Below are positions 1 to 62,095 of a DNA stretch of 62,095 nucleotides, piece by piece. The stretch is from a virus. The first letter of the stretch is position 1. Every line of letters starts with the position of its first letter. The stretch is from positions 1 to 62,095 of the IMG/VR virus record IMGVR_UViG_3300030427_000031; one strand, given 5' to 3'. The notes under the pieces were generated by a model. It was not told the DNA's origin, did no database searches, and saw nothing but the letters and a program-made list of their open reading frames with translations. A program made the position numbers and the translations under genes.

Positions 1-237
1 GACGCGGTGCTGCTGGACCCACCCCGCAAAGGCGCCCGCCCGGAGGTTCTGGAAGCCGTGTCAGCCATGGGTCCCGCCCGGGTGGTCTATATCTCCTGCG
101 ACCCCGGCACCATGTCCAGAGACCTGGGCCTGCTGGCGGCCAAAGGTTACCGGGTGGAAGAGGTTCAGCCGGTGGACATGTTTCCGTGGACCCACCATGT
201 TGAGACTGTTGTCTTGATGTCACGCAAAGATAAATAA
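1..237 (+). CDS. rlmD: 23S rRNA (uracil-5-)-methyltransferase, RlmD/RumA type, 3' end only
   Basis: Only the C-terminal 78 residues are in the window, in frame from base 1. The sequence DAVLLDPPRKG near the start is the conserved RumA/TrmA-family motif IV region, and SCDPGT about 30 residues later is the family's catalytic-cysteine segment. The tail HVETVVLMSRKDK is the usual RlmD ending. The family methylates a uridine of 23S rRNA using SAM and usually an Fe-S cluster, which would lie in the missing N-terminus. Base composition is strongly GC-rich, unlike everything downstream, so this is probably the resident chromosome. Known family: the 3' end of rumA is a frequent insertion target of integrative elements in Firmicutes, which fits the low-GC accessory DNA that follows. 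The gene appears intact at its 3' end. Confidence 0.93.
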   Translation, partial: DAVLLDPPRKGARPEVLEAVSAMGPARVVYISCDPGTMSRDLGLLAAKGYRVEEVQPVDMFPWTHHVETVVLMSRKDK

Positions 238-263
238 ATAGGCTGAAAATAGCTTGAAATCAG

Positions 264-318
264 AGGTTTCCAGACTTTCGGTAACAATCACCGATTAATG
301 GAAACCTTATTTTTTTAT
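264..318 (+). terminator. Rho-independent terminator after rlmD
   Basis: AGGTTTCCA (264-272) pairs perfectly with TGGAAACCT (299-307). An inner stem TCGGT/ACCGA (278-282, 290-294) extends the hairpin, and a TTATTTTTTTA tract follows. It lies 26 nt after the rlmD stop. From 319 to about 505 no gene or clear signal was recognised. Confidence 0.75.
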
Positions 319-506
319 CGTTCAAAAGTAGCCCCGGTTTAAGAGTATTGTTGGGTTGAGGCTATAGAACTGCTTTTTAACCCGCGAGACAAGGGAACTA
401 CTGTTTTCGGATAGGGTTGAAACTAGGGAACTGTTGCCGCATGAGTAGAGGTATTTTCTATAAAGAGGAATCATACAACTATAAATCTTGGTAGCTTGTA
501 ATTTAA

Positions 507-605
507 TTTGGTATGCTAATACCAAAATTCAAAAAGAGCTTGACATTATTATTTGGGTGTGATATTCTTAGTACAGTTAAAGAAGTAAATTGAACCAAAG
601 GAGGT
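507..605 (+). promoter_or_regulatory. Promoter, upstream palindrome and RBS of the restriction-modification operon
   Basis: A consensus -35 TTGACA (540-545) is followed after exactly 17 bp by a -10 TATTCT (563-568). A perfect 8-bp inverted repeat TTTGGTAT-gcta-ATACCAAA (507-526) ends 13 bp before the -35, a position suited to an operator. A strong ribosome binding site AAAGGAGGT (597-605) precedes the ATG at 611. The palindrome as operator is inference; a plausible binder is the HTH-bearing ImmA/IrrE protein at the end of the island. Confidence 0.7.
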
Positions 606-610
606 AAAAC

Positions 611-2215
611 ATGACTAATGCGACCTTTGAGTATATGAATCTTTTCAGAGGGTATATGGGGATCGACTCCTACGTTCCTGCTGCGCTTCTTGTGGCTGAA
701 ACTAAGGAAGAATGCCAGAGCAGAAAAATGTCAGATGGGTCAGAAGATCGCATCTACGAGACGATGCTCTCGGTGGCTGATAGGCTTAATATCGTAAATC
801 CATTTAAGGACAAGGAACAATTTGTCCGAATATATAAAGCATACGGTGATTTCACTGGAGAACTCGATTGGGAAATGATGATGGCTGAGAGCACCAAAGG
901 GTTTAGATACTCAGCAATATCTAACGCCCTATTTAAGGAGTACAATAATCACTTTAAACTTGATGCCGATGAAGTTCTTATTGCCGAAGGTGAAAAATTC
1001 ATCCCTAACCTGAAAAGGCTTGTTGATGAACATCCTGGCTGCAGCTTTACCATCACGACTGAAAATACAATCAGCCATCAAGTAATTAACAGGATTTTTG
1101 CTGGTTATGAGAATGTAGAGATATTGAATGCCAGCATATATCAGTATGGCTTTACAAACAAGCGGTACGACCTCATTTTCTCTGTTCCTAACTTTGGAAC
1201 AAGAAACCTTGTAGAAGATGAGAACTTCATGTGCAGAGATCAAGATGCTGTAGCACTTGAAAACCTGCTTCTTCATACAACCGGTGGCGGTGAGCTTGTA
1301 ATAACGATGCCTGCAAGAATCACATACGCTCAGGGAAAGAATGGTGAGCTTAGGAGGTTTGTGCAGCAGACTTACCGTGTTAAGGAAATCGCTGAGCTTC
1401 CGGAGGGAACCTTTGAAGGCACAGGAATTAAAACCTACCTCATTGATGTTGTCAATACTAAGCCGGGTGATGATGATGTAATAGTTCGTCGTTACAAAGC
1501 TGAGAATCGTAAAAACAGACGTGACACAGCTGGAGAACTTATTATTGAAGAAGAGACATTTGTTATGTCTGATGAACTCGAGGAGCTTGGTGACTGGAAC
1601 ATAAATAAAATATTCTCACAGCAGGATGAAGAATGGGTTAAATTTCAGGAGTCTTCTGTTCGCAGAATGGCTCTGGGAGATATCGCAGAAATCTTCCGTG
1701 GAAAATCAGTAGCAAAGAAAGACCCGACTGGAAGTATCGGAGTTGTAAATATCTCCAACATTGGCGAGTACGATATCAGCTACGACAGTCTGGACCATTT
1801 AGATGAAGAAGAACGGAAGGTTACGAACTACCTACTAAAAGAAGGCGACGTACTAATCCCCGCGAGAGGTACTGCAATCAGAACTGCAATATTTCATGAG
1901 CAAAGTTACCCTTGCATTGCTTCATCAAATGTCATTGTTATTCGTCCGGAGCCAAAGATGCTTAACAGCACTTACCTTAAGCTATTCTTAGACAGTCCTC
2001 TTGGTGAAAAGATGATAAGCGGAGTGCAGCAAGGAATAACAATTATAAACATCAGCTACAAAGACCTTAAGGTGTTAGAAATTCCTCTTCCTTCTATCGA
2101 GGAGCAACAGCAAAAAGCTGATGAATATACAAATGAATTGAGAATTTATAAAGACACCATCGCAGCTGCTGAAAAGCGCTGGAATGAGGTCGTAAATATG
2201 TTACGAGAATTTTAA
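611..2215 (+). CDS. Degenerate type I DNA methylase-like protein fused to a target-recognition (HsdS-like) domain
   Basis: 534 aa. Residues about 1-345 resemble the N6-methylase fold of HsdM: after the core there is a GGGELVITMPARI strand and a VKEIAELPEGTFEGTGIKT segment typical of the family. The catalytic NPPF/Y motif is replaced by SVPNFG (about residue 191), and no DPxxGxG SAM-binding motif is visible, so methylation activity is doubtful. Residues about 350-534 look like one HsdS target-recognition domain with its conserved helix (VRRMALGDIAEIFRGKS, then DVLIPARGT, SSNVIVIRP and IEEQQQKADEY). It is the first gene of the operon, 14 nt ahead of the next. Inference: a pseudo-M/half-S subunit that could change the specificity or assembly of the type I enzyme. 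It could alternatively be an orphan regulator of the complex. The architecture is clear; the function is not. Confidence 0.6.
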   Translation: MTNATFEYMNLFRGYMGIDSYVPAALLVAETKEECQSRKMSDGSEDRIYETMLSVADRLNIVNPFKDKEQFVRIYKAYGDFTGELDWEMMMAESTKGFRYSAISNALFKEYNNHFKLDADEVLIAEGEKFIPNLKRLVDEHPGCSFTITTENTISHQVINRIFAGYENVEILNASIYQYGFTNKRYDLIFSVPNFGTRNLVEDENFMCRDQDAVALENLLLHTTGGGELVITMPARITYAQGKNGELRRFVQQTYRVKEIAELPEGTFEGTGIKTYLIDVVNTKPGDDDVIVRRYKAENRKNRRDTAGELIIEEETFVMSDELEELGDWNINKIFSQQDEEWVKFQESSVRRMALGDIAEIFRGKSVAKKDPTGSIGVVNISNIGEYDISYDSLDHLDEEERKVTNYLLKEGDVLIPARGTAIRTAIFHEQSYPCIASSNVIVIRPEPKMLNSTYLKLFLDSPLGEKMISGVQQGITIINISYKDLKVLEIPLPSIEEQQQKADEYTNELRIYKDTIAAAEKRWNEVVNMLREF

Positions 2216-2229
2216 TTGGAGGTGCTATT

Positions 2230-4647
2230 TTGTTAGGAGCTATTATCGGGGACATTGTTGGTTCCCGTTTCGAATGGAATAATAACAGGAGCAAACAGTT
2301 TGACTTCCTGACTTATAAATGCAGTGTTACAGATGACTCCATCATGTCATTAGCAATAGCTAGAGCTCTGTTGGAAAGTAAAGCTGATTACAGCGATCTA
2401 TCTAAAAATGCAGTGAAGTATATGCAAGGTATTGGAAGGCACTATCCGAATTGTGGGTATGGTGGCCGATTCAGAGATTGGATACATTCTGATAATCCAA
2501 AGCCTTATAATAGCTACGGAAATGGGTCAGCAATGCGTGTCAGCGCGTGTGGCTTCGTGGCCAACAGCCTGGAAGAAGTTAAAAAGCTATCAAAAGCAGT
2601 GACAGAAGTAACTCACAATCATTCGGAAGGCTTAAAAGGTGCTGAAGCAACAGCAGTTGCTATCTTTCTTGCCCGCTCAGGAAAGAACCTACTAGAGATT
2701 CGTGATTATATAACGAAGAACTATTATCCGCTGAACTTTACGCTTGATGGAATTCGCGACAGCTACGAGTTTAACGAGAGCTGCCAAGATACAGTGCCTC
2801 AAGCACTGGAAGCCTTCTTCGAGTCAAAGAATTTTGAAGATGCAATCCGTAATGCAATATCAATTGGAGGCGACAGTGATACCCTTGCAGCTATTACAGG
2901 AGGCATCGCAGAAGCCTATTACGGGATACCTACAGAAATCAGAAAACACGCTCTGACATTCCTTGATGAGCGTCTACTTAAGATAATTGTAGAGTTTGAA
3001 AACAAGTATCCATCAAAGATGGAAAAACTCAATGTCGATGGTAGTGTTTGCATTGAAAGGAGCAAAGAAACTAAGGTAGAGACTGGAGATCGAAACGCTA
3101 TGATACAGTCATCTGTAGAAACAGCAGATAAAGAATTAAAAGATTCTATTCCAACAAACAAAGAAATAACTAGCCAGCAGTTATTTAATCACCTTTTTGA
3201 GGCTTGCAATATTCTTCGTGGACCAATAAACCAAGATGAGTACAAAAGCTATGTGACTCCTATTCTTTTCTTCAAGAGAATTAGTGATGTCTACGACGAA
3301 GAAACACAAGATGCTCTTGAGCGCTCTGGAGGCGATGAAGAATATGCCAGTTTTCCAGAAAACCACAGCTTTGACATCCCTGAAGGATGCCACTGGCAGG
3401 ATGTCCGTGAAGCAAGTGAAAACGTAGGTGTCGCAATCGTAAAAGCGATGAATGGAATTGAACGTGCAAATCCAGATACATTAAGCGGTGTGTTCAGCAG
3501 TTTCGATGATGCCAACTGGACTGACAAAACGAAGCTATCCGACGAACGACTCAAAAACCTCATTGAGCATATGTCCAAAATAAAAGTCGGTAATACAAAC
3601 TATTCTGCAGATGTTATGGGCGATAGCTACGAATTTCTTATTAAGAAGTTTGCTGACCTGTCAAAGAAGAATGCAGGTGAGTTCTATACCCCACGTTCCA
3701 TTGTAAAACTTCTTATCATGCTGTTGGCTCCCCAGATCGGAGAAACAGTTTATGACCCCGCTTGCGGAACCGGTGGCATGTTAATTGAAGCCATCCGCTA
3801 TATGAAAGGTGATAAATTGACATACGGTCGCATCTATGGTCAAGAGAAAAACCTATCAACATCCGCAATTGCTCGTATGAATCTGTTCTTACATGGTGCA
3901 AAGGACTTCAAGGTAACACAGGGCGACACTCTTCGCTTTCCAAATTATCATGATGGCGGCAAATTGAAAACTTTTGACTGTGTCGTTGCTAATCCGCCTT
4001 TTTCTCTGAAGAGCTGGGGCGCCGAACAGTTCAGTTCAGATATTTATGGTCGAAACATGTGGGGATGCCCATCGGATTTAAATGCCGACTATGCATGGTT
4101 ACAACACATGGTGAAGTCTATGAATCAGAAGACCGGTCGATGTGCAGTTGTTCTGCCGCAGGGCGTGCTATTCCGCAGTGGCAAAGAAAGCGAAATTCGT
4201 AAGCAGCTTGTTGAATCGGATAAGTTGGAATGCGTTATTACATTGGTAGGTGGTGTCTTCTATTCCACCGGTGTCTCGGCATGTATTCTTCTTCTTAATA
4301 ACCATAAAAAGAATGAGCACAAGGGGCGCATCTGCATGATCGATGCCTCCGACATCTATACCGCACAGCGGGCACAAAACATCATGACTGACGATGATAT
4401 TAACAAGGTATTCAAATTCTACGCCGACTACAAGGATGTCATCGAAAATGTGAAGGTTGCCACTATCCCCGATGTAAGAGAAAAAGACTACACCTTAGAC
4501 ATTAAAAATTATATCGAAAAGAAAGAACAAGAAATCGTCCCTCCGGCAGAAGTGCGCAGGCAATACTTCGAAGCCTTCGATGAAATGCTGGAAGCCGAGG
4601 AAACAATGAGAAATCTTCTCATGGAAGGAGGATATGTCAATGAGTAA
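2230..4647 (+). CDS. ADP-ribosylglycohydrolase-HsdM fusion (type I DNA methyltransferase subunit)
   Basis: 805 aa from a TTG start with GGAGGT 6 nt upstream. Residues 1 to about 260 are an ADP-ribosylglycohydrolase (DraG/ARH) domain: GAIIGDIVGSRFEW at the N-terminus, TDDS (34-37), GNGSAMR (about 97), THNHSEG and GGDSDT (about 213). These match the family's metal-binding acidic pairs, so hydrolase activity is plausible. A charged linker (about 260-310) leads to a full HsdM: helical N-domain from about 312, SAM motif DPACGTGGM (about 508) and catalytic NPPF (about 588). HsdM methylates adenine in the type I M2S/R2M2S complex. The next gene is a paralogous HsdM and overlaps this one by 8 nt. The fusion is read in one unbroken frame. 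I do not know this fusion as an established class; the role of the hydrolase domain is inference. Confidence 0.85.
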   Translation: MLGAIIGDIVGSRFEWNNNRSKQFDFLTYKCSVTDDSIMSLAIARALLESKADYSDLSKNAVKYMQGIGRHYPNCGYGGRFRDWIHSDNPKPYNSYGNGSAMRVSACGFVANSLEEVKKLSKAVTEVTHNHSEGLKGAEATAVAIFLARSGKNLLEIRDYITKNYYPLNFTLDGIRDSYEFNESCQDTVPQALEAFFESKNFEDAIRNAISIGGDSDTLAAITGGIAEAYYGIPTEIRKHALTFLDERLLKIIVEFENKYPSKMEKLNVDGSVCIERSKETKVETGDRNAMIQSSVETADKELKDSIPTNKEITSQQLFNHLFEACNILRGPINQDEYKSYVTPILFFKRISDVYDEETQDALERSGGDEEYASFPENHSFDIPEGCHWQDVREASENVGVAIVKAMNGIERANPDTLSGVFSSFDDANWTDKTKLSDERLKNLIEHMSKIKVGNTNYSADVMGDSYEFLIKKFADLSKKNAGEFYTPRSIVKLLIMLLAPQIGETVYDPACGTGGMLIEAIRYMKGDKLTYGRIYGQEKNLSTSAIARMNLFLHGAKDFKVTQGDTLRFPNYHDGGKLKTFDCVVANPPFSLKSWGAEQFSSDIYGRNMWGCPSDLNADYAWLQHMVKSMNQKTGRCAVVLPQGVLFRSGKESEIRKQLVESDKLECVITLVGGVFYSTGVSACILLLNNHKKNEHKGRICMIDASDIYTAQRAQNIMTDDDINKVFKFYADYKDVIENVKVATIPDVREKDYTLDIKNYIEKKEQEIVPPAEVRRQYFEAFDEMLEAEETMRNLLMEGGYVNE

Positions 4648-6136
4648 GCGCATAACAATCGAAGAACTGCAGTCTTATTTATGGAACTCTGCTGTTCTTC
4701 TCCGTACTAGCATAGATGCCGGGGCCTATAAGCAATACATTTTTCCGCTACTGTTCTTCAAACGCATCTGTGACGTTTTTGATGAAGAGTGTCAAAGGAT
4801 CATAAAGGAATATGGTGACGAAGAAGCCCTGGAGTTTGAAGAAAATCACCGCTTTCAGGTGCCCAAAGGCGCCCATTGGAATGATGTTCGCGCGGTTTCA
4901 GAAAATGTTGGTGTTGCCATTGTAGACGCATTCCGTAAGATAGAAAATGCAAATTTAGATAAGCTGCAAGGCATTTTTGGTGATGGTGCTTGGACAAACA
5001 AGAATCGTTTACCAGATCGCCTGCTGAAAGAACTCATCGAGCACTTCAGCACAAAGACCTTGTCTATCGAAAACTGTCCTGAGGACGAACTTGGCCAGGG
5101 ATATGAATACCTGATCAAAAAATTTGCTGACGACAGCGGTCACACAGCTCAGGAATTCTATACGAATCGTACTGTAGTCCATCTGATGACAGAGATGCTC
5201 AAGCCAGAATCTGGTGAGTCAATCTATGATCCGACATGCGGCAGTGCTGGCATGCTAATCTCTGCTATTGCGTACCTACAGCAGCAGAAAAAAGAATGGC
5301 GCAACGTTGCTATTTTTGGTCAGGAAATCAACGTACTAACATCTGCTATTGGCAAGATGAATCTGTTTCTTCATGGTGTGAAGGACTTTGATATTGTAAA
5401 TGGTGACACACTGAAATCTCCAGCTTTCATTGAAAACGGAAAACTTAAACAATTTGATATGGTCCTTGCTAATCCGCCTTATTCTATTAGTCAGTGGGAC
5501 CGTGAAGCTTTTGCAAGCGATAAATATGGACGCAACTTCCTGGGTATCCCGCCGCAAGGCCGCGCCGATTATGCTTTCTTACAGCATATCTTGATGAGCC
5601 TAAAAAAGGATACCGGCCGTTGTGCAATACTTTTCCCACATGGAGTGCTGTTCCGCAACGAGGAAAGCAGTATGCGTGAAAAACTGGTTCGCAGTGATAT
5701 GCTCGAATGTGTCATAGGTCTAGGGCCAAACCTGTTTTACAATTCCCCAATGGAGGCTTGTATAATAATTTGCCGAACAAATAAGCGTCCGGAGCGTCGC
5801 GGTCAAGTTCTCTTTATTAACGCAGTCAATGAGGTGGAACGAAAGAATGCTCAGAGCTATTTGGAAGACAAACATATTAAAAGAATTGCATCAGCCTATG
5901 AAAAATATAAGACGGACGACAGTTTTGCCCGAGTTGTCACAATTCAAGACATCGAAGGCAACAATTTTTCGCTTAGTATACCTCTTTACGTTAAATATTC
6001 TGACCAAGAGACCGAAGCAGATGAGCGATCTCTCCAGGAACGTTACGAGAGCTGGAGAACACATTCAGAAATGATGAAACTTCGCTACATTAAATTAAAC
6101 AATATGGTTGGAAAGGAGGCTGAGTGCAATGAGTAA
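4640..6136 (+). CDS. hsdM: Type I restriction-modification methyltransferase subunit HsdM (second copy)
   Basis: 498 aa. An ATG at 4634 sits only 2 nt from the GGAGG, so the in-frame ATG at 4640 (8-nt spacing) is chosen. It contains the HsdM N-terminal helical domain (FFKRICDVFDEE), the SAM-binding motif YDPTCGSAGM (about 196) and the catalytic NPPY (about 278), so it looks active. It is clearly paralogous to the methylase part of the preceding gene: shared stretches include SENVGVAIV, YLIKKFAD, MNLFLHG and GRCA, with NPPY here against NPPF there. Its start overlaps the upstream stop by 8 nt, and its own stop overlaps hsdS in the same way. Two different HsdM proteins suggest a heteromeric M1-M2-S complex, which is inference. 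Confidence 0.92.
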   Translation: MSKRITIEELQSYLWNSAVLLRTSIDAGAYKQYIFPLLFFKRICDVFDEECQRIIKEYGDEEALEFEENHRFQVPKGAHWNDVRAVSENVGVAIVDAFRKIENANLDKLQGIFGDGAWTNKNRLPDRLLKELIEHFSTKTLSIENCPEDELGQGYEYLIKKFADDSGHTAQEFYTNRTVVHLMTEMLKPESGESIYDPTCGSAGMLISAIAYLQQQKKEWRNVAIFGQEINVLTSAIGKMNLFLHGVKDFDIVNGDTLKSPAFIENGKLKQFDMVLANPPYSISQWDREAFASDKYGRNFLGIPPQGRADYAFLQHILMSLKKDTGRCAILFPHGVLFRNEESSMREKLVRSDMLECVIGLGPNLFYNSPMEACIIICRTNKRPERRGQVLFINAVNEVERKNAQSYLEDKHIKRIASAYEKYKTDDSFARVVTIQDIEGNNFSLSIPLYVKYSDQETEADERSLQERYESWRTHSEMMKLRYIKLNNMVGKEAECNE

Positions 6137-7250
6137 AGTGCATTTAGGAGACGTCGCCAAAGAGCGAAAAGAGACCTGTAAAGATAGTAAGAACGGATAC
6201 CCAATTGTTGGTCTTGAGCACCTGACCCCAGAAGAAATCACCTTGTCTGCCTGGGAGGAAGATAAAGAGAATTCTTTTTCGAAGTTGTTCCACAAGGGAG
6301 ACGTACTTTTTGGTCGCCGACGCGCGTATCTGAAGAAAGCTGTTGTTGCTCCTTTTGACGGTATCTGCTCCGGTGACATAACAGTTATTGAGGCCATCCC
6401 GGAGAAAATTCTACCAGAGCTACTGCCATTTATCATACAGAACGACGCCCTTTTTAACTACGCCACCAACAAATCGGCAGGCTCTCTCTCTCCCCGAGTG
6501 AAGTGGGAACATCTAAAAAACTACGAGTTTGAACTGCCTGATATGAAAAAACAGCGTGAATTAGCTAAAGTGCTTTGGGCTATGGATGCCACAAAGAAAT
6601 CCTACCAAAAGTTACTACAGAAAACTGATGAGCTTGTTAAATCCCGATTTGTTGAAATGTTCCATGATTGTCATCGAGAAAAGCTGGGTGATATATGTCA
6701 GATTAAAGCGAGAATTGGTTGGCAAGGACTGAAAAAAAATGAATATCTCAGTTCTGGGGATTATTTACTTGTAACTGGTGTTGATTTTGTAAAAAATCGT
6801 ATAGATTTTGAACACTGTTTTTATGTTGATAAGGAACGATATGAGCAGGACGAATACATTCAGTTGCAAGCAGGTGATGTTCTTATTACCAAAGACGGCA
6901 CCATAGGAAAAGTTGCTTTTGTTGAGGAAATACCCATGCCGGCTACACTCAATAGTGGAGTTTTCGTAGTAAGAGATTTATATGGTAAGGTTAGCAATTG
7001 GTTTCTGTACTACGCATTCATGACAAAAGAGTTTGAGACTTTCGTTGAAGGATGTAAGACTGGGTCAACAATAGCCCACCTGAATCAGGGAGCATTTATC
7101 AATTATGAGATCCCTGTACCTAATACTGCTATGCAGGAGGAGTTCGTTTTATTCGCCCGACAGAGCGATAAATCAAAATTTGAACTGGAACAAGCGCTTG
7201 CGGAGTTAACGACAACCTATAAGAAGATAATTTCCGAGAACCTGGGCTAA
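6129..7250 (+). CDS. hsdS: Type I restriction-modification specificity subunit HsdS
   Basis: 373 aa from the ATG at 6129, behind AAAGGAGGC; an upstream in-frame TTG at 6108 lacks such a site. It has the two-repeat layout of HsdS: a first target-recognition domain (about 1-145, with GDVLFGRRRAYLKKAVVAPF and SAGSLSPRVKWEHLKNYEF), a helical spacer (KQRELAKVLWAMDATKKSYQKLLQKTDELVKSRF), a second domain (about 190-335, with QAGDVLITKDGTIGKVAFV) and a second spacer at the C-terminus. Each domain reads one half of a bipartite DNA target. At about 370 residues it is slightly short for the family but structurally complete. It follows hsdM with an 8-nt overlap and is separated from hsdR by about 220 nt. 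Confidence 0.92.
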   Translation: MSKVHLGDVAKERKETCKDSKNGYPIVGLEHLTPEEITLSAWEEDKENSFSKLFHKGDVLFGRRRAYLKKAVVAPFDGICSGDITVIEAIPEKILPELLPFIIQNDALFNYATNKSAGSLSPRVKWEHLKNYEFELPDMKKQRELAKVLWAMDATKKSYQKLLQKTDELVKSRFVEMFHDCHREKLGDICQIKARIGWQGLKKNEYLSSGDYLLVTGVDFVKNRIDFEHCFYVDKERYEQDEYIQLQAGDVLITKDGTIGKVAFVEEIPMPATLNSGVFVVRDLYGKVSNWFLYYAFMTKEFETFVEGCKTGSTIAHLNQGAFINYEIPVPNTAMQEEFVLFARQSDKSKFELEQALAELTTTYKKIISENLG

Positions 7251-7472
7251 GTCAAAACGGAAACTTGCTGAAGCCACATAAGATTACCCAGGCCGAACGT
7301 CCACTTGCACTTTTTATAATTGAAATAGCTCCAGCGAGATTCAGAAGAAAGAGCATTCAGTTCTCACAAGGATCACGCCGGATAAGATAATTAATTACGC
7401 TTTCTGCCCGGACCGACGTAATGAAGCTGTCCGGCACGGATATTAAAAATTTAATGATGGGAGGAAATGTTT
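7251..7472. other. Gap between hsdS and hsdR
   Basis: 222 nt without a convincing ORF. A TATAAT at 7315-7320 has no good -35 at standard spacing, so an independent hsdR promoter is possible but unproven. GGGAGG (7459-7464) serves the ATG at 7473. Confidence 0.4.
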
Positions 7473-10382
7473 ATGTTTAACGAAGATAATACAATGGAGC
7501 AGATGGTAATCTCGACTCTTAAAGGCAATGGCTGGAATTACATCCCCGCAGAAGAGCTACCTCGAACTTATTCTGATGTCATGGTAGAGCCTATGGTCAA
7601 AGACGCCCTTATCCGCCTTAATCCAGAAATAGCAGAAGACCCGTCACGCGCTGATGAGGTCATCTATAAACTGCGCACAATCATTCTGTCGGTACAGCCG
7701 CGTAACCTTATAACCCAGAACGAGCTCTTTAAGAAGATGGTGTTTGAAGAAAACTCCTATCCCTTTGGTAAAGATGGTCGGATGATTCCGATACGTTTTT
7801 TCGGCACAATGAAAAAGGAAGATCTAGCTCTTAACGAATATGTCGTCACTAACCAGTGGGTTTATCCTCAGGCAGAGGGCGGCAAGCGACTCGATATCGT
7901 TCTGCTGATAAATGGTTTTCCTATTGCTATCGGTGAGCTCAAGACTCCGGTCCGCAATGCGATAACCTGGTTAGACGCTGCCAGCGATATAGCTTCCTAC
8001 GAAAAGAGCATCCCTGAGATGTTCGTATCTAACGTATTCAACTTCGCTACTGAAGGTAAATGCTATCGCTATGGTTCTGTTGGAATGCCAATCAATATGT
8101 GGGGACCTTGGCATACTCCTGACCATAAGTCAGAAGGCAGCCTTGCCGATGTTAAAGTCAGCGTAGGTGATATGATTACACCTGAGAAGGTTATGGATAT
8201 TTTCCAGTTCTTTACCCTTTTTGCAACAGACAAAAAGCATGTAAAGTACAAGATTATCTGCCGTTATCAGCAGTATGAAGGTGCTAACCTTATCGTGCAG
8301 CGTGTTGTTGCTGGTTATCCTAAGCAAGGCCTTATCTGGCATTTCCAAGGTTCAGGAAAGTCGCTGCTGATGGTGTTTGCGGCGCAGAAGCTTCGAATGA
8401 TTCCTGAGCTTAAGAATCCGACCGTTGTAATAGTTGATGACCGTCTTGACCTTGAAACACAGATTACAGCAACCTTTAATGCTTCAGATGTTCCGAACTT
8501 AGTGTCACTTGCTACGAAGGAAGATGTTGAGAACTTCTTTAAACAGGATATTCGTAAGATTGCGATTACGACTATTTTCCGCTTTGGCGATGTTGATGGC
8601 GTTCTCAATCTTAGAGATAACATAATCATTATGGTTGATGAAGCACATAGAACTCAGGAAGGTGACCTCGGTGAAAAGATGCGTGCAGCACTACCCAATG
8701 CGTTCTTCTTCGGGCTTACAGGTACTCCCATTAATCGTATTGATAAGAATACATTCCGTACCTTTGGCGCAGCAGAAGACCGGAGCGGGTATTTGAGCCG
8801 CTATACCTTCTCTGACTCCATCAGAGATAATGCGACTCTACCGCTTAACTTTGAGCCAGTCCCGGTTGACCTTCATGTCGATAAGGATAAGCTAGATGCT
8901 GAGTTTGATGCTCTAACAGAAACACTTTCAGATGCAGACCGTGCAGAGCTTTCCAAACGCGTAAATATGAAGGCCATCATGTATGATCCTAAGCGTATCC
9001 GTAAGGTTTGTGAACACATCGTAAAGCACTACAAAGAGAAGATTGAACCTAATGGATATAAAGGTCAGATTGTTGTATTCGACCGTGAGTGCTGCCTTAA
9101 GTATAAGGAAGAGCTGGATAAGCTGCTCCCTCCTGAGGCAACTACAATTGTAATGGATACAAACAGCGATAAGGAAGACCGTTATAAGAAGTATCGCCGC
9201 AACCGTGATGAGGAAGGAAAGATTTTAGATCAGTTCCGTGATAAGAGCAATCCTCTGAAGCTGGTTATTGTTACTGCAAAACTTCTTACAGGTTTCGATG
9301 CCCCTATTCTTCAGGCGATGTATTTGGATAAGCCGATGAAGGACCATAACCTTCTACAGGCCATCTGTCGTACAAACAGAACTTATGATGAAGGAAAGAC
9401 TCATGGACTGATTGTAGACTATATCGGTATTTTCGATAATGTTGCTAAGGCTTTGGACTTTGATGAAGCCAGCATGAAGAAAGTTATCACCAACATCGAA
9501 GAAGTCAAGAAACAGGTTCCTGCGCTTCTTAGAAAGTGCCTCAGCTATTTTATGGGCGTTGACCGTACAGTTGAAGGCTGGGAAGGATTACTTGCCGCAC
9601 AGGAGTGTATTCCTACAAATAAGGATAAGGATGCGTTCGCAGCGGATTACCGTGTTCTTAATAGAGCCTGGGATGCGTTGTCCCCTGATCCATTTCTTGA
9701 TAAATTCAAATTTGACTATGTATGGCTCACTAAAGTTTATGAGTCTGTAAAACCGACTGACAACCGTGGTGCGCTTGTATGGGCAGCTCTTGGTGCTAAA
9801 ACGTTGGAGCTTGTTCACGCAAACATCGAAGTTGGCCAGGTTCATGATGATCTTGATATTCTTACATTAGACGCAGACCTGATTGACGAGTTTATCCGTA
9901 AGCAGAAGGATGTCAAGAAGACAACCATGAAGGTAGAGATTGACCTGGTTGCTAAGATTCGCGAACATACAAACGACCCTAAATTCGTAAAGCTAGGCGA
10001 GAAGCTCGAAGAACTTCGTGAACGGCATGAACAGGGCCTGATTAATAGCATTGAGTTCCTGAAGCTCTTGCTTGAACTCGCAAGAGAGGCAGCGCAGGCA
10101 GAGAAGGAAGTTGTACCGGAAGAAGAAATCGACCGTGGTAAAGCGGCGCTCACAGAGCTCTTTAAAGGTGCTAAGAATGATAAAACTCCTATCATTGTTG
10201 AGCGCATCGTTGCCGATATCGATGACATTGTAAAGATTGTACGTTTCGACGGCTGGCAAAGAACAACTACAGGTAAAAATGAAGTTAAGAAAGCGCTACG
10301 CAGTGTCATCTGGATTAAGTACAAGATTAAGGATAAAGAAGTATTCGATAAAGCTTATAGCTATATTGAACAGTATTATTAA
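7473..10382 (+). CDS. hsdR: Type I restriction endonuclease subunit HsdR
   Basis: 969 aa from the ATG at 7473, which is 8 nt from GGGAGG; an ATG 6 nt earlier is too close. The N-terminal nuclease domain has RLDIVLLINGFPIAIGELKTP (about 139-158), whose D and E-x-K match the PD-(D/E)XK site of HsdR. A superfamily 2 helicase motor follows with Walker A GSGKS (about 293), VDEAHR (about 388), GLTGTP, and the second RecA lobe with TAKLLTGFDAP and QAICRTNR. The C-terminal helical part (EVKKQVPALLRK and after) is typical for docking onto M2S. It cleaves unmethylated DNA after ATP-driven translocation. All key motifs are present and length is normal for the family. A 15-nt gap leads to the next gene. 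Confidence 0.95.
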   Translation: MFNEDNTMEQMVISTLKGNGWNYIPAEELPRTYSDVMVEPMVKDALIRLNPEIAEDPSRADEVIYKLRTIILSVQPRNLITQNELFKKMVFEENSYPFGKDGRMIPIRFFGTMKKEDLALNEYVVTNQWVYPQAEGGKRLDIVLLINGFPIAIGELKTPVRNAITWLDAASDIASYEKSIPEMFVSNVFNFATEGKCYRYGSVGMPINMWGPWHTPDHKSEGSLADVKVSVGDMITPEKVMDIFQFFTLFATDKKHVKYKIICRYQQYEGANLIVQRVVAGYPKQGLIWHFQGSGKSLLMVFAAQKLRMIPELKNPTVVIVDDRLDLETQITATFNASDVPNLVSLATKEDVENFFKQDIRKIAITTIFRFGDVDGVLNLRDNIIIMVDEAHRTQEGDLGEKMRAALPNAFFFGLTGTPINRIDKNTFRTFGAAEDRSGYLSRYTFSDSIRDNATLPLNFEPVPVDLHVDKDKLDAEFDALTETLSDADRAELSKRVNMKAIMYDPKRIRKVCEHIVKHYKEKIEPNGYKGQIVVFDRECCLKYKEELDKLLPPEATTIVMDTNSDKEDRYKKYRRNRDEEGKILDQFRDKSNPLKLVIVTAKLLTGFDAPILQAMYLDKPMKDHNLLQAICRTNRTYDEGKTHGLIVDYIGIFDNVAKALDFDEASMKKVITNIEEVKKQVPALLRKCLSYFMGVDRTVEGWEGLLAAQECIPTNKDKDAFAADYRVLNRAWDALSPDPFLDKFKFDYVWLTKVYESVKPTDNRGALVWAALGAKTLELVHANIEVGQVHDDLDILTLDADLIDEFIRKQKDVKKTTMKVEIDLVAKIREHTNDPKFVKLGEKLEELRERHEQGLINSIEFLKLLLELAREAAQAEKEVVPEEEIDRGKAALTELFKGAKNDKTPIIVERIVADIDDIVKIVRFDGWQRTTTGKNEVKKALRSVIWIKYKIKDKEVFDKAYSYIEQYY

Positions 10383-10397
10383 TAGGGGGGTCTGCCT

Positions 10398-12311
10398 ATG
10401 AAACAATATGCTTCGTTTGAAAAATATCTTGAGGATAAGTACTATAACGATATTCACCGTGCCATCACCGGCCTCATACTCAAAAGAGGCCGGAATAATG
10501 GCTTTTATTCATATACAGTTTTAGACCCATCCTACTTCCAGGTAGATGACATACATGTGAAAACAGTGTCCTTCCATTCTACAGACGGAAACCGGATTAT
10601 TTTCAACGCAGCAGTAGAGGCGGACGTTATTCTTAAGGGAATGGGTAAAAGGGATTATGACGCAGATGTGAATAATCCTTGGTACACTGTTTCTTTTACT
10701 GGTTATTTGAGTGATGGCCTTAATATGGTTACCATCACAGGTGTTGACGAATATTCTGCAGATAAGTTTGATAAGAACACGACACTATCAAAGTATCTAG
10801 TCCCTTATCTTTATGCTGAGGACATTGAGAAAGAAGCGGAAAAGTTTTTATACAAATACTGTAGACAAGCATTAAAGGAGCCTATGCCCATTCCGCTTGA
10901 TGAGCTCATGATTAATATGGGACTTGAGCTTTATGAGGCACCGCTTCCTGATAACATCTTCGGTAAGACTTATTTTGCGGAAGCTACAGTTGATGTTTTT
11001 AATGAGGATGGTGAGGTGGTATCACAGACCATTGATCCGGGCACCATTCTTTTGAATCCTAACATCTTCTTCATGCGCAACATCGGCTCCCGTAATAACA
11101 CAGTCGTTCACGAGTGTGTGCATTGGGACCGCCATGATAAGTTCTTTGAGCTGCAGAAGCTGTTAAACAGCGACCTCAGCTCCCTTACCTGTGAGGTTAC
11201 AGAACATATGGGTCAGAAAGATACTGGCATTGAGGGAGCACTTCAGTGGATCGAATGGCAGGCTAATGCCTTGACTCCGCGCATATTGCTCCCGGCAAGC
11301 ACTACAAGACAAAAGTTAAACGAGATATTGCTTCGTCTACATATTGAAAACCCAGAAAGAACTGAGTCAGATATCATGGAGGAGGCTATCCAGGAGTTGG
11401 CAGATTTCTTTGCAGTTTCAAAGTTTGCTGCAAAGCTTCGTGCCATTGAACTTGGCTTCTCGCAGGCGCAGGGTGTTTGGAATTATTTCAATGGTAAGTA
11501 TCTGCCTAGCTTCTCATTTAAGGCTACGGCGTTGAAGAAAGACGAGAGTTATATCATCGACACCAGAAACGCTTGCTTTGAGGCCAGCTTAGATGATGAT
11601 GTAAAGGCTGTACTTTCCAAGGGTGACTTCATTTATGTTGACAACATGTTCTGTATCAACGACGAGAAGTACATAATGGAAACCGAAGATGGCGGCTGTA
11701 CTCTTACTGTTTACGCCAGACAACATGTTGATGAATGCTGCCTTAAGTTTAAACAGAAGTTCAAAGTTAACAGCGCACATGGTGATGCCTTCTATACGCA
11801 GTGTTCTCTTTGCAAGGATGTCGATGCAGCAGCTTATTGCGAATGTAACTACATCGATGATGAAGATAATCAAAATGTAGAGCAGCGTGCTATTGAGTTG
11901 AAGAAGCTGAAAGTCGAAGGAGGCCGTGTCATGGAAATTTATCGTAGCCTTCCGATGTCTTTTTCAGGAACGCTTGATGCTCACATGAAACGCCTTGAAA
12001 AAGAGGATGGCAGAAAGATGACAAATATGGAACTTGCTTTAAGAACAGGACTAAGCGACCGATACATTCAGGACCTTCGTAAGGAAGAGAAGAATATAAG
12101 TCTCGGAACCGTTTGTGCTATTTGCATTGGCCTTCACCTGCACCCTATCTTCAGTAATGACCTCATACAGAAGTCACGCAATAATTATCCTATGAATGAA
12201 GAAGGCTTCTTCGATAGATTCCTCATTGAGCATCACTACATGGACACTCTTGATTTGTGTAATGAAAAGCTTGCAGAGTTGGGTTATCACACCTGGGGTA
12301 AGGAATTATAA
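10398..12311 (+). CDS. ImmA/IrrE-family zinc peptidase with C-terminal helix-turn-helix
   Basis: 637 aa, ATG behind AGGGGGG. The centre carries HECVH (238-242) within NTVVHECVHWDRHD, the HExxH zinc motif of ImmA/IrrE (DUF955) peptidases, with a following WQANALTPRILLP segment also typical of the family. The N-terminal 160 residues are uncharacterised. A cysteine-rich stretch (CSLCKDVDAAAYCECNY, about 475-490) may bind metal. Residues about 535-585 (TNMELALRTGLSDRYIQDLRKEEKNI and after) look like an XRE-type HTH. Known family: such peptidases cleave partner repressors in mobile elements or stress responses. Position directly after hsdR suggests it regulates the island or acts as an accessory effector, which is inference. 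It is much larger than ImmA of ICEBs1. Confidence 0.75.
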   Translation: MKQYASFEKYLEDKYYNDIHRAITGLILKRGRNNGFYSYTVLDPSYFQVDDIHVKTVSFHSTDGNRIIFNAAVEADVILKGMGKRDYDADVNNPWYTVSFTGYLSDGLNMVTITGVDEYSADKFDKNTTLSKYLVPYLYAEDIEKEAEKFLYKYCRQALKEPMPIPLDELMINMGLELYEAPLPDNIFGKTYFAEATVDVFNEDGEVVSQTIDPGTILLNPNIFFMRNIGSRNNTVVHECVHWDRHDKFFELQKLLNSDLSSLTCEVTEHMGQKDTGIEGALQWIEWQANALTPRILLPASTTRQKLNEILLRLHIENPERTESDIMEEAIQELADFFAVSKFAAKLRAIELGFSQAQGVWNYFNGKYLPSFSFKATALKKDESYIIDTRNACFEASLDDDVKAVLSKGDFIYVDNMFCINDEKYIMETEDGGCTLTVYARQHVDECCLKFKQKFKVNSAHGDAFYTQCSLCKDVDAAAYCECNYIDDEDNQNVEQRAIELKKLKVEGGRVMEIYRSLPMSFSGTLDAHMKRLEKEDGRKMTNMELALRTGLSDRYIQDLRKEEKNISLGTVCAICIGLHLHPIFSNDLIQKSRNNYPMNEEGFFDRFLIEHHYMDTLDLCNEKLAELGYHTWGKEL

Positions 12312-12685
12312 AAAGTTTTTGAAAAATATTAGTTTAGACCGGAACTCACACTTCCGATTTTGAACACGGATTAACAGGGCTTTATGACCAGAGATGGTTG
12401 TAAGGCCTTTTTTTTATGCCGTAAAAACCGGAACTCGCAGTTCTGCGAAGAAAAACCGCATCCGAATTATGATGTTTATAGAAGCTTGAAGCTTCAAATA
12501 AATCTAAGCCTTCGGGTGCGCAACTTAGGCAAGGATACATACGGTTGGTGGATCTCAGTAAAAAGAGAGAAACCAGACCCTGTACCCTTACTTTGTTGCG
12601 CTCATTTTGCCGAAGTAGCGGTACTGGATAAGACCTGACTGTGTCCTTGCGATAGTTCTCTCCCTTTAGGCGGGAAGGACAAAAA
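12312..12685. other. Gap between restriction island and prophage, two related small hairpins
   Basis: 374 nt without a convincing gene. CGGAA-ctcaca-CTTCCG-like and CGCAG-tt-CTGCG hairpins both follow an ACCGGAACTC sequence (about 12339 and 12425), so this is a degenerate repeat. A short ORF here (12384-12638) has no RBS or recognisable protein. GGGAAGGAC (12672-12680) is the RBS of the next gene. Confidence 0.4.
12378..12415 (+). terminator. Rho-independent terminator after the restriction island
   Basis: GGCTTTATGACC (12378-12389) pairs with GGTTGTAAGGCC (12396-12407) over 12 bp including G-U pairs, with a 6-nt loop, then eight T (12408-12415). Confidence 0.85.
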
Positions 12686-13183
12686 ATGTTAAACACAGTC
12701 AATCAAGAAACTAAGCAGTATTACCTCACCATCGATGGCCAAGAGGTAACGGTAACCGAAGAGGTGTACAGAGCCTACAAACGTCCGATCTGGGCTGAAC
12801 ACAAGCGTAATGATCGGCAGAAACTATGTCAAGTTAGTGACGGCAAGGGCGGCCTGAAAAGATGCACAGAAGATTGCTCCAAATGCAGTCGCACTAAGGA
12901 AGGCAACGTCCTTTCACTAGACGGACTCGAAGAAGCTGGATACAGCGTTGAGGACCGCGCACAGGATGTTGCAGAGATTGTTGCAGAAAAGGTGCTTCTT
13001 GAAGAGCTTTTTAAGGCTCTCGAAGAACTGGACCCCAATAGTCATCGTATCTGCAAACTACTTATGGAAGGCTGTTCGAAGCGAGAAATTGCTAGAATCA
13101 TGTCAATTCCGCAGTCAAGTTTTGAGTACCAGTTTAAAAAGTTGATGGCATCTTTAAGAGAGCGTCTGGAAAACTACATCTAA
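12686..13183 (+). CDS. Phage sigma-factor-like regulator (sigma-70 region 4 type)
   Basis: 165 aa. The C-terminal part (LFKALEELDPNSHRICKLLMEGCSKREIARIMSIPQSSFEYQFKKL) is a sigma-70 region 4-like HTH. The N-terminal part begins with YYLTIDGQEVTVTEEVYRAYKR and holds a CTEDCSKC cysteine cluster. Proteins of this type are common at the start of clostridial phages and conjugative elements and are usually annotated as sigma factors, although a clear region 2 is absent here. It is convergent with the DNA polymerase gene and shares a bidirectional terminator with it. Inference: it could drive phage transcription, and the repeated CGTTCA-N14-GTCCTGGGA elements are candidate targets. That link is untested. 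Confidence 0.7.
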   Translation: MLNTVNQETKQYYLTIDGQEVTVTEEVYRAYKRPIWAEHKRNDRQKLCQVSDGKGGLKRCTEDCSKCSRTKEGNVLSLDGLEEAGYSVEDRAQDVAEIVAEKVLLEELFKALEELDPNSHRICKLLMEGCSKREIARIMSIPQSSFEYQFKKLMASLRERLENYI

Positions 13184-13199
13184 AACGTAAAAGAATAGA

Positions 13200-13240
13200 C
13201 GGTACTGATATAAAAGTCAGTACCGCCTTTCTGTTTTAGT
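13200..13240. terminator. Bidirectional terminator between convergent genes
   Basis: CGGTACTGA (13200-13208) pairs perfectly with TCAGTACCG (13217-13225) around an 8-nt loop. CCTTTCTGTTTT follows on + and TCTATTCTTTT on -, serving the sigma-like gene and the polymerase gene. Confidence 0.75.
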
Positions 13241-15227
13241 CTTTCTTATAAAACATTGTCTCATAGCCATCGGCTCTTAAAGCCAACCCTTTTATCCAGG
13301 GTGGCGTTCGTCCCATCTGCTCACAAACTGCTTTAAGGGAAACATCCATGCTGCACTCAATAATTAGTTCGTCGTGGACGTGACCGCAGATAAAGCAGTG
13401 GCGGAGCGTTTTCATAGCGTAGGCCAAGATATCCCGGCTGATGGCCTGCACAATATTTTCTGTAAACTTCGGCCCGTAACTTTCGATGCGTTCCCACTTC
13501 TTAGTGTTGCCGGTTCCTTCGTAGGTGACAGACTCACCACCGAACTGGTTCTGTTCGATCTTAGGCTTTACATAGGAAAGCCTTCTGCCGGAAGGAAGCT
13601 CAATAAAAAGCATACCCTTATGGTAGTAGAAATTAATCCCATGTGTTTTGGCATGTGTTCTTAAACGAACTGCCTCTTTAACATTTTTGTCAACATCCCA
13701 CCACAGCTTTGTAATCTTTGGGTTTGAAGCTCTCCAAGAGTCAACCAGCGGCTGCAGTTCGTCTTCGGTAAGGCCCATTTCTAATGCACCCATAGCCTTA
13801 AGTGCTCCAACACTGCCGCCATATCCAAGTGCCAATTCTGCGATTTTACCTTTTTGGCGAAGGTGGCTGTTTACACCGTGCTTCTCAACCGGTACATGGA
13901 ACATAGCAGAAGCAGAAGCGCAGTAGATATCACCATTGCTTTCAAAGACATCTAATCTCCATTGCTCCCCGGCTAAGAAGGACAGAACCCTAGCCTCGAT
14001 AGCACTAAAGTCGCACACAATAAACTTGTATCCTGACCTTGGAACAAAAGCGGTTCGGATAAGCTGAGAGAGTGTATCCGGCACATCCTCATAAAGAAGT
14101 TTCACTGCATCATAATCTCCGAGCTTTACAAGGGACCGTGCATCTTCCAAATCAGGGATATGGTTTTGAGGAAGGTTCTGCAATTGTATATGCCTGCCTG
14201 CCCAGCGACCAGAGCGTGAAGCGCCATAATATTGGAACATGCCGCGAGCCCTGCCATCTAAGCAGACGGTGTTCTGCATGGACTGATACTTTTTAACGCT
14301 ACTTTTTGCAAGCTGCTGACGAAGTAGAAGTACGTCCCGTTGATCCTCCGGTGAAGTCTTTATAAGTGCTGCGACATCCTTTTTGCCAAGGGACTCGGTC
14401 TCAACACCATTATCACAAAGCCACTGTTTTACTTGCACAACGCTGTTTGGGTTATCAAGGTTGGTAAGCTCCTTCATTGCCGCAGTAAGTTCTTCTTTGG
14501 ATTTCTCATCGAATATAATGGCATTTTTAACCACGCCCATATCAAGCAGGATGCCTCTGTCATTGATTTCTTGATCCAGATGGTATTCGTCCCACACAAA
14601 CTCAGGTACTGGATAGCTTTCTAGTCGCTTCTTAACTGCCTGTTCGACCTCAACATCTCGGATATTGTATTTCTTAAATAAGGACCATTTTTCCATATCA
14701 TGTACAGGCAGGTTACGAGTACGGCCACCGTTTACTTTGGTGGGTTTGCATGGAACGCAGAAATATTTGATGAGATCTTTGCCTTCTTTTAACTTCTGTT
14801 CACCGAGCTTAAGAACTGTACCTACACCTTCAAGCGAAAGTGGTAAGCCCATATAAGCCGACCATATCATGCAGCAGCGCCATGAAGATGGATTAAGGTA
14901 ACCTTTAACAGAGTCCTCTGGGATGCTGTAGCTATTAAACTTATCCGGGTAGTGCTTACGAAGCCAATAGGATAAACAGACACGTTCGAAGGAAGCATTA
15001 AATGCCCATTTGGTTATATTATCATCGACTAATGCATTTAATATCTCTTCTGGGACGATCTCCCCTAAGGCTAAGTCGATAACCTGTACATCACCGCCAT
15101 TAATTGCGTAGCCCAATAGGAGGACTTCAAAGCTCGGAGATTCTGCATAGCGATAAGCTCCACACTTACCAAGGTCCACATCTGAGTAAGTTTCAAGGTC
15201 AAGAGAAAGTGTTTTTATATCTTTCAT
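13236..15227 (-). CDS. Phage family A DNA polymerase
   Basis: 663 aa. The ATG at 15239 contains the ribosome binding sequence GGAGGATGTT itself, so the Met at 15227 is the probable start. An N-terminal 3'-5' exonuclease-like domain opens with SLDLETYS (about 8-15). The polymerase domain shows RSGRWAGRHIQLQNLP (about 340), motif A CDFSAIEARVL (about 404) and motif C HDELIIE (about 617), the metal-binding carboxylates of Pol I-type enzymes. There is no 5' nuclease domain, as is normal for phage polymerases. It is the last gene of the leftward early operon; a strong hairpin separates it from the upstream small gene. Confidence 0.93.
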   Translation of the reverse strand: MKDIKTLSLDLETYSDVDLGKCGAYRYAESPSFEVLLLGYAINGGDVQVIDLALGEIVPEEILNALVDDNITKWAFNASFERVCLSYWLRKHYPDKFNSYSIPEDSVKGYLNPSSWRCCMIWSAYMGLPLSLEGVGTVLKLGEQKLKEGKDLIKYFCVPCKPTKVNGGRTRNLPVHDMEKWSLFKKYNIRDVEVEQAVKKRLESYPVPEFVWDEYHLDQEINDRGILLDMGVVKNAIIFDEKSKEELTAAMKELTNLDNPNSVVQVKQWLCDNGVETESLGKKDVAALIKTSPEDQRDVLLLRQQLAKSSVKKYQSMQNTVCLDGRARGMFQYYGASRSGRWAGRHIQLQNLPQNHIPDLEDARSLVKLGDYDAVKLLYEDVPDTLSQLIRTAFVPRSGYKFIVCDFSAIEARVLSFLAGEQWRLDVFESNGDIYCASASAMFHVPVEKHGVNSHLRQKGKIAELALGYGGSVGALKAMGALEMGLTEDELQPLVDSWRASNPKITKLWWDVDKNVKEAVRLRTHAKTHGINFYYHKGMLFIELPSGRRLSYVKPKIEQNQFGGESVTYEGTGNTKKWERIESYGPKFTENIVQAISRDILAYAMKTLRHCFICGHVHDELIIECSMDVSLKAVCEQMGRTPPWIKGLALRADGYETMFYKKD

Positions 15228-15241
15228 AACATCCTCCATTC

Positions 15242-15277
15242 AAAAGAATAAGGGCGGCAGCAGGAGTGCCACCGCCC
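15242..15277 (-). terminator. Hairpin between small membrane protein gene and polymerase gene
   Basis: On the - strand, GGGCGGTGGCA (15277-15267) pairs with TGCTGCCGCCC (15262-15252) around a 4-nt loop, followed by TTATTCTTTT. It lies inside the operon, 15-50 nt before the polymerase start, so it may act as an attenuator or an RNA-processing barrier. Confidence 0.65.
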
Positions 15278-15283
15278 AAGCAA

Positions 15284-15436
15284 TTAAAACTTATCAAGTG
15301 AATCAAAGTTTTTCTTTGCTTTTTCTTTCTTATGCTTTTTGATGGCGTCATTAATTTCAGTTACGACCCAGAATAGGGCTCCGATGATAAACACGCCGTA
15401 TAAAGTAATAAGTTCAATAACAAGAATAGTTTCCAT
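15284..15436 (-). CDS. Small predicted membrane protein (50 aa)
   Basis: METILVIELITLYGVFIIGA begins a 50-residue protein with one strong hydrophobic segment (about 4-25) and a lysine-rich C-terminus (KKHKKEKAKK). The start is preceded by GAGGT at good spacing on the - strand. It lies between DUF2815 and the polymerase in the leftward operon. No family was recognised. Hydrophobic segment and operon position support a real gene; function is unknown. Confidence 0.65.
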   Translation of the reverse strand: METILVIELITLYGVFIIGALFWVVTEINDAIKKHKKEKAKKNFDSLDKF

Positions 15437-15505
15437 ATGATTTACCTCATTTCTTTGATTGTCTAGGTGGCAGGTTTTCCTACCACCCGGATTGTCAGTT
15501 ACTGT

Positions 15506-16069
15506 TTAGGAAAGGAAGTCTTCATCATCCTCTGTAGCGAAGTCATCTTCGGCGTTAGACTTGCCGCCAAGATGCTCGCCATCACGGATCTTTTGAAGGT
15601 TATTAAGGGAACAAGCGATACCCTTATTTCCGTTGGTGTTGAATGCGTAGAAGTTAACACTGGCACGACCATAAACACCGGAATAAATCTCAGAACGCTC
15701 GATGATAGGCTGACGGTCTGCATCTACGATACCAGGCGCAGAGCTGTTGTTGGCATTCATAAAGTAGGCGTTTTTGTAAGCGGGATCGTCAGGACGTTCC
15801 ACATCACCATCACGAAGAGGAGTCTTAAGGGCTGCAAGAGGAGGTACCGAACGACCATTACCTTTGAGCTTGCCTTCACCTTCGTGGTAAGCTGCTTCTA
15901 TTGCGGCTTTGATCTTCTCGATGGTCTTTGTGTCAGACTTAGGGATAATGAGAGATACACTGTACTTAGGGGTGCCACCATTTATGGATTTAGGCTCCCA
16001 TGCATTCGCATAGCTCCAACGGGTATCAGGGCCAGTAACTACTTTTAACGGATTAACTGTCTTTGTCAT
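15506..16069 (-). CDS. DUF2815 protein, phage ssDNA-binding-like
   Basis: 187 aa, with AGGAGG ahead of the ATG. It opens TVNPLKVVTGPDTRWSYANAWEPKSINGGTPKYSVSLIIPK, the hallmark of DUF2815, a family placed with phage single-stranded DNA-binding proteins. The acidic tail (AEDDFATEDDEDFLS) resembles the protein-interaction tails of SSB proteins. It sits between DUF2800 and the polymerase, the usual gene order of this replication module. Probable role: coating ssDNA during phage replication or recombination; this rests on family and context. Confidence 0.85.
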   Translation of the reverse strand: MTKTVNPLKVVTGPDTRWSYANAWEPKSINGGTPKYSVSLIIPKSDTKTIEKIKAAIEAAYHEGEGKLKGNGRSVPPLAALKTPLRDGDVERPDDPAYKNAYFMNANNSSAPGIVDADRQPIIERSEIYSGVYGRASVNFYAFNTNGNKGIACSLNNLQKIRDGEHLGGKSNAEDDFATEDDEDFLS

Positions 16070-16083
16070 GATTTATTTCCTCC

Positions 16084-17208
16084 TTAATTTTCATCAAAAT
16101 CTTCAAATGCTGAGTTATATTCAGGTCTCTTGTCATCAGCGGTAACAAGGACCGGTTTTCCAGGTGGCTTAAAGGTCAGCCCACCGAGAATATCTTCAAA
16201 TACCTTCTTACCGAGAAGTGCTGTCATGGCTGTGATGCCGAGTAATTTCTTCTCATAAGGGTCTTTACCGGCTGCAATAACAACATCAGCTACCGCAGCT
16301 TCGTCAGTGTACTTTCTGTTGGAACGACCGGCGACTAACTTAAAGCCTTCAAACTTGGTACCGTTCAGAGCCTCCTTCAGAGCATATTCCTTGACATCAT
16401 TGGCCCAAGATACCAGCTCATCTGCTTTTGTAAGGATTGCTGCGATTTCATCGTTATCGAGAGTGGCAGGTACCTCAAAGTCGTACTTTGCGAGCTCCAG
16501 ATTGTATTCAGCACGCTTCCTGCAGGTTGCTTTAGCCTTACAGAACTGGCAGTGCTCGCCAGCCTTGTATTCGCCCTCGCCTTTAATAGCAAGCTGTGCA
16601 GTAGGAGTCAATACTTCCTCAGCCCACTTGATTAGTTCGCTCTTTGAGATGCTGTATTCGCTAATGTTTTCTCTACGAGGCTGATAGATGATCAAGTGGA
16701 TATTGTCGATGTCGTAAATGCCATCGAAAAGAGCCAAACCTCCAAGTGCATAGCAGAACATTTGTGGATTTCTTTCCGCTGATACCTTGATTCCAAGTCC
16801 GTATTTGTAGTCAATTACGGTAAGAGTGCCGTCTGATATAATCAAACAGTCAACATGACCATAACCTTCCGGGACATATTTCGAGAAGTCGAGTTTCTGC
16901 TCAATAAGTATCTGAGGATCAGCACAGGTTTCTCTTGCTTTCTCAAGCTGTTCAATTACAAAGGCTGCGTAGTATTCAGCGTGGCTGTTCATTTCCTCAT
17001 CGTAGAAGCTTAAAGATTCAGTCGGGTCCTTTGTGTTAAGTCCCAGCAATTTTTCAAGCTTGTACTGTGCGAGTGTATGGGCATCAGTGCCTTCCTGTGC
17101 AAAGCTGCTGGACGTATCTTCAAACTTCTTACTAAGTAGCGCCGATGGTGGGCAAGCAATCCACTTGTGTGCGGACGAAGCTGAAAGCAGTGCATGTTTT
17201 ACGCTCAT
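16084..17208 (-). CDS. DUF2800 protein, Cas4/RecB-like nuclease
   Basis: 374 aa. MSVKHALLSASSAHKWIACPPSALL is the diagnostic N-terminus of DUF2800. A nuclease core follows with GHVDCLIISDGTLTVIDYKYG, where D and D-x-K match the PD-(D/E)XK site. Cysteines in CQFCKAKATCRKRAE, with an upstream Cys (WIACPP), could form the Cas4-like iron-sulfur cluster. It probably processes DNA ends in phage recombination or replication together with DUF2815. Its start overlaps the upstream stop by 4 nt, so translation is coupled. Confidence 0.87.
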   Translation of the reverse strand: MSVKHALLSASSAHKWIACPPSALLSKKFEDTSSSFAQEGTDAHTLAQYKLEKLLGLNTKDPTESLSFYDEEMNSHAEYYAAFVIEQLEKARETCADPQILIEQKLDFSKYVPEGYGHVDCLIISDGTLTVIDYKYGLGIKVSAERNPQMFCYALGGLALFDGIYDIDNIHLIIYQPRRENISEYSISKSELIKWAEEVLTPTAQLAIKGEGEYKAGEHCQFCKAKATCRKRAEYNLELAKYDFEVPATLDNDEIAAILTKADELVSWANDVKEYALKEALNGTKFEGFKLVAGRSNRKYTDEAAVADVVIAAGKDPYEKKLLGITAMTALLGKKVFEDILGGLTFKPPGKPVLVTADDKRPEYNSAFEDFDEN

Positions 17209-17534
17209 TTAATTGCCTCCGCATCCGCAAGTAATGCGGCATACTGTGACGGGTCTACGCTGGAGAGCTTCTCCGCACCGTATTTTTTCAGAAGTCCCTT
17301 AAGCGCTTCTGTGTATCCGGCTCTGGACATTTCTGCAAACTTCTTGCGAACATCTAAGAACGAATACTCTGGTTTCGGTTCCTCTGTCGGTATTGCGGGT
17401 GCTTCCATAACAGTTTCAGGCTCGTCATTTGTACTTGAGAAAATCTCTGTAAGCGAGTCAGCAATGTTAATGAGAGTCTTGCCGCAGTCCCTAAGTTCAG
17501 AAAGAACCTGACTAAGTTCACTCATCTTGCTCAT
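17205..17534 (-). CDS. Phage early protein of unknown function (109 aa)
   Basis: The ATG at 17534 has AAGGAGGT at ideal spacing; the longer reading from 17612 lacks one and overlaps another gene. The N-terminal half (MSELSQVLSELRDCGKTLINIADSLTEIF) is amphipathic helix, followed by a proline/glutamate-rich linker and a helical end (YSFLDVRKKFAEMSRAGYTEALKGLLKKYGAEKLSSVDPSQYAALLADAEAI). Similar phage proteins carry the misleading label 'rRNA biogenesis protein rrp5'. It is translationally coupled to DUF2800 by a 4-nt overlap. Function unknown. Confidence 0.7.
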   Translation of the reverse strand: MSKMSELSQVLSELRDCGKTLINIADSLTEIFSSTNDEPETVMEAPAIPTEEPKPEYSFLDVRKKFAEMSRAGYTEALKGLLKKYGAEKLSSVDPSQYAALLADAEAIK

Positions 17535-17694
17535 TTGGAGTACCTCCTTCCTTCTTTTCTTGTTCCTTTGCAGACAAGGCTTTGATTTTCTGAGCCAGTC
17601 TCTTGGATACAACGCTTATGGCTGTGAGGGTGTCAGCAAGTTCTTCATCAAACTGCTGATCTTTTGAAGCCTCTACATTCGTCTGTGTCTGCAT
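17518..17694 (-). CDS. First gene of the leftward early operon, 58-aa protein
   Basis: MQTQTNVEASKDQQFDEELA begins a 58-residue, highly charged helical protein. The start has GGGAGGT at proper spacing. It ends inside the next gene (17-nt overlap), which gets its own RBS from within this ORF. It lies 43 nt downstream of a copy of the bipartite CGTTCA-N14-GTCCTGGGA element. No family recognised. Confidence 0.6.
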   Translation of the reverse strand: MQTQTNVEASKDQQFDEELADTLTAISVVSKRLAQKIKALSAKEQEKKEGGTPNEQDE

Positions 17695-17737
17695 TGTGTT
17701 ACCTCCCTTTCCGAGAGGAGTGCTCCCTCTCTAATAG

Positions 17738-17766
17738 TCCCAGGACAGTTTTGTGTGGTTTGAACG
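17738..17766 (-). promoter_or_regulatory. Bipartite element copy A (leftward early operon)
   Basis: On the - strand CGTTCA (17766-17761), 14 nt, then GTCCTGGGA (17746-17738), followed by CTATTAGAG. It sits 43 nt before the first leftward gene and is preceded by a T-run and a short hairpin. Confidence 0.7.
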
Positions 17767-17819
17767 AAAAATCTTTTGAGATTTTTTTCAGGCCACACAT
17801 TTTTCATGTCCTTCACTAA

Positions 17820-17848
17820 TCCCAGGACACTTAGAGTAGAAATGAACG
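17820..17848 (-). promoter_or_regulatory. Bipartite element copy B (tandem, leftward)
   Basis: On the - strand CGTTCA (17848-17843), exactly 14 nt, then GTCCTGGGA (17828-17820). It lies 82 bp upstream of copy A in the same orientation, immediately after a leftward terminator hairpin. Confidence 0.65.
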
Positions 17849-17881
17849 AAAAAAGACAGCAGATTTTTTAGGTCTGCTGTC
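17849..17881 (-). terminator. Leftward-reading hairpin with T-run in the divergent early region
   Basis: GACAGCAGA (17855-17863) pairs perfectly with TCTGCTGTC (17873-17881). Read leftward it is followed by TTTTTTCGTTCA, so its U-tract merges into element copy B. It would stop leftward transcription initiated beyond it. Confidence 0.6.
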
Positions 17882-17918
17882 ACTTATATAAGGAAGGAAA
17901 AATTTATTTTCAAAAGTT

Positions 17919-17947
17919 CGTTCAAAGCGGCGGTTTCTGTCCTGGGA
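17919..17947 (+). promoter_or_regulatory. Bipartite element copy C (rightward early operon)
   Basis: CGTTCA (17919-17924), 14 nt, GTCCTGGGA (17939-17947), followed by CTGGTAGAG. It lies 50 nt before the DUF4406 gene start, which has AAGGAGGT. Confidence 0.7.
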
Positions 17948-17997
17948 CTGGTAGAGGGACTTTTATGCCGCTCGAATCTTAATAAGGAGGTTCGCTT

Positions 17998-18456
17998 ATG
18001 AACGAACAGATGAGATGTAAATATGGTACCGGCGGAGTGGACAAGAAAAACAGTGAAGGCTATCCCGACCCTACCGCATACGAGGCGCTGATAAACATTA
18101 AAAAGGAAGACAAGGTATTCAAGCCGCTGGTGTATATCTGCTCACCATATGCGGGTGATATCAAGAGAAACACTGAAAGGGCTAAACTTTATAGTCGCTT
18201 CGCTGTTATTGAAAGAAACACTATCGCCTTTGCGCCACACCTGCTTTTTCCTTTATATCTTTCAGATGATGATCCTGTGGAACGCGAGCTTGCACTGTTC
18301 ATGGATGTTGTCTTCTTAGGTAAATGCAATGAGCTGTGGGTGTTTGGTGAAAACATCACGAAGGGCATGCAGATGGAGATTGATAAAGCTAAGAAGCGCC
18401 ATATGACTATTCGCTATTTTACCGAGGATATGGAGGAGGTAGAAACATGCAACTAA
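17998..18456 (+). CDS. DUF4406-like protein, nucleoside 2-deoxyribosyltransferase fold
   Basis: 152 aa, ATG after AAGGAGGT. After a variable 40-residue N-terminus, KPLVYICSPYAGDIKRNTERAKLYSRFAV and FAPHLLFPLYLSDDDPVERELALFMDVVFLGKCNELWVFGENITKGM match the DUF4406/nucleoside deoxyribosyltransferase-like family (substrate-binding YICSPY, D-x-x-x-L-x-x-C-D/N-E-L-W). First gene of the rightward early operon and overlapping the primase gene by 10 nt. A role in nucleotide salvage or modification for phage replication is inferred. Confidence 0.8.
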   Translation: MNEQMRCKYGTGGVDKKNSEGYPDPTAYEALINIKKEDKVFKPLVYICSPYAGDIKRNTERAKLYSRFAVIERNTIAFAPHLLFPLYLSDDDPVERELALFMDVVFLGKCNELWVFGENITKGMQMEIDKAKKRHMTIRYFTEDMEEVETCN

Positions 18457-20699
18457 CAATTTGTACAGCAAACTGTGTCGGCAATCAGAAGAACTGCCTC
18501 TATCCAAATAAAAGAGTTGTTACCTCGGAAGATGAACTGAAGGAAGCGGTGAAACTCGATCATGTTTGTGCTGAGTATAAGAACAACTACCGAAGTGCAG
18601 ATAATTTCTTAAAGTCTGATGTCATCGTTATGGATTGTGATAATGACCATACCGAAAATCCGGATGAGTGGATAACGCCAGAGGCATTGGATGAGCTTTT
18701 AACGGATGTTTCATATGCGATTGCTCCCAGCCGCCATAACATGCTTTCTAAAGATGGGAAAACAGCAAGACCCAAGTTCCATGTTTACTTTTCTATAGAA
18801 GAGCTAACAGATGCGGAAGGATATGTGGCTATAAAAAAAGCTATCCATGCTCAGTTTCCATTCTTTGATGATAACGCTCTGGATGCAGCACGTTTTATCT
18901 ATGGGGCTGATACCGGCGAAGTTATCTGGCATGAAGGCTGGCTAACGATTGATGAGTTATTGGAGAACGTTTCTGCACCTACAAATATAGGTTGCAGCAA
19001 TTCAATACCTGAAGGTCAACGCAACAATACTCTGTCTCGTTTTGCTGGCCGCGTTGTAAAGAGATACGGCAGCACAGATAAGGCCCATGAGATTTTTCTG
19101 GAAGAAACCAAGAAATGTGATCCTCCTATGGACGATGAAGAACTTACTGCTATCTGGAATAGTGCTATTAAGTTTGCAAGGAAGGTGCAAGGTCAGGAGG
19201 GGTATGTTCCTCCAGATGACTACAATTCTGACTTTGAATCGCTGAGACCTTCCGACTTTTCTGATATTGGCCAGGCAAAGGTGTTGACTCGTGAATATGG
19301 CAATGAGCTCTGCTACACCGATGCCACAGATTATCTTCGTTTTAACGGTGAGTATTGGATGGAATCAAGACAGCAGTCGGTTGGTGCAATGGAAGAGTTC
19401 CTCGATTTACAGCTTCAAGATGCCCTCGGTGAGGTGGAAAGCGCCCTTAATGCCTTATTTGCTTTGGGTGAAAAGGAAGAAGATATTCTTGCTGGCGGTA
19501 AAAAGTATGAAGCTTCACTTTCAGGAGATCCATTAAAGGCACTTAAGAAGTATCAGTCGGCTGTTGCGTATAGAACTTTTGTAATGAAGCGCAGGGATAT
19601 GAAATATGTCATCTCAGCATTGCAGGCTGCAAAGCCAATGCTGGAAATCAAGGTGAGCGACTTAGATAAGGATGAGTTCCTACTTAATACACCGGGTGTT
19701 ACGTTTGACCTTCGCAAGGGTCTGGCTGGTGGTCGTGCTCCAGATGCAGCGGATTATATTACAAAGCAAACAACTGCTTCTCCGGGAGATAAGGGTGAGC
19801 AAATTTGGTTAGATGCTCTGAACACCTTTTTCTGTAATGACCAAAAGCTGATTGATTACGTTCAACAGATTGTTGGCCTTTCTGCAATCGGTAAAGTCTA
19901 TCTCGAAGCTATCATCATTGCCTATGGTGGAGGCCGCAATGGTAAATCAACCTTCTGGAACAGCATCTCAAGGGTACTCGGCTCCTACAGTGGTGCTATC
20001 TCAGCCGATACACTTACAGTTGGTTGCCGCAGAAACGTAAAACCTGAAATGGCAGAGCTTAAGGGCAAACGCCTCATCATTGCTTCCGAGCTTGAAGAGG
20101 GTATGCGCCTCAACACTTCAATTGTTAAACAGCTTAGCTCTACGGATGAAATCGAAGCTGAGAAAAAGTATAAGGACCCGTTCAAGTTTGAGCCTTCTCA
20201 TACACTGGTGCTTTACACGAATCATCTTCCCAGAGTCGGTGCCAATGATGATGGCACCTGGAGACGTCTCATCGTCATTCCCTTTAATGCAAGAATTGAG
20301 AATAAAAGCGACATCAAAAACTACGCCGACTACCTTGTTAAGAATGCAGGCTCGTACATCATGAGCTGGATCATCGAAGGTGCAAAGAAAGCTATTGAGG
20401 CTAACTACCATTTCAGTGTTCCCGCATGTGTTCAGGAGGCCATTGAAGCGTACAGAGAAAATAATGACTGGCTTGCTTCCTTTTTGGAGGATTGTTGCGA
20501 AGTGGATAAGACATACCAGCAAAAATCCGGTGAGTTTTATCAGGAATACCGTGCACATTGTGGGCGCAACGGTGAGTACACAAGAAGCACAACAGATTTC
20601 TATACTGCTTTGGAGACTGCTGGGTTTGAACGCAAAAAGACCAAAACAGGTAGCTTCATTTATGGTGTGCGCTTAAAAGAGGAAGAGTTTCTAAGTTGA
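18447..20699 (+). CDS. Phage/plasmid P4-type primase-helicase
   Basis: 750 aa, ATG after GGAGGAGG. The N-terminal region carries a primase-like acidic motif (DVIVMDCDND, about 58-67) and a histidine further on. The middle holds the D5_N region, and the C-terminal superfamily 3 helicase has Walker A GGGRNGKST (about 492-500), Walker B ELKGKRLIIASELE and the arginine finger region TNHLPRV. The last 100 residues form a winged-helix-like end. Such proteins prime and unwind at phage origins. It overlaps the DUF4406 gene and precedes a 150-nt repeat-rich gap. Confidence 0.92.
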   Translation: MQLTICTANCVGNQKNCLYPNKRVVTSEDELKEAVKLDHVCAEYKNNYRSADNFLKSDVIVMDCDNDHTENPDEWITPEALDELLTDVSYAIAPSRHNMLSKDGKTARPKFHVYFSIEELTDAEGYVAIKKAIHAQFPFFDDNALDAARFIYGADTGEVIWHEGWLTIDELLENVSAPTNIGCSNSIPEGQRNNTLSRFAGRVVKRYGSTDKAHEIFLEETKKCDPPMDDEELTAIWNSAIKFARKVQGQEGYVPPDDYNSDFESLRPSDFSDIGQAKVLTREYGNELCYTDATDYLRFNGEYWMESRQQSVGAMEEFLDLQLQDALGEVESALNALFALGEKEEDILAGGKKYEASLSGDPLKALKKYQSAVAYRTFVMKRRDMKYVISALQAAKPMLEIKVSDLDKDEFLLNTPGVTFDLRKGLAGGRAPDAADYITKQTTASPGDKGEQIWLDALNTFFCNDQKLIDYVQQIVGLSAIGKVYLEAIIIAYGGGRNGKSTFWNSISRVLGSYSGAISADTLTVGCRRNVKPEMAELKGKRLIIASELEEGMRLNTSIVKQLSSTDEIEAEKKYKDPFKFEPSHTLVLYTNHLPRVGANDDGTWRRLIVIPFNARIENKSDIKNYADYLVKNAGSYIMSWIIEGAKKAIEANYHFSVPACVQEAIEAYRENNDWLASFLEDCCEVDKTYQQKSGEFYQEYRAHCGRNGEYTRSTTDFYTALETAGFERKKTKTGSFIYGVRLKEEEFLS

Positions 20700-20714
20700 G
20701 TTGCACCGAGTAGC

Positions 20715-20832
20715 ACTGACCTAATATGGTGACGGTCAGTTACGGTCATATATAGAACTTCGCATTAGAGAAAAATTTATAAAAATTCTTTATATAAGAG
20801 GTTTATGAGTAGACCTTCACAGACCGTCACCA
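20715..20832. repeat. Nested inverted and direct repeats around the VRR-NUC gene start
   Basis: ACTGACC (20715-20721) inverts to GGTCAGT (20734-20740). ACGGTCA occurs twice 10 bp apart (20732, 20742). TGGTGACGGTC (20727-20737) has a perfect inverted partner GACCGTCACCA (20822-20832). The repeats lie between the primase and VRR-NUC genes and could bind a regulator or initiator. Confidence 0.55.
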
Positions 20833-20852
20833 ATTTTGATGGAGATATAGCG

Positions 20853-21134
20853 ATGAGAGAAAAAGAAATAGAAAAGAAGTTAACTTTGGAAGCAAAAAAG
20901 CGTGGCGGGCTGGCAGTGAAGTTTGTATCTCCGGGCTTTGATGGTATGCCGGATAGAATTCTTCTAATGCCTGAAGGAAAGATGGCCTTTGTTGAGGTTA
21001 AGTCCCCTGGTAAGCGCCCGCGCCCATTACAGATTGCAAGGCACAAATTGCTTAGAGCATTAGGCTTTTTAGTTTTTGTACTAGACGACGAGAGTCAGAT
21101 TGGAGGGATTTTAGATGCAGTACAATCCACATGA
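20853..21134 (+). CDS. VRR-NUC domain nuclease
   Basis: 93 aa from the ATG at 20853, preceded by GGAGA; an upstream in-frame ATG at 20805 has no RBS and overlaps the repeat region. Residues EKEIEKKLTLEAKKRGGLAVKFVSPGFDGMPDRILLMPEGKMAFVEVKSPGKRPRP contain the PD-(D/E)XK elements D (GMPDRI) and E-x-K (FVEVKS) of the VRR-NUC family. Stand-alone phage VRR-NUC proteins of this size are linked to Holliday-junction resolution and always sit next to the SNF2 helicase, as here with a 20-nt overlap. Confidence 0.9.
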   Translation: MREKEIEKKLTLEAKKRGGLAVKFVSPGFDGMPDRILLMPEGKMAFVEVKSPGKRPRPLQIARHKLLRALGFLVFVLDDESQIGGILDAVQST

Positions 21135-22488
21135 TTATCAGAAATACGCTATCAGTTATATCGAATCTCATCCGGTGTCAGCAGTACTGCTTGATATGGG
21201 TTTAGGAAAAACAAGTATCGCTCTTACTGCAATAAATGACCTACTGTTTGATTTCTTTGAAGCCCATAAAGTGTTAGTTGTAGCACCACTTCGAGTGGCA
21301 AGAGATACCTGGCCAGCTGAAATTGAAAAATGGGATCATCTATCTGACCTGATCGTTTCTGTTGCAGTAGGAAGTGTCACTGAACGGGTTCAAGCGTTAA
21401 AGGCCACAGCCGATATTTATGTAATCAATCGAGAGAATCTTTCATGGCTCATTGATGAGAGCGGACTTCTGTTTGATTTCGATACAGTTATAATTGATGA
21501 GCTTTCTTCCTTCAAAAATCATCAGGCCAAGCGCTTTAAGTCTTTTATGAAGGTGCGTCCTAAAGTAAAGCGCATTATTGGAATGACAGGAACACCAAGC
21601 AGCAATGGACTAATGGATTTATGGGCAGAGTTCAAATTGCTTGACATGGGTGTAAGACTTGGAAGGTTCATAACTGCGTTTCGTAACAACTACTTCATGC
21701 CGGATAAAAGAAATGGCCAGATTATTTACAGTTATAAGCCTCTTCCGGGAGCGGAGAAATGCATTTACAAGAAAATTTCCGATATTACAATTTCAATGAA
21801 GTCTACGGATTATCTTAAGATGCCTGAACTGGTTAGTAGTGAATACATGGTTATGCTTTCTGAAAAAGAGGCAGAACGTTATGACGAATTAGCAAAAGAC
21901 CTTGTACTGGAGATCCCTGGTGGTGAGGTTACTGCTGCAAATGCTGCAGCGCTTTCCAACAAGCTCTGTCAGATGGCTAACGGTGCCATTTATAACGATA
22001 GCGGTGAAGCTCAGGTCATTCATAATCAGAAGCTAGATGCATTGGAAGACATTATTGAAGCTGCTGCCGGAAAGCCGATACTTGTGGCTTATTGGTATAA
22101 GCACGACTACGAAAGAATCGTAGAAAAGCTTCATAACATAAAGGTTCTATTTTCTAAGCTTGATACCGCTGAAAGTATTCGAAGGTGGAACAACAAGGAA
22201 ATACCAGTCGGTTTAATTCATCCGGCATCTGCAGGACATGGCTTAAATCTTCAGGCTGGTGGCTCTTGTATTGTGTGGTTCGGTCTTACCTGGTCACTAG
22301 AGTTATATCAACAGACAAATGCTAGGCTCTGGCGTCAGGGCCAAACAGCTGAAACGGTTGTGGTGCAGCACATCGTTACCAAAGGCACTATTGATGAGCG
22401 TGTCTTGAGGGCTCTTTCCTTAAAGGACAAAAGCCAGTCGGCGCTTATCGAAGCTGTCAAAGCTGATCTGCAAATGAGAGTCAAATAG
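21115..22488 (+). CDS. SNF2-family DEAD-box helicase
   Basis: 457 aa. It begins MQYNPHDYQKYAISYIESHP, a Q-motif-like start. Walker A is LDMGLGKTS (about 26-33), motif II is IIDELSSFKN (about 126), motif III MTGTPSSNG, and the second lobe ends with motif VI QQTNARLWRQGQ. It is the compact phage helicase paired with VRR-NUC, presumably in recombination-dependent replication. The start overlaps the nuclease gene. All ATPase motifs are present. Confidence 0.92.
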   Translation: MQYNPHDYQKYAISYIESHPVSAVLLDMGLGKTSIALTAINDLLFDFFEAHKVLVVAPLRVARDTWPAEIEKWDHLSDLIVSVAVGSVTERVQALKATADIYVINRENLSWLIDESGLLFDFDTVIIDELSSFKNHQAKRFKSFMKVRPKVKRIIGMTGTPSSNGLMDLWAEFKLLDMGVRLGRFITAFRNNYFMPDKRNGQIIYSYKPLPGAEKCIYKKISDITISMKSTDYLKMPELVSSEYMVMLSEKEAERYDELAKDLVLEIPGGEVTAANAAALSNKLCQMANGAIYNDSGEAQVIHNQKLDALEDIIEAAAGKPILVAYWYKHDYERIVEKLHNIKVLFSKLDTAESIRRWNNKEIPVGLIHPASAGHGLNLQAGGSCIVWFGLTWSLELYQQTNARLWRQGQTAETVVVQHIVTKGTIDERVLRALSLKDKSQSALIEAVKADLQMRVK

Positions 22489-22533
22489 AGACAATCCGTG
22501 CCAATCCGAGAAACAAAAACTTGGAGGTGCGAT

Positions 22534-22761
22534 ATGGAACCATATGAAAGTTTAGCGAATGCGATTATAGTACAGGCAGTCAAGGACTACCGGGAAGCCT
22601 TACAGCGTTTGGGCCGTCACCCAGAGAAAAATGATTACAAAGCTGAGGTTAAATCTCTTGAGCGCTTCTTCTGTTCCAGCTGGTATCAGATACTAACTGA
22701 TCTTGATGGTAACCTCTTAATGCGCAAGGTACGAGAAAAACTGGAGGTGGTCCGCCTATGA
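22534..22761 (+). CDS. Small phage protein of unknown function (75 aa)
   Basis: The ATG at 22534 follows TTGGAGGTGC. The sequence EPYESLANAIIVQAVKDYREALQRLGRHPEKNDYKAEVKSLERFFCSSWYQILTDLDGNLLMRKVREKLE is mostly helical. Proteins of this type regularly occur between the SNF2 helicase and DUF1492 in clostridial phages. It overlaps the next gene by 4 nt. Function unknown. Confidence 0.75.
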   Translation: MEPYESLANAIIVQAVKDYREALQRLGRHPEKNDYKAEVKSLERFFCSSWYQILTDLDGNLLMRKVREKLEVVRL

Positions 22762-23174
22762 CTGCTAAAGAATATTTGTCCCAAGCCTATCGTTTGGACC
22801 AGCGTATCAACAGCAAGCTGGAGCAGGTTGCTTCGTTGAATGAACTGGCAGCCAAATGCACGACCACGCTAACAGGGATGCCACGTAATCCGAATCATGG
22901 TACATCTATGATGGCCGACGCTATTTGTAAAATCATTGATCTTCAGAACGAGATCAACAGAGATATTGATCGCCTTGTTGATTTAAAGGGTGAAATAATA
23001 GGAGTTATAAAAGCGGTGGACAGTTTGGAGTGCCAGACACTCCTGGAGCTGCGATACCTATGCTTTAAATCGTGGGAACAAATTGCAGTGGACCTGGGTT
23101 ATAATGTACGCCACGTTTATCGACTGCACGATGTTGCCACTTCACTGATTAAACTTCCTGAAACAAGTCAGTGA
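22758..23174 (+). CDS. DUF1492/ArpU-like late transcription regulator
   Basis: 138 aa. An N-terminal helical part (YLSQAYRLDQRINSKLEQVASLNELAAKCT) leads to a sigma-70 region 4-like HTH at the end (SLECQTLLELRYLCFKSWEQIAVDLGYNVRHVYRLHDVA). This is the DUF1492 layout; relatives (ArpU, late regulators) control packaging and structural genes. It is the last early gene before HNH and terminase, and 10-bp-phased GTCA repeats lie exactly over and after its stop codon, which fits late-promoter activation. That link is inference. Confidence 0.85.
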   Translation: MTAKEYLSQAYRLDQRINSKLEQVASLNELAAKCTTTLTGMPRNPNHGTSMMADAICKIIDLQNEINRDIDRLVDLKGEIIGVIKAVDSLECQTLLELRYLCFKSWEQIAVDLGYNVRHVYRLHDVATSLIKLPETSQ

Positions 23175-23217
23175 ATGTCACTGTTTGTCAGTGTTGTTCG
23201 TGTGTTACTATTACAAT
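23167..23217 (+). promoter_or_regulatory. Helically phased GTCA repeats and -10 box, candidate late promoter
   Basis: GTCA occurs at 23167, 23177 and 23187, exactly 10 bp apart, in the alternating form GTCAGTG/GTCACTG/GTCAGTG. A TACAAT (23212-23217) follows with no good -35 at 17 bp, the pattern of an activator-dependent promoter. It precedes HNH and the terminase genes. Confidence 0.55.
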
Positions 23218-23233
23218 AGAGAAACTGAATTCC

Positions 23234-23270
23234 AAAGGCCATCGTGGAGAGATCTGCGGTGGCTTTTGTT
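23234..23270 (+). terminator. Weak hairpin with T-rich tail before HNH gene
   Basis: AAAGGCCATCG (23234-23244) pairs imperfectly with CGGTGGCTTTT (23257-23267), then GTT. It may be an attenuator in the late leader. Confidence 0.4.
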
Positions 23271-23294
23271 ATGCCCTGAAAGTGAGGTGAACCA

Positions 23295-23663
23295 ATGCCC
23301 TACAAACCTAAACGTCCCTGTGCTTACCCCGGCTGCGGTCGGCTTGCTGTACGCGAGCAATACTGTGCCGAGCATCAAAAAGCAATGGATAAACAATACA
23401 ACCAGTACGAACGTGATCCCGCTTCAAACAAGCGATATGGTCGTGCTTGGAAGCGTATCCGTGACCGCTACATCAAGTCGCATCCTCTCTGCGAGGAATG
23501 TGAGAAGCAAGGCAAGTTCACTCCTGCCGAAGAGGTACACCACATCCTTCCGCTTTCCAAAGGCGGTGGTAACGAGAAGAGCAATCTCATGGCTCTTTGC
23601 AAATCCTGCCACTCTAGAATTACTGCAGAGAGCGGTGACCGGTGGGGGCGGTCAAATCTCTAA
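23295..23663 (+). CDS. Phage HNH endonuclease
   Basis: 122 aa, ATG after GAGGTG. Zinc-binding CAYPGCGRLAVREQYCAEH lies at the N-terminus and HPLCEECEKQGKFTPAEEVHHILPLSKGGGNEKSNLMALCKSCHSRIT follows, with the HH, N and C-x-x-C of the HNH fold. HNH proteins next to P27-type small terminases assist terminase cleavage at cos sites in HK97-like phages, which suggests cohesive-end packaging. A 95-nt gap separates it from terS. Confidence 0.93.
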   Translation: MPYKPKRPCAYPGCGRLAVREQYCAEHQKAMDKQYNQYERDPASNKRYGRAWKRIRDRYIKSHPLCEECEKQGKFTPAEEVHHILPLSKGGGNEKSNLMALCKSCHSRITAESGDRWGRSNL

Positions 23664-23758
23664 AACTTTTTAAAGCGGACAGCGGCGTGGGGCTTCGTGT
23701 TAAAAAACGCGGTTTCAAACGAGGGAATAGCCCCAACCCTGCTAAGTGAGGTGAAAAT

Positions 23759-24310
23759 ATGGCGAAAGACGGTACAAATCGAGGCGGCGCTCGTGTAGGT
23801 GCAGGTGCGAAAAAGAAGCCCCTGACTGATAAAATAGCCGAAGGCAATCCAGGAGGCAGAAAACTGACCGTGATGGAATTTAAGGATACGGCAGACCTAA
23901 AAGGACTTGAAATGCCTGAGCCAAATAAAATGCTTGAAGCTATACAAAAAGACGGCAAAGCCCTGGTTGCAGGAGAAATCTACAGAAACACATGGCAGTG
24001 GCTGAACGAACGTGGATGTGCTGTTCTCGTATCGCCGCAGTTGTTGGAACGCTACGCCATGAGCGTGGCTCGTTGGATTCAATGTGAGGAAGCAGTCACA
24101 GAATATGGCTTTTTAGCAAAACACCCGACTACAGGTAATGCCATTCAAAGCCCCTATGTGGCAATGGGCCAGAATTACATGAACCAAACCAATCGGCTGT
24201 GGATGGAGATTTTCCAGATTGTTAAAGAAAACTGTACAGGAGAATACAACGGCGCTAGCCCGCAGGACGATGTAATGGAACGTCTGCTCATGGCAAGGCG
24301 GGGAAAATAA
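23759..24310 (+). CDS. terS: P27-family terminase small subunit
   Basis: 183 aa, ATG after GAGGTGAAA. It starts with a basic glycine-rich GGARVGAGAKKKPLTDKIAEGNPGGRKL segment, typical for DNA binding in P27-type small terminases, and continues with TWQWLNERGCAVLVSPQLLERYAMSVARWIQCEEAV and a GYLAKHP-like TGNAIQSPYVAMGQNYMNQTNRLW block diagnostic of the family. It recognises phage DNA and recruits the large subunit. The large subunit lies 5.3 kb downstream, separated by an accessory block. Confidence 0.92.
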   Translation: MAKDGTNRGGARVGAGAKKKPLTDKIAEGNPGGRKLTVMEFKDTADLKGLEMPEPNKMLEAIQKDGKALVAGEIYRNTWQWLNERGCAVLVSPQLLERYAMSVARWIQCEEAVTEYGFLAKHPTTGNAIQSPYVAMGQNYMNQTNRLWMEIFQIVKENCTGEYNGASPQDDVMERLLMARRGK

Positions 24311-24328
24311 ATTAGATAGGAGGAAAAT

Positions 24329-25507
24329 ATGATTACTTATAAAACAGCGGAAAGTGTCTGCATGGGACATCCGGATAAACTCTGTGACCTCATTGCTGAC
24401 AATATTTTGGATGCTTGTATGCGTAAAGATAAATCTTCCCGCGTGGCCTGCGAGGTCATGGCAACCAAAGGCAAAATTATCGTGGCGGGCGAAATCACCT
24501 GCAGCGGTAAAGTGGATATCCGCTTCATCGTAAAAAATGTACTTCGTGAGGTCGGATATAATCCGTGGAAGTTCACAGTATTTGTCTTCGTACACCATCA
24601 AAGCTCAGACATTGCGGCGAGTGTAGATAATGCACTTGAAGCAAGAAATGGTATCAATGATCCATACGGTTCTGTGGGGGCTGGTGACCAAGGCACGGTT
24701 TACGGTTACGCAACCAATGAAACCCGTGAGAACCTGCCCCTCCCACTGGTGCTTTCCCATCGCATCATAAAGCGCATTGACAACTGCCGGAAAGGAAAAC
24801 TCATTAAGGGTATTCTACCTGACGGCAAAGCACAGGTTACTGTGGAATATGAGGATGGCAAGCCCAAGCGTGTAAAAACAATTGTAGTTTCAGTCCAGCA
24901 TGATAAGGGCAAGACTAAGGAAGAATTGAAATCGGATATCTGGAGTAATGTACTTTGGCAGTGCTTTGAAGATTTCCCGTTAGATGATGATACTGAAATT
25001 CTTATTAACCCCTCCGGAAGATTTGTCGAAGGTGGTCCCGCTGCTGATACAGGTTTAACCGGCAGAAAAATCATGGTTGATACTTATGGCGGCCTTGCAT
25101 CCCACGGTGGCGGTGCCCTTTGCGGCAAAGACCCAACCAAGGTTGATCGAAGCGGCGCATATATGGCGAGATACATTGCAAAGAACATCGTATGGAGCGG
25201 TCTTGCAGAGAAATGTGAGGTCGCTCTTTCTTATGCAATTGGTAAGGCAAACCCTGTGGCAGTCGACGTGACTTCCTTTAGTACTAGCAAACTCACCGAT
25301 GAGCAGCTTGCCCATATTGTGCAGGAGGTGTTTAATCTCCGACCAGCTGCAATCATCGAAAAACTAAGGCTGCGAAATTCCATCTACTCCGATACGGCTG
25401 TTTATGGACATTTCAATTCTTGTCTGTTCCCGTGGGAGGATGTAAACATGTACACAAATTTAAGAAAGGCGGCTGAGAAATATGCAGATAGAAAAACTGA
25501 AAACTGA
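24329..25507 (+). CDS. metK: S-adenosylmethionine synthetase (methionine adenosyltransferase)
   Basis: 392 aa, full family length, ATG after AGGAGG. Hallmarks include SVCMGHPDKLCDLIAD (about 8-23), GAGDQGTVYGYAT, GRFVEGGPAADTGLTGRKIMVDTYGG and GGALCGKDPTKVDRSGAYMARYIAKNIV with the P-loop and phosphate-binding residues. It makes SAM from methionine and ATP. The following gene, a DNA methyltransferase, overlaps it by 26 nt, so the pair is probably co-translated to supply cofactor for DNA methylation, which is inference. A phage-borne metK between the terminase subunits is notable but known from clostridial prophages. Confidence 0.95.
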   Translation: MITYKTAESVCMGHPDKLCDLIADNILDACMRKDKSSRVACEVMATKGKIIVAGEITCSGKVDIRFIVKNVLREVGYNPWKFTVFVFVHHQSSDIAASVDNALEARNGINDPYGSVGAGDQGTVYGYATNETRENLPLPLVLSHRIIKRIDNCRKGKLIKGILPDGKAQVTVEYEDGKPKRVKTIVVSVQHDKGKTKEELKSDIWSNVLWQCFEDFPLDDDTEILINPSGRFVEGGPAADTGLTGRKIMVDTYGGLASHGGGALCGKDPTKVDRSGAYMARYIAKNIVWSGLAEKCEVALSYAIGKANPVAVDVTSFSTSKLTDEQLAHIVQEVFNLRPAAIIEKLRLRNSIYSDTAVYGHFNSCLFPWEDVNMYTNLRKAAEKYADRKTEN

Positions 25508-26723
25508 GCTATTGATTCCAGCCGACTACAATCCTCGTAAAGACTTGAAACCCGGTGACCCGGAATACGAAAAGCTGAAACGCTCCATCGAGCAGTTCGG
25601 CTATGTTGAACCTGTTATATGGAATAAGACCACATCTCGTGTTGTAGGTGGCCACCAGCGTTTGAAGGTGCTGCTTGATATGGGCATCACCGAAGTCGAG
25701 TGTGTGGTTATTGAAATGGATGAGGATAAAGAAAAGGCACTCAACATCGCCCTCAATAAAATCAGTGGTGATTGGGATAAGGATAAGCTGGCTCTCCTCA
25801 TTGCGGATTTGCAGGGAGCGGACTTTGACGTGTCCCTCACCGGCTTTGAGCCTGCCGAACTTGATGCGCTTTTTAAGGATTCGCTCAAGGACGGTATTCA
25901 TGATGATGACTTCGATGTGGATGCTGAACTGCAAAAGCCCGCACTCACCAAGCAAGGCGATGTTTGGATGCTTGGGCAGCACAGGCTAGTCTGTGGTGAT
26001 TCTACTAAGGCTGACACTTTCATTCTATTGATGGACGGGAAACTCGCAAATCTTGTTGTAACCGACCCTCCGTACAACGTCAACTATGAAGGATCGGCTG
26101 GTAAAATAAAAAACGATAATATGGGAAATGAAGCATTCTACAATTTTCTGCTTGAGGCGTTTAAGAACACCGAAGTGGCAATGGCGAAGGATGCTTCTAT
26201 TTATGTGTTCCATGCAGATACTGAAGGTCTGAATTTCAGAAAGGCATTCTCTGAAGCAGGTTTCTACCTTTCCGGTACTTGCATCTGGAAAAAGCAGTCG
26301 CTTGTTCTCGGCCGTTCACCTTATCAATGGCAGCATGAGCCTGTTCTTTTCGGCTGGAAGAAGTCAGGAAAGCACAACTGGTATGCCGATCGTAAGCAGA
26401 CCACCATCTGGGAATTTGAGAAGCCGAAGAAGAATGGTGACCACCCCACCATGAAGCCCGTGGCACTGGTAGCATACCCGATCCTCAACTCAAGCCTGAC
26501 CAACTGCATCGTGCTCGATCCCTTTGGTGGTTCAGGTAGTACGCTCATAGCCTGTGATCAGACGGAGCGTATCTGCTACACCATTGAATTGGATGAAAAG
26601 TACTGCGATGTCATTATAAAAAGGTATATCGAGCAAGCCGGAAACGCAGATGGTGTATTTCTTTTAAGAGATGGTATGAAGTATAGGTATTGTGATCTGC
26701 CAGAAGTAAATGCTGAGGAGTAA
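25482..26723 (+). CDS. ParB-like nuclease domain-DNA methyltransferase fusion
   Basis: 413 aa. The N-terminal ParB/Srx-like domain runs KTELLIPADYNPRKDLKPGDPEYEKLKRSIEQFGYVEPVIWN and VVGGHQRLKVL (about 1-110). A beta-class N4/N6 methyltransferase follows with catalytic DPPYNVNYEG (about 194) and SAM motif DPFGGSGSTLIA (about 345). It likely methylates phage DNA, either as anti-restriction protection or regulation. It overlaps metK by 26 nt. All catalytic motifs are intact; the recognition site cannot be predicted from sequence. Confidence 0.92.
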   Translation: MQIEKLKTELLIPADYNPRKDLKPGDPEYEKLKRSIEQFGYVEPVIWNKTTSRVVGGHQRLKVLLDMGITEVECVVIEMDEDKEKALNIALNKISGDWDKDKLALLIADLQGADFDVSLTGFEPAELDALFKDSLKDGIHDDDFDVDAELQKPALTKQGDVWMLGQHRLVCGDSTKADTFILLMDGKLANLVVTDPPYNVNYEGSAGKIKNDNMGNEAFYNFLLEAFKNTEVAMAKDASIYVFHADTEGLNFRKAFSEAGFYLSGTCIWKKQSLVLGRSPYQWQHEPVLFGWKKSGKHNWYADRKQTTIWEFEKPKKNGDHPTMKPVALVAYPILNSSLTNCIVLDPFGGSGSTLIACDQTERICYTIELDEKYCDVIIKRYIEQAGNADGVFLLRDGMKYRYCDLPEVNAEE

Positions 26724-26792
26724 ACTCCGATCCATACAAAACACCGCCGATTAATCGGAACAGTTTCCCTACAGAAATATGCTTGAATCGAC

Positions 26793-26821
26793 TTGCTATT
26801 TACAGCGTTCAGAGTGATATA
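26793..26821 (+). promoter_or_regulatory. Promoter family TTGMTA-N17-GATRTA, copy 1
   Basis: TTGCTA (26793-26798), 17 bp, GATATA (26816-26821), with AGAGT directly before the -10. It precedes the 'virulence'-annotated gene (ATG 26854). A CCGATTAATCGG palindrome lies upstream at 26747-26758. Confidence 0.7.
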
Positions 26822-26853
26822 TGTAGTACCGAAAAAGAAAGGCGGTATGAAAA

Positions 26854-27657
26854 ATGCAGATTAATTATAATGTAACAGGCGCAGAACGAAAATCACTGGT
26901 AGGCGCAATCAGTCAGGAACTAAATGCTCCGACAAAATACCTCGGTGCACCAACCTTCGCATACGAGGTAGGCGGCTACCATATTGACAAGAACGGGATA
27001 CTCAGAGGAGATGACAATCCCGGACTGGTTGCTGACCTGCAGGGATTGCACGACTTCAAAGCTATTACAGAAGAATACGACACTCCACTCCCGGAAGCAG
27101 AACAAGTACCAGAGGATGTTCAAATTCCATACGAAGCCGCTCTTGGTGGCAGGGTCAGCCCTTACTGCGATTACGAGGAGCCCCCTGCATACGAGGAACC
27201 CGAGCAAGGGGATGCGTTCGAAGCTAACCGTTTGACCATCGAGATGCCGAAGTCGGCTTTTACCGATATGGCTCTTGAAAACCTCAAGCGATTGGTTGAA
27301 AGCAAATCGTCCCTAATCCAAAAAGCTCTTGGTACTGATTGCAGCACTATCATTACAGGTGAAGAAACTATCAGTTTCCCTTGGTTTCAAGGTGAGCTAA
27401 CTTCAGATGAGGTCAAAGCCTACACTCATTTTATTACTGCCCTTTGCGAAATGGCAAAAACACAGCAAAGAGTCAATGCTACCGAAAAGCAAGTGGAAAA
27501 TGAGAAGTACGCATTTCGCTGCTTCCTCATCCGGCTTGGTTTCGTGGGCTCTGAATACAAAACGGAACGCAAAATTCTGCTAAAGAACCTATCAGGTAAT
27601 AGCGCCTTTAAGAACGGCGCTCCGCCTAAAGCTGAGGAGGTAACGGCTGATGAATAA
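26854..27657 (+). CDS. 'Virulence'-annotated mobile-element protein, function unknown
   Basis: 267 aa, RBS AAAGGCGG. MQINYNVTGAERKSLVGAISQELNAPTKYLGAPTFAYEVGGYHIDKNGIL is the conserved start of a family found in clostridial phages and conjugative elements, often labelled 'virulence-related protein' without functional proof. A middle glutamate/proline-rich linker is followed by a helical C-terminal half (NRLTIEMPKSAFTDMALENLKRLVESK). The last gene part overlaps DUF4314 by 8 nt. It begins the operon served by promoter copy 1. Confidence 0.75.
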   Translation: MQINYNVTGAERKSLVGAISQELNAPTKYLGAPTFAYEVGGYHIDKNGILRGDDNPGLVADLQGLHDFKAITEEYDTPLPEAEQVPEDVQIPYEAALGGRVSPYCDYEEPPAYEEPEQGDAFEANRLTIEMPKSAFTDMALENLKRLVESKSSLIQKALGTDCSTIITGEETISFPWFQGELTSDEVKAYTHFITALCEMAKTQQRVNATEKQVENEKYAFRCFLIRLGFVGSEYKTERKILLKNLSGNSAFKNGAPPKAEEVTADE

Positions 27658-27874
27658 CTTTCCTTCGAAAGATACAGTGGAGCGTCTCCGTAAGCAGTAT
27701 CCGTCTGGCACACGAGTAGAGTTGGTACACATGAATGATCCTTATTCCAAGCTAAGGCCCGGCGACCAAGGAACCGTGGACTTCGTGGACGACACGGGCA
27801 CAATTTTCTGCTCCTGGGATATCGGGTCCTCCCTCGGCGTTGTGTACGGAGAGGATGCGGTACGAAAGCTTTAG
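27650..27874 (+). CDS. DUF4314 protein
   Basis: 74 aa, ATG after GAGGAGGT. FPSKDTVERLRKQYPSGTRVELVHMNDPYSKLRPGDQGTVDFVDDTGTIFCSWDIGSSLGVVYGEDAVRKL matches DUF4314, a small beta-barrel-like family common in mobile elements. The PGDQGTVDFVDD core suggests an SH3-like fold. Coupled to the preceding gene and followed by a small hairpin. Function unknown. Confidence 0.88.
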   Translation: MNNFPSKDTVERLRKQYPSGTRVELVHMNDPYSKLRPGDQGTVDFVDDTGTIFCSWDIGSSLGVVYGEDAVRKL

Positions 27875-27891
27875 TGATATCTGTTTTGCAG

Positions 27892-27920
27892 AAACACACC
27901 CATAAATTGATGTGTTTTAT
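27892..27920 (+). terminator. Weak terminator after DUF4314
   Basis: AAACACA (27892-27898) pairs with TGTGTTT (27911-27917), followed by a short TAT tail. Confidence 0.4.
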
Positions 27921-27934
27921 CTCTCGAATTTCGC

Positions 27935-27963
27935 TTGCTATATAAGCCTTTTAGAGTGATATA
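27935..27963 (+). promoter_or_regulatory. Promoter family TTGMTA-N17-GATRTA, copy 2
   Basis: TTGCTA (27935-27940), 17 bp, GATATA (27958-27963), again with TAGAGT before the -10. It precedes the amidoligase operon. Confidence 0.7.
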
Positions 27964-28010
27964 TGTACATGCGGAAAGCACAAAACATACACATTCAGGA
28001 GGAAAACCAC

Positions 28011-28910
28011 ATGTTTACAAGCAAATTCGGGATTGAGATTGAGTTTACAGGCATCACAAGAAACGAAGCGGCTAAAGTAGCTGCCGACTTCCTTAACGGG
28101 ACGGTTATACACACAGGCGATTATTACGACACCAAGAAGATAACGACCCGAGATGGACGGGTTTGGAAGTTTATGAGCGACAGCAGCATCTCCTGCCAAA
28201 AGAAACAAGGACGCCAGAAGGTAGCTGCCACACGCGATTATAGCGTAGAGTTGGTCAGCCCCATCCTAACTTACCGCGAGGACATTGAAACGCTGCAGGA
28301 ACTGGTCAGACAGCTTCGCCACGCCGGTGGATTTGCAAACAACTCCTGCGGAATTCACATACACCTTGACGGCTCAGACCACACATCGAGGAGCATTAGG
28401 AACTTCGTGAACATCATCGCCAGCAAGAACGACCTTTTTTACAAGGCTTTGCAGATAGCACCTGAACGAATGAGTTACTGCAAAAAGATGGATAGCCTCT
28501 TGGTCGAGAAATTAAACCGACACAAACCGAAAACGATGGAAGCCATCGAGAGCCTTTGGTACGAGGGCTACAGTGAAAGCACCAGCCGTCACTACCATTC
28601 AAGCCGATACCATTTTCTTAACCTGCACAGCTTTTTCACTGGCAACCATACGGTCGAGCTTCGAGGCTTCAACAGCGAGCTACACGCAGGTAAGATAAGA
28701 AGCTACATTGTTCTCGCTCTTGCTCTCAACCATCAGGCCCTCACACAGAAATGCGCCTCGGCAAAGAAACCGCAGGCTGAAAATGAAAAGTTCGCAATGC
28801 GGACCTACCTCAATCGCATCGGTTTCATCGGCGAGGAATTCGCAAACTGCCGAGAGCACTTGACCGCACACCTGGACGGCTCGGCGGCTTGGCGATTTCG
28901 GGCAGCCTGA
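28011..28910 (+). CDS. Amidoligase (COOH-NH2 ligase, glutamine synthetase-like fold)
   Basis: 299 aa from the ATG at 28011, behind CAGGAGG; a longer reading from 27963 starts inside the promoter region. Motifs in order: FGIEIEFTG (E-x-E), VELVSPIL, CGIHIHLDGS (H-x-H) and HTVELRGFNSELHAG (E-x-R), the metal/ATP-binding signature of the amidoligase family. This family is predicted to form amide or isopeptide bonds on proteins or small peptides, and its genes are known to neighbour AIG2/GGCT-like cyclotransferases, exactly as here. The substrate is unknown; superinfection-related cell-wall or protein modification is speculative. Confidence 0.88.
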   Translation: MFTSKFGIEIEFTGITRNEAAKVAADFLNGTVIHTGDYYDTKKITTRDGRVWKFMSDSSISCQKKQGRQKVAATRDYSVELVSPILTYREDIETLQELVRQLRHAGGFANNSCGIHIHLDGSDHTSRSIRNFVNIIASKNDLFYKALQIAPERMSYCKKMDSLLVEKLNRHKPKTMEAIESLWYEGYSESTSRHYHSSRYHFLNLHSFFTGNHTVELRGFNSELHAGKIRSYIVLALALNHQALTQKCASAKKPQAENEKFAMRTYLNRIGFIGEEFANCREHLTAHLDGSAAWRFRAA

Positions 28911-28945
28911 ACGGTTGCCTCGCAAAAATAAGGAGGACAAAGACT

Positions 28946-29395
28946 ATGAATAAAACATTCTATCTCGCCTATGGTTCAAATCTCAACCTTGAGCAAATGG
29001 CGCATCGCTGCCCCACAGCGAAGCCTGTCGGGCCGGTGGTTTTGAAGGACTACCAGTTATTGTTTCGAGGCGGACACGGCGGCTCTGTGGCGACAGTGGA
29101 ACCTTTTAAGGGCAAGACAGTGCCATGCCTGCTGTGGGAGATTACCCCGGCTGACGAAACGGCACTCGACCGGTACGAGGGTTTCCCATTCCTCTACCGA
29201 AAGGAAAAAGTCAAAGTCAGACTTGGAAAAAAGAACGTAGAAACTATGGTGTATATCATGAATGAAGGTCGACCGCTCGGTACTCCAAGCTGTTATTACT
29301 ACAGCGTTATTTTAGAGGGCTACAAGAGTGCGGACTTCGACATCAACATTCTAAAAGAGGCTGTCGAGGATTCTAAGGAGGACATAAATGGATAA
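28946..29395 (+). CDS. Gamma-glutamylcyclotransferase/AIG2-like protein
   Basis: 149 aa from the ATG at 28946 (AAGGAGGAC upstream). FYLAYGSNLNLEQMAHRCPTAKPVGPVVLKDYQLLFRG is the GGCT-like YGSN motif, and ADETALDRYEGFPFLYRKEKVKV carries the expected catalytic glutamate region. Such enzymes release gamma-glutamyl groups as 5-oxoproline or resolve gamma-glutamyl-amine linkages. Pairing with an amidoligase suggests a make-and-remove module for a gamma-glutamyl modification, which is inference supported by the recurring gene association. It overlaps DUF5049 by 8 nt. Confidence 0.9.
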   Translation: MNKTFYLAYGSNLNLEQMAHRCPTAKPVGPVVLKDYQLLFRGGHGGSVATVEPFKGKTVPCLLWEITPADETALDRYEGFPFLYRKEKVKVRLGKKNVETMVYIMNEGRPLGTPSCYYYSVILEGYKSADFDINILKEAVEDSKEDING

Positions 29396-29567
29396 GAAGA
29401 TAAAGGAGCAGATTCTCGCCATCCGCGCAACAGGTGAAACAAACATGTTCGATGTGCCGAAGGTGCAGGAAATCGCTATGAGAGAGGGATATGATGAGTT
29501 GCTTGTTTACCTCGCTGATAACACTGGTGCATATGCCCGTTTCATTCTGACAGGCGAAGAGAAATAA
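29388..29567 (+). CDS. DUF5049 protein (59 aa)
   Basis: MDKKIKEQILAIRATGETNM begins a 59-residue protein that continues FDVPKVQEIAMREGYDELL, then a YARFILTGEE tail. This matches DUF5049, regularly placed beside amidoligase and GGCT genes in clostridial phages. AAGGAGGAC precedes the ATG. The gene overlaps GGCT by 8 nt. Function unknown. Confidence 0.82.
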   Translation: MDKKIKEQILAIRATGETNMFDVPKVQEIAMREGYDELLVYLADNTGAYARFILTGEEK

Positions 29568-29639
29568 ATAACTAAACACAGGGAACAGTGCCGAAGATGG
29601 CTCTGTTTCTCGTACAGATAGATTTAGAAGGCTTGCTTA

Positions 29640-31283
29640 ATGCAGGTCTATTTTTATGTTCGGAAGGAGGCGGCGGATATACGAAAACTCAAGAAATACA
29701 CACCAACCCGGTTTAAGTCGGCTGATTCGATCTACGATAAGTCATCCGCCGATTATGCCGTTGCTTTTGTTGAAGCCCTCTCACATACCAAAGGCACGTG
29801 GGCGGGAAAGCCTTTTGAACTAATCGATTGGCAGGAGAGGATAATTCGTGACGTATTCGGAACCCTGAAGCCAAACGGTTATCGGCAGTTCAACACAGCT
29901 TATGTAGAAATACCTAAGAAGATGGGGAAAAGTGAGCTTGCGGCGGCTGTTGCCCTGTTGCTCACTTGCGGAGATAACGAGGAACGCGCCGAGGTTTACG
30001 GATGCGCTGCTGACCGTAACCAGGCATCCATCGTTTTTAACGTTGCGGCGGATATGGTACGGATGTGCCCGGCGCTATCCAAGCGAGTGAAAATACTCGA
30101 CTCAATGAAGCGGCTTATCTATCAACCGACAGGCAGTATTTATCAGGTGCTTTCAGCTGACGTAGGCAACAAACACGGCTTTAACACCCATGGTGTGGTG
30201 TTTGATGAACTTCATACCCAACCTAACCGAAAGCTGTACGACGTTATGACCAAAGGCAGTGGTGATGCAAGAATGCAGCCACTGTATTTTCTTATAACTA
30301 CTGCCGGGGACAACCAAAACAGTATCTGCTGGGAGGTACACCAGAAGGCCCTTGATATCATAAACGGCAGAAAAAGCGACCCCACCTTTTATCCTGTTAT
30401 ATATGGGGCCGATCCTGAGGACGACTGGACAGATCCAAAAGTATGGAAGAAGGCAAATCCATCTTTAGGAATCACCGTCAGCATGGATAAAGTCAAAGCA
30501 GCGTTTGAATCAGCAAAGCAAAATCCTGCCGAGGAGAACAGCTTCCGGCAGCTCAGGCTTAATCAATGGGTGAAACAGGCTGTACGCTGGATGCCAATGG
30601 ACAAATGGGATGCCTGCGCTTTTGCAGTTGATCCGGAATTATTGCGAGGACGCGTTTGCTATGGCGGACTTGACCTATCAAGTAGTACGGATATAACAGC
30701 GTTTGTTCTGGTGTTCCCACCTGAAGATGAAGCGGATAAATACACAGTTCTAGCATTCTTTTGGATACCAGAGGATAACATCGATTTGCGGGTACGGCGT
30801 GATCACGTAAACTACGATGTGTGGGAAAAGCAAGGATTCCTACAAACCACCGAGGGTAACGTAGTACATTACGGCTTCATCGAATCGTTTATTGAAGAAC
30901 TCGGAACAAAATATAACATTCGAGAAATCGCCTTTGACCGTTGGGGTGCTGTACAAATGACGCAGAATCTTGAAAACCTCGGCTTTACGGTTGTTCCATT
31001 TGGCCAAGGCTTTAAAGATATGTCTCCACCGACCAAAGAACTGATGAAACTGACCTTGGAACAGAAAATAGCTCACGGAGGTCATCCGGTCCTTCGGTGG
31101 ATGATGGATAACATATTTGTCCGAACCGACCCTGCCGGAAATATAAAGGCGGATAAGGAAAAGTCGACTGAGAAAATCGACGGCGCGGTGGCAACCATTA
31201 TGGCGCTCGACCGTGCTATCCGATGCGGCTCCGGTAACGGTGGCGAGTCGGTCTACAACGAAAGGGGGTTATTGATACTATGA
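29640..31283 (+). CDS. terL: Terminase large subunit (HK97/Terminase_1 type)
   Basis: 547 aa. ATPase motifs: IPKKMGKSE (about 91-99, Walker A) and GVVFDELH (about 185, Walker B), followed by the LITTAG coupling motif. The C-terminal nuclease has GGLDLSSSTDITAFVLVF and the aspartates of LRVRRD and AFDRWG. The motor packages DNA into the prohead and cuts it with its nuclease. The start is uncertain: the ATG has no good RBS, while AAGGAGG at 29662 is followed by no standard start codon. It is coupled to the portal gene by a 4-nt overlap. Confidence 0.94.
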   Translation: MQVYFYVRKEAADIRKLKKYTPTRFKSADSIYDKSSADYAVAFVEALSHTKGTWAGKPFELIDWQERIIRDVFGTLKPNGYRQFNTAYVEIPKKMGKSELAAAVALLLTCGDNEERAEVYGCAADRNQASIVFNVAADMVRMCPALSKRVKILDSMKRLIYQPTGSIYQVLSADVGNKHGFNTHGVVFDELHTQPNRKLYDVMTKGSGDARMQPLYFLITTAGDNQNSICWEVHQKALDIINGRKSDPTFYPVIYGADPEDDWTDPKVWKKANPSLGITVSMDKVKAAFESAKQNPAEENSFRQLRLNQWVKQAVRWMPMDKWDACAFAVDPELLRGRVCYGGLDLSSSTDITAFVLVFPPEDEADKYTVLAFFWIPEDNIDLRVRRDHVNYDVWEKQGFLQTTEGNVVHYGFIESFIEELGTKYNIREIAFDRWGAVQMTQNLENLGFTVVPFGQGFKDMSPPTKELMKLTLEQKIAHGGHPVLRWMMDNIFVRTDPAGNIKADKEKSTEKIDGAVATIMALDRAIRCGSGNGGESVYNERGLLIL

Positions 31284-32527
31284 GTATGTTTTCAGGACTG
31301 TTCCGTTCAAGGGATAAGCCCCAAAACCGTGTGGGCAGCGCGTTTTCATTCTTGTTTGGCGGCACCAGTAGTGGCAAAACAGTAAACGAGCGAACGGCTA
31401 TGCAGACCACTGCGGTATATGCCTGCGTAAGAATATTGGCCGAAGCAATCGCTGGACTGCCTTTACATGTATACCGATACCGCTTGGATGGTGGGAAGGA
31501 ACGCATCGCACAGCACCCACTGTACTATCTTCTTCATAACGAACCTAACCCTGAGATGACTTCATTTGTGTTTCGAGAAACACTGATGAGTCATCTTTTA
31601 CTTTGGGGCAATGCTTACGCGCAGATTGTTCGAAATGGTCGTGGCCAGGCTGTTGCGCTTTACCCATTGCTACCAAACAAGATGGAAGTCGGCCGAGCTC
31701 AAAACGGCGAGTTGGTCTACACCTATTACCGTGATGTTGACGAAAGCGGACTAAAGCCTAGAGGCGGCTATGTCACGCTCCGCAAGGATGAGGTGCTTCA
31801 CATACCCGGTCTTGGTTTTGATGGACTCATTGGCTATAGCCCCATAGCGATGGCCAAGAACGCCATCGGCATGTCGCTTGCCACCGAGGAATACGGTGCG
31901 GCGTTCTTCGCTAACGGTGCAAATCCCGGTGGTGTATTGGAGCATCCCGGTGTAATCAAGGATATCCAGCGGGTCAAAGATAGCTGGAACAGTGCCTATC
32001 AAGGAAGCGGTAATGCACACAAGGTTGCCGTACTGGAAGAAGGCATGAAGTTTCAGGCCATTGGTATCCCACCGGAGCAGGCGCAATTTCTGGAGACACG
32101 GAAATTTCAGATCAACGAAATCGCCCGTATCTTCCGTGTGCCGCCACACATGGTGGGTGACCTTGAGAAGTCCAGTTTCTCCAACATCGAGCAACAATCG
32201 CTGGAGTTCGTAAAATACACACTCGATCCATGGGTAGTTCGCTGGGAGCAGAGCCTTCAGCAATCGTTAATCCTACCGTCAGAGAAAACGTCGCTGTTTA
32301 TCAAGTTTAATCTGGATGGATTGCTTCGTGGTGACTACCAGAGCCGTATGAACGGTTATTCAGTCGGAAGGCAAAACGGATGGATGTCTGCCAATGACAT
32401 CCGCGAGCTCGAGGATATGAACCGCATCCCAGCTGAGGAAGGCGGTGACTTGTATCTTGTGAACGGCAATATGCTCCCGCTTTCACAGGCGGGCAATTTT
32501 TATGAAAAGGAGGCTAATGGCCAATGA
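31280..32527 (+). CDS. Portal protein (HK97 family)
   Basis: 415 aa. NERTAMQTTAVYACVRILAEAIAGLPLHVYR, GYSPIAMAKNAIGMSLATEEYGAAFFANGANPGGVLEHPG and EARKFQINEIARIFRVPPHMVGDLEKSSFSNIEQQSLEF-like text are hallmarks of HK97-type portals. Twelve copies form the DNA entry ring of the capsid. Starts overlap the terminase stop and end overlaps the protease start, so the three are translationally coupled. Length is normal and no break is seen. Confidence 0.95.
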   Translation: MSMFSGLFRSRDKPQNRVGSAFSFLFGGTSSGKTVNERTAMQTTAVYACVRILAEAIAGLPLHVYRYRLDGGKERIAQHPLYYLLHNEPNPEMTSFVFRETLMSHLLLWGNAYAQIVRNGRGQAVALYPLLPNKMEVGRAQNGELVYTYYRDVDESGLKPRGGYVTLRKDEVLHIPGLGFDGLIGYSPIAMAKNAIGMSLATEEYGAAFFANGANPGGVLEHPGVIKDIQRVKDSWNSAYQGSGNAHKVAVLEEGMKFQAIGIPPEQAQFLETRKFQINEIARIFRVPPHMVGDLEKSSFSNIEQQSLEFVKYTLDPWVVRWEQSLQQSLILPSEKTSLFIKFNLDGLLRGDYQSRMNGYSVGRQNGWMSANDIRELEDMNRIPAEEGGDLYLVNGNMLPLSQAGNFYEKEANGQ

Positions 32528-33225
32528 GAAAATTCTGGAACTGGGTGCGAGATGAAGCCACCGAAGAGCGCACCCTTTATCTCAACGGAGAAATCTCCGA
32601 CGAGACCTGGTGGGGCGACGAAGTAACACCAAAGTTATTCAAAGATGAATTGATGGCTGGCTCCGGTAATGTCACGGTGTGGATCAACTCGCCCGGCGGT
32701 GATGTTTTCGCTGCTGCACAGATCTATAACATGCTAATGGAATATACCGGAAAGGTCACCGTGAAGATCGACGGATTGGCAGCAAGTGCGGCATCAGTTA
32801 TCGCTATGGCAGGTGGCGATGTATATATGTCGCCCGTTTCTATGCTGATGATCCATAATCCTTCGACCATTGCTATCGGCGACAGTGAGGAGATGCTCCG
32901 AGCCAAAGCCCTGCTGGATGAGGTCAAGGAAAGCATCATCAACGCATATGAACTGAAATCCGGGCTATCCCGCGCAAAGCTATCGCATCTCATGGATGCG
33001 GAGACTTGGATGAATGCGAACAAAGCCATTGAACTTGGCTTCGCTGACAAAATCATGTTTGCGGAAGATGAAGATCGTATCCCTCTTGATACAGGGCAAG
33101 GACTTATATTTTCCCGTGCAGCTGTGTGCAACTCCCTACTTGGGAAAATACCCAAAAAATCAAAACCGAAAACAGGTACCCCCATAGAGTCGCTGGAAAA
33201 GCGGCTCTCTTTAATTTCACACTAA
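32524..33225 (+). CDS. ClpP-like head maturation protease
   Basis: 233 aa. GNVTVWINSPGGDVFAAAQIYNML, IDGLAASAASVIAMAGGDVYMSPVSMLMIHNPS and EETWMNA-like text give the ClpP/S14 fold with nucleophilic Ser (AASAAS) and catalytic His (MIHNP). It cleaves scaffold and capsid N-termini during prohead maturation. It lies between portal and major capsid in the usual order and overlaps the portal gene by 4 nt. Confidence 0.93.
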   Translation: MRKFWNWVRDEATEERTLYLNGEISDETWWGDEVTPKLFKDELMAGSGNVTVWINSPGGDVFAAAQIYNMLMEYTGKVTVKIDGLAASAASVIAMAGGDVYMSPVSMLMIHNPSTIAIGDSEEMLRAKALLDEVKESIINAYELKSGLSRAKLSHLMDAETWMNANKAIELGFADKIMFAEDEDRIPLDTGQGLIFSRAAVCNSLLGKIPKKSKPKTGTPIESLEKRLSLISH

Positions 33226-33244
33226 TTTGAAGGAGGAAATTACA

Positions 33245-34450
33245 ATGAGTAAGATTCTTGAATTGCGCGAAAAGCGCGCTAAGGCTTGGGACGCGGCAAA
33301 GGCGTTTCTTGATACGAAACGTGGCGGCGATGGGCTACTGTCCGCCGAGGATACCACTACTTACGAGAAGATGGAAAACGACGTCGTCGCATTAGGTAAA
33401 GAAATTGAGCGCCTCGAGCGTCAGGCCTCTATCGACTTGGAACTTTCCAAAGCTACCAGCAATCCCATTACAAACGCTCCATCCAAAGGAGCTGAAGAAA
33501 AAACCGGTCGTGCATCCGCCGAATACAGGAAAGCGTTCTGGAATGCTATGCGTACCCGTGCAGGAGAAGGACTTGATGTAAACGTAAGAAATGCCCTGCA
33601 AATAGGTACAGACACCGAGGGTGGTTATCTCGTACCTGACGAGTTTGAGCGTACGCTGGTGGAGGCCCTCGAGGATGAGAACATCTTCCGTTCACTGGCC
33701 AATGTTATCACCACATCTTCCGGTGATAGGAAAATTCCAGTCGTAGCTACCAAAGGTACTGCTTCATGGGTCGATGAAGAAGGCATTATTCCAGAGAGCG
33801 ATGACAGCTTCGGTCAGGTGTCTATCAGTGCCTATAAACTGGCAACCTTGATCAAAGTCTCCGAGGAGTTGCTGAACGATTCCGTGTTCAACCTCGAAGC
33901 CTACATCTCCAAAGAGTTCGCAAGACGTATCGGCAATAAAGAAGAGGAAGCTTTCTTCACCGGTGATGGCTCCGGTAAACCGACTGGCATCCTTGCCGCT
34001 ACAGGTGGTGCCCAAATCGGTGTAACTACAGCAGGTGCTACAGCAATCACCATGGATGAGGTGCTCGACCTGTTCTACTCACTTAAGGCTCCTTACCGTA
34101 ACAGGGCTGTATTCGTTATGAACGATGCTACTGTAAAGGCAATACGTAAACTAAAGGACGGTCAGGGCCAGTACCTTTGGCAACCTTCACTTCAGGCAGG
34201 CACGCCTGATACCATCATGAACCGCCCTCTGTACACCTCGGCATATGTGCCAACTATTGCTGCGACCGCCAAGAGCATCGTGTTTGGTGACTTCAGCTAT
34301 TACTGGGTAGCCGACCGTCAGGGACGTATGTTCAAGAGATTAAACGAGCTTTATGCAGTCACCGGGCAAGTGGGCTTTGTTGCTACCCAGCGTGTTGACG
34401 GAAAGCTGATCCTGCCGGAGGCTATCAAGGTTCTCCAGCAGCACGCATAA
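33245..34450 (+). CDS. Major capsid protein (HK97 fold)
   Basis: 401 aa from the ATG at 33245 (GAAGGAGGAAAT upstream). The first 100 residues are a charged coiled-coil scaffolding (delta) domain (RGGDGLLSAEDTTTYEKMENDVVALGKEIERLERQ). From about residue 110 the HK97 core begins: ALQIGTDTEGGYLVPDEFERTLVEALEDENIFRSLANVITT, then FTGDGSGKPTGILA and a C-terminal domain with FGDFSYYWVADRQG. The delta domain would be removed by the preceding protease. Intact and normal length. Confidence 0.96.
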   Translation: MSKILELREKRAKAWDAAKAFLDTKRGGDGLLSAEDTTTYEKMENDVVALGKEIERLERQASIDLELSKATSNPITNAPSKGAEEKTGRASAEYRKAFWNAMRTRAGEGLDVNVRNALQIGTDTEGGYLVPDEFERTLVEALEDENIFRSLANVITTSSGDRKIPVVATKGTASWVDEEGIIPESDDSFGQVSISAYKLATLIKVSEELLNDSVFNLEAYISKEFARRIGNKEEEAFFTGDGSGKPTGILAATGGAQIGVTTAGATAITMDEVLDLFYSLKAPYRNRAVFVMNDATVKAIRKLKDGQGQYLWQPSLQAGTPDTIMNRPLYTSAYVPTIAATAKSIVFGDFSYYWVADRQGRMFKRLNELYAVTGQVGFVATQRVDGKLILPEAIKVLQQHA

Positions 34451-34463
34451 GGAGGGCTGACAT

Positions 34464-34679
34464 ATGAGTTATAGTTCAAAGAATTATATGGAACAGGGCG
34501 GCGAAAAGTGGATCATCGGTGGCACATTGGAAGTCCTGCCGGGAGCCTCGGTAACGGGGCTTCCTGCTGCAGAGAATCAGGCGGACAGCACGGCCACCGA
34601 TGTTGCTGGTCTGGTCACGGATTTCAATGCCCTTCTCACCAAGCTAAAAGCGGCGGGTTTGATGGCGGCAGACGAATAA
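34464..34679 (+). CDS. Head fibre-like protein
   Basis: 71 aa, RBS GGAGGG. YMEQGGEKWIIGGTLEVLPGASVTGLP followed by an alanine-rich helix (ADSTATDVAGLVTDFNALLTKLKAAGLMA) matches small head-fibre proteins encoded right after the major capsid gene in clostridial siphophages. They decorate the capsid surface and are dispensable in the relatives known. Confidence 0.82.
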   Translation: MSYSSKNYMEQGGEKWIIGGTLEVLPGASVTGLPAAENQADSTATDVAGLVTDFNALLTKLKAAGLMAADE

Positions 34680-34701
34680 GGACCGGAAGGAGGCGGATGG
34701 C

Positions 34702-35019
34702 ATGACAACAGATAATCTTCTCCCCAAAGTAAAAGCGAACCTGATCCTGGCACATGATGCAGACGACGGCCTACTGCTGCATTACATCAAAGCCGCCGTC
34801 TCCTACGCGGAGAGCTACCAACATGTTGCTGAGGGTTATTACACTGAAAACACTATGCCGCCCACTACTGAACAGGCAGTAATCATGCTGTCGAGTCATT
34901 TCTACGAAAGCAGAGATGGCTCGACGGCTGGTTTCTTTGCCGATAGCGCGCAGGCAGGTCAACAAGTTTGGAACACAGTAAACTTGCTACTCCGCCTCGA
35001 CCGGGATTGGAAGGTGTAG
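34702..35019 (+). CDS. Head-tail connector protein (gp6-like)
   Basis: 105 aa, RBS GGAAGGAGG. DNLLPKVKANLILAHDADDGLLLHYIKAAVSYAESY and TEQAVIMLSSHFYESRDG match gp6/DUF3199-type connectors that extend the portal ring. Followed by the head-closure gene 3 nt later. Confidence 0.88.
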   Translation: MTTDNLLPKVKANLILAHDADDGLLLHYIKAAVSYAESYQHVAEGYYTENTMPPTTEQAVIMLSSHFYESRDGSTAGFFADSAQAGQQVWNTVNLLLRLDRDWKV

Positions 35020-35022
35020 ATT

Positions 35023-35355
35023 ATGAGCTTTGGAAAGATGAACACCTTTATAGATATTATTGAGACCGTAACTATAAAAGACTCGGAGGGTTTCAGCACT
35101 GAGGCTGACAATATTGTTGCTTCCATCAAAGCATATCGGGAAGGACGGCACGGTACTGAAATATGGGCGAACAGAGCCGCATTTTCAGAAGCCACCGATC
35201 TTTTCCGTTTCCGCTGTATTCCTGGTGTCAATGTTACGACCGCAATGCTTATTGCTTGTGAAGACGGAAGATTTGAAATCACTTCGGTGGAGGACGTCAA
35301 AGGTCGTGGAATGTACATTGAAGTACTCGCCAAGGAGGTGAAGTCCAGTGGCTAA
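35023..35355 (+). CDS. Phage head closure (head-tail adaptor) protein
   Basis: 110 aa. SFGKMNTFIDIIETVTIKDSEGFSTEADNIVASIKAYREGRHGTEIWANRAAFSEATDLFRFRCIPGVNV matches head-tail joining proteins of the SPP1 gp16/HK97 type, a small beta-barrel. It overlaps the next gene by 8 nt. Confidence 0.88.
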   Translation: MSFGKMNTFIDIIETVTIKDSEGFSTEADNIVASIKAYREGRHGTEIWANRAAFSEATDLFRFRCIPGVNVTTAMLIACEDGRFEITSVEDVKGRGMYIEVLAKEVKSSG

Positions 35356-35779
35356 AGTAACTATGAAAATGCCGGAGGACTTTCTCCAGAAGGTTTCACG
35401 GTTGAACGATAAAACTGATGAAATTATCCCTCGTGTGCTTAAGGCTGGCGGTGAGGTTGTGCTTGATAAGGTAAAGTCTAATCTTAATTCAGCGGTTGGC
35501 CGTGACACAAAGTATCCTTCACGTTCCACCGGCGAGCTTTCGGCTGCATGGGGAATTTCATCCGCTTTACAGGATAGAGATGGCAACCATAACGTTAAAG
35601 TTGGTTTTTCCGAACCACGTCGTGATGGAAGCAGCAATGCAAAGATAGCCAATATCATCGAATACGGAAAATCGGGTCAACCGGCAAAACCATTCTTAAA
35701 GCCAGCGAAAAGCACCAGTAGAAAGCCGTGCATCGAAGCGATGAAAGCAAAGCTGGATGAGGAGGTAAATAGGATATGA
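35348..35779 (+). CDS. HK97 gp10-like head-tail protein
   Basis: 143 aa from a GTG start with AAGGAGGTG at good spacing. KMPEDFLQKVSRLNDKTDEIIPRVLKAGGEVVLDKVKSNL and IANIIEYGKSGQPAKPFLKPAKSTSRKPCIEAMKAKLDEEV are characteristic of the HK97 gp10 family, placed at the head-tail interface. It overlaps both neighbours by 4-8 nt. Confidence 0.9.
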   Translation: MAKVTMKMPEDFLQKVSRLNDKTDEIIPRVLKAGGEVVLDKVKSNLNSAVGRDTKYPSRSTGELSAAWGISSALQDRDGNHNVKVGFSEPRRDGSSNAKIANIIEYGKSGQPAKPFLKPAKSTSRKPCIEAMKAKLDEEVNRI

Positions 35780-36117
35780 GTCTACTTTCAGATTTGAGCG
35801 AAGTCCTGGAACCACTTAATATTCCTATCGAAACTGGTGTGTTCAGCGGTGTGCCACCTGACGAATATCTGGTCTTTACCCCTCTGACGGACATTTTTGA
35901 AGTTCACGCGGATAACCGCCCCGGCTTTGATGTGCAGGAAGTGAGGATATCACTTTTCTCAAGAGGCAATTACTTAGTGCGGAAAAGGCAGATCACTACG
36001 GCTTTGCTGAATGCGGATTTCACTGTGACTGAACGACGGTACATCGGACACGAAGACGATACCGGATATCACCATTACGCCATTGATGTGGCAAAAAACT
36101 ATGGATTGGAGGAATAA
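35776..36117 (+). CDS. Tail terminator-like protein
   Basis: 113 aa, RBS GAGGAGGT. LLSDLSEVLEPLNIPIETGVFSGVPPDEYLVFTPLTDIFEVHADNRPGFDVQEVRISLFSRGNY matches the small protein between gp10 and the major tail protein in HK97-like phages, thought to close the tail tube. Position supports the call; the sequence family is variable. Confidence 0.78.
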   Translation: MSLLSDLSEVLEPLNIPIETGVFSGVPPDEYLVFTPLTDIFEVHADNRPGFDVQEVRISLFSRGNYLVRKRQITTALLNADFTVTERRYIGHEDDTGYHHYAIDVAKNYGLEE

Positions 36118-36120
36118 CAC

Positions 36121-36711
36121 ATGGCAACTATCGGTCTTGACAGACTGTACTATTCAAAGATAACCGAAGATTCTAGCGGTGTAGAGACCTATGCTGTACC
36201 TTCGGTGCTTGCTAAAGCTATTACCGCCGAGCTTTCGGTGGAATTAATTGAGGCGATTCTATATGCGGACGACGGTGCTGCAGAAGTTGTAAAAGACTTT
36301 AATAGCGGCACGCTCACCCTCGGCGTGGATGACATTGGCCCAACTGTCGCGGCAGATCTAACCGGAGCATCAACCGATGACAACGGTGTGCTGATCTCCG
36401 CCAGTGAGAATGTGGGTACACCTGTTGCTGTAGGCTTCAGAGCGCAGAAGGCCAACGGCACATATCGTTATTTTTGGCTTTATCGCGTAAAATTTGGCCT
36501 ACCCGCAACAAACCTGCAGACAAAGGCGGATTCTATCACCTTCTCTACGCCAACCATCGAAGGAACGGTTATGCGTAGGAACAAATTGGACGGCATGGGC
36601 AAACATCCATGGAAAGCAGAGGTCACTGAAGGCGATGCAGGCGTATCTTCTGCAACTATAACCGGTTGGTTCACTGAAGTTTACGAGCCTGTCTACACAC
36701 CGGAACCGTAG
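36121..36711 (+). CDS. Major tail protein
   Basis: 196 aa, RBS TGGAGGAA. ATIGLDRLYYSKITEDSSGVETYAVPSVLAKAITAELSVEL and a DDNGVLISASENVGTPVAVGFRAQKANGTYRYFWLYRVKF core match the phi13/gpV-type tail tube family. It stacks as hexamers along the tail. It lies directly before the frameshifted tail assembly chaperone, as expected. Confidence 0.93.
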   Translation: MATIGLDRLYYSKITEDSSGVETYAVPSVLAKAITAELSVELIEAILYADDGAAEVVKDFNSGTLTLGVDDIGPTVAADLTGASTDDNGVLISASENVGTPVAVGFRAQKANGTYRYFWLYRVKFGLPATNLQTKADSITFSTPTIEGTVMRRNKLDGMGKHPWKAEVTEGDAGVSSATITGWFTEVYEPVYTPEP

Positions 36712-36723
36712 GAGGATTGAACT

Positions 36724-37110
36724 ATGGATAATGAGAGAAGCGCAGCAATCAACATCGGCGATAAAGACTATGAACTGATTCTGACCACACGTGCGACAAA
36801 AGCGATTGCCGGTCGTTATGGCGGGCTTGAAAACCTCGGAGAAAAACTCATGAAATCCGAGAACTTCGAGATGGCCCTGGACGAGATCGTTTGGCTAATC
36901 ACACTGCTGGCAAACCAGTCAATCTTAATTCGCAACCTTAAAAATAAGAACACGCCAGAGGATTTGCTCTCCGAAGAAGAGGTGGAACTTCTCACTTCAC
37001 CGCTTGACTTAGCGGCATATAAAAATGCAATTACCGAGGCGATGTTCAAAGGTACAAAGCGCAATGTAGAAAGTGAGGAGGAAACTCCAAAAAACGTGGA
37101 AGTCGGGTAA
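36724..37110 (+). CDS. Tail assembly chaperone, zero-frame product (gpG-like)
   Basis: 128 aa, RBS AGGAGGA. SAAINIGDKDYELILTTRATKAIAGRYGGLENLGEKLMKSENFEMALDEIVWLITLLANQS is typical of gpG-like chaperones that coat the tape measure protein. Near the 3' end the in-frame heptamer A AAA AAC (37089-37095) allows part of the ribosomes to slip into the -1 frame and extend the protein. The zero-frame product ends 13 nt after the slip site. Confidence 0.93.
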   Translation: MDNERSAAINIGDKDYELILTTRATKAIAGRYGGLENLGEKLMKSENFEMALDEIVWLITLLANQSILIRNLKNKNTPEDLLSEEEVELLTSPLDLAAYKNAITEAMFKGTKRNVESEEETPKNVEVG

Positions 37111-37298
37111 CGGACGCTGAAGTCTTTACCCGGCTTCTTTATTATGGAACAGTTCAGATGGGTATGGATGCGGAGGAATTCTGGCTCATGCCAATCGGAC
37201 TGTTCTTTGATTTATGGACCTGCCACAAGCAATGGCACGGAATTGAAAAGCCGAAGAAAACCCGGACAATTGATGACATTATCCCGCCGGGTATATAG
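36724..37298 (+). CDS. Tail assembly chaperone, -1 frameshift product (gpG-T-like)
   Basis: Reading shifts by -1 at A AAA AAC (37089-37095). The -1 frame then runs open from 37095 (CGT) to TAG at 37296-37298 and encodes about 67 residues, including TDAEVFTRLLYYGTVQMGMD and EEFWLMPIGLFFDLW. This second part is the conserved T-domain that bridges the tape measure and tail tube in related phages, so the fusion is well supported. Frameshifting here is a classic feature of siphophage tail genes; efficiency cannot be judged from sequence. The region has no start codon of its own with an RBS. Confidence 0.9.
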
Positions 37299-37312
37299 GA
37301 GGAGGTGAAGAT

Positions 37313-39733
37313 ATGGCGGACAATTTTGGCTTAAAAATCGGCGTTGAGGGTGAGCGTGAATTTAAGAACGCTCTTTCTGAAATCAATCAGTCATTTAAGG
37401 TGCTCGGCAGCGAAATGACCCTTGTTACCAGCCAGTTTGATAAAAACGATAAATCCATACAATCGGTTGCCGCTCGGAATGCGGTTCTAAATAAAGAAAT
37501 TGACGCGCAGAAAGAGAAGATTTCCACCCTTAAAGCTGCTCTTGATAACGCCTCCTCCTCTTTTGGTGAAAATGACCGCCGCACGCAGAACTGGCAGATC
37601 CAGCTGAACAAGGCACAAGCTGAACTCAACGGTATGGAGCGTGAACTTGCACAGTCCACTATCGAAGCGGATAACCTCGGTGCAGAATTAGACGATTCTG
37701 GCAAAAGAGCAGAAGATGCTGGTGGCAGGTTTGATAAACTTGGTGGCGTACTTAAGGGCATTGGTTTGGCGATGGGCACAGTTGCCGTTGCCGCCGGAGC
37801 TGCCGCAATTAAGTTGGGCAAAGAAGTGGTCACTCAATTTGGCGAGTTGGAGCAAAACCTGGGTGGTTCAGAGGCGGTTTTCGGTGCATACGCTGCGTCG
37901 ATTCAGAAAACCGGTGAAGAGGCCTATAAAAACCTCGGTGTCTCCCAAAGCGAGTATCTCGCTACTGCCAACAAAATGGGTGCGTTGTTCCAAGGTTCCG
38001 GTATACAGCAACAGAAAAGCCTTGAACTAACCGAAAAAGCCATGCAACGTGCCGCAGACATGGCATCCGTTATGGGAATAGATATGTCTACTGCGATGGA
38101 GGCTGTCACAGGTGCTGCAAAAGGCAACTTTACCATGATGGATAACCTCGGTGTTGCTATGAACGCTACCAACATCCAAGCCTACGCTCTCGCAAAGGGT
38201 CTGGATTTCACCTGGAATACCGCAACGCAAGCAGAAAAAGCCGAAGTTGCAATGCAGATGTTTTTCGAGAACACCGAGCAGTATGCTGGCAACTTTGCAA
38301 AAGAATCGACTCAGACCATTTCTGGTTCGATTGGGTTGTTACAGGCTGCGGTTGGCTCTTTTACAGCAGGACTTGGCAATGCTAATGCGGATATGACAAA
38401 TCTGACCGAGAATCTTGTTGATGCTTTCGAGGCAGTTGTCACTAATATCGTACCGGTTTTAGAGAATATAGTAGCAGCACTACCGACAGCGACGGGCGCA
38501 ATTTTAGCAGCGGTGGCAGACTTGCTTCCAATGCTTCTTGAATTAGTGACAAATATATTCCAGCAGGTTCTGGAGGCTATTTTGAACCTTTTACCTGAAC
38601 TTATCCCGGCGGCGGTTAGTGCTCTAATGACAATTGTCGGAGCGCTGATTGATAATCTTCCATTGCTCATAAATGCAGCAATAGAACTGGTTACCGCGCT
38701 TGTTGAGGGTATTGGCATTGCTTTACCTAAGCTCATACCCGCAGCAGTTTCGGCAGTCACAAAGATTGTTCAAGGTTTGATTGAGAACCTGCCAATGCTG
38801 TTGGATGCGGCTTTGCAGTTGATTATAGGATTAGCGCAAGGATTGGTAGACGCGATACCTCAGCTTGTTTCTGCCTTGCCTCCCATCATCGAAGCACTGG
38901 TGGATTTTCTGATTGAATCCATTCCAGAGATTATCGATGCGGGTATTCAATTGCTGACTTCACTGGTGACAGCATTGCCTACCATCATTACGGCAATTGT
39001 GGAAGCAATCCCGCAAATCATCGACAGTATTATTAATGCAGTCATTGGATCGATTCCCATGATTATTGATGCAGGCATCCGGCTTTTGATATCGCTAATT
39101 CAGGCACTTCCTCAGATTATTACTACTGTTGTAGCCGCAATTCCAAAGATCATAACCTCACTGGTAAATGCCATTGTAGGTAATATAGATAAGATCATCC
39201 TGGCCGGTGTTCAGCTGTTTGTGGCATTGATTGCAAACCTGCCAAGGATAATTGTGGAGGTTGTTAAGGCAGTTCCACAGATCATCTCAGGATTGGTTAG
39301 AGCCTTTACCGGTTATATAAGCTCAATGGCCCAAGTGGGTGGCAATTTGATTAAAGGATTGTGGAATGGTATTTCAGACGCAGGTGCTTGGCTATGGAAT
39401 AAGATTTCAGGATTTTTCGGTAATGTGGTATCGAAGATTAAGAACTTCTTCGGTATCAACTCCCCTTCAACTCTATTTGCTGGAATTGGTCGCAATATGG
39501 GCGAAGGCATCGGTGTGGGCTTTGAAGATGCAATGACAGCAGTTTCAAGGGATATGCAAAATGCGGTACCCACAAATTTCGATTTGAATTACAGAGGTTT
39601 GTCAGGACAAGGCAGTGCCACCGGCACAAGCATCACACAAAATCTCTCGGTGGTGACACCAAAGGCTCTGTCCGAAAAAGAACTGGCACGGGAGTTCAAA
39701 AACCTCTCCCGCAAGCTGGCACTTGAATTATAA
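37313..39733 (+). CDS. Tail tape measure protein
   Basis: 806 aa, RBS GGAGGAGGTG. The N-terminal 150 residues are coiled coil (LNKEIDAQKEKISTLKAALDNASSSF and after). A TMP core around 160-390 has GGSEAVFGAYAASIQKTGEEAYKNLGVSQSEYLATANKMG and MQRAADMASVMGIDMSTAMEAVTGAAKGNFTMMDNLGVAM, followed by about 300 residues of repeated hydrophobic segments built on LPxLIxAAI/IPQIIDxxI motifs that may insert into the membrane. The C-terminus has INSPSTLFAGIGRNMGEGIGVGFEDAM. Length would correspond to a tail of roughly 120 nm if the usual relation holds (inference). Confidence 0.95.
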   Translation: MADNFGLKIGVEGEREFKNALSEINQSFKVLGSEMTLVTSQFDKNDKSIQSVAARNAVLNKEIDAQKEKISTLKAALDNASSSFGENDRRTQNWQIQLNKAQAELNGMERELAQSTIEADNLGAELDDSGKRAEDAGGRFDKLGGVLKGIGLAMGTVAVAAGAAAIKLGKEVVTQFGELEQNLGGSEAVFGAYAASIQKTGEEAYKNLGVSQSEYLATANKMGALFQGSGIQQQKSLELTEKAMQRAADMASVMGIDMSTAMEAVTGAAKGNFTMMDNLGVAMNATNIQAYALAKGLDFTWNTATQAEKAEVAMQMFFENTEQYAGNFAKESTQTISGSIGLLQAAVGSFTAGLGNANADMTNLTENLVDAFEAVVTNIVPVLENIVAALPTATGAILAAVADLLPMLLELVTNIFQQVLEAILNLLPELIPAAVSALMTIVGALIDNLPLLINAAIELVTALVEGIGIALPKLIPAAVSAVTKIVQGLIENLPMLLDAALQLIIGLAQGLVDAIPQLVSALPPIIEALVDFLIESIPEIIDAGIQLLTSLVTALPTIITAIVEAIPQIIDSIINAVIGSIPMIIDAGIRLLISLIQALPQIITTVVAAIPKIITSLVNAIVGNIDKIILAGVQLFVALIANLPRIIVEVVKAVPQIISGLVRAFTGYISSMAQVGGNLIKGLWNGISDAGAWLWNKISGFFGNVVSKIKNFFGINSPSTLFAGIGRNMGEGIGVGFEDAMTAVSRDMQNAVPTNFDLNYRGLSGQGSATGTSITQNLSVVTPKALSEKELAREFKNLSRKLALEL

Positions 39734-39746
39734 AGGAGGTTTGACT

Positions 39747-40598
39747 ATGGAACTTACTTATATTAATGCAGATGGCAGGAGCATCACGCTCAAACAAAGC
39801 CGCCCGTATTTTCTTACCAAGATAGACGGCACAGGCAACATACGTCAGACCGTTAACACCTTCAAGGCACCGGATCAGGACGGTGCTTTTTATATTTCCT
39901 CTACACTGGATATGCGAAACATCATACTGGAGGGTACAGTCGTAGCAGATACACCTGACGATGCCTATGCATGGAGACAGCTTTTCCTTAAGATATTTAG
40001 CCCTAAGCTGAATGGAACACTCATCTATCGTGAACGGCAAATTGCCTGCGTTGTAGAGGAAGCGGGTTTTACCGTTTCCACCAGGCAGCGCATACCTAAC
40101 TTTTTTGTCAGTCTGCTTTGCCCGTCTCCCTTCTTTGAGACGCTTAATGAAGTGCGTGAGGAACTGGCATCTTGGATACCTTTATTCGAGTTTGAACTGG
40201 AAATACCTGAGAGTGGCATGGAGTTTGGAATGCGCCAGCCCAGTCAGATCATCACGGTGGACAACATCGGCGATGTTTCCTGTGGGTGTGAGATCGTATT
40301 CCAGGCACTGGGAACGGTGTCGAATCCAGAACTCTTAAATATTGATACCGGGGAATACATCCGCCTTCTCACTACAATGAATGCCGGAGATGAACTTCGT
40401 GTATATACCCATTTCGCTGGTAAGCGAGTAGTCAGCATCAACGGTTCTGCGGTAACAAATGCTTTCTCCCTGCTGGACACTAATTCGGTATTTTTCCAGC
40501 TTGCAGCAGGCATTAACACTTTGCGCTACGATGCTTCAGTCAATATGGAACTGCTGGAAGTTAGCATTTACTATCGTCCGCAGTTTCTGGGGGTGTGA
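39747..40598 (+). CDS. Distal tail protein (Dit-like)
   Basis: 283 aa from the ATG at 39747 (AAAGGAGG upstream). ELTYINADGRSITLKQSRPYFLTKIDGTGNIRQTVNTFKAPDQDGAFYISSTLDMRNIILEGTVVAD is the siphophage Dit N-terminal ring domain (YomH/SPP1 gp19.1-like). The C-terminal part is a galectin-like beta domain. Dit joins the tail tube to the adsorption device. It overlaps the next gene's region closely (2-nt gap). Confidence 0.9.
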   Translation: MELTYINADGRSITLKQSRPYFLTKIDGTGNIRQTVNTFKAPDQDGAFYISSTLDMRNIILEGTVVADTPDDAYAWRQLFLKIFSPKLNGTLIYRERQIACVVEEAGFTVSTRQRIPNFFVSLLCPSPFFETLNEVREELASWIPLFEFELEIPESGMEFGMRQPSQIITVDNIGDVSCGCEIVFQALGTVSNPELLNIDTGEYIRLLTTMNAGDELRVYTHFAGKRVVSINGSAVTNAFSLLDTNSVFFQLAAGINTLRYDASVNMELLEVSIYYRPQFLGV

Positions 40599-40600
40599 AT

Positions 40601-42517
40601 ATGCAATTATATATCTACAATCCAAACCGGGAGCTTACGGGTATTGTGGAGTCTTTTGAGTACCTGCGTTGGACACGGCGTTACTCTCAGTGTGGTTCAT
40701 TTGAGCTAAAAGCCATTGCAACACAGGAGAACACCGCGCTCTTAAAAGAAGGGAACATTATTTGGAAGAACGATGATGAGGAAGCCGGGATTATTGAACA
40801 TCTGGAATTGTCTCAGACCGAGCAGGAAATTATCACGGCGACTGGTCGCTTTGCTACCTCTTTCCTCGCCCGTCGTATTTTGTGGCAAACCGAGATACTT
40901 TCCGGAGATCTTTCTGTCTGTGCCCTGCAGCTGATAAATAATAATCTCATCAACCCTACTGATACAGCCCGGCAGATTACTGGAATATCCTTCTCGTCTC
41001 CTAACTTGGGTATTCCTGTTAGTACCCAGATATCATATCGGAATCTGATGGATTCAGTAACGGAACTATGCGCCGCTTCGGATATTGGCATTAAGACAGT
41101 GTTCACTCCTGCTACAGGTATTTTTACAGTGACGCTGTATAACGGGTCCAACTCCCAGGCGGTATTCTCTAAGGAGTACGAGAATCTGACTGAACAGATA
41201 TATACAGAGAGCGTAGCGGATTACGCCAATACCGCACTCATCGGTGGTGAGGGTGAAGGGGCAGACCGTACATTTGTTGCAATCACAAGCGGTTCTGGGG
41301 AGACTCGCCGCGAAATCTTCGTGGATGCCAAAGACTTACGGGCTGAGGACTTTGGAACAGATTACGTCAATACTCTGACTTTTCGAGGTCAGAGTAAGCT
41401 GAATGAGCAGGCAATACGATATACATTTGACACATCGGTCAATCCGCATGGCAACTTGACTTACAAGATAGACTTCGACCTTGGGCAGACCGTCAAAGTG
41501 ATCTCCAAGGCATGGGGCGTATCCATGACTACGCGAATCACCGAGATCGAAGAAACATATGACGCAGATGGGCAGAGTATCAGCGTAGTGTTTGGAAAGG
41601 CTGAGCTAACTATAGCGCAGAAAGTCCGCTCTGACATGAGCGAGGTTAAAACAGCACTATTGGCCCCTACCGGTATATCCGAAGTTGCCGAAGCTCTAAG
41701 CGTCGTGGAAGGAACACTGGGTGACTTGACGCAGGTGGACCCGAAAATTCAGGGTGATGACGTCGCGGATACCTTCAACAACCTGTTTGGGAAGCTTCCT
41801 ACCCTCGAAATTTTTGTAGGTGCGGGTACCATATCGATCGGTCAGTATGCCTTGTACAACATGGTACCAGGAGATACTTTATACTTCACCTCGTACAGTG
41901 GTAACAAGTTCAGCGACCAACCAAGTGAAAACGGACACGTATTTTTAACAAAGCATAATGGAGATAACACGGGCTATGGCTATCAGCGAGCAATGGGTTT
42001 CTTTATCAGTAGGGACACTATGACGTTTTATGTAATCTCTGTTTTCGTATTCAATAACCTATCTGGGCAGGCGAACTGGCTCAACATCAATAATGAACCA
42101 ATAACTACGACTAGGCTTGCAAACGGCGCAGTCACCGGCGTAAAGATCACAGATCGTACAATTACCGCTTCTAAAATTTCATCTGCGTTTACTGACTACT
42201 CTACGACAGAACAAAACACAGGGCGTTTATGGATTGATGGTAAGACGATTTATCGCAAACATGTGAATCTTGGGTCACTTACTAATGCGACACCGAAAAG
42301 CGTAGCTCATGGCATATCAAACCTCAGCACTGTTGTCAGTTTAACAGGCTTTGCGACAAACGGAACCGTATTCTTGCCGCTGCCACTTGCTCGTTACAAC
42401 AACTTTGCCTCGCAAATCGGTCTGTATATGGATACAACCAATGTCGTTGTCGAACCCGGCAATGACCGGACAACATATACAGGTTATGTGGTTATAGAGT
42501 ATACGAAAACTGTTTAA
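40601..42517 (+). CDS. Tail-tip protein (ReqiPepy6 Gp37-like/tail-associated)
   Basis: 638 aa; ATG at 40601 chosen over an upstream GTG. MQLYIYNPNRELTGIVESFEYLRWTRRYSQCGSFELKAIATQENTALLKEGNIIWKNDDEEAGIIEHLEL is the Gp37-like tail hub start. Residues to about 360 form the hub, then KVRSDMSEVKTALLAPTGI leads into a linker and a C-terminal fibre-like region (about 385-638) with beta-rich, presumably host-specific sequence. It forms the tail hub under Dit. C-terminal extension could act in receptor contact, which is inference. Confidence 0.87.
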   Translation: MQLYIYNPNRELTGIVESFEYLRWTRRYSQCGSFELKAIATQENTALLKEGNIIWKNDDEEAGIIEHLELSQTEQEIITATGRFATSFLARRILWQTEILSGDLSVCALQLINNNLINPTDTARQITGISFSSPNLGIPVSTQISYRNLMDSVTELCAASDIGIKTVFTPATGIFTVTLYNGSNSQAVFSKEYENLTEQIYTESVADYANTALIGGEGEGADRTFVAITSGSGETRREIFVDAKDLRAEDFGTDYVNTLTFRGQSKLNEQAIRYTFDTSVNPHGNLTYKIDFDLGQTVKVISKAWGVSMTTRITEIEETYDADGQSISVVFGKAELTIAQKVRSDMSEVKTALLAPTGISEVAEALSVVEGTLGDLTQVDPKIQGDDVADTFNNLFGKLPTLEIFVGAGTISIGQYALYNMVPGDTLYFTSYSGNKFSDQPSENGHVFLTKHNGDNTGYGYQRAMGFFISRDTMTFYVISVFVFNNLSGQANWLNINNEPITTTRLANGAVTGVKITDRTITASKISSAFTDYSTTEQNTGRLWIDGKTIYRKHVNLGSLTNATPKSVAHGISNLSTVVSLTGFATNGTVFLPLPLARYNNFASQIGLYMDTTNVVVEPGNDRTTYTGYVVIEYTKTV

Positions 42518-42535
42518 TAAGGAGGAAAATAGTGT

Positions 42536-43039
42536 ATGGAGAAAAGCGGATTTTTTAACTCATCGGACGGAGACAGAGTCTATGATGCTGCGGATTTTGC
42601 TGCATATTTCGGAAGCCTCGTCTCCAACGGTGTTTTTTATATGGCAGCAACAAATCTACAGGTGTCGCCAGCAATTGGCTTGGCTGTGAATGTGGCTGCA
42701 GGAAGCGCATGGATTAACGGATACCGTTATGAGAATACGGATGTCTTAAATATACCACTGACAACTGCAAACGGAAGCAATCCCCGCATTGACCGGATTG
42801 TGATCCGCTTGAGTCAGATCAGTCGTAGCATTCAGCTTGCTGTTGTTGTTGGTACTCCCGCTGCAACGCCTGTGGCCCCTGCGCTGACAAGAACCAGCGA
42901 CGTCTACGAACTTGGTATCGCAGATGTGCTTGTACCTACAGCCGCTACATCAATAGTCGCAAACAACATTACTGACACCCGTCTGAATACCGACCTTTGT
43001 GGGTTGGTGAATTCGCTGGTTTCAGCGGTATATGAGTGA
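42536..43039 (+). CDS. Phage baseplate/receptor-binding accessory protein
   Basis: 167 aa. EKSGFFNSSDGDRVYDAADFAAYFGSLVSNGVFYMAATNLQVSPAIGLAVNVAAGSAWINGYRYENTD is a conserved start of clostridial siphophage tail-tip proteins lying between the hub and fibre genes. Beta-rich, no membrane segment. It probably mounts fibres on the tail tip; the evidence is family resemblance and position. Confidence 0.75.
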   Translation: MEKSGFFNSSDGDRVYDAADFAAYFGSLVSNGVFYMAATNLQVSPAIGLAVNVAAGSAWINGYRYENTDVLNIPLTTANGSNPRIDRIVIRLSQISRSIQLAVVVGTPAATPVAPALTRTSDVYELGIADVLVPTAATSIVANNITDTRLNTDLCGLVNSLVSAVYE

Positions 43040-43050
43040 GGTGAATTTCT

Positions 43051-45522
43051 ATGGCAACTTATCAGGCAAATAATGCGTGTACATGGCGTAATGGTAGCTG
43101 GATTGCAGGTGTAACGGATTATGTTCGGCAAGGGGTTTATCCTGATGCTAACAATTATGAGAACGTGGGCGCTATGCTGTTTGACCTTGCCAGCATCCGG
43201 AATACTTACGCAAACTATTATCCAACATCGGCCAGCATTCACCTTGTCAGAATAGCTGCGGGTGACTGGGGCTCCGCCAGAACTATGACGCTGTATGCAG
43301 GAAACGCTTCTGGCATGCCAGCACCCAGTTCCAGCACAAGTGTGTCCGGGAGCAGGCCCACGAAGGTTACCTCCGGGTATAACTACACCGTTTCCGCCGG
43401 ACAAGGCGCAAAAGATATCGCCATTTCTACCGCGCTCATAGATTCCATCGGTAGTGGTGCCAGCAACTGCCTATTCATGGATGCAGGCTCAAGCACCTTG
43501 AATTACATGGGCTTTGGCGCAAGGGATGACCTGAGCCAGATCGTTCTAACTATTAATTGGGCAAGTCGGACAACCGCTTGCAGCGCACCTACTTCCTGCT
43601 CAGTTAACGCGACCCTCTCAGAAGGTAATGTCACACTATCGTGGAGTGGCGCATCTGGCGGCGTAAATAATACAATTTCATCCTACGAGATACAGTACAG
43701 CGATTCAACGGATAACATCACCTGGGGAGCATGGACAGCACTGACCACGGTGACTACCACGGCCACTAGCGGCAGCGCTTCTGTTGCGCCGCCTTCGACG
43801 CGAGGTAATTATCGTAGGTTTCAGGTACGAACACGTGGTACTGCAGGAGCAAGCTATTATTCGGGCTGGAAGGTTTCGACGAATTCCGTCCGTAGAAATA
43901 CGGTACCAAGTCCGGCAACCACTGCAGTCGCTTCCCCCTCAAACTATAGCGACGAAACCATTACGCTGACATGGAGCGGAGCTTCCGGTGGAACAAGTGC
44001 CATCAAGGGATACCAGATTGCCAGCAGAACATCCACTGATAACAGTACATGGAGTTCATGGAATGTTCTTACCACTCTAACACTCTCGGCAAGCGGCGGT
44101 AGTTACAACCCAAATGTATCAAGAATTCCAGGAACCTATACTCAATTTGGCATTTGGACGATAGATACTCTTGATGTTTACTCTTCAGAGGTTATCAGTA
44201 ACAGCATCTACTGCGATATTACTGCCTGCGTAGCGCCGACCGCTTGCTCAGTAAGCGCAACGTTGGCCGAAGGAAACGTAACCCTTTCATGGAGCGGAGC
44301 AGCTGGTGGTGCGGGAAATGCTATCACATCCTATGAGATACAATATAGTGATTCGACAGATAACAGCACATGGGGAGCCTGGACAGCACTGGCTACGGTG
44401 TTAACTTCAGCGACAAGCGGCAGTGTAATTGTCAGTGCACCGACTACACGTGGAAATTACCGCCGATTCAGAGTAAGAACACGTGGTGCAGCCGGGGAGA
44501 GTTTCTACTCAGACTGGACTGTTTCCAGCAACACTGTCCGTAGAAATACACTGCCTACACCACCGACTTCCTTTACCGCCGCTCCTGCCATTTACGAATC
44601 CAGCACCGTTACTCTTACATGGAGCGGAACGATACCCGGAACCAGCGCTATCAAGCAGTATGTCATTCAGCGTTCAACTTCAACGGACGGGATTAACTGG
44701 TCGGCATATGAGGCTCTGACAATCGTCGTTTCAAGTGCAACCTCTGGGACATATATAGCGAACGCTTCTCAGATATCAGGAATGTATACCCGCTACCGTA
44801 TCAGCGTAACCGATACATTGGATGCAGTTTCTGCCTATGTAGTAAGCGGTACAGTAAAGAAAAATAGTCCGCCGACTGCCCCAGCAATCATATGTCCCGT
44901 ATCTGGCAGCTCCAGTTACAATACCACCCCGCGTTTCATGATAACAACGGGCATTGAGCCAGATGGTCAAACACAGATTGTAGAAGTGAAAATCGACGCG
45001 GGTATTTGGATTAACAGCGTAGATCACCCTGAGATGTTTTCAGTAAGCGGCTATCTGGGCAATGGTGCAAAAACGGTGTATCAATCGGCAGCGCTGGCCG
45101 CAGGGAACCATACTGTGACCGTCCGCTGCATTGATAGTGATATAGGGTCGTCAAGTCCGGAGGTTATGCGTACTTTTACTGTATTGCCACCGCTATTTGA
45201 GACGATCACTGCGAACGAAACACATGTAAAGGCAATTCATATCCAGATGCTCCGAACTGCTGTAAATACAGTGCGGAGCTATTACAATCTGTCTCAGGTG
45301 ACTTGGAGTGAGGAGATTGTTGCTGGAAAGAGCACCATCAAAAACTGGCCTTTCCACATCACTGAGCTTAGAAAAGCCATCGAGTCGGTTATTACAATAG
45401 TAAACAGCTTTGATTCCTCGTCTACTTTTGATATCCCGCCCATAACCTGGTTGCCCATTGGAACTGGGCGACCAAAGGCGGATGTGATGCAACAGATTCA
45501 AGACCTGATCTTGGAGCTTTAG
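43051..45522 (+). CDS. Large tail fibre/tip protein with fibronectin type III-like repeats
   Basis: 823 aa. Residues 1 to about 175 form a unique domain (DANNYENVGAMLFDLASIRNTY, IVLTINWA). Then four FN3-like domains follow, each with a VTLSWSGASGG-type strand and a SSYEIQYSDSTDN-type core: about 178-285, 290-390, 394-500 and 505-600. Domains 1 and 3 are nearly duplicate and domains 2 and 4 related, giving a 216-residue supra-repeat. A fifth Ig-like domain (PPTAPAIICPVSGSSSYNTTPRFMI) and a helical C-terminus (ETHVKAIHIQMLRTAVNTVRSYYN) end the protein. It is likely a carbohydrate-contacting adsorption fibre. Confidence 0.82.
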   Translation: MATYQANNACTWRNGSWIAGVTDYVRQGVYPDANNYENVGAMLFDLASIRNTYANYYPTSASIHLVRIAAGDWGSARTMTLYAGNASGMPAPSSSTSVSGSRPTKVTSGYNYTVSAGQGAKDIAISTALIDSIGSGASNCLFMDAGSSTLNYMGFGARDDLSQIVLTINWASRTTACSAPTSCSVNATLSEGNVTLSWSGASGGVNNTISSYEIQYSDSTDNITWGAWTALTTVTTTATSGSASVAPPSTRGNYRRFQVRTRGTAGASYYSGWKVSTNSVRRNTVPSPATTAVASPSNYSDETITLTWSGASGGTSAIKGYQIASRTSTDNSTWSSWNVLTTLTLSASGGSYNPNVSRIPGTYTQFGIWTIDTLDVYSSEVISNSIYCDITACVAPTACSVSATLAEGNVTLSWSGAAGGAGNAITSYEIQYSDSTDNSTWGAWTALATVLTSATSGSVIVSAPTTRGNYRRFRVRTRGAAGESFYSDWTVSSNTVRRNTLPTPPTSFTAAPAIYESSTVTLTWSGTIPGTSAIKQYVIQRSTSTDGINWSAYEALTIVVSSATSGTYIANASQISGMYTRYRISVTDTLDAVSAYVVSGTVKKNSPPTAPAIICPVSGSSSYNTTPRFMITTGIEPDGQTQIVEVKIDAGIWINSVDHPEMFSVSGYLGNGAKTVYQSAALAAGNHTVTVRCIDSDIGSSSPEVMRTFTVLPPLFETITANETHVKAIHIQMLRTAVNTVRSYYNLSQVTWSEEIVAGKSTIKNWPFHITELRKAIESVITIVNSFDSSSTFDIPPITWLPIGTGRPKADVMQQIQDLILEL

Positions 45523-45540
45523 ACACAATACAACCAATAG

Positions 45541-45570
45541 CGCTCTCGTAATGTATGGGAGCGTTTTTCT
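45541..45570 (+). terminator. Terminator after fibre gene
   Basis: CGCTCTCGTA (45541-45550) pairs with TATGGGAGCG (45554-45563, two G-U pairs), followed by TTTTTCT. Confidence 0.75.
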
Positions 45571-45602
45571 ATACACAAATTCATGAAATGGAGGTATTTC
45601 AT

Positions 45603-46043
45603 ATGAAAGAGATTTGGAATTGGATACAGCTGGTTTTTGCAGCTGTTGGTGCTTTTCTTGGGTGGTTTCTCGGTGGTCTGGACGGATTCCTTTATGCGCT
45701 CCTAGCATTTGTTGCTATTGATTATGTGACCGGAGTGCTCTGTGCCATTGTAGATAAAAAGCTGTCCAGTGAAATCGGCGCGAAAGGCATCTTTAAAAAG
45801 GTGCTTATTTTTACATTGGTGGGTGTGGCGCATATCCTTGATACGCAGATACTGGGTAGTACTGGGGACAATGGTGGTGTCCTTCGGACAGCAGTAATTT
45901 TCTTCTACTTGAGCAATGAAGGTGTGTCTATTTTAGAAAATGCCGGACATATTGGGCTACCAATACCTGAAAAACTCAAGGAGGTTCTAAAACAGCTACA
46001 TGGGCGTGATGATGAGCCCCCTAAATCAGGTGATGGAATATGA
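45603..46043 (+). CDS. Phage holin (TcdE/holin_4 type)
   Basis: 146 aa from the ATG at 45603 (GGAGGT upstream). IWNWIQLVFAAVGAFLGWFLGGLDGFLYALLAFVAIDYVTGVLCAIVDKKLSSEIGAKGIFKKVLIFTLVGVAHILDTQI is diagnostic of this family, with three or four membrane segments and a charged tail. It forms membrane holes timed for lysis. The amidase lies one gene downstream. It overlaps the following gene by 4 nt. Confidence 0.93.
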   Translation: MKEIWNWIQLVFAAVGAFLGWFLGGLDGFLYALLAFVAIDYVTGVLCAIVDKKLSSEIGAKGIFKKVLIFTLVGVAHILDTQILGSTGDNGGVLRTAVIFFYLSNEGVSILENAGHIGLPIPEKLKEVLKQLHGRDDEPPKSGDGI

Positions 46044-47410
46044 TTGATTTAACTAAAGCAGCAACAGTGTTCATCGGTAGACGAGGGGAACATTACTTTC
46101 GCCACCTTGAGTTTGACGTTTCCAGTTTGTTGGATGGTACCTACCCCGGCACTTCCCTAAATGCTATATATAAAAGACCCGATGGTATTGCATACCCTGT
46201 GATCGCTACCTATGCCGATGGAGTCCTTACATGGTCGCCCAGCGCAACGGATACACTGCTAGTCGGTGTCGGTCAGCTGGAGATAAGGGTTACTTATGGT
46301 GATGTGGTTGGAAAAAGCGTTCGGATACTGACCATCGTCCAGGAGGCCCTTGCAGATGGTATCGCTGAACCACCAGAGCCGCCAGCACAGGAATGGCTCA
46401 ATCAAGTGCTTTCTGCTTTAGCTGAACTGGATATTGATGAGATAAATAATCTGCTAAATCTCACTTATAATCTGTTAAACACTACACACGACTTGGTCGA
46501 AGATACGCGCGACAATCTGTATATGCGGACTGGGGTTCTCCTGAACCATTCGCATCCGATAGAAACTGCCACAGCACCGGATATGATAAGCCGAAGAGCG
46601 TCCATAACATTTAATGGCATAGCCAATGGCAATAACGTAGTAATCGGCACGGTAACTTATACATTTGTTACATCCTTGGGCAGTCCAACCGCAAACAATG
46701 TGCAAGTGTTAATCCAGGGCACTCTCCGCAATACCGTCAAGAAACTTGCCGAAGCTATAAGGGGCATCCAAGATGTAGCGAACATTGCTTTTGGGTCAGG
46801 AACATCATCAAACCCGTCTTGCACAGCCTATTGGACGAGTCAAATTTTCTCCATTGGTGATGTTACCATTCCTTCTGGTGAGAGTCTATTTTTATTGGAA
46901 AGAGCAGAAAATGCTACAACAGCATTGACTCTTACCTCTACTGCAACAGCTACTATCAACGCATTCACAAGAGCAAGCTATTTGAGATATGTGTTAAGCG
47001 GTAATGCTACCGGAGCGGGCGGTATTAATAGTGTCCGAGGACCTTTGCACACATTATTGCCCATTGGTAGTGTGGTTATAGGTGGACAGGGCGGATTGCT
47101 TTATCCGACGGCTTATGATTGTCATTTGGTTACCCTTTGCCGTCAATCGGATACAAGCGAAAAAGAACTAGACTTATATATCTCAAATGATGAAGTGAAC
47201 TTTACCAGAATCTCACGCAGCACGCCTATCGGTGCTGATAGTTCAAACGCTGGGTTGCATATTCATATTCAAATGCGTCAAAGTCGAGTGCCTTCTGGAT
47301 ATGGGCTGTATATCAGTATGGGAAGTGATGGCACATCGGCGAGTGCTTTCTGCGATTTGAAGTTTACCTACCACCTATACCCTGTCAGTCTTGCAACAAC
47401 CAACATGTAA
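46040..47410 (+). CDS. BppU-like baseplate/tail protein of uncertain role
   Basis: 456 aa. The N-terminus (KAATVFIGRRGEHYFRHLEFDVSSLLDGTYPGTSLNAIYKRPDGIAYPVIATYADGVLTWSPSATDTLLVGVGQLEIRVTYGD) is a BppU-type beta domain. A short helical bundle (LNQVLSALAELDIDEINNLLNLTYNLLNTTHDLVEDTRD) follows, then a beta-rich region to the end. It sits between holin and amidase genes, an unusual place for a structural protein, though known in such phages. It could be a receptor-binding protein. Confidence 0.65.
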   Translation: MIDLTKAATVFIGRRGEHYFRHLEFDVSSLLDGTYPGTSLNAIYKRPDGIAYPVIATYADGVLTWSPSATDTLLVGVGQLEIRVTYGDVVGKSVRILTIVQEALADGIAEPPEPPAQEWLNQVLSALAELDIDEINNLLNLTYNLLNTTHDLVEDTRDNLYMRTGVLLNHSHPIETATAPDMISRRASITFNGIANGNNVVIGTVTYTFVTSLGSPTANNVQVLIQGTLRNTVKKLAEAIRGIQDVANIAFGSGTSSNPSCTAYWTSQIFSIGDVTIPSGESLFLLERAENATTALTLTSTATATINAFTRASYLRYVLSGNATGAGGINSVRGPLHTLLPIGSVVIGGQGGLLYPTAYDCHLVTLCRQSDTSEKELDLYISNDEVNFTRISRSTPIGADSSNAGLHIHIQMRQSRVPSGYGLYISMGSDGTSASAFCDLKFTYHLYPVSLATTNM

Positions 47411-47426
47411 ATTAGAGGTGATTTTA

Positions 47427-48131
47427 ATGAATTTACGCAAGTTAATACTTACGAATAATGCCTGCTTCAAAGCAGGCAAAACAATAATTCCCAAAGGCAT
47501 CATGGTACACTCTACTGGGGCAGATAACCCATGGCTGAAGCGCTATGTTGGCCCGGATGACGGCTTGCTCGGAAAGAACCAATACAACAATCATTGGAAT
47601 CAAGAAAAGCCCGGCGGCCGTCAGGTTTGCGTTCATGCCTTCATCGGTAAGCTGGCAGATAGAACAATCGCCACATATCAGACTTTGCCGTGGAACCATC
47701 GAGGCTGGCATGCTGGTGGCAATGCTAATGATACCCATATAGGCTTCGAGATTTGCGAGGACGGTCTTTCGGACAGCACCTATTTCAACAAGGTGTACCG
47801 GGAGGCCGTTGAACTTTGTGTATTTCTTTGTAGGGAGTTTGGTCTTACTGAAAAAGATATTATCTGCCATAGCGAAGGATATAAGCAAGGTATCGCCAGC
47901 AATCATGGTGATGTACTGCATTGGTTTCCTAAACACGGTAAGTCGATGGATACCTTCCGCGCCGATGTAAAATCCGGTCTTTCCTTTGCCGCTTCGGTCG
48001 AGACGACCCCATCGAAGAAATATTACCGAGTCCAACTTGGATCGTTTTCTGTTAAGGCGAATGCAGATGCCATGCTCAGCAAGGTCAAGGCAGCTGGCTT
48101 CACCGATGCCTTTATTAAATACAGCGAATAA
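47427..48131 (+). CDS. N-acetylmuramoyl-L-alanine amidase endolysin with SPOR domain
   Basis: 234 aa; the ATG at 47427 follows TTAGAGGTG. The amidase_2 (T7 lysozyme-like) domain shows IMVHSTGADNPW, HAFIGKLADRTIATYQTLPWNHRGWHAGG and CHSEGYKQGIASNHGDVLHWFPKHG, with the zinc-binding histidines. Residues about 200-234 (KKYYRVQLGSFSVKANADAMLSKVKAAGFTDAFIKYS) are a SPOR domain that binds peptidoglycan stripped of peptides. It is the lysis enzyme acting after the holin. A strong terminator follows. Confidence 0.94.
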   Translation: MNLRKLILTNNACFKAGKTIIPKGIMVHSTGADNPWLKRYVGPDDGLLGKNQYNNHWNQEKPGGRQVCVHAFIGKLADRTIATYQTLPWNHRGWHAGGNANDTHIGFEICEDGLSDSTYFNKVYREAVELCVFLCREFGLTEKDIICHSEGYKQGIASNHGDVLHWFPKHGKSMDTFRADVKSGLSFAASVETTPSKKYYRVQLGSFSVKANADAMLSKVKAAGFTDAFIKYSE

Positions 48132-48140
48132 CAATCAGTT

Positions 48141-48186
48141 TAATGCCTATCGAGAGATCCGTCTTTCGGTAGGCATTATTTTTTTT
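48141..48186 (+). terminator. Strong terminator closing the late operon
   Basis: TAATGCCTATCGA (48141-48153) pairs with TCGGTAGGCATTA (48166-48178; one G-U pair), then eight T (48179-48186). Confidence 0.9.
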
Positions 48187-48195
48187 GGCTTTTTT

Positions 48196-48224
48196 CGTTC
48201 ATTCGGCTGATTTCTGTCCTGGGA
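48196..48224 (+). promoter_or_regulatory. Bipartite element copy D (recombinase operon)
   Basis: CGTTCA (48196-48201), 14 nt, GTCCTGGGA (48216-48224), then CTATTAGAGGG. The leader after it carries CTCGGAAAG, as does the leader after copy A. It lies 49 nt before the SHOCT gene. Confidence 0.7.
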
Positions 48225-48273
48225 CTATTAGAGGGTGTTGATTGATATGTTCCCTCGGAAAGAGGTCGAGAGA

Positions 48274-48489
48274 ATGAAATTAACAAAATTAGAAGCCGTT
48301 GAATCCATAAAGTATGAAGCAGAAAAGCCTACAGAGGCTTCACTTAAAAATGAGCACGATTATTTGGTGGCAGAAAAACTTACAAAAAAGCTCTTAGAAA
48401 AGGGTCTTATTAGCCAGAGTGAATTTGACAAGATCATGGCCAAAAACCGCGAAACTTTCTCTCCGTTTTTAGCGGAGATTATGGCCTAA
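48274..48489 (+). CDS. SHOCT-domain protein preceding the recombinases
   Basis: 71 aa from the ATG at 48274 (AAAGAGGT upstream). AEKLTKKLLEKGLISQSEFDKIMAKNRETFSPFLAEIM is a SHOCT (short C-terminal) domain. Small SHOCT proteins regularly sit immediately before serine recombinases in clostridial phages and may take part in recombination direction control, though this has not been shown from the sequence. A promoter lies 6 nt after its stop. Confidence 0.8.
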   Translation: MKLTKLEAVESIKYEAEKPTEASLKNEHDYLVAEKLTKKLLEKGLISQSEFDKIMAKNRETFSPFLAEIMA

Positions 48490-48494
48490 AAGAC

Positions 48495-48523
48495 TTGATA
48501 AATAAGGCACTTAGAGTGATGTA
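48495..48523 (+). promoter_or_regulatory. Promoter family TTGMTA-N17-GATRTA, copy 3
   Basis: TTGATA (48495-48500), 17 bp, GATGTA (48518-48523), again with TTAGAGT before the -10. It precedes the first recombinase gene (ATG 48552, AAAGGAGG). Confidence 0.68.
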
Positions 48524-48551
48524 TAGTACTGCAAGAAAGGAGGTTGAGACA

Positions 48552-50111
48552 ATGAAACGAATAACAAAGATTGAAGCAAATGAGAAACTGCAGAAGGCAC
48601 CTAAAAAACTGCGTGTTGCTGCCTACGCTCGTGTTTCAACAGATAGTCGCGAACAACTCGTCAGTTTGGATGCTCAAAGAAGTCATTATGAGACCTGCAT
48701 TAAGAGCAATCCCGACTGGGAGTATGTCGGACTTTACTATGATGAAGGCATATCCGGTACAAGCATGGCCAAGCGTGATGCACTTCTAAAAATGCTCGAT
48801 GATTGTGAAGCCGGTAAGATTGACTTTATTATTATCAAATCCATCAGCCGCTTTGCAAGAAATACCACAGAGTGCCTTGAAGCGGTTAGAAAGCTTATAA
48901 AGCTAAAAGTGTTCATTTACTTTGAGAAAGAAAACATCAACACCGGCGATATGGAGAATGAACTGCTGCTTACGATTTTTAGCAGCTTGGCAGAAAGTGA
49001 GTCTATTTCCCTTTCGGAGAATGAAAAATGGTCCATCGAGAAGAGATTTCAAAACGGAACATACATTGTTGCCTCTCCGCCTTACGGGTACAAAAACGAA
49101 GATGGCTTGATGGTGATCAATGAAGATGAGGTTGATGTAGTAAGGTACATTTTTGCAGAATGTTTAGCTGGTAAAGGCGGTCATGTAATCGCTAGAGATC
49201 TTAATGATAAAGGAATCCCAACCAGGCGAAAAAGAGAATGGACTCCGGGCACAGTAAATGCGATCCTTCGAAATGAAAAGTACAAAGGTGATGTGCTTTT
49301 TCAAAAAACATTTACCGATGAGACTTTCGTTAGGCATATCAATAATGGTGAGAAGGCGCAGTACTACGTTACTGAGCATCACGAAGCGATAATCAGTGTT
49401 GAGGATTTTGAAGCGGCGCAGGCCATGATTGACCAGCGCTCCAAAGACATGAAAATCAAGCAAGGCGATGCAAAGTATCAAAACCGCTATCCCTTTTCTG
49501 GAAAAATTGTTTGCGGCGAATGTGGTGCTACATGGAAAAGGAGAACTCATAGCGAATCGAAAATAAAATATTACGCTTATGCTTGCAACACACATCTTAA
49601 GAAAAAAGACCAATGTAGCATGCAGTTTATACGCGAAAAGAGTTTTGAAGTGGCTTTTTTGAATATGATCAATAAGTTGGCATTTACTAAGAAGGTGTTG
49701 TTGCAGCCGCTACTTACAAGTCTTAAAGCCATTAACCAGGAAGCAGCAATCGCCCGAATTAATAAGTTGGAAGCGGCTCTTGAGGCCAATTTCAACAAAA
49801 GGCAGCAGCTTATGAATTTATTTGCAAAGGAATATTTAGAGCCAGCTGTTTTCAACGATCAGAATTCAGGTCTTCTTGCTGAGGCTAAAAATTTAAGTGA
49901 TGAAAAAGAAGCCCTATATGCTTCGGTGAATCATGAGTACGAGCATGTTGAAGCTTTGAATAAACTCATCAAGTACGTCAACAGCTCAAGGATTTTTTCT
50001 GAATTTGATGTTGATGCATTTGAGGAGCATGTTGATTACATTATCGTTTTCAAAAGATATGAAATAGGTTTCGTATTAAAGTGTGGATTAACGCTAAGAG
50101 AAAGGTTGTGA
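48552..50111 (+). CDS. Large serine recombinase 1
   Basis: 519 aa from the ATG at 48552. The resolvase catalytic domain begins LRVAAYARVSTDSREQLVSLDAQ, with the nucleophilic Ser in YARVSTD, and [11 protein letters not shown] with its catalytic arginines. A recombinase domain (ASPPYGYKNEDGLMVINEDEVDVVRYIFAECL), zinc ribbon (CGECGATW...CNTHLKKKDQC) and a coiled coil (about 400-460) follow. Large serine recombinases integrate and excise phage genomes at att sites. The domain set is complete. It is followed by two further family members in one operon. Confidence 0.95.
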   Translation: MKRITKIEANEKLQKAPKKLRVAAYARVSTDSREQLVSLDAQRSHYETCIKSNPDWEYVGLYYDEGISGTSMAKRDALLKMLDDCEAGKIDFIIIKSISRFARNTTECLEAVRKLIKLKVFIYFEKENINTGDMENELLLTIFSSLAESESISLSENEKWSIEKRFQNGTYIVASPPYGYKNEDGLMVINEDEVDVVRYIFAECLAGKGGHVIARDLNDKGIPTRRKREWTPGTVNAILRNEKYKGDVLFQKTFTDETFVRHINNGEKAQYYVTEHHEAIISVEDFEAAQAMIDQRSKDMKIKQGDAKYQNRYPFSGKIVCGECGATWKRRTHSESKIKYYAYACNTHLKKKDQCSMQFIREKSFEVAFLNMINKLAFTKKVLLQPLLTSLKAINQEAAIARINKLEAALEANFNKRQQLMNLFAKEYLEPAVFNDQNSGLLAEAKNLSDEKEALYASVNHEYEHVEALNKLIKYVNSSRIFSEFDVDAFEEHVDYIIVFKRYEIGFVLKCGLTLRERL

Positions 50112-50115
50112 GATT

Positions 50116-50532
50116 ATGCCAATTCCATATGGGTACAAAATTGAGAAAGGCAAAGCTGTTATAGATGAAGCTCAAGCCGAGCAGGTTAGGATGATTTACA
50201 AAGGTTATCTTTCCGGCCTCGCCTACGTTGCTGCAGCAGAGGCCGCTGGGCTTACGATTCTACATCCAGGTGTAAAGAAAATGCTACAAAATAAACGCTA
50301 CCTTGGTGATAAATACTATCCTGCGATCATCGATCAGGAGACTTTTGATAGAGCTGAAGCAGAACGAATCAAACGTCAAAGAAGGCTTGGTAGAGTATTT
50401 GCGGATAAGCCGGTAGAGGAATGCAAGCCAGCGACAAAATTTACTATGCCGAAAGCAGGAAAGATTTTCATTGACCCATTTAAGCAGGCGGAGTACATCT
50501 ACAGCTTGATAGAAAGTGAGGTGGAGGTATGA
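50116..50532 (+). CDS. Truncated recombinase-domain protein without catalytic domain
   Basis: 138 aa. [84 protein letters not shown] matches the recombinase DNA-binding domain (PF07508 type), but the serine catalytic domain is absent. It is a conserved small member of such three-gene recombinase sets, so it is probably an accessory subunit and not a pseudogene. It overlaps the next gene by 4 nt. Confidence 0.85.
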
Positions 50533-52103
50533 TCTCCTTAGCGAGTAATGTAACGGTTATTCCAGCAAAGAAAACCATCGGGACACAGAAAGCAACCGAC
50601 AAAAAGCAGAAAACCAGAGTCGCAGCATACTGTCGTGTCAGTACTGACAGCGATGAGCAAGAAACCAGCTATGAAGCCCAGATCCAGCATTACACCTCAT
50701 ACATTGAAAGTCATCCGGATTGGGTACTAGCCGGAATTTATGCCGATGATGGCATCTCTGGAATGAATACGAAGAAGCGTGATGAGTTCCAGCACATGAT
50801 TAACGACTGCAATGACGGCAAGATAGATATGGTGATTACCAAGTCCATCAGCCGGTTTGCAAGGAATACGGTGGATTGCCTGAATTACACCAGAGCCCTT
50901 AAGAATAAGAACATTGGCGTCTATTTCGAGAAAGAAAATATTAATACGCTCGATGCTAAGGGTGAAGTGCTCATGACAATTATGGCTTCTCTTGCACAGC
51001 AAGAAAGTGAGTCATTGTCGGCCAACGTTCGTCTGGGCTTGCAGTTCCGATACCAACAAGGAAAAGTTCAGGTCAATCACAACTGGTTCTTGGGATATAC
51101 CAAAGATGCAGACGGTCACCTCATCATTGATCCAGAGCAAGCCGAAGTCGTGAAGCGCATTTATAGAGAGTACCTTTCCGGTAAGAGCTTCTTACAGATA
51201 AAAAGGTCTCTTGAGGCCGACGGTATTCTAAACGGTGCGGGTAATGAAAAATGGCATGAAAGTAATATAAAGCAGATACTTACGAACGAGAAGTACATCG
51301 GAGACGCTTTGCTCCAGAAGACTTATACGGTGGATATTCTTGAAAAGAAGCGTGAAGCTAATAAGGGTCAGGTTCCTAAATATTATGTAGAGGACAGCCA
51401 TGAAGCTATTATTCCAAAGGATATCTTCCTAAAGGTACAGGAGGAAATCGCACGACGCGCAAATCTTACTAAAGGCACCACAAAGCGCAAACGAATCTAT
51501 AGTGGCCGTTACGCTTTATCTGGAATAGTTTTCTGCGCATACTGTGGCGACATCTTCCGCAGAATTAAATGGAACAATCGCGGGTGTAAGTCCACCGTTT
51601 GGCGCTGTGTCAGCAGAGTTGAAAAAGACGGCCCTGATTGCCCGGCAAGAACTGTTCACGAGAAATTGCTTCAGGAGGTAGTTATCAAGGCTATAAACGA
51701 AGCGTTCCGTGAAAAGGAAGCAATCCTGCCACTTTTACGAGAGAATATCGAGAGTAGCCTTGAGGAAGTCACCTCAAATCAGATTGCAGCGATTGATGAA
51801 CAAATGAAGTCAATGCAGCAGGAGCTAATGGCAACCGTTAATTCAAAGAATACCGGTGATGAGCTTGGTCTGGAGATTAGGAGGCTGCGCGATGAGAAGC
51901 AGGCCCTACAAAATGAGCAGGCATCCCGTCAGGATCTGAAAAAGCGAATTGATGATTTGATGCGTTTTCTTAACGACCTGCCTTGTGAGCTGATTGAATA
52001 TGAAGAAGATTATGTGAGGACTCTCCTGGAAAAGATAACGGTTTACGACGACCACATCATAGTTGAATTTAAGTCCGGAATTGAAATCCAAATTGACGAA
52101 TAA
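50529..52103 (+). CDS. Large serine recombinase 2
   Basis: 524 aa, ATG after [34 protein letters not shown] carries the catalytic serine; [14 protein letters not shown] and a full recombinase domain follow ([34 protein letters not shown]). Zinc-ribbon cysteines are present ([23 protein letters not shown]) and the C-terminal part is coiled coil (about 400-480). Distinct from recombinase 1, so the two may act together or serve different steps, which the sequence does not reveal. Confidence 0.95.
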
Positions 52104-52120
52104 CTAAGTAATGCTAAATC

Positions 52121-52155
52121 ACCCGCAGCTCTTGTCAGAGTTGCGGGTTTCGTTG
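52121..52155 (+). terminator. Terminator after recombinase operon
   Basis: ACCCGCAGCTC (52121-52131) pairs with GAGTTGCGGGT (52138-52148, one mismatch/G-U), followed by TTCGTTGTTT. Confidence 0.6.
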
Positions 52156-52180
52156 TTTATAAAACAATTAATGTGTAAAT

Positions 52181-52210
52181 ATTGTAAATTGAAACCAAAT
52201 GGTTTACAAT
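52181..52210 (+). promoter_or_regulatory. Promoter with nested inverted repeats before the XRE gene
   Basis: TTGTAA (52182-52187), 17 bp, TACAAT (52205-52210). ATTGTAAA (52181-52188) inverts to TTTACAAT (52203-52210), and AAACCA (52192-52197) inverts to TGGTTT (52200-52205). Both repeats cover the -35/-10 region, as expected of an autoregulatory operator. Confidence 0.7.
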
Positions 52211-52238
52211 GTTCCTATTGAGGTTTGGAGGAATTATA

Positions 52239-52463
52239 ATGAAAACTTCGGACATGATACGACAGCTTTGTGAACAAATGAACATGAGCGTTTCCGAATT
52301 GGCTAGGCGGTTAGGCCAGTCCCCACAGAACTTCGGGAAGAAGCTAAAGCGTGAGACTATTACATTAGAAGAACTTAAGGCCATAGCAGATGTGATGAAT
52401 GTTAAGTTTGAGCAGACTTTCATTCTGCCCGATGGCAATGAAATAAAGACAGGAAATGAGTAA
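52239..52463 (+). CDS. XRE-family helix-turn-helix regulator
   Basis: 74 aa from the ATG at 52239 (TGGAGG upstream). SDMIRQLCEQMNMSVSELARRLGQSPQNFGKKLKRETITLEELKAIADVMNVKFEQTFILPDG is a compact HTH of the Cro/C1 type. The palindromic promoter immediately upstream suggests autoregulation and control of the downstream cluster. It is the first gene of the cargo region; it could also be a phage lysogeny regulator, so assignment is open. Confidence 0.85.
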   Translation: MKTSDMIRQLCEQMNMSVSELARRLGQSPQNFGKKLKRETITLEELKAIADVMNVKFEQTFILPDGNEIKTGNE

Positions 52464-52478
52464 AGGAGGCGGCCTAAC

Positions 52479-53159
52479 ATGATGATTAGCCCGGAAGGAT
52501 ACTATGAAGAGCATCTTAAAGGAAAAAATAAAGAACAGATTCTGACCGTTATACGTGGGCTTAAGCAAGAAATAGGTCGTCTTAAGAATACAATGGAAAG
52601 CCCCGACTATGGCGTAAAACCTATTATGCATCCGAGTGAAGATACACGCCTTCACTGGACTCGTGAATATTTGGAAATAGCCAAGCAAGCCTTTGCTGAA
52701 GCTGGTGGAACTTATACCTTAACAAAGTCAGAAAAAAAGGTTGCTGACTTTGATGCAAATATGGATGCCATCTGCAAGATTACCTTTAGCATTGGCGGTT
52801 TCTTTGGTGGCTACCGTAGTTATGTTGTAGAACTATCAGATGAATTGAAAGCCTATACAAAATTATGGGATGATGAAGAACCACTCTTATTGTTGGATGG
52901 TGATAACGAGGAGTCATTTACAAAGGACACTTTTATAGCCGCACTTAGGGATCTTCACATCGGTGAATGGCTCAGACGATATTCAACTAAGCGTTTCGGA
53001 TACACGGTGTGTGATGGTACACAGTGGGAGTTGGAATTTGAATATAGCAATGGCCATAAACCGGTAAGATTTGATGGTGATAACTCATACCCGTATAACT
53101 TCGATAAGTTCCAGATGTTATTTGGCATTGATGAAACTGAGGAGGACGAGGATGAGTAG
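52479..53159 (+). CDS. Uncharacterised protein (226 aa)
   Basis: RBS AAAGGAGG. The N-terminus is helical (YYEEHLKGKNKEQILTVIRGLKQEIGRLKN), the middle has TREYLEIAKQAFAEAGGTYTLTKSEKKVADFDANMDAICKITFSIGGFFGGYRSYVVELS, and the end is acidic (DETEEDEDE). No catalytic motif or family was recognised. It overlaps the next gene by 8 nt and is apparently co-expressed with the XRE gene and the nucleases. Confidence 0.75.
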   Translation: MMISPEGYYEEHLKGKNKEQILTVIRGLKQEIGRLKNTMESPDYGVKPIMHPSEDTRLHWTREYLEIAKQAFAEAGGTYTLTKSEKKVADFDANMDAICKITFSIGGFFGGYRSYVVELSDELKAYTKLWDDEEPLLLLDGDNEESFTKDTFIAALRDLHIGEWLRRYSTKRFGYTVCDGTQWELEFEYSNGHKPVRFDGDNSYPYNFDKFQMLFGIDETEEDEDE

Positions 53160-53562
53160 ATTTGATATTTTGGTGAAATACATACCTATAATTCAGGCGG
53201 ATGGCATCGGTGAATGGGTTGTTGATAAAGAAAACGATGGAACACCGGAACATCCGATACAGATGCCTTTTGTAGATTATTCCGAAATGGTACATAACTT
53301 TATCGATGATGTTTATGCCTTTGAAGAAAGCAATAAAGATATGGAGCTTACCCGTTATGGAGATATTCTCAAAGATAACGGACTTGAATGGGATTCAGAA
53401 TCTATGGAAAATGCTGATGTTTCAAACTTGAACGCACAGTGTGTTCTTGCACTGATTATGGGTGCAGTAAGAGCTGAGCGTTTTTGCGATGGTGCATTAT
53501 TAGATTTCTTCAAGAATGGCTGCATATTGAAGTGGCTTGAAAGATTAAACAGTATTGAGTAA
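53152..53562 (+). CDS. DUF6508-like protein
   Basis: 136 aa from the ATG at 53152, which overlaps the previous stop by 8 nt. SRFDILVKYIPIIQADGIGEWVVDKENDGTPEHPIQMPFVDYSEMVHNFIDDVYAFEESN and LNAQCVLALIMGAVRAERFCDGALLDFFKNGCILKWLERL match the DUF6508 family, all-helical in its second half. Function unknown. The next gene follows after 13 nt with its RBS across the stop. Confidence 0.75.
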   Translation: MSRFDILVKYIPIIQADGIGEWVVDKENDGTPEHPIQMPFVDYSEMVHNFIDDVYAFEESNKDMELTRYGDILKDNGLEWDSESMENADVSNLNAQCVLALIMGAVRAERFCDGALLDFFKNGCILKWLERLNSIE

Positions 53563-53575
53563 AGGAGGTTTGACT

Positions 53576-55201
53576 TTGGATATTAACAAAATTAAAGCTC
53601 TACCGTATGATGAACTGCGTGCTTTATATAAGAACTTCCTACATAGCCAGAACATTTCGATAGCAACAATCAATACTGCTTATGTGGACACCTTCTACCT
53701 TTGGAGGAAAGGAAGCAAAGATCTGTTCTGGAATGCGGTGAACGCTACTGATTTTGAGACTGAAGCAAAGAGTGCATTGATAAAAGCTCTTTCTGAGAAC
53801 TCGACCGGTAATGTCAATTCACTTGTTAGTGGTTACTTGTCTCATCTAAGAAGGTTCCGCTTGTTTCTATCGTCAGATGAAACCATTGCTCCGGTTGAAT
53901 ATAAACAAAAAACCGCAGTAAAAGTAAAGCCAACACATATGAGCCGTGAAATAATAATTAACAAAATGTATGTTGGAGCATATTTGTCAGAGGGCGATAA
54001 TATAGGTCATGAAATCATAAATCTCTATAAGGCAGATGATGGGAAAAACTATATTTATCTCAATTCACAAGGAACAATAGAATTATCTCATGGAGAAAAT
54101 AGAATAACTATTCTGTTGGTACGAAAATTTGCCTCGAAAACATATAAAGTACTAGCCAAGGCAGAGGGGGTTACAATTCTTGATTTTGCCGACAGCAAAC
54201 TTCCGCGAGAAGAGAGATATAAAGGACAAGTTGCATTAGGACTGACCTATGGCGGAATAAGTCTTGTAGATTTATTTAATGAAAACTCGTATCATGGAAG
54301 TCTTCAAGAAGAAAAGAATGCTTATACTACCTTTGTTGCAGATAAGGTTATCAAGCCCAAAAATCAGATATATATTACAGATGATGCATCTGTAAGTGGT
54401 GACAACACTTATTTCATCCGTACTAATAAAGGATTTGGCAAACAAACATTAAGGGAATTCTACAACGAAAATGAAAAGCCGGATTCTTTCGCTGATTTGA
54501 ATCAGATAATTGAAAACAGAGAGTTGTGGGAAGATGCTAATACGACACAAGCAATTTCTGAATTGCCGGAACTTCAAAAAGATCCGTATTTCAATTTCCT
54601 AAAAATAATCAGGCAGGAAGACAATGAACTCGCTTTTTCAAATATGTTAGCTTACTTTTTTGATATAAACAGAGAAGCTTTTTCCCGTTTTGCAAGAGAG
54701 GTTCTAAATATAGAGGTACAAACAGATTTTACTATTGAGAGAGAAAAGAGAAACATTGACCTACTTATTTCTGACAAAAATAATGCCGTTGTAATAGAAA
54801 ATAAAATCAAATCGAGCATCAATGGTATTGATGACCGACATGATATCTACAGTGACCAAGTACAGTCACAGCTAAAAAAATACTATCAATTTGTTACATC
54901 TGATGATGAGTATCGCAATAAAACAGCGAGCTGCTTTATTTTTTCACCTAATTACAATCGCATTGACCTAAGTAAGTTTTCGTGCGGTGAAAAATATACT
55001 ATTGTTTATTACAGAGAAATCTATAATTTCTTTGTTGAGAACAGAAGCCGGTATGATGGGGTGCTTTACTTTGATGATTTCATTAAAGCAATGTATAAGC
55101 ACACCAAGGACTACGACAATGATTTAGAGGAAGAAATGCAAAGAAGATTTCAAAATACTATTTGCAATGCGAAAAAGGGGTATGGAGGCCATCAATTATG
55201 A
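53576..55201 (+). CDS. Two-part protein with C-terminal PD-(D/E)XK nuclease domain
   Basis: 541 aa from a TTG at 53576; the upstream in-frame TTG at 53555 lies before the AAAGGAGG that serves this gene. The first 115 residues are helical. A middle domain (KMYVGAYLSEGDNIGHEIINLYKADDGKNYIYLNSQGTIEL) is uncharacterised. From about 350, NELAFSNMLAYFFDINREAFSRF, RNIDLLISDKNNAVVIENKIKSSI and YSDQVQSQLKKYYQFV form a nuclease core with D and E-x-K. Context with a second nuclease suggests a defence function, which is inference. It overlaps the next gene by 4 nt. Confidence 0.72.
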   Translation: MDINKIKALPYDELRALYKNFLHSQNISIATINTAYVDTFYLWRKGSKDLFWNAVNATDFETEAKSALIKALSENSTGNVNSLVSGYLSHLRRFRLFLSSDETIAPVEYKQKTAVKVKPTHMSREIIINKMYVGAYLSEGDNIGHEIINLYKADDGKNYIYLNSQGTIELSHGENRITILLVRKFASKTYKVLAKAEGVTILDFADSKLPREERYKGQVALGLTYGGISLVDLFNENSYHGSLQEEKNAYTTFVADKVIKPKNQIYITDDASVSGDNTYFIRTNKGFGKQTLREFYNENEKPDSFADLNQIIENRELWEDANTTQAISELPELQKDPYFNFLKIIRQEDNELAFSNMLAYFFDINREAFSRFAREVLNIEVQTDFTIEREKRNIDLLISDKNNAVVIENKIKSSINGIDDRHDIYSDQVQSQLKKYYQFVTSDDEYRNKTASCFIFSPNYNRIDLSKFSCGEKYTIVYYREIYNFFVENRSRYDGVLYFDDFIKAMYKHTKDYDNDLEEEMQRRFQNTICNAKKGYGGHQL

Positions 55202-56211
55202 AGATACATTATTTCCAAAGATACCATGAGAAAGAAAATGTAGCTACAGCTAATACAATGCTGTTGTTATCTCGTTTATATCAATATTCTTCTGATAAGT
55301 TCTTTCGGTTTTTGAAATCGGAATTCTTCTCTGATTCCTTTGAACCGGAAATTGCATTTAACTTACAAGAGAAAAGTGTTGATAGTATCCCTGACGCAAC
55401 CATTACTCAGGAGAGCTTCAAGATTGTAGTTGAGACAAAGATGTCCGACTGGTTTTATTCCGATCAACTTATGAGGCATCTGAATTCCTTTAGTGGTGAA
55501 AAGTATAAGGTAATGATTACTCTAGCACCAGAACTGATGGCAGAAGACAAAAAAGAGACCTTTGAAAAGCAACTCAAAGAATATAATGCTACACAAGACC
55601 ATCCGGTTATCCACATAAATACTACCTTTGAAGGCATTGCAAATGCAATTCAAGAGGTTATCGATGATAAGGATTATGATATGCAAGAAGTACTCGATGA
55701 CTACCTAAATTATTGCTATAACGATGGTCTTATTGCGGTATCTGACTCATGGAAATACATGAGAATGCAGCTTGCAGGTACAACACTTGATTTCAATATT
55801 AGCGAAGACATATACTATGATAATGCTGAACGTGGTTTTAGAGCACATGATTATTTGAGTTTATATAAAAATAAGAGTGTACGTGCAGTGGGTAAAGTCA
55901 GCGCTAGAATTACAGCAATTGAAACCGAAAACGGTATGCAATATGAAGCTGAATTTGGCGATTTAACTGATCAAAGAAAAGAAAAAATTCTCAAGGCTAT
56001 CGCAGACGGTGATGAACATGGCTATGATTTAAGAACAATTAAGCACCGGTATTTCTTTGTGGAAAAATTCTATGAGACGGATTTTAGAAAGATAACGCCT
56101 CGAGCACCAATGGGTACACGAGTATTTGACTTATCACAAGTTTTAGAGACAGAGCATCTGCCTGATACTCAGGGAATAGCAGAGTTGCTTAAAACAAAGA
56201 CATGGAGTTAA
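55198..56211 (+). CDS. PD-(D/E)XK-like nuclease family protein
   Basis: 337 aa from the ATG at 55198 (TATGGAGG upstream). Near the N-terminus, EPEIAFNLQEKSVDSIPDATITQESFKIVVETKMSDWFYSDQL shows PDATI followed by V-E-T-K, the PD-(D/E)XK spacing. The C-terminal half (about 180-337) is a separate beta/alpha region (AERGFRAHDYLSLYKNKSVRAVGKVSARITAIE) without recognised family. Translationally coupled to the previous gene by the ATGA overlap, so the two nucleases probably work together. Confidence 0.7.
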   Translation: MKIHYFQRYHEKENVATANTMLLLSRLYQYSSDKFFRFLKSEFFSDSFEPEIAFNLQEKSVDSIPDATITQESFKIVVETKMSDWFYSDQLMRHLNSFSGEKYKVMITLAPELMAEDKKETFEKQLKEYNATQDHPVIHINTTFEGIANAIQEVIDDKDYDMQEVLDDYLNYCYNDGLIAVSDSWKYMRMQLAGTTLDFNISEDIYYDNAERGFRAHDYLSLYKNKSVRAVGKVSARITAIETENGMQYEAEFGDLTDQRKEKILKAIADGDEHGYDLRTIKHRYFFVEKFYETDFRKITPRAPMGTRVFDLSQVLETEHLPDTQGIAELLKTKTWS

Positions 56212-56229
56212 TAGATGGGAGGATATAAG

Positions 56230-56499
56230 ATGGCTAATTCAAAAGTTCCTGTTGCTACAGCGATTCCTCTATCCCCGATGGATGGAGAGGATTTTTATGC
56301 AGTTATTACTCAGGAAGAAAGAAGTAAGAAAAAGTGGAATTTAATGTGGTTGTTCCGAAAAGGATGTGGAGTGGCACACTTTTGCGTGGAGACAAGCGCA
56401 GATAATGATGATGGTACCATGACACCAGATGGAATTAAAGCTTTGGATGCTATAGGGCGTTTTGATGAAAACAAAGAAATGCTCCTCGAGGAAAACTAA
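56230..56499 (+). CDS. Small uncharacterised protein (89 aa)
   Basis: ATG at 56230 after GGGAGGA. It reads MANSKVPVATAIPLSPMDGEDFYAVITQEERSKKKWNLMWLFRKGCGVAHFCVETSADNDDG. No family was recognised. It overlaps the next gene by one nucleotide and probably belongs to the same operon. Confidence 0.6.
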   Translation: MANSKVPVATAIPLSPMDGEDFYAVITQEERSKKKWNLMWLFRKGCGVAHFCVETSADNDDGTMTPDGIKALDAIGRFDENKEMLLEEN

Positions 56500-57095
56500 T
56501 GGCTAAAAGAGATCGTTATGATGTTCTAGTTATACTTACAAATAATGCGGCTCTCATATGGAAAGAAGCTCGTGGGATAGCACCGGATTCGGCAGCCGAT
56601 AAGCTGGACGATGCTATGCTCGAATGGCAAAGCAAATTGACAAAAACATTAAAAATTTGGATTGATAAAGGTCTCACAATGACTACAGGTGAGCTGATTC
56701 TTGCACGTGCAAATCTTGGTGCAGTCGTTGAGTCATGGCTTAAATTCTTTTACTGTGTTTACTATGAGGATTATTGTAAGAGCCCGATTACAAATAACAA
56801 AGGCAAAATGATAGAGCCGGAAAAAGCTTCGTTCGATAATCTTAAAGACTTTAGTAGTGGAAAGCTATGGGATGATGTAAATTCACCGGAGTACGCTTGG
56901 GTTGATTCTGTTCAGCATAAAAGGAATGCAATTCATTCGTTCAGATATAGAGATATTGGAACTTCACTAGAATTTTTGGATGACATTGATCATCTTTATA
57001 ATTTTGTAGAAAATGTGCTTTCACATTTTCCACCACTTGAGGATTATATCGAGGCATATCCACCTGGTTATGTGATGAATCCATATTCTAATTGA
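56499..57095 (+). CDS. Possible HEPN-like protein (198 aa)
   Basis: The ATG at 56499 overlaps the preceding stop. The protein is largely helical (NNAALIWKEARGIAPDSAADKLDDAMLEWQSKLTKTLKIWIDKG, LARANLGAVVESWLKFFYCVYYEDYCKS). A late HKRNAIHSFRYRD segment (about 146) resembles the R-N-x-x-H type signature of HEPN ribonucleases or their inactive relatives. HEPN proteins are common in abortive-infection systems. The motif is short and spacing is one residue shorter than usual, so this is only a suggestion. Confidence 0.5.
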   Translation: MAKRDRYDVLVILTNNAALIWKEARGIAPDSAADKLDDAMLEWQSKLTKTLKIWIDKGLTMTTGELILARANLGAVVESWLKFFYCVYYEDYCKSPITNNKGKMIEPEKASFDNLKDFSSGKLWDDVNSPEYAWVDSVQHKRNAIHSFRYRDIGTSLEFLDDIDHLYNFVENVLSHFPPLEDYIEAYPPGYVMNPYSN

Positions 57096-57220
57096 TATGT
57101 TCCCACGAACAGTAAAACCGTTGATATATTTCCACATACCTCGAAAATGCTAAAAAACGGTTGACCTGTTTCCACTAACGTATGGTTCAAAATTTCAGCG
57201 GTTGACATCATTTAGGCTAA
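57092..57220. repeat. Tandem TTGAYMTRTTTCCAC repeats, possible solo IS21-type end
   Basis: TTGATATGTTCCCACGAAC (57092-57110), TTGATATATTTCCACATAC (57121-57139) and TTGACCTGTTTCCACTAAC (57161-57179) are related, and a degenerate fourth (TTGACATCATTTAGG) starts at 57202. IS21-family elements carry several such repeats at each end; no istA/istB is present here. 57221-57327 holds no recognised gene. ATTTGCC/GGCAAAT (57309-57315, 57338-57344) may form a hairpin at the integrase 3' end. Confidence 0.45.
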
Positions 57221-57327
57221 CTCGGCCCATGTGGAGACAGTGTGTCTGTTATCCAGTAAAATCAAGGGTTTGAAGTAATAAAAATATCAACCCCTGTTGA
57301 TTTGCTTACTATTTGCCAACGTAATTT

Positions 57328-58563
57328 TTACTTGGTAGGCAAATTATGATTGACTGCTTTTTCAAATATATCAACTGACTGTTCAGCCATTTTTTCAGTT
57401 GAATGTGTGTATGTTCCAAGGGTGGTTTCAATATTGGCATGACCAAGCCTGTCTTGAACATCCTTAATGTTTGCACCATTTTCAATCAGGGTGGTTGCGT
57501 GGGTATGGCGCAATGAATGAAAGTTGAACAGTATACCCAAGCTATAATGAATCACCCTGGCAGCATATTTGAAGGTGTCAGGTGTTATCATGTCACCATC
57601 TTCTTTGGTGCAAACCATTTGAATTGGTTTTATGATACCAGCATCAATTGAAAGTGACAGTGAATAAATCCTTCTTAATTTTTCATTCCCATTCAATTCT
57701 TCAACTTCATATTGCTGAATGAAGTGCTGACCATATTTCAATCTGTTTTCCAGTTGCCATTTCTTATGCTGCTTCAAAGCTAAAATTAATGTTTTACCAA
57801 TCTTGATGGTTCTTACTGATGATTCTGTTTTAGTAGAACCAAAATACCAGTCCGGTTTGCGCTTATAAATGAGTTTGTTAATATTAACAGTTCCTTTTTC
57901 AAGGTCAATATCATCCCATGTCAAACCCATGACTTCACCAATTCTGCATCCAGTATAATATCCAATCATCAGCGCAATATGAAAAGTTGTTCCGGCTGGA
58001 AATCTTGAAATTATCTTTTCAAAGTCATCTTTTGAAATAACCTTGTGGTCAATTTCAAGTTTTGAATGTTCATATTTTGGGTACTTCACATATTGCATGG
58101 GATTATCCTTGATGAACTTGCATGGATGCACAGCATATTTTATTGACCCACTTAAAACAGTCATGATGTTGGTCAAATGATGTTTACTAAAGCCGCTTAA
58201 ATATTTTCCATTGATAAATTCCTGAAGGATTGCGGGTGTCAATGACTTCAGCTTGTAAATTCCCAATGCTGGTTTAATATGATTCCTGATGATAATTTCA
58301 TAACCAGTTTGGGTGTTGTATTTACAATTAAGCAACACATAGTTCTTCATCCAATAATCCATATAATCTGATACTGAAATTTCAGTTGGTTCAAAATGTA
58401 ACCCGGCATTGTTGTACTCTTGAAGTGCAACCCTCAAAGCAGCTTCAGCTTCCTTCTTTGTTCTTCCTCCAACACGTTCAATTCTTTTCCTTTTTCCATC
58501 CACATTGGATGCTTCAAAGGAAAAATACCACTTGTCACCACGTTTTCTTACATGACCTTCCAT
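57328..58563 (-). CDS. Tyrosine recombinase/integrase
   Basis: 411 aa from the ATG at 58563 (AAAGGAT upstream on the - strand); the longer reading to 58704 enters the repeat region. An AP2-like N-terminal arm-binding domain (RKRGDKWYFSFEASNVDGKRKRIERVGGRTKKEAEAAL), SAM-like core-binding domain (about 65-160) and catalytic domain follow, with TGCRIGEVMGLTW (about 206), HSLRHTHAT (about 349) and the nucleophile Y in LGTYTHSTEKM (about 384). The R, HxxR and Y are present, so it looks active. It marks the end of a second integrated element, transcribed toward the junction. Confidence 0.95.
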   Translation of the reverse strand: MEGHVRKRGDKWYFSFEASNVDGKRKRIERVGGRTKKEAEAALRVALQEYNNAGLHFEPTEISVSDYMDYWMKNYVLLNCKYNTQTGYEIIIRNHIKPALGIYKLKSLTPAILQEFINGKYLSGFSKHHLTNIMTVLSGSIKYAVHPCKFIKDNPMQYVKYPKYEHSKLEIDHKVISKDDFEKIISRFPAGTTFHIALMIGYYTGCRIGEVMGLTWDDIDLEKGTVNINKLIYKRKPDWYFGSTKTESSVRTIKIGKTLILALKQHKKWQLENRLKYGQHFIQQYEVEELNGNEKLRRIYSLSLSIDAGIIKPIQMVCTKEDGDMITPDTFKYAARVIHYSLGILFNFHSLRHTHATTLIENGANIKDVQDRLGHANIETTLGTYTHSTEKMAEQSVDIFEKAVNHNLPTK

Positions 58564-58592
58564 AATAACTTCATCCTTTCTTTTATTTTTTA

Positions 58593-58854
58593 GTTCAAGA
58601 TGGTTCAAGATGAATTGTTTTATCTTGAACTGCTTTAAAGCCTTTATATATAAGGTTTTTTTCAATATCAGTTCAAGTTCAAGATTGTTTTTTCTTCTAT
58701 ACATTATTTCTTAAGGATATATAAACATTTTTAATGTAATTTTAAAAATGTTTAATAAAATATCAATTCATCTTGAACCATCTTGAACTTTCCCATAAAT
58801 ACAAGGTTTTCATCTTGAACCACAATCTTGAACCATCTTGAACTTATCTTGAAC
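58593..58854. repeat. Ten copies of the 9-mer ATCTTGAAC/GTTCAAGAT upstream of the integrase
   Basis: GTTCAAGAT occurs at 58593, 58603 and 58677; ATCTTGAAC at 58622, 58770, 58780, 58812, 58825, 58835 and 58846. Adjacent copies are spaced 10-11 bp. A perfect 25-bp inverted repeat (58593-58617 against 58764-58788) encloses an AT-rich core with a 12-bp hairpin AAACATTTTTAA/TTAAAAATGTTT (58723-58734, 58742-58753). It lies between the integrase and the next gene, so it is candidate arm-type, origin or operator DNA. Confidence 0.85.
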
Positions 58855-58858
58855 TAAA

Positions 58859-59197
58859 TTATTTTAATTCAACAAGTATGTATTTCTTGATGTACTGAAT
58901 CCACTTATTAATCCCTTCAATATAATCATGAAGTTCACCTTTGATGTTTTGACTATCATATAAATTTTTCATTATCATCATCCACTTTGTTCTGCCTTGT
59001 AATTTTATTTTTCCAATAGGATATGAAGCATAATCAACATTGATTGTTCCATCTGACAACCTTGTAAATTTAAATACTGCTTTTAACCCGCTTTCTTCTA
59101 TCTTCATTTTAAGAGCATTAAAAAACATAATTTCATCTTCAATAACTTCATAAGTTTTTCTTGGATTAGTTGAATTTTGTGCAATTTTAAATTCCAT
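58859..59197 (-). CDS. Uncharacterised protein (112 aa) of the integrase module
   Basis: Start at 59197 (GAAAGGATTGA upstream on the - strand); the longer reading to 59305 overlaps the neighbour. MEFKIAQNSTNPRKTYEVIEDEIMFFNALKMKIEESGLKAVFKFTRLSDGTINVDYASYPIGKIKLQGRTKWMMIM suggests an alpha/beta protein. No family recognised; it follows the next gene by 17 nt in the same leftward direction and its stop lies 5 nt from the repeat array. Confidence 0.65.
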   Translation of the reverse strand: MEFKIAQNSTNPRKTYEVIEDEIMFFNALKMKIEESGLKAVFKFTRLSDGTINVDYASYPIGKIKLQGRTKWMMIMKNLYDSQNIKGELHDYIEGINKWIQYIKKYILVELK

Positions 59198-59214
59198 TTT
59201 ATCAATCCTTTCAG

Positions 59215-59610
59215 TTACAACGTATATTCTGATGGTGCTGCACAGTGCATGACTTCTTCCCTGAAATTTAAGACCTGATTCATTGTCTTTGCGCTTACAT
59301 CCCAAAAGGCAAGATGTTTTGGTTCACCTGCTGAAGATGTGTACTTAAATACATAATAAAACTTTGTTCCAGCTTTACTGGTAGTTCCTGCGGTATTGTG
59401 GTACTGAACCAGGAAATTATTTTCAGGCATTGCATCAATAGAAATCACTTGATTAAATGGCAGCTTCACTATAAGGTCAGGGTTTATTTTCTTGATAACC
59501 AGTGCATCATTTTCCAGAATAATGGTGCAAGGGAAATCCTGAATGAATCCCGGCAATCCTTCATAATACATAACATTCAAAGTGTTAGTTTCTTTTTTCT
59601 TTCCAAACAT
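59215..59610 (-). CDS. Uncharacterised protein (131 aa), possible PH-like domain
   Basis: Start at 59610 (AAAGGAAG upstream on the - strand). MFGKKKETNTLNVMYYEGLPGFIQDFPCTIILENDALVIKKINPDLIVKLPFNQVISIDAMPENNFLVQYHN reads like a small beta-rich fold, with positions resembling bacterial PH-like proteins. Encoded between the repressor and the integrase, where prophages often carry exclusion or immunity proteins; that role is inference. No known family could be named. Confidence 0.6.
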   Translation of the reverse strand: MFGKKKETNTLNVMYYEGLPGFIQDFPCTIILENDALVIKKINPDLIVKLPFNQVISIDAMPENNFLVQYHNTAGTTSKAGTKFYYVFKYTSSAGEPKHLAFWDVSAKTMNQVLNFREEVMHCAAPSEYTL

Positions 59611-59627
59611 AAACACACTTCCTTTCT

Positions 59628-60263
59628 TTAAAATACATTACTTTGAAATGCAATTGCTTTTCCTAAAATTCTGACATAATTAAGTTCTTCGTTTTTATAA
59701 ACCATAGGCTTATAAGCTGAATTTTCAGCAACCAAAATGATTTCATTTTCTTTTTTATATACTCTTTTCAGGGTTGCTTCATCTTCAATTAAAACAGCGG
59801 CAATTTGACCATCTTCAACATCAGATTGCTTCCTGATAAAAACAATATCACCATCACAGATTCTTGCATTTACCATGCTGTCACCCTGAATCTTCAAACA
59901 AAAATCAGCCTGAATATTTGTACCAGCTTCAACATAACTTTCAAATTGTTCATCAGCAAAAATTGGTACACCAGCAGCAATTGTTCCCAGCAAAGGGAAC
60001 TTTTTTGTTTCAATCTTTAAAATGTTATCAGGGTATTTGGTAGATGTTCTTTCCATTGGCACATCATAACCCATTAACCAGGATTCACTTACATCTAAGG
60101 CTTTTGCAATCAAATAAATTCCCTTTTGTTTTGGTTCATACTTCCCGGAATAATATTGGCTTATTGCTGATTTTCCAAGACCAGTTTTTTCAACCAAGTC
60201 AGCTTGTTTCATATCTCTAATATCCATAGCTTTTCTCATCCGGCTTGCAAAAGAATCTTTCAT
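59628..60263 (-). CDS. LexA/CI-like repressor (XRE HTH with S24 peptidase domain)
   Basis: 211 aa from the ATG at 60263. The N-terminal HTH is RMRKAMDIRDMKQADLVEKTGLGKSAISQYYSGKYEPKQKGIYLIAKALDVSESWLMG. The C-terminal S24 domain has GDSMVNARICDGDIVFIRKQ (Ser nucleophile in GDSM) and EATLKRVYKKEN (catalytic Lys), with an Ala-Gly cleavage site in LGTIAAGVPIF. Such repressors keep a prophage silent and self-cleave upon RecA activation. A divergent operator-promoter region lies immediately beyond its start. Confidence 0.95.
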   Translation of the reverse strand: MKDSFASRMRKAMDIRDMKQADLVEKTGLGKSAISQYYSGKYEPKQKGIYLIAKALDVSESWLMGYDVPMERTSTKYPDNILKIETKKFPLLGTIAAGVPIFADEQFESYVEAGTNIQADFCLKIQGDSMVNARICDGDIVFIRKQSDVEDGQIAAVLIEDEATLKRVYKKENEIILVAENSAYKPMVYKNEELNYVRILGKAIAFQSNVF

Positions 60264-60298
60264 TAATACACACCCTTCCATAATTAACCTTATTCAAT

Positions 60299-60327
60299 AT
60301 TATACAGAAAAGTTCAATTTATTACAA
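60299..60327 (-). promoter_or_regulatory. Repressor promoter with an internal operator half-site
   Basis: On the - strand TTGTAA (60327-60322), 17 bp, TATAAT (60304-60299). The spacer contains TTGAAC (plus-strand GTTCAA at 60312-60317), half of the operator found at the opposing promoter. Confidence 0.72.
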
Positions 60328-60367
60328 CAGGATTTGAAAAATAGTTAAGAAAACTGAAAAAAATATA

Positions 60368-60434
60368 TTGACAAGTTTTTCTATAGGGTGTATCATAAAA
60401 ATAGTTCAAGAAGCTGAACCGAAAAGTTCAAGAA
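60368..60434 (+). promoter_or_regulatory. Rightward lytic promoter and operator
   Basis: TTGACA (60368-60373), 17 bp, TATCAT (60391-60396). Just after it the palindrome GTTCAAGAAGCTGAAC (60404-60419) has GTTCA/TGAAC arms, and GTTCAAGAA repeats at 60426. This is the expected layout of a lysogeny switch with the S24 repressor bound over the rightward start. 60435-60548 holds no ORF with a convincing start. Confidence 0.75.
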
Positions 60435-60548
60435 AGGAATGAAGAAATTGACCATAATGATTTTGTTACATACGCAAGATTTATGGATGAAAGTAATATA
60501 AAGAAAAATTATCCTTGGACAAAGGAAATGTGAAAGGTGGAATTAATT

Positions 60549-60854
60549 ATGGGAAGACGTGATGTAAACAAATTGGTTGATGCAATGGTAGCAAAACGGA
60601 AAGTACGTTTGGCAGAAGAAGCTGATAATGACTTCAATTTTTTGATTGAAGTGCTGGAAGGAAATGTTAAAATTGGGGAACCGGAAAAACAGAGGTTCAT
60701 TCGCCTATATCGTAAATTATTAGAATCCGGTCAGTATATTGGAATGAGGCAAGGCAAAACAGTAATATCAAACAAGTTCCCAGAAAAAGTCACAAAACAA
60801 CTTGAAAACTTTGATGACCTTATATTAAGGCGTGCTTCGAGGCCTGTCCCTTAA
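60549..60854 (+). CDS. Uncharacterised early protein whose 3' end is set by a transposon insertion
   Basis: 101 aa from the ATG at 60549 (GAAAGGTGG upstream). GRRDVNKLVDAMVAKRKVRLAEEADNDFNFLIEVLEGNVKIGEPEKQRFIRLYRKLLESGQYIGMRQGKTVISNKFPEKVTKQLENFDDL is mostly charged helix. Its last codons (Pro-Val-Pro-stop) come from the inverted repeat of the inserted RAYT element, so the native C-terminus is probably replaced. It is transcribed from the rightward lytic promoter. Function unknown. Confidence 0.65.
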   Translation: MGRRDVNKLVDAMVAKRKVRLAEEADNDFNFLIEVLEGNVKIGEPEKQRFIRLYRKLLESGQYIGMRQGKTVISNKFPEKVTKQLENFDDLILRRASRPVP

Positions 60855-61785
60855 CATATTAACTTATTGTTGATGGAACAAACACTTTCTGTTAGAATAT
60901 GGCAGGAGGTGTTTTTTCTTTGGTCAGGCGGGCTCGAGTGGAGTATCCGGGTGCTATATACCACGTCATACAGCGGGGAAATAACAAGGAGGACGTGTTT
61001 GAAAGTCCGGAAAAGAAAGACTATCTTATCAATCTTCTCAGTAAATCCGTGGCGGTGAATGGCGTTGAATTATATGCCTACGTGGTAATGAGCAATCACT
61101 ACCACCTCGCCCTCAGAACATGCAGAGAAACGTTGAGTAAAGTAATGCACCGGCTAAATACAGGATACGGCATTTATTACAACCGACAAATGAAAAGGAC
61201 CGGACACGTTTTTCAGGGAAGATATAAAGCCATACCCGTGCTGGACGAGAGCTATCTCATGGTATTGGTGAAATATATTCACCTAAACCCGGTGAGGGCT
61301 GGTATTTGTAACGACTTACGTAACTATCCCTGGTCCGGCGACGGTTGCTACCGGACAACGGAATCCGGCATAGTGGAGACTGGATTTTTACTGGACATGT
61401 TATCCAAGGACAGAAAAAAGTCTTATGCAAAATATAATCTGCTATTGGGTCAAGAGTATGATCCAGGCACAATAGAATTGATTACAGCAGAAAACAAAAA
61501 CACAGAGGGCCAGATTGAACCTCAAAAGGTTACCGGCGGCAGAAAATCACTAAACGAAATACTAAAAGAAACAGGCATCAAACAGGAGGAATTAGAACAA
61601 ATAAAAAGGGGGTCCAGGCTGAGAAGGTTTTCTCCGGTTAAGACAGTATATGCAAAATCCGCATGGGAGCACGGTTATTCACTAAAAGAAATAGCCTGCC
61701 ACATTGGAGTCTCTTCTGTGGCTGTGTTCAAGTATATTAACAAGACGATCAGCAAGCAATAAGTTAACAAGTTAAGGGACAGGCC
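60841..61785 (+). mobile_element. RAYT transposon element with 28-bp inverted ends
   Basis: The left end (60841-60868) starts GGCCTGTCCCTTAAC and the right end (61758-61785) is its inverse; 26 of 28 bases match. The right end contains the transposase stop codon. No target-site duplication is apparent, as expected for Y1 (HUH) transposases. The element sits between two convergent genes. Confidence 0.85.
60920..61762 (+). CDS. RAYT-type Y1 (REP-associated tyrosine) transposase
   Basis: 280 aa from TTG at 60920, since the ATG at 60899 is itself part of the AGGAGGT (60904-60910) binding site region. VRRARVEYPGAIYHVIQRGNNKEDVF, the HUH motif SNHYHLAL, VFQGRYKAI and the LVKYIHLNPVRAGI helix with its catalytic tyrosine are all present. 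The C-terminal 100 residues contain an HTH (YSLKEIACHIGVSSVAVFKYINK). The enzyme moves or maintains REP-like palindromes as single-stranded DNA. It appears intact. Confidence 0.93.
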   Translation: MVRRARVEYPGAIYHVIQRGNNKEDVFESPEKKDYLINLLSKSVAVNGVELYAYVVMSNHYHLALRTCRETLSKVMHRLNTGYGIYYNRQMKRTGHVFQGRYKAIPVLDESYLMVLVKYIHLNPVRAGICNDLRNYPWSGDGCYRTTESGIVETGFLLDMLSKDRKKSYAKYNLLLGQEYDPGTIELITAENKNTEGQIEPQKVTGGRKSLNEILKETGIKQEELEQIKRGSRLRRFSPVKTVYAKSAWEHGYSLKEIACHIGVSSVAVFKYINKTISKQ

Positions 61786-62095
61786 CCGATATCTCCCTTA
61801 AATTTTCTAAGCTATTTGCCATATCTTTCATGCCAAGATAGTTTGTGCGAGCGTAATCTGCTACTTTTTCGGAATGTTTTATTACTTCATGGTTTTTACC
61901 TAATATGGAACGGCATTTTGCTATAACCTCTATAACAAAAGGAGCAATATCTTTGTCGTAAGAGTGTTGTAATCTCATTCCATGAGATAATACATTTTCT
62001 CTATATTTTTCAAAATTAGGGAATGTAAATAATTTTGTGTAAATGGAATTATTACCCTGGGGCTTGATGGATATTATTGGTAAACAGCCATTTGT
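61772..62095 (-). CDS. Uncharacterised protein, partial, runs off the right edge
   Basis: Open from the window edge to the stop at 61772-61774, about 107 codons; an internal ATG lies at 61978. The visible part includes KLFTFPNFEKYRENVLSHG, HSYDKDIAPFVIEVIAKCRSILGKNHEVIKHSEKVADYARTNYLGMKDMANSLENL. The last codons (Gly-Pro-Val-Pro-stop) lie within or next to the RAYT inverted repeat, mirroring the gene on the other side. No family recognised; base composition is AT-rich as in the neighbouring element. Confidence 0.6.
   Translation of the reverse strand, partial: TNGCLPIISIKPQGNNSIYTKLFTFPNFEKYRENVLSHGMRLQHSYDKDIAPFVIEVIAKCRSILGKNHEVIKHSEKVADYARTNYLGMKDMANSLENLREISGPVP

What the first reader, a model, noticed from the sequence alone, without database searches (positions are those of the whole stretch)
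58593..58854. Ten-copy ATCTTGAAC array with a 25-bp perfect inverted repeat upstream of the integrase
The 9-mer occurs ten times in 262 bp, mainly 10-11 bp apart on one helix face, and inverted 25-bp blocks surround an AT-rich hairpin. This is more than a usual promoter. It may be an iteron-type replication origin, arm sites for the integrase, or a silencing array. The core GTTCAAGA also occurs in the repressor's operators at 60404 and 60426, so one protein may control both.
Basis: partly seen in the sequence, partly recalled or inferred. Interest (0 to 1): 0.7.

Follow-up and report, generated by a model that had tools for sequence, protein, structure and literature searches.

The report
Phage replication-origin array beside integrase gene
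The repeated 9-letter DNA word upstream of this viral integrase gene is most likely a docking array for the virus's own DNA-copying enzyme (primase-helicase), that is, a replication origin, and related viruses usually carry two matching arrays whose word changes together with the enzyme's DNA-reading domain.

Summary
In detail: 10 exact copies plus one near-copy of GTTCAAGAT in 262 bp (0 of 100 shuffles reach 10), with a 26-bp perfect inverted repeat around an AT-rich centre. It is one member of a large phage family of 240-320-bp arrays of inverted iteron blocks around an AT-rich centre (84% A+T against 63% for the loci). Most near-complete relatives carry two arrays: one just 5' of the integrase, one between a D5/P4-alpha/SaPI-Rep-type primase-helicase and the ArpU-like late regulator. 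Related phages have different iterons (GGAACAGAT, GTAACAGAT, GTTACTGAT, GTTACACAT, GGTATAAG). The iteron tracks the C-terminal winged helix of the primase-helicase, not its helicase core and not the adjacent integrase; the best-correlated residues lie in the wing. Both arrays of a phage usually change together. So the array is most likely a replication origin (or crr-like site) of this initiator. Integrase arm sites and a repressor silencing array are not supported. In this genome the element is cut by insertion sequences and no close primase-helicase is found, so the copy may be an orphan. The principle is known from SaPI/PICI/P4; the paired, integrase-linked layout and wing-iteron covariation appear to be a new variant. 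No experiment was done.

The parts
58593..58611 (+). Left outer iteron pair GTTCAAGATgGTTCAAGAT (58593, 58603)
   Evidence: Exact matches, 10 bp apart; outer block of the family layout
58592..58617 (.). Left arm of the 26-bp perfect inverted repeat (right arm 58764-58789)
   Evidence: Longest perfect inverted repeat in 58560-58870
58622..58630 (-). Single inverted iteron, the '39-' position of the family layout
   Evidence: layout
58631..58670 (.). Spacer with the second conserved element (AAGCCTTTATATATAAGG; family form AAACCCTTGATATCAAGGGTTT)
   Evidence: Sequence; AAGGSTTT is about 9 times denser in arrays than outside (2.36 against 0.26 per kb; 20 of 40 arrays hold at least one)
58671..58685 (+). 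Left inner iteron pair (58671 one mismatch, 58677 exact)
58686..58769 (.). AT-rich centre, candidate unwinding region, with a 13-bp AT hairpin 58722-58754
   Evidence: 49 such centres average 84% A+T against 63% for their loci; hairpin
58770..58788 (-). Right inner iteron pair ATCTTGAACcATCTTGAAC
58812..58820 (-). Right single iteron (int-side subtype: same direction as the outer block)
58825..58854 (-). Right outer iteron triple (58825, 58835, 58846)
57328..58563 (-). Tyrosine integrase (Arm-DNA-bind_4, SAM-like, Phage_integrase); array begins 30 bp 5' of its start
58859..59197 (-). Small ORF, phrog_10777, function unknown
59215..59610 (-). Small conserved ORF (family F14); the array directly follows its homologue in L015/L016
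59628..60281 (-). S24/HTH_3 CI-type repressor
60399..60436 (.). Repressor operator region with GTTCAAGA twice; resembles but is not the iteron array
   Evidence: Sequence; comparison of operators in relatives
60899..61762 (+). IS200-like (Y1_Tnp) transposase interrupting the early region of the element

Best explanation
The array is an iteron-type replication origin (or an origin-like second site comparable to P4 crr) of a temperate phage. Inferred mechanism: the phage's D5/P4-alpha/SaPI-Rep-type primase-helicase reads each 9-bp iteron with its C-terminal winged helix; blocks of iterons in inverted orientation load two helicase oligomers facing each other across the AT-rich centre, which melts and starts bidirectional replication. 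Shown here by computation: array anatomy, linkage of arrays to this protein, and covariation of iteron sequence with the wing. Inferred from known relatives: binding, melting and initiation. Most near-complete relatives hold two such arrays, one 5' of the integrase (the kind in the window) and one between the primase-helicase and late genes; what the integrase-side copy adds (second origin, crr-like partner, or control of int by the initiator) is unknown. In this genome the element is cut by insertion sequences and no close primase-helicase was found, so the array may be an orphan.
For: (1) Family anatomy: about 60 arrays in IMG/VR phage contigs with conserved inverted spacing and AT-rich centre. 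(2) Linkage: primase-helicase F0 found in 25 of 32 array contigs of 11 kb or more and in 10 of 10 of those of 39 kb or more; among 15 pattern-matched contigs without a GTTCAAGAT cluster only L064/L073 have it, and both hold a variant CTTGAACA array. (3) F0 has D5_N, DUF5906 and Pox_D5 domains and matches PDB 7ola. (4) De novo search around 104 F0 loci: 59 have an inverted array with at least 5 copies, 58 starting 0-5.6 kb 3' of F0 and one (L230) starting 1 bp before the end of its reading frame; Markov null 0 of 60; the 3 of 36 control pieces that score all hold arrays of this family. (5) Covariation, 43 non-redundant loci: iteron against wing given helicase r=0.40 (0/5000); iteron against helicase given wing r=0.11 (583/5000); among the best columns are 548, 550, 552, 554 and 557 of the wing, two strands in the AF2 model. 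(6) Integrase-side arrays, 17 phages: r=0.58 with the F0 wing (7/10000), r=-0.04 with the adjacent integrase (5659/10000). (7) The two arrays of one phage are more alike than arrays of different phages (p=0.0013), and 9 further phages, several with other iterons, share the iteron class between both sites. (8) SCCmec Cch2, a D5-type relative of SaPI5 Rep, binds downstream iterons through its C-terminal domain (PMC7581432); E. coli PICI origins always have two iteron sets flanking an AT-rich region (PMC6092414).
Against: No binding or replication assay. The best F0 match in this genome is only 148.7 bits, so the window's copy lacks its presumed partner in the assembly. Seven array contigs of 11 kb or more have no F0, though they are fragments. 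One discordant phage: G530 has a weak GTTCAAG-class late array and matching wing but a GGAACAGAT integrase-side array; G521 shows no integrase-side array. GC skew gave no sign of origin position. Of the 104 F0 loci, 45 gave no array above the threshold (degenerate, masked or out of range).
Confidence: 0.83

Rival explanations
1. Integrase arm-type sites: the array is an attP-like region bound by the Arm-DNA-bind_4 domain of the adjacent tyrosine integrase.
For: The adjacent integrase has an arm-binding domain; 10-11-bp tandem spacing and an inverted AT core with a 7-bp loop look like attP; integrase-side arrays lie close 5' of int in many phages.
Against: Integrases 79-87% identical lack the array upstream; a second copy lies about 14-28 kb away beside ArpU; no correlation with the integrase; several int-bearing contigs end shortly after the int stop, which suggests the att site lies downstream of int.
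Confidence: 0.04
2. Operator or silencing array of the S24 repressor (stoperator-like), controlling int and late genes.
For: Operators share TCTTGAAC/GTTCAAGA with the iteron in the window and several relatives.
Against: L066 has an unrelated repressor and operator, and L018/L094 have AAACTT-type operators, yet their arrays are GTTCAAGAT; operators are single palindromes, not tandem 10-bp blocks; iterons follow the primase wing.
Confidence: 0.06
3. Centromere or partition site (ParR/RHH-type) or another architectural array.
For: Clustered 10-11-bp repeats on both sides of a centre also occur at plasmid centromeres (own knowledge).
Against: No partition gene was recognised next to the arrays; covariation with the primase wing would be unexplained.
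Confidence: 0.03
4. The integrase-side array is not an origin but a regulatory target: the primase-helicase binds it to control int expression, while only the late-side array is the origin.
For: Integrase-side arrays sit directly 5' of int and several lack the distal palindrome of late-side arrays; a sigma-70-like site lies in the centre of the window's array (58766-58739), but such sites are no commoner than in shuffles (18 found, 16.4 expected).
Against: They keep the AT-rich centre and the inverted iteron blocks of the late-side arrays.
Confidence: 0.2

Closest known systems
PICI/SaPI replication origins with Pri-Rep/Rep (SaPI5 Rep, SaPIbov1 Rep, EcCICFT073)
   Same: Initiator helicase with C-terminal origin-binding domain; iterons in two sets flanking an AT-rich region, downstream of rep (PMC6092414, PMC7581432)
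   Different: Full-size phages; usually two arrays per genome, one anchored 5' of the integrase; 9-bp iterons in a fixed inverted layout with an AAGGSTTT-type second element
Bacteriophage P4 alpha protein with ori and crr
   Same: One protein with primase, helicase and winged helix that binds origin repeats (PMC4234260); two cis sites, ori and crr (own knowledge; titles of papers on two P4 replicons are cited in PMC6092414)
   Different: Iteron sequence and layout differ; whether both arrays are needed here is unknown
SCCmec Cch2 and its putative origin
   Same: D5-type helicase whose C-terminal domain (400-538) binds iterons just 3' of its gene (PMC7581432)
   Different: Three 5-nt AAGTG direct repeats only; no symmetric array, no second array

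Membership tests
Iteron origin of a D5/SaPI-Rep/P4-alpha-type initiator | Multiple short repeats in two sets flanking an AT-rich region | tested here: met
Iteron origin of a D5/SaPI-Rep/P4-alpha-type initiator | Cognate initiator with D5-type helicase and C-terminal winged helix encoded by the same element | tested here: inconclusive
   Met in relatives; no close homologue in the window's genome
Iteron origin of a D5/SaPI-Rep/P4-alpha-type initiator | Specificity of the initiator's C-terminal domain for its own iterons | tested here: met
   By covariation only; no binding assay
Iteron origin of a D5/SaPI-Rep/P4-alpha-type initiator | Origin lies 3' of the initiator gene | tested here: met
   In relatives: 58 of 59 de novo arrays start 0-5.6 kb 3' of F0, the other 1 bp before its end; the window's array is of the additional integrase-side kind
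Iteron origin of a D5/SaPI-Rep/P4-alpha-type initiator | Supports autonomous replication with the initiator | not testable with these tools
   Needs an experiment
Tyrosine-integrase attP with arm sites | Repeats conserved together with the integrase and placed around the crossover core | tested here: not met
Repressor operator/stoperator array | Sites match the repressor's own operators and change with the repressor | tested here: not met

The most novel reading that the evidence does not exclude
A large group of temperate phages of Firmicutes uses a two-array replication system: one initiator acts on two iteron arrays, one of them placed to tie integrase expression or the att region to replication, and satellite-like elements (L029, L080, L101) carry the same array with a detached copy of only the initiator's winged-helix domain, so as to recruit or block a helper phage's replication machinery. 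The wing residues form a readable recognition code for the iteron.
Probability: 0.3. Interest if true: 0.8.

Novelty: new variant of a known kind. Interest (0 to 1): 0.66.

Why it matters
It gives predicted replication origins, and their initiator specificity, for many uncultivated phages from sequence alone: wing residues predict iteron, and iteron predicts which primase-helicase a phage or satellite depends on. It turns an old question, why P4-type replicons use two separate cis sites, into one that can be tested in many phages, and suggests which satellites could parasitise which helpers.

Tried and rejected
Rfam: no RNA family at the array, only a sub-threshold SNORD50 match with E 0.8. 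Phage and plasmid DNA collections: no nucleotide match to the array itself. Integrase arm sites and repressor silencing were tested and rejected. The AT hairpin as a conserved core was tested and rejected. GC skew as origin evidence was uninformative. G539 was dropped as a two-array case because both hits are the same array (positions compared by hand). A first version of the integrase control picked some wrong ORFs and was repeated with corrected picks. The SaPI papers by Ubeda and the paper I believe describes 7ola are not in the library, so statements on them rest on PMC7581432, PMC6092414 and own knowledge.

Full report
Observation. The window holds ten exact copies of ATCTTGAAC/GTTCAAGAT between 58593 and 58854 and none elsewhere (shuffles mean 0.8, none reach 10), plus one copy with a mismatch at 58671. 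Blocks of copies 10-13 bp apart face each other across an AT-rich centre, and the longest perfect inverted repeat is 26 bp. The array lies between the start of a tyrosine integrase (57328-58563, minus strand) and a small ORF, downstream of an S24 repressor operon. The window is part of a 69-kb contig of a 4.1-Mb genome; a separate prophage with a large serine recombinase (50529-52103) and a VapE-like helicase (18447-20699) lies to the left. To the right the element is interrupted by a Y1 transposase, and the contig ends in what looks like a second transposase gene.

The family. Two close relatives of the integrase (L015, L016; 83% identical) have a homologous array in the same place, whereas others (79-87% identical) have a terminator-like hairpin or other DNA there. 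A search of 2.9 million viral contigs for two iterons 1-3 bp apart returned 88 stretches; about 60 distinct arrays share one layout, with variations: [0+ 10+ 21+] [39-] [88+ 97+] about 95 bp [187- 197-] [245+] [264- 275- 286-]. Several integrase-side arrays, the window's included, lack the distal inverted single site and have four or more copies in one direction instead (for example L027, L054, L065, L109). Across 49 arrays the centre is 84% A+T against 63% for the loci. Outside phages the iteron pair is rare: of 398 genomes of the phylum only the own genome and one other match, and the latter match reads as a CRISPR spacer.

Context. Arrays lie either between the repressor operon and an integrase, or between a replication module and an ArpU/RinA-like late regulator followed by terminase and portal genes. 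The integrases belong to two BLAST families (F5, F20) and the regulators to two (F2, F11), but the iteron is the same. Eight of ten near-complete records (39-51 kb) contain both arrays, about 14-28 kb apart; in the other two one array was found, and in G136 the integrase was not seen.

The likely ligand. The replication module encodes a 570-630-aa protein (F0) with D5_N, DUF5906 and Pox_D5 domains (phrog_864), related to the PDB entry 7ola. F0 is present in 25 of 32 array contigs of at least 11 kb and in all ten of at least 39 kb. Phages with other F0 versions have arrays of other iterons: starting from F0 alone, a de novo search found inverted arrays at 59 of 104 loci, 58 of them starting 0-5.6 kb 3' of F0 and the other (L230) 1 bp before the end of its reading frame, with a Markov null of 0 of 60; of 36 control pieces three scored, and all three hold arrays of this family. 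Iterons include GTTCAAGAT, GGAACAGAT, GTAACAGAT, GTTACTGAT, GTTACACAT, GGTATAAG and AAGTCAAGAT; several keep a 3' GAT. Cultured relatives show the same: Paenibacillus phage Wanderer has GTAACAGAT-type iterons directly 3' of its primase and Staphylococcus phage PI-Sepi-HH2 has ACATAAGACA iterons there.

Covariation test. In 43 non-redundant loci the similarity of iterons follows the similarity of the F0 wing region after correction for helicase similarity (partial r=0.40, 0 of 5000 permutations), while helicase similarity adds little once the wing is known (r=0.11, 583 of 5000). Among the columns most associated are residues 548, 550, 552, 554 and 557; 550 and 552 rank first. The AlphaFold model puts two helices and two strands there (512-525, 533-544, 546-553, 556-563) at pLDDT about 80, though the whole model is poor at 61. 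For integrase-side arrays alone (17 phages) iterons follow the distant F0 wing (r=0.58, 7 of 10000) and not the neighbouring integrase (r=-0.04, 5659 of 10000). The two arrays of a phage resemble each other more than arrays of other phages (p=0.0013, n=8), and in nine further phages both arrays carry the same iteron class although the classes differ between phages. One phage, G530, is discordant.

Interpretation. The pattern is that of an iteron origin recognised by the C-terminal winged helix of a self-loading primase-helicase, as shown for SCCmec Cch2 and described for SaPI Rep (PMC7581432), for PICI origins with two iteron sets around an AT-rich region (PMC6092414) and for P4 alpha (PMC4234260). 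Binding, melting and initiation are inferred, not shown. The role of the second, integrase-side array is open: second origin, crr-like partner, or control of int by the initiator.

Rivals. Integrase arm sites fail on conservation and covariation. The repressor shares a 7-8-mer between its operators and the iteron in several phages, but arrays persist with unrelated operators. A partition site has no supporting gene.

Limits. The own genome lacks a close F0 (best 148.7 bits), so the window's array may be an orphan or its partner may be unassembled. Many contigs are fragments. Permutation tests do not fully remove shared ancestry. The wing hypothesis was formed on part of the same loci that entered the test; the integrase-side test uses other arrays but overlapping phages. 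Nothing was tested at the bench.

Noticed in passing
L029:2836-3222; L080:242-643; L101:2641-3027: Stand-alone copy of the primase-helicase winged-helix domain (43% over 68 aa for L029) next to GTTCAAGAT arrays in small elements with integrase (L029, L101), TerS and, in L029 and L080, ArpU and tape-measure-like genes; no terminase large subunit, portal, capsid or primase recognised; possibly satellites.
   Followed up: partly
L273 (G170:C67 around 4765): A CRISPR array whose spacer GGGTTCAACATGGGTTCAAGATAAAGTTCAAGAT matches the iteron array type.
   Followed up: partly
window 60841-61790: Y1 (IS200-like) transposase gene flanked by inverted TTAAC/GGGACAGGCC-type ends, inserted in the early region of the element.
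   Followed up: no
L005:8104-9363 (contig end): A 419-aa transposase-like ORF at the contig end, by eye IS256/mutator-type; the family was not checked.
   Followed up: no
window 18447-52103: A second, separate prophage with VapE-like helicase, terminase, portal, tape measure and a large serine recombinase.
   Followed up: no
window 57090-57240: Repeated GTTGATATNTTTCCAC-like motif between the left prophage and the integrase, possibly transposon-related.
   Followed up: no
L285 and L186 (G530): Integrase-side array GGAACAGAT beside a GTTCAAG-class late-side array and wing: a discordant pair, perhaps module exchange.
   Followed up: partly
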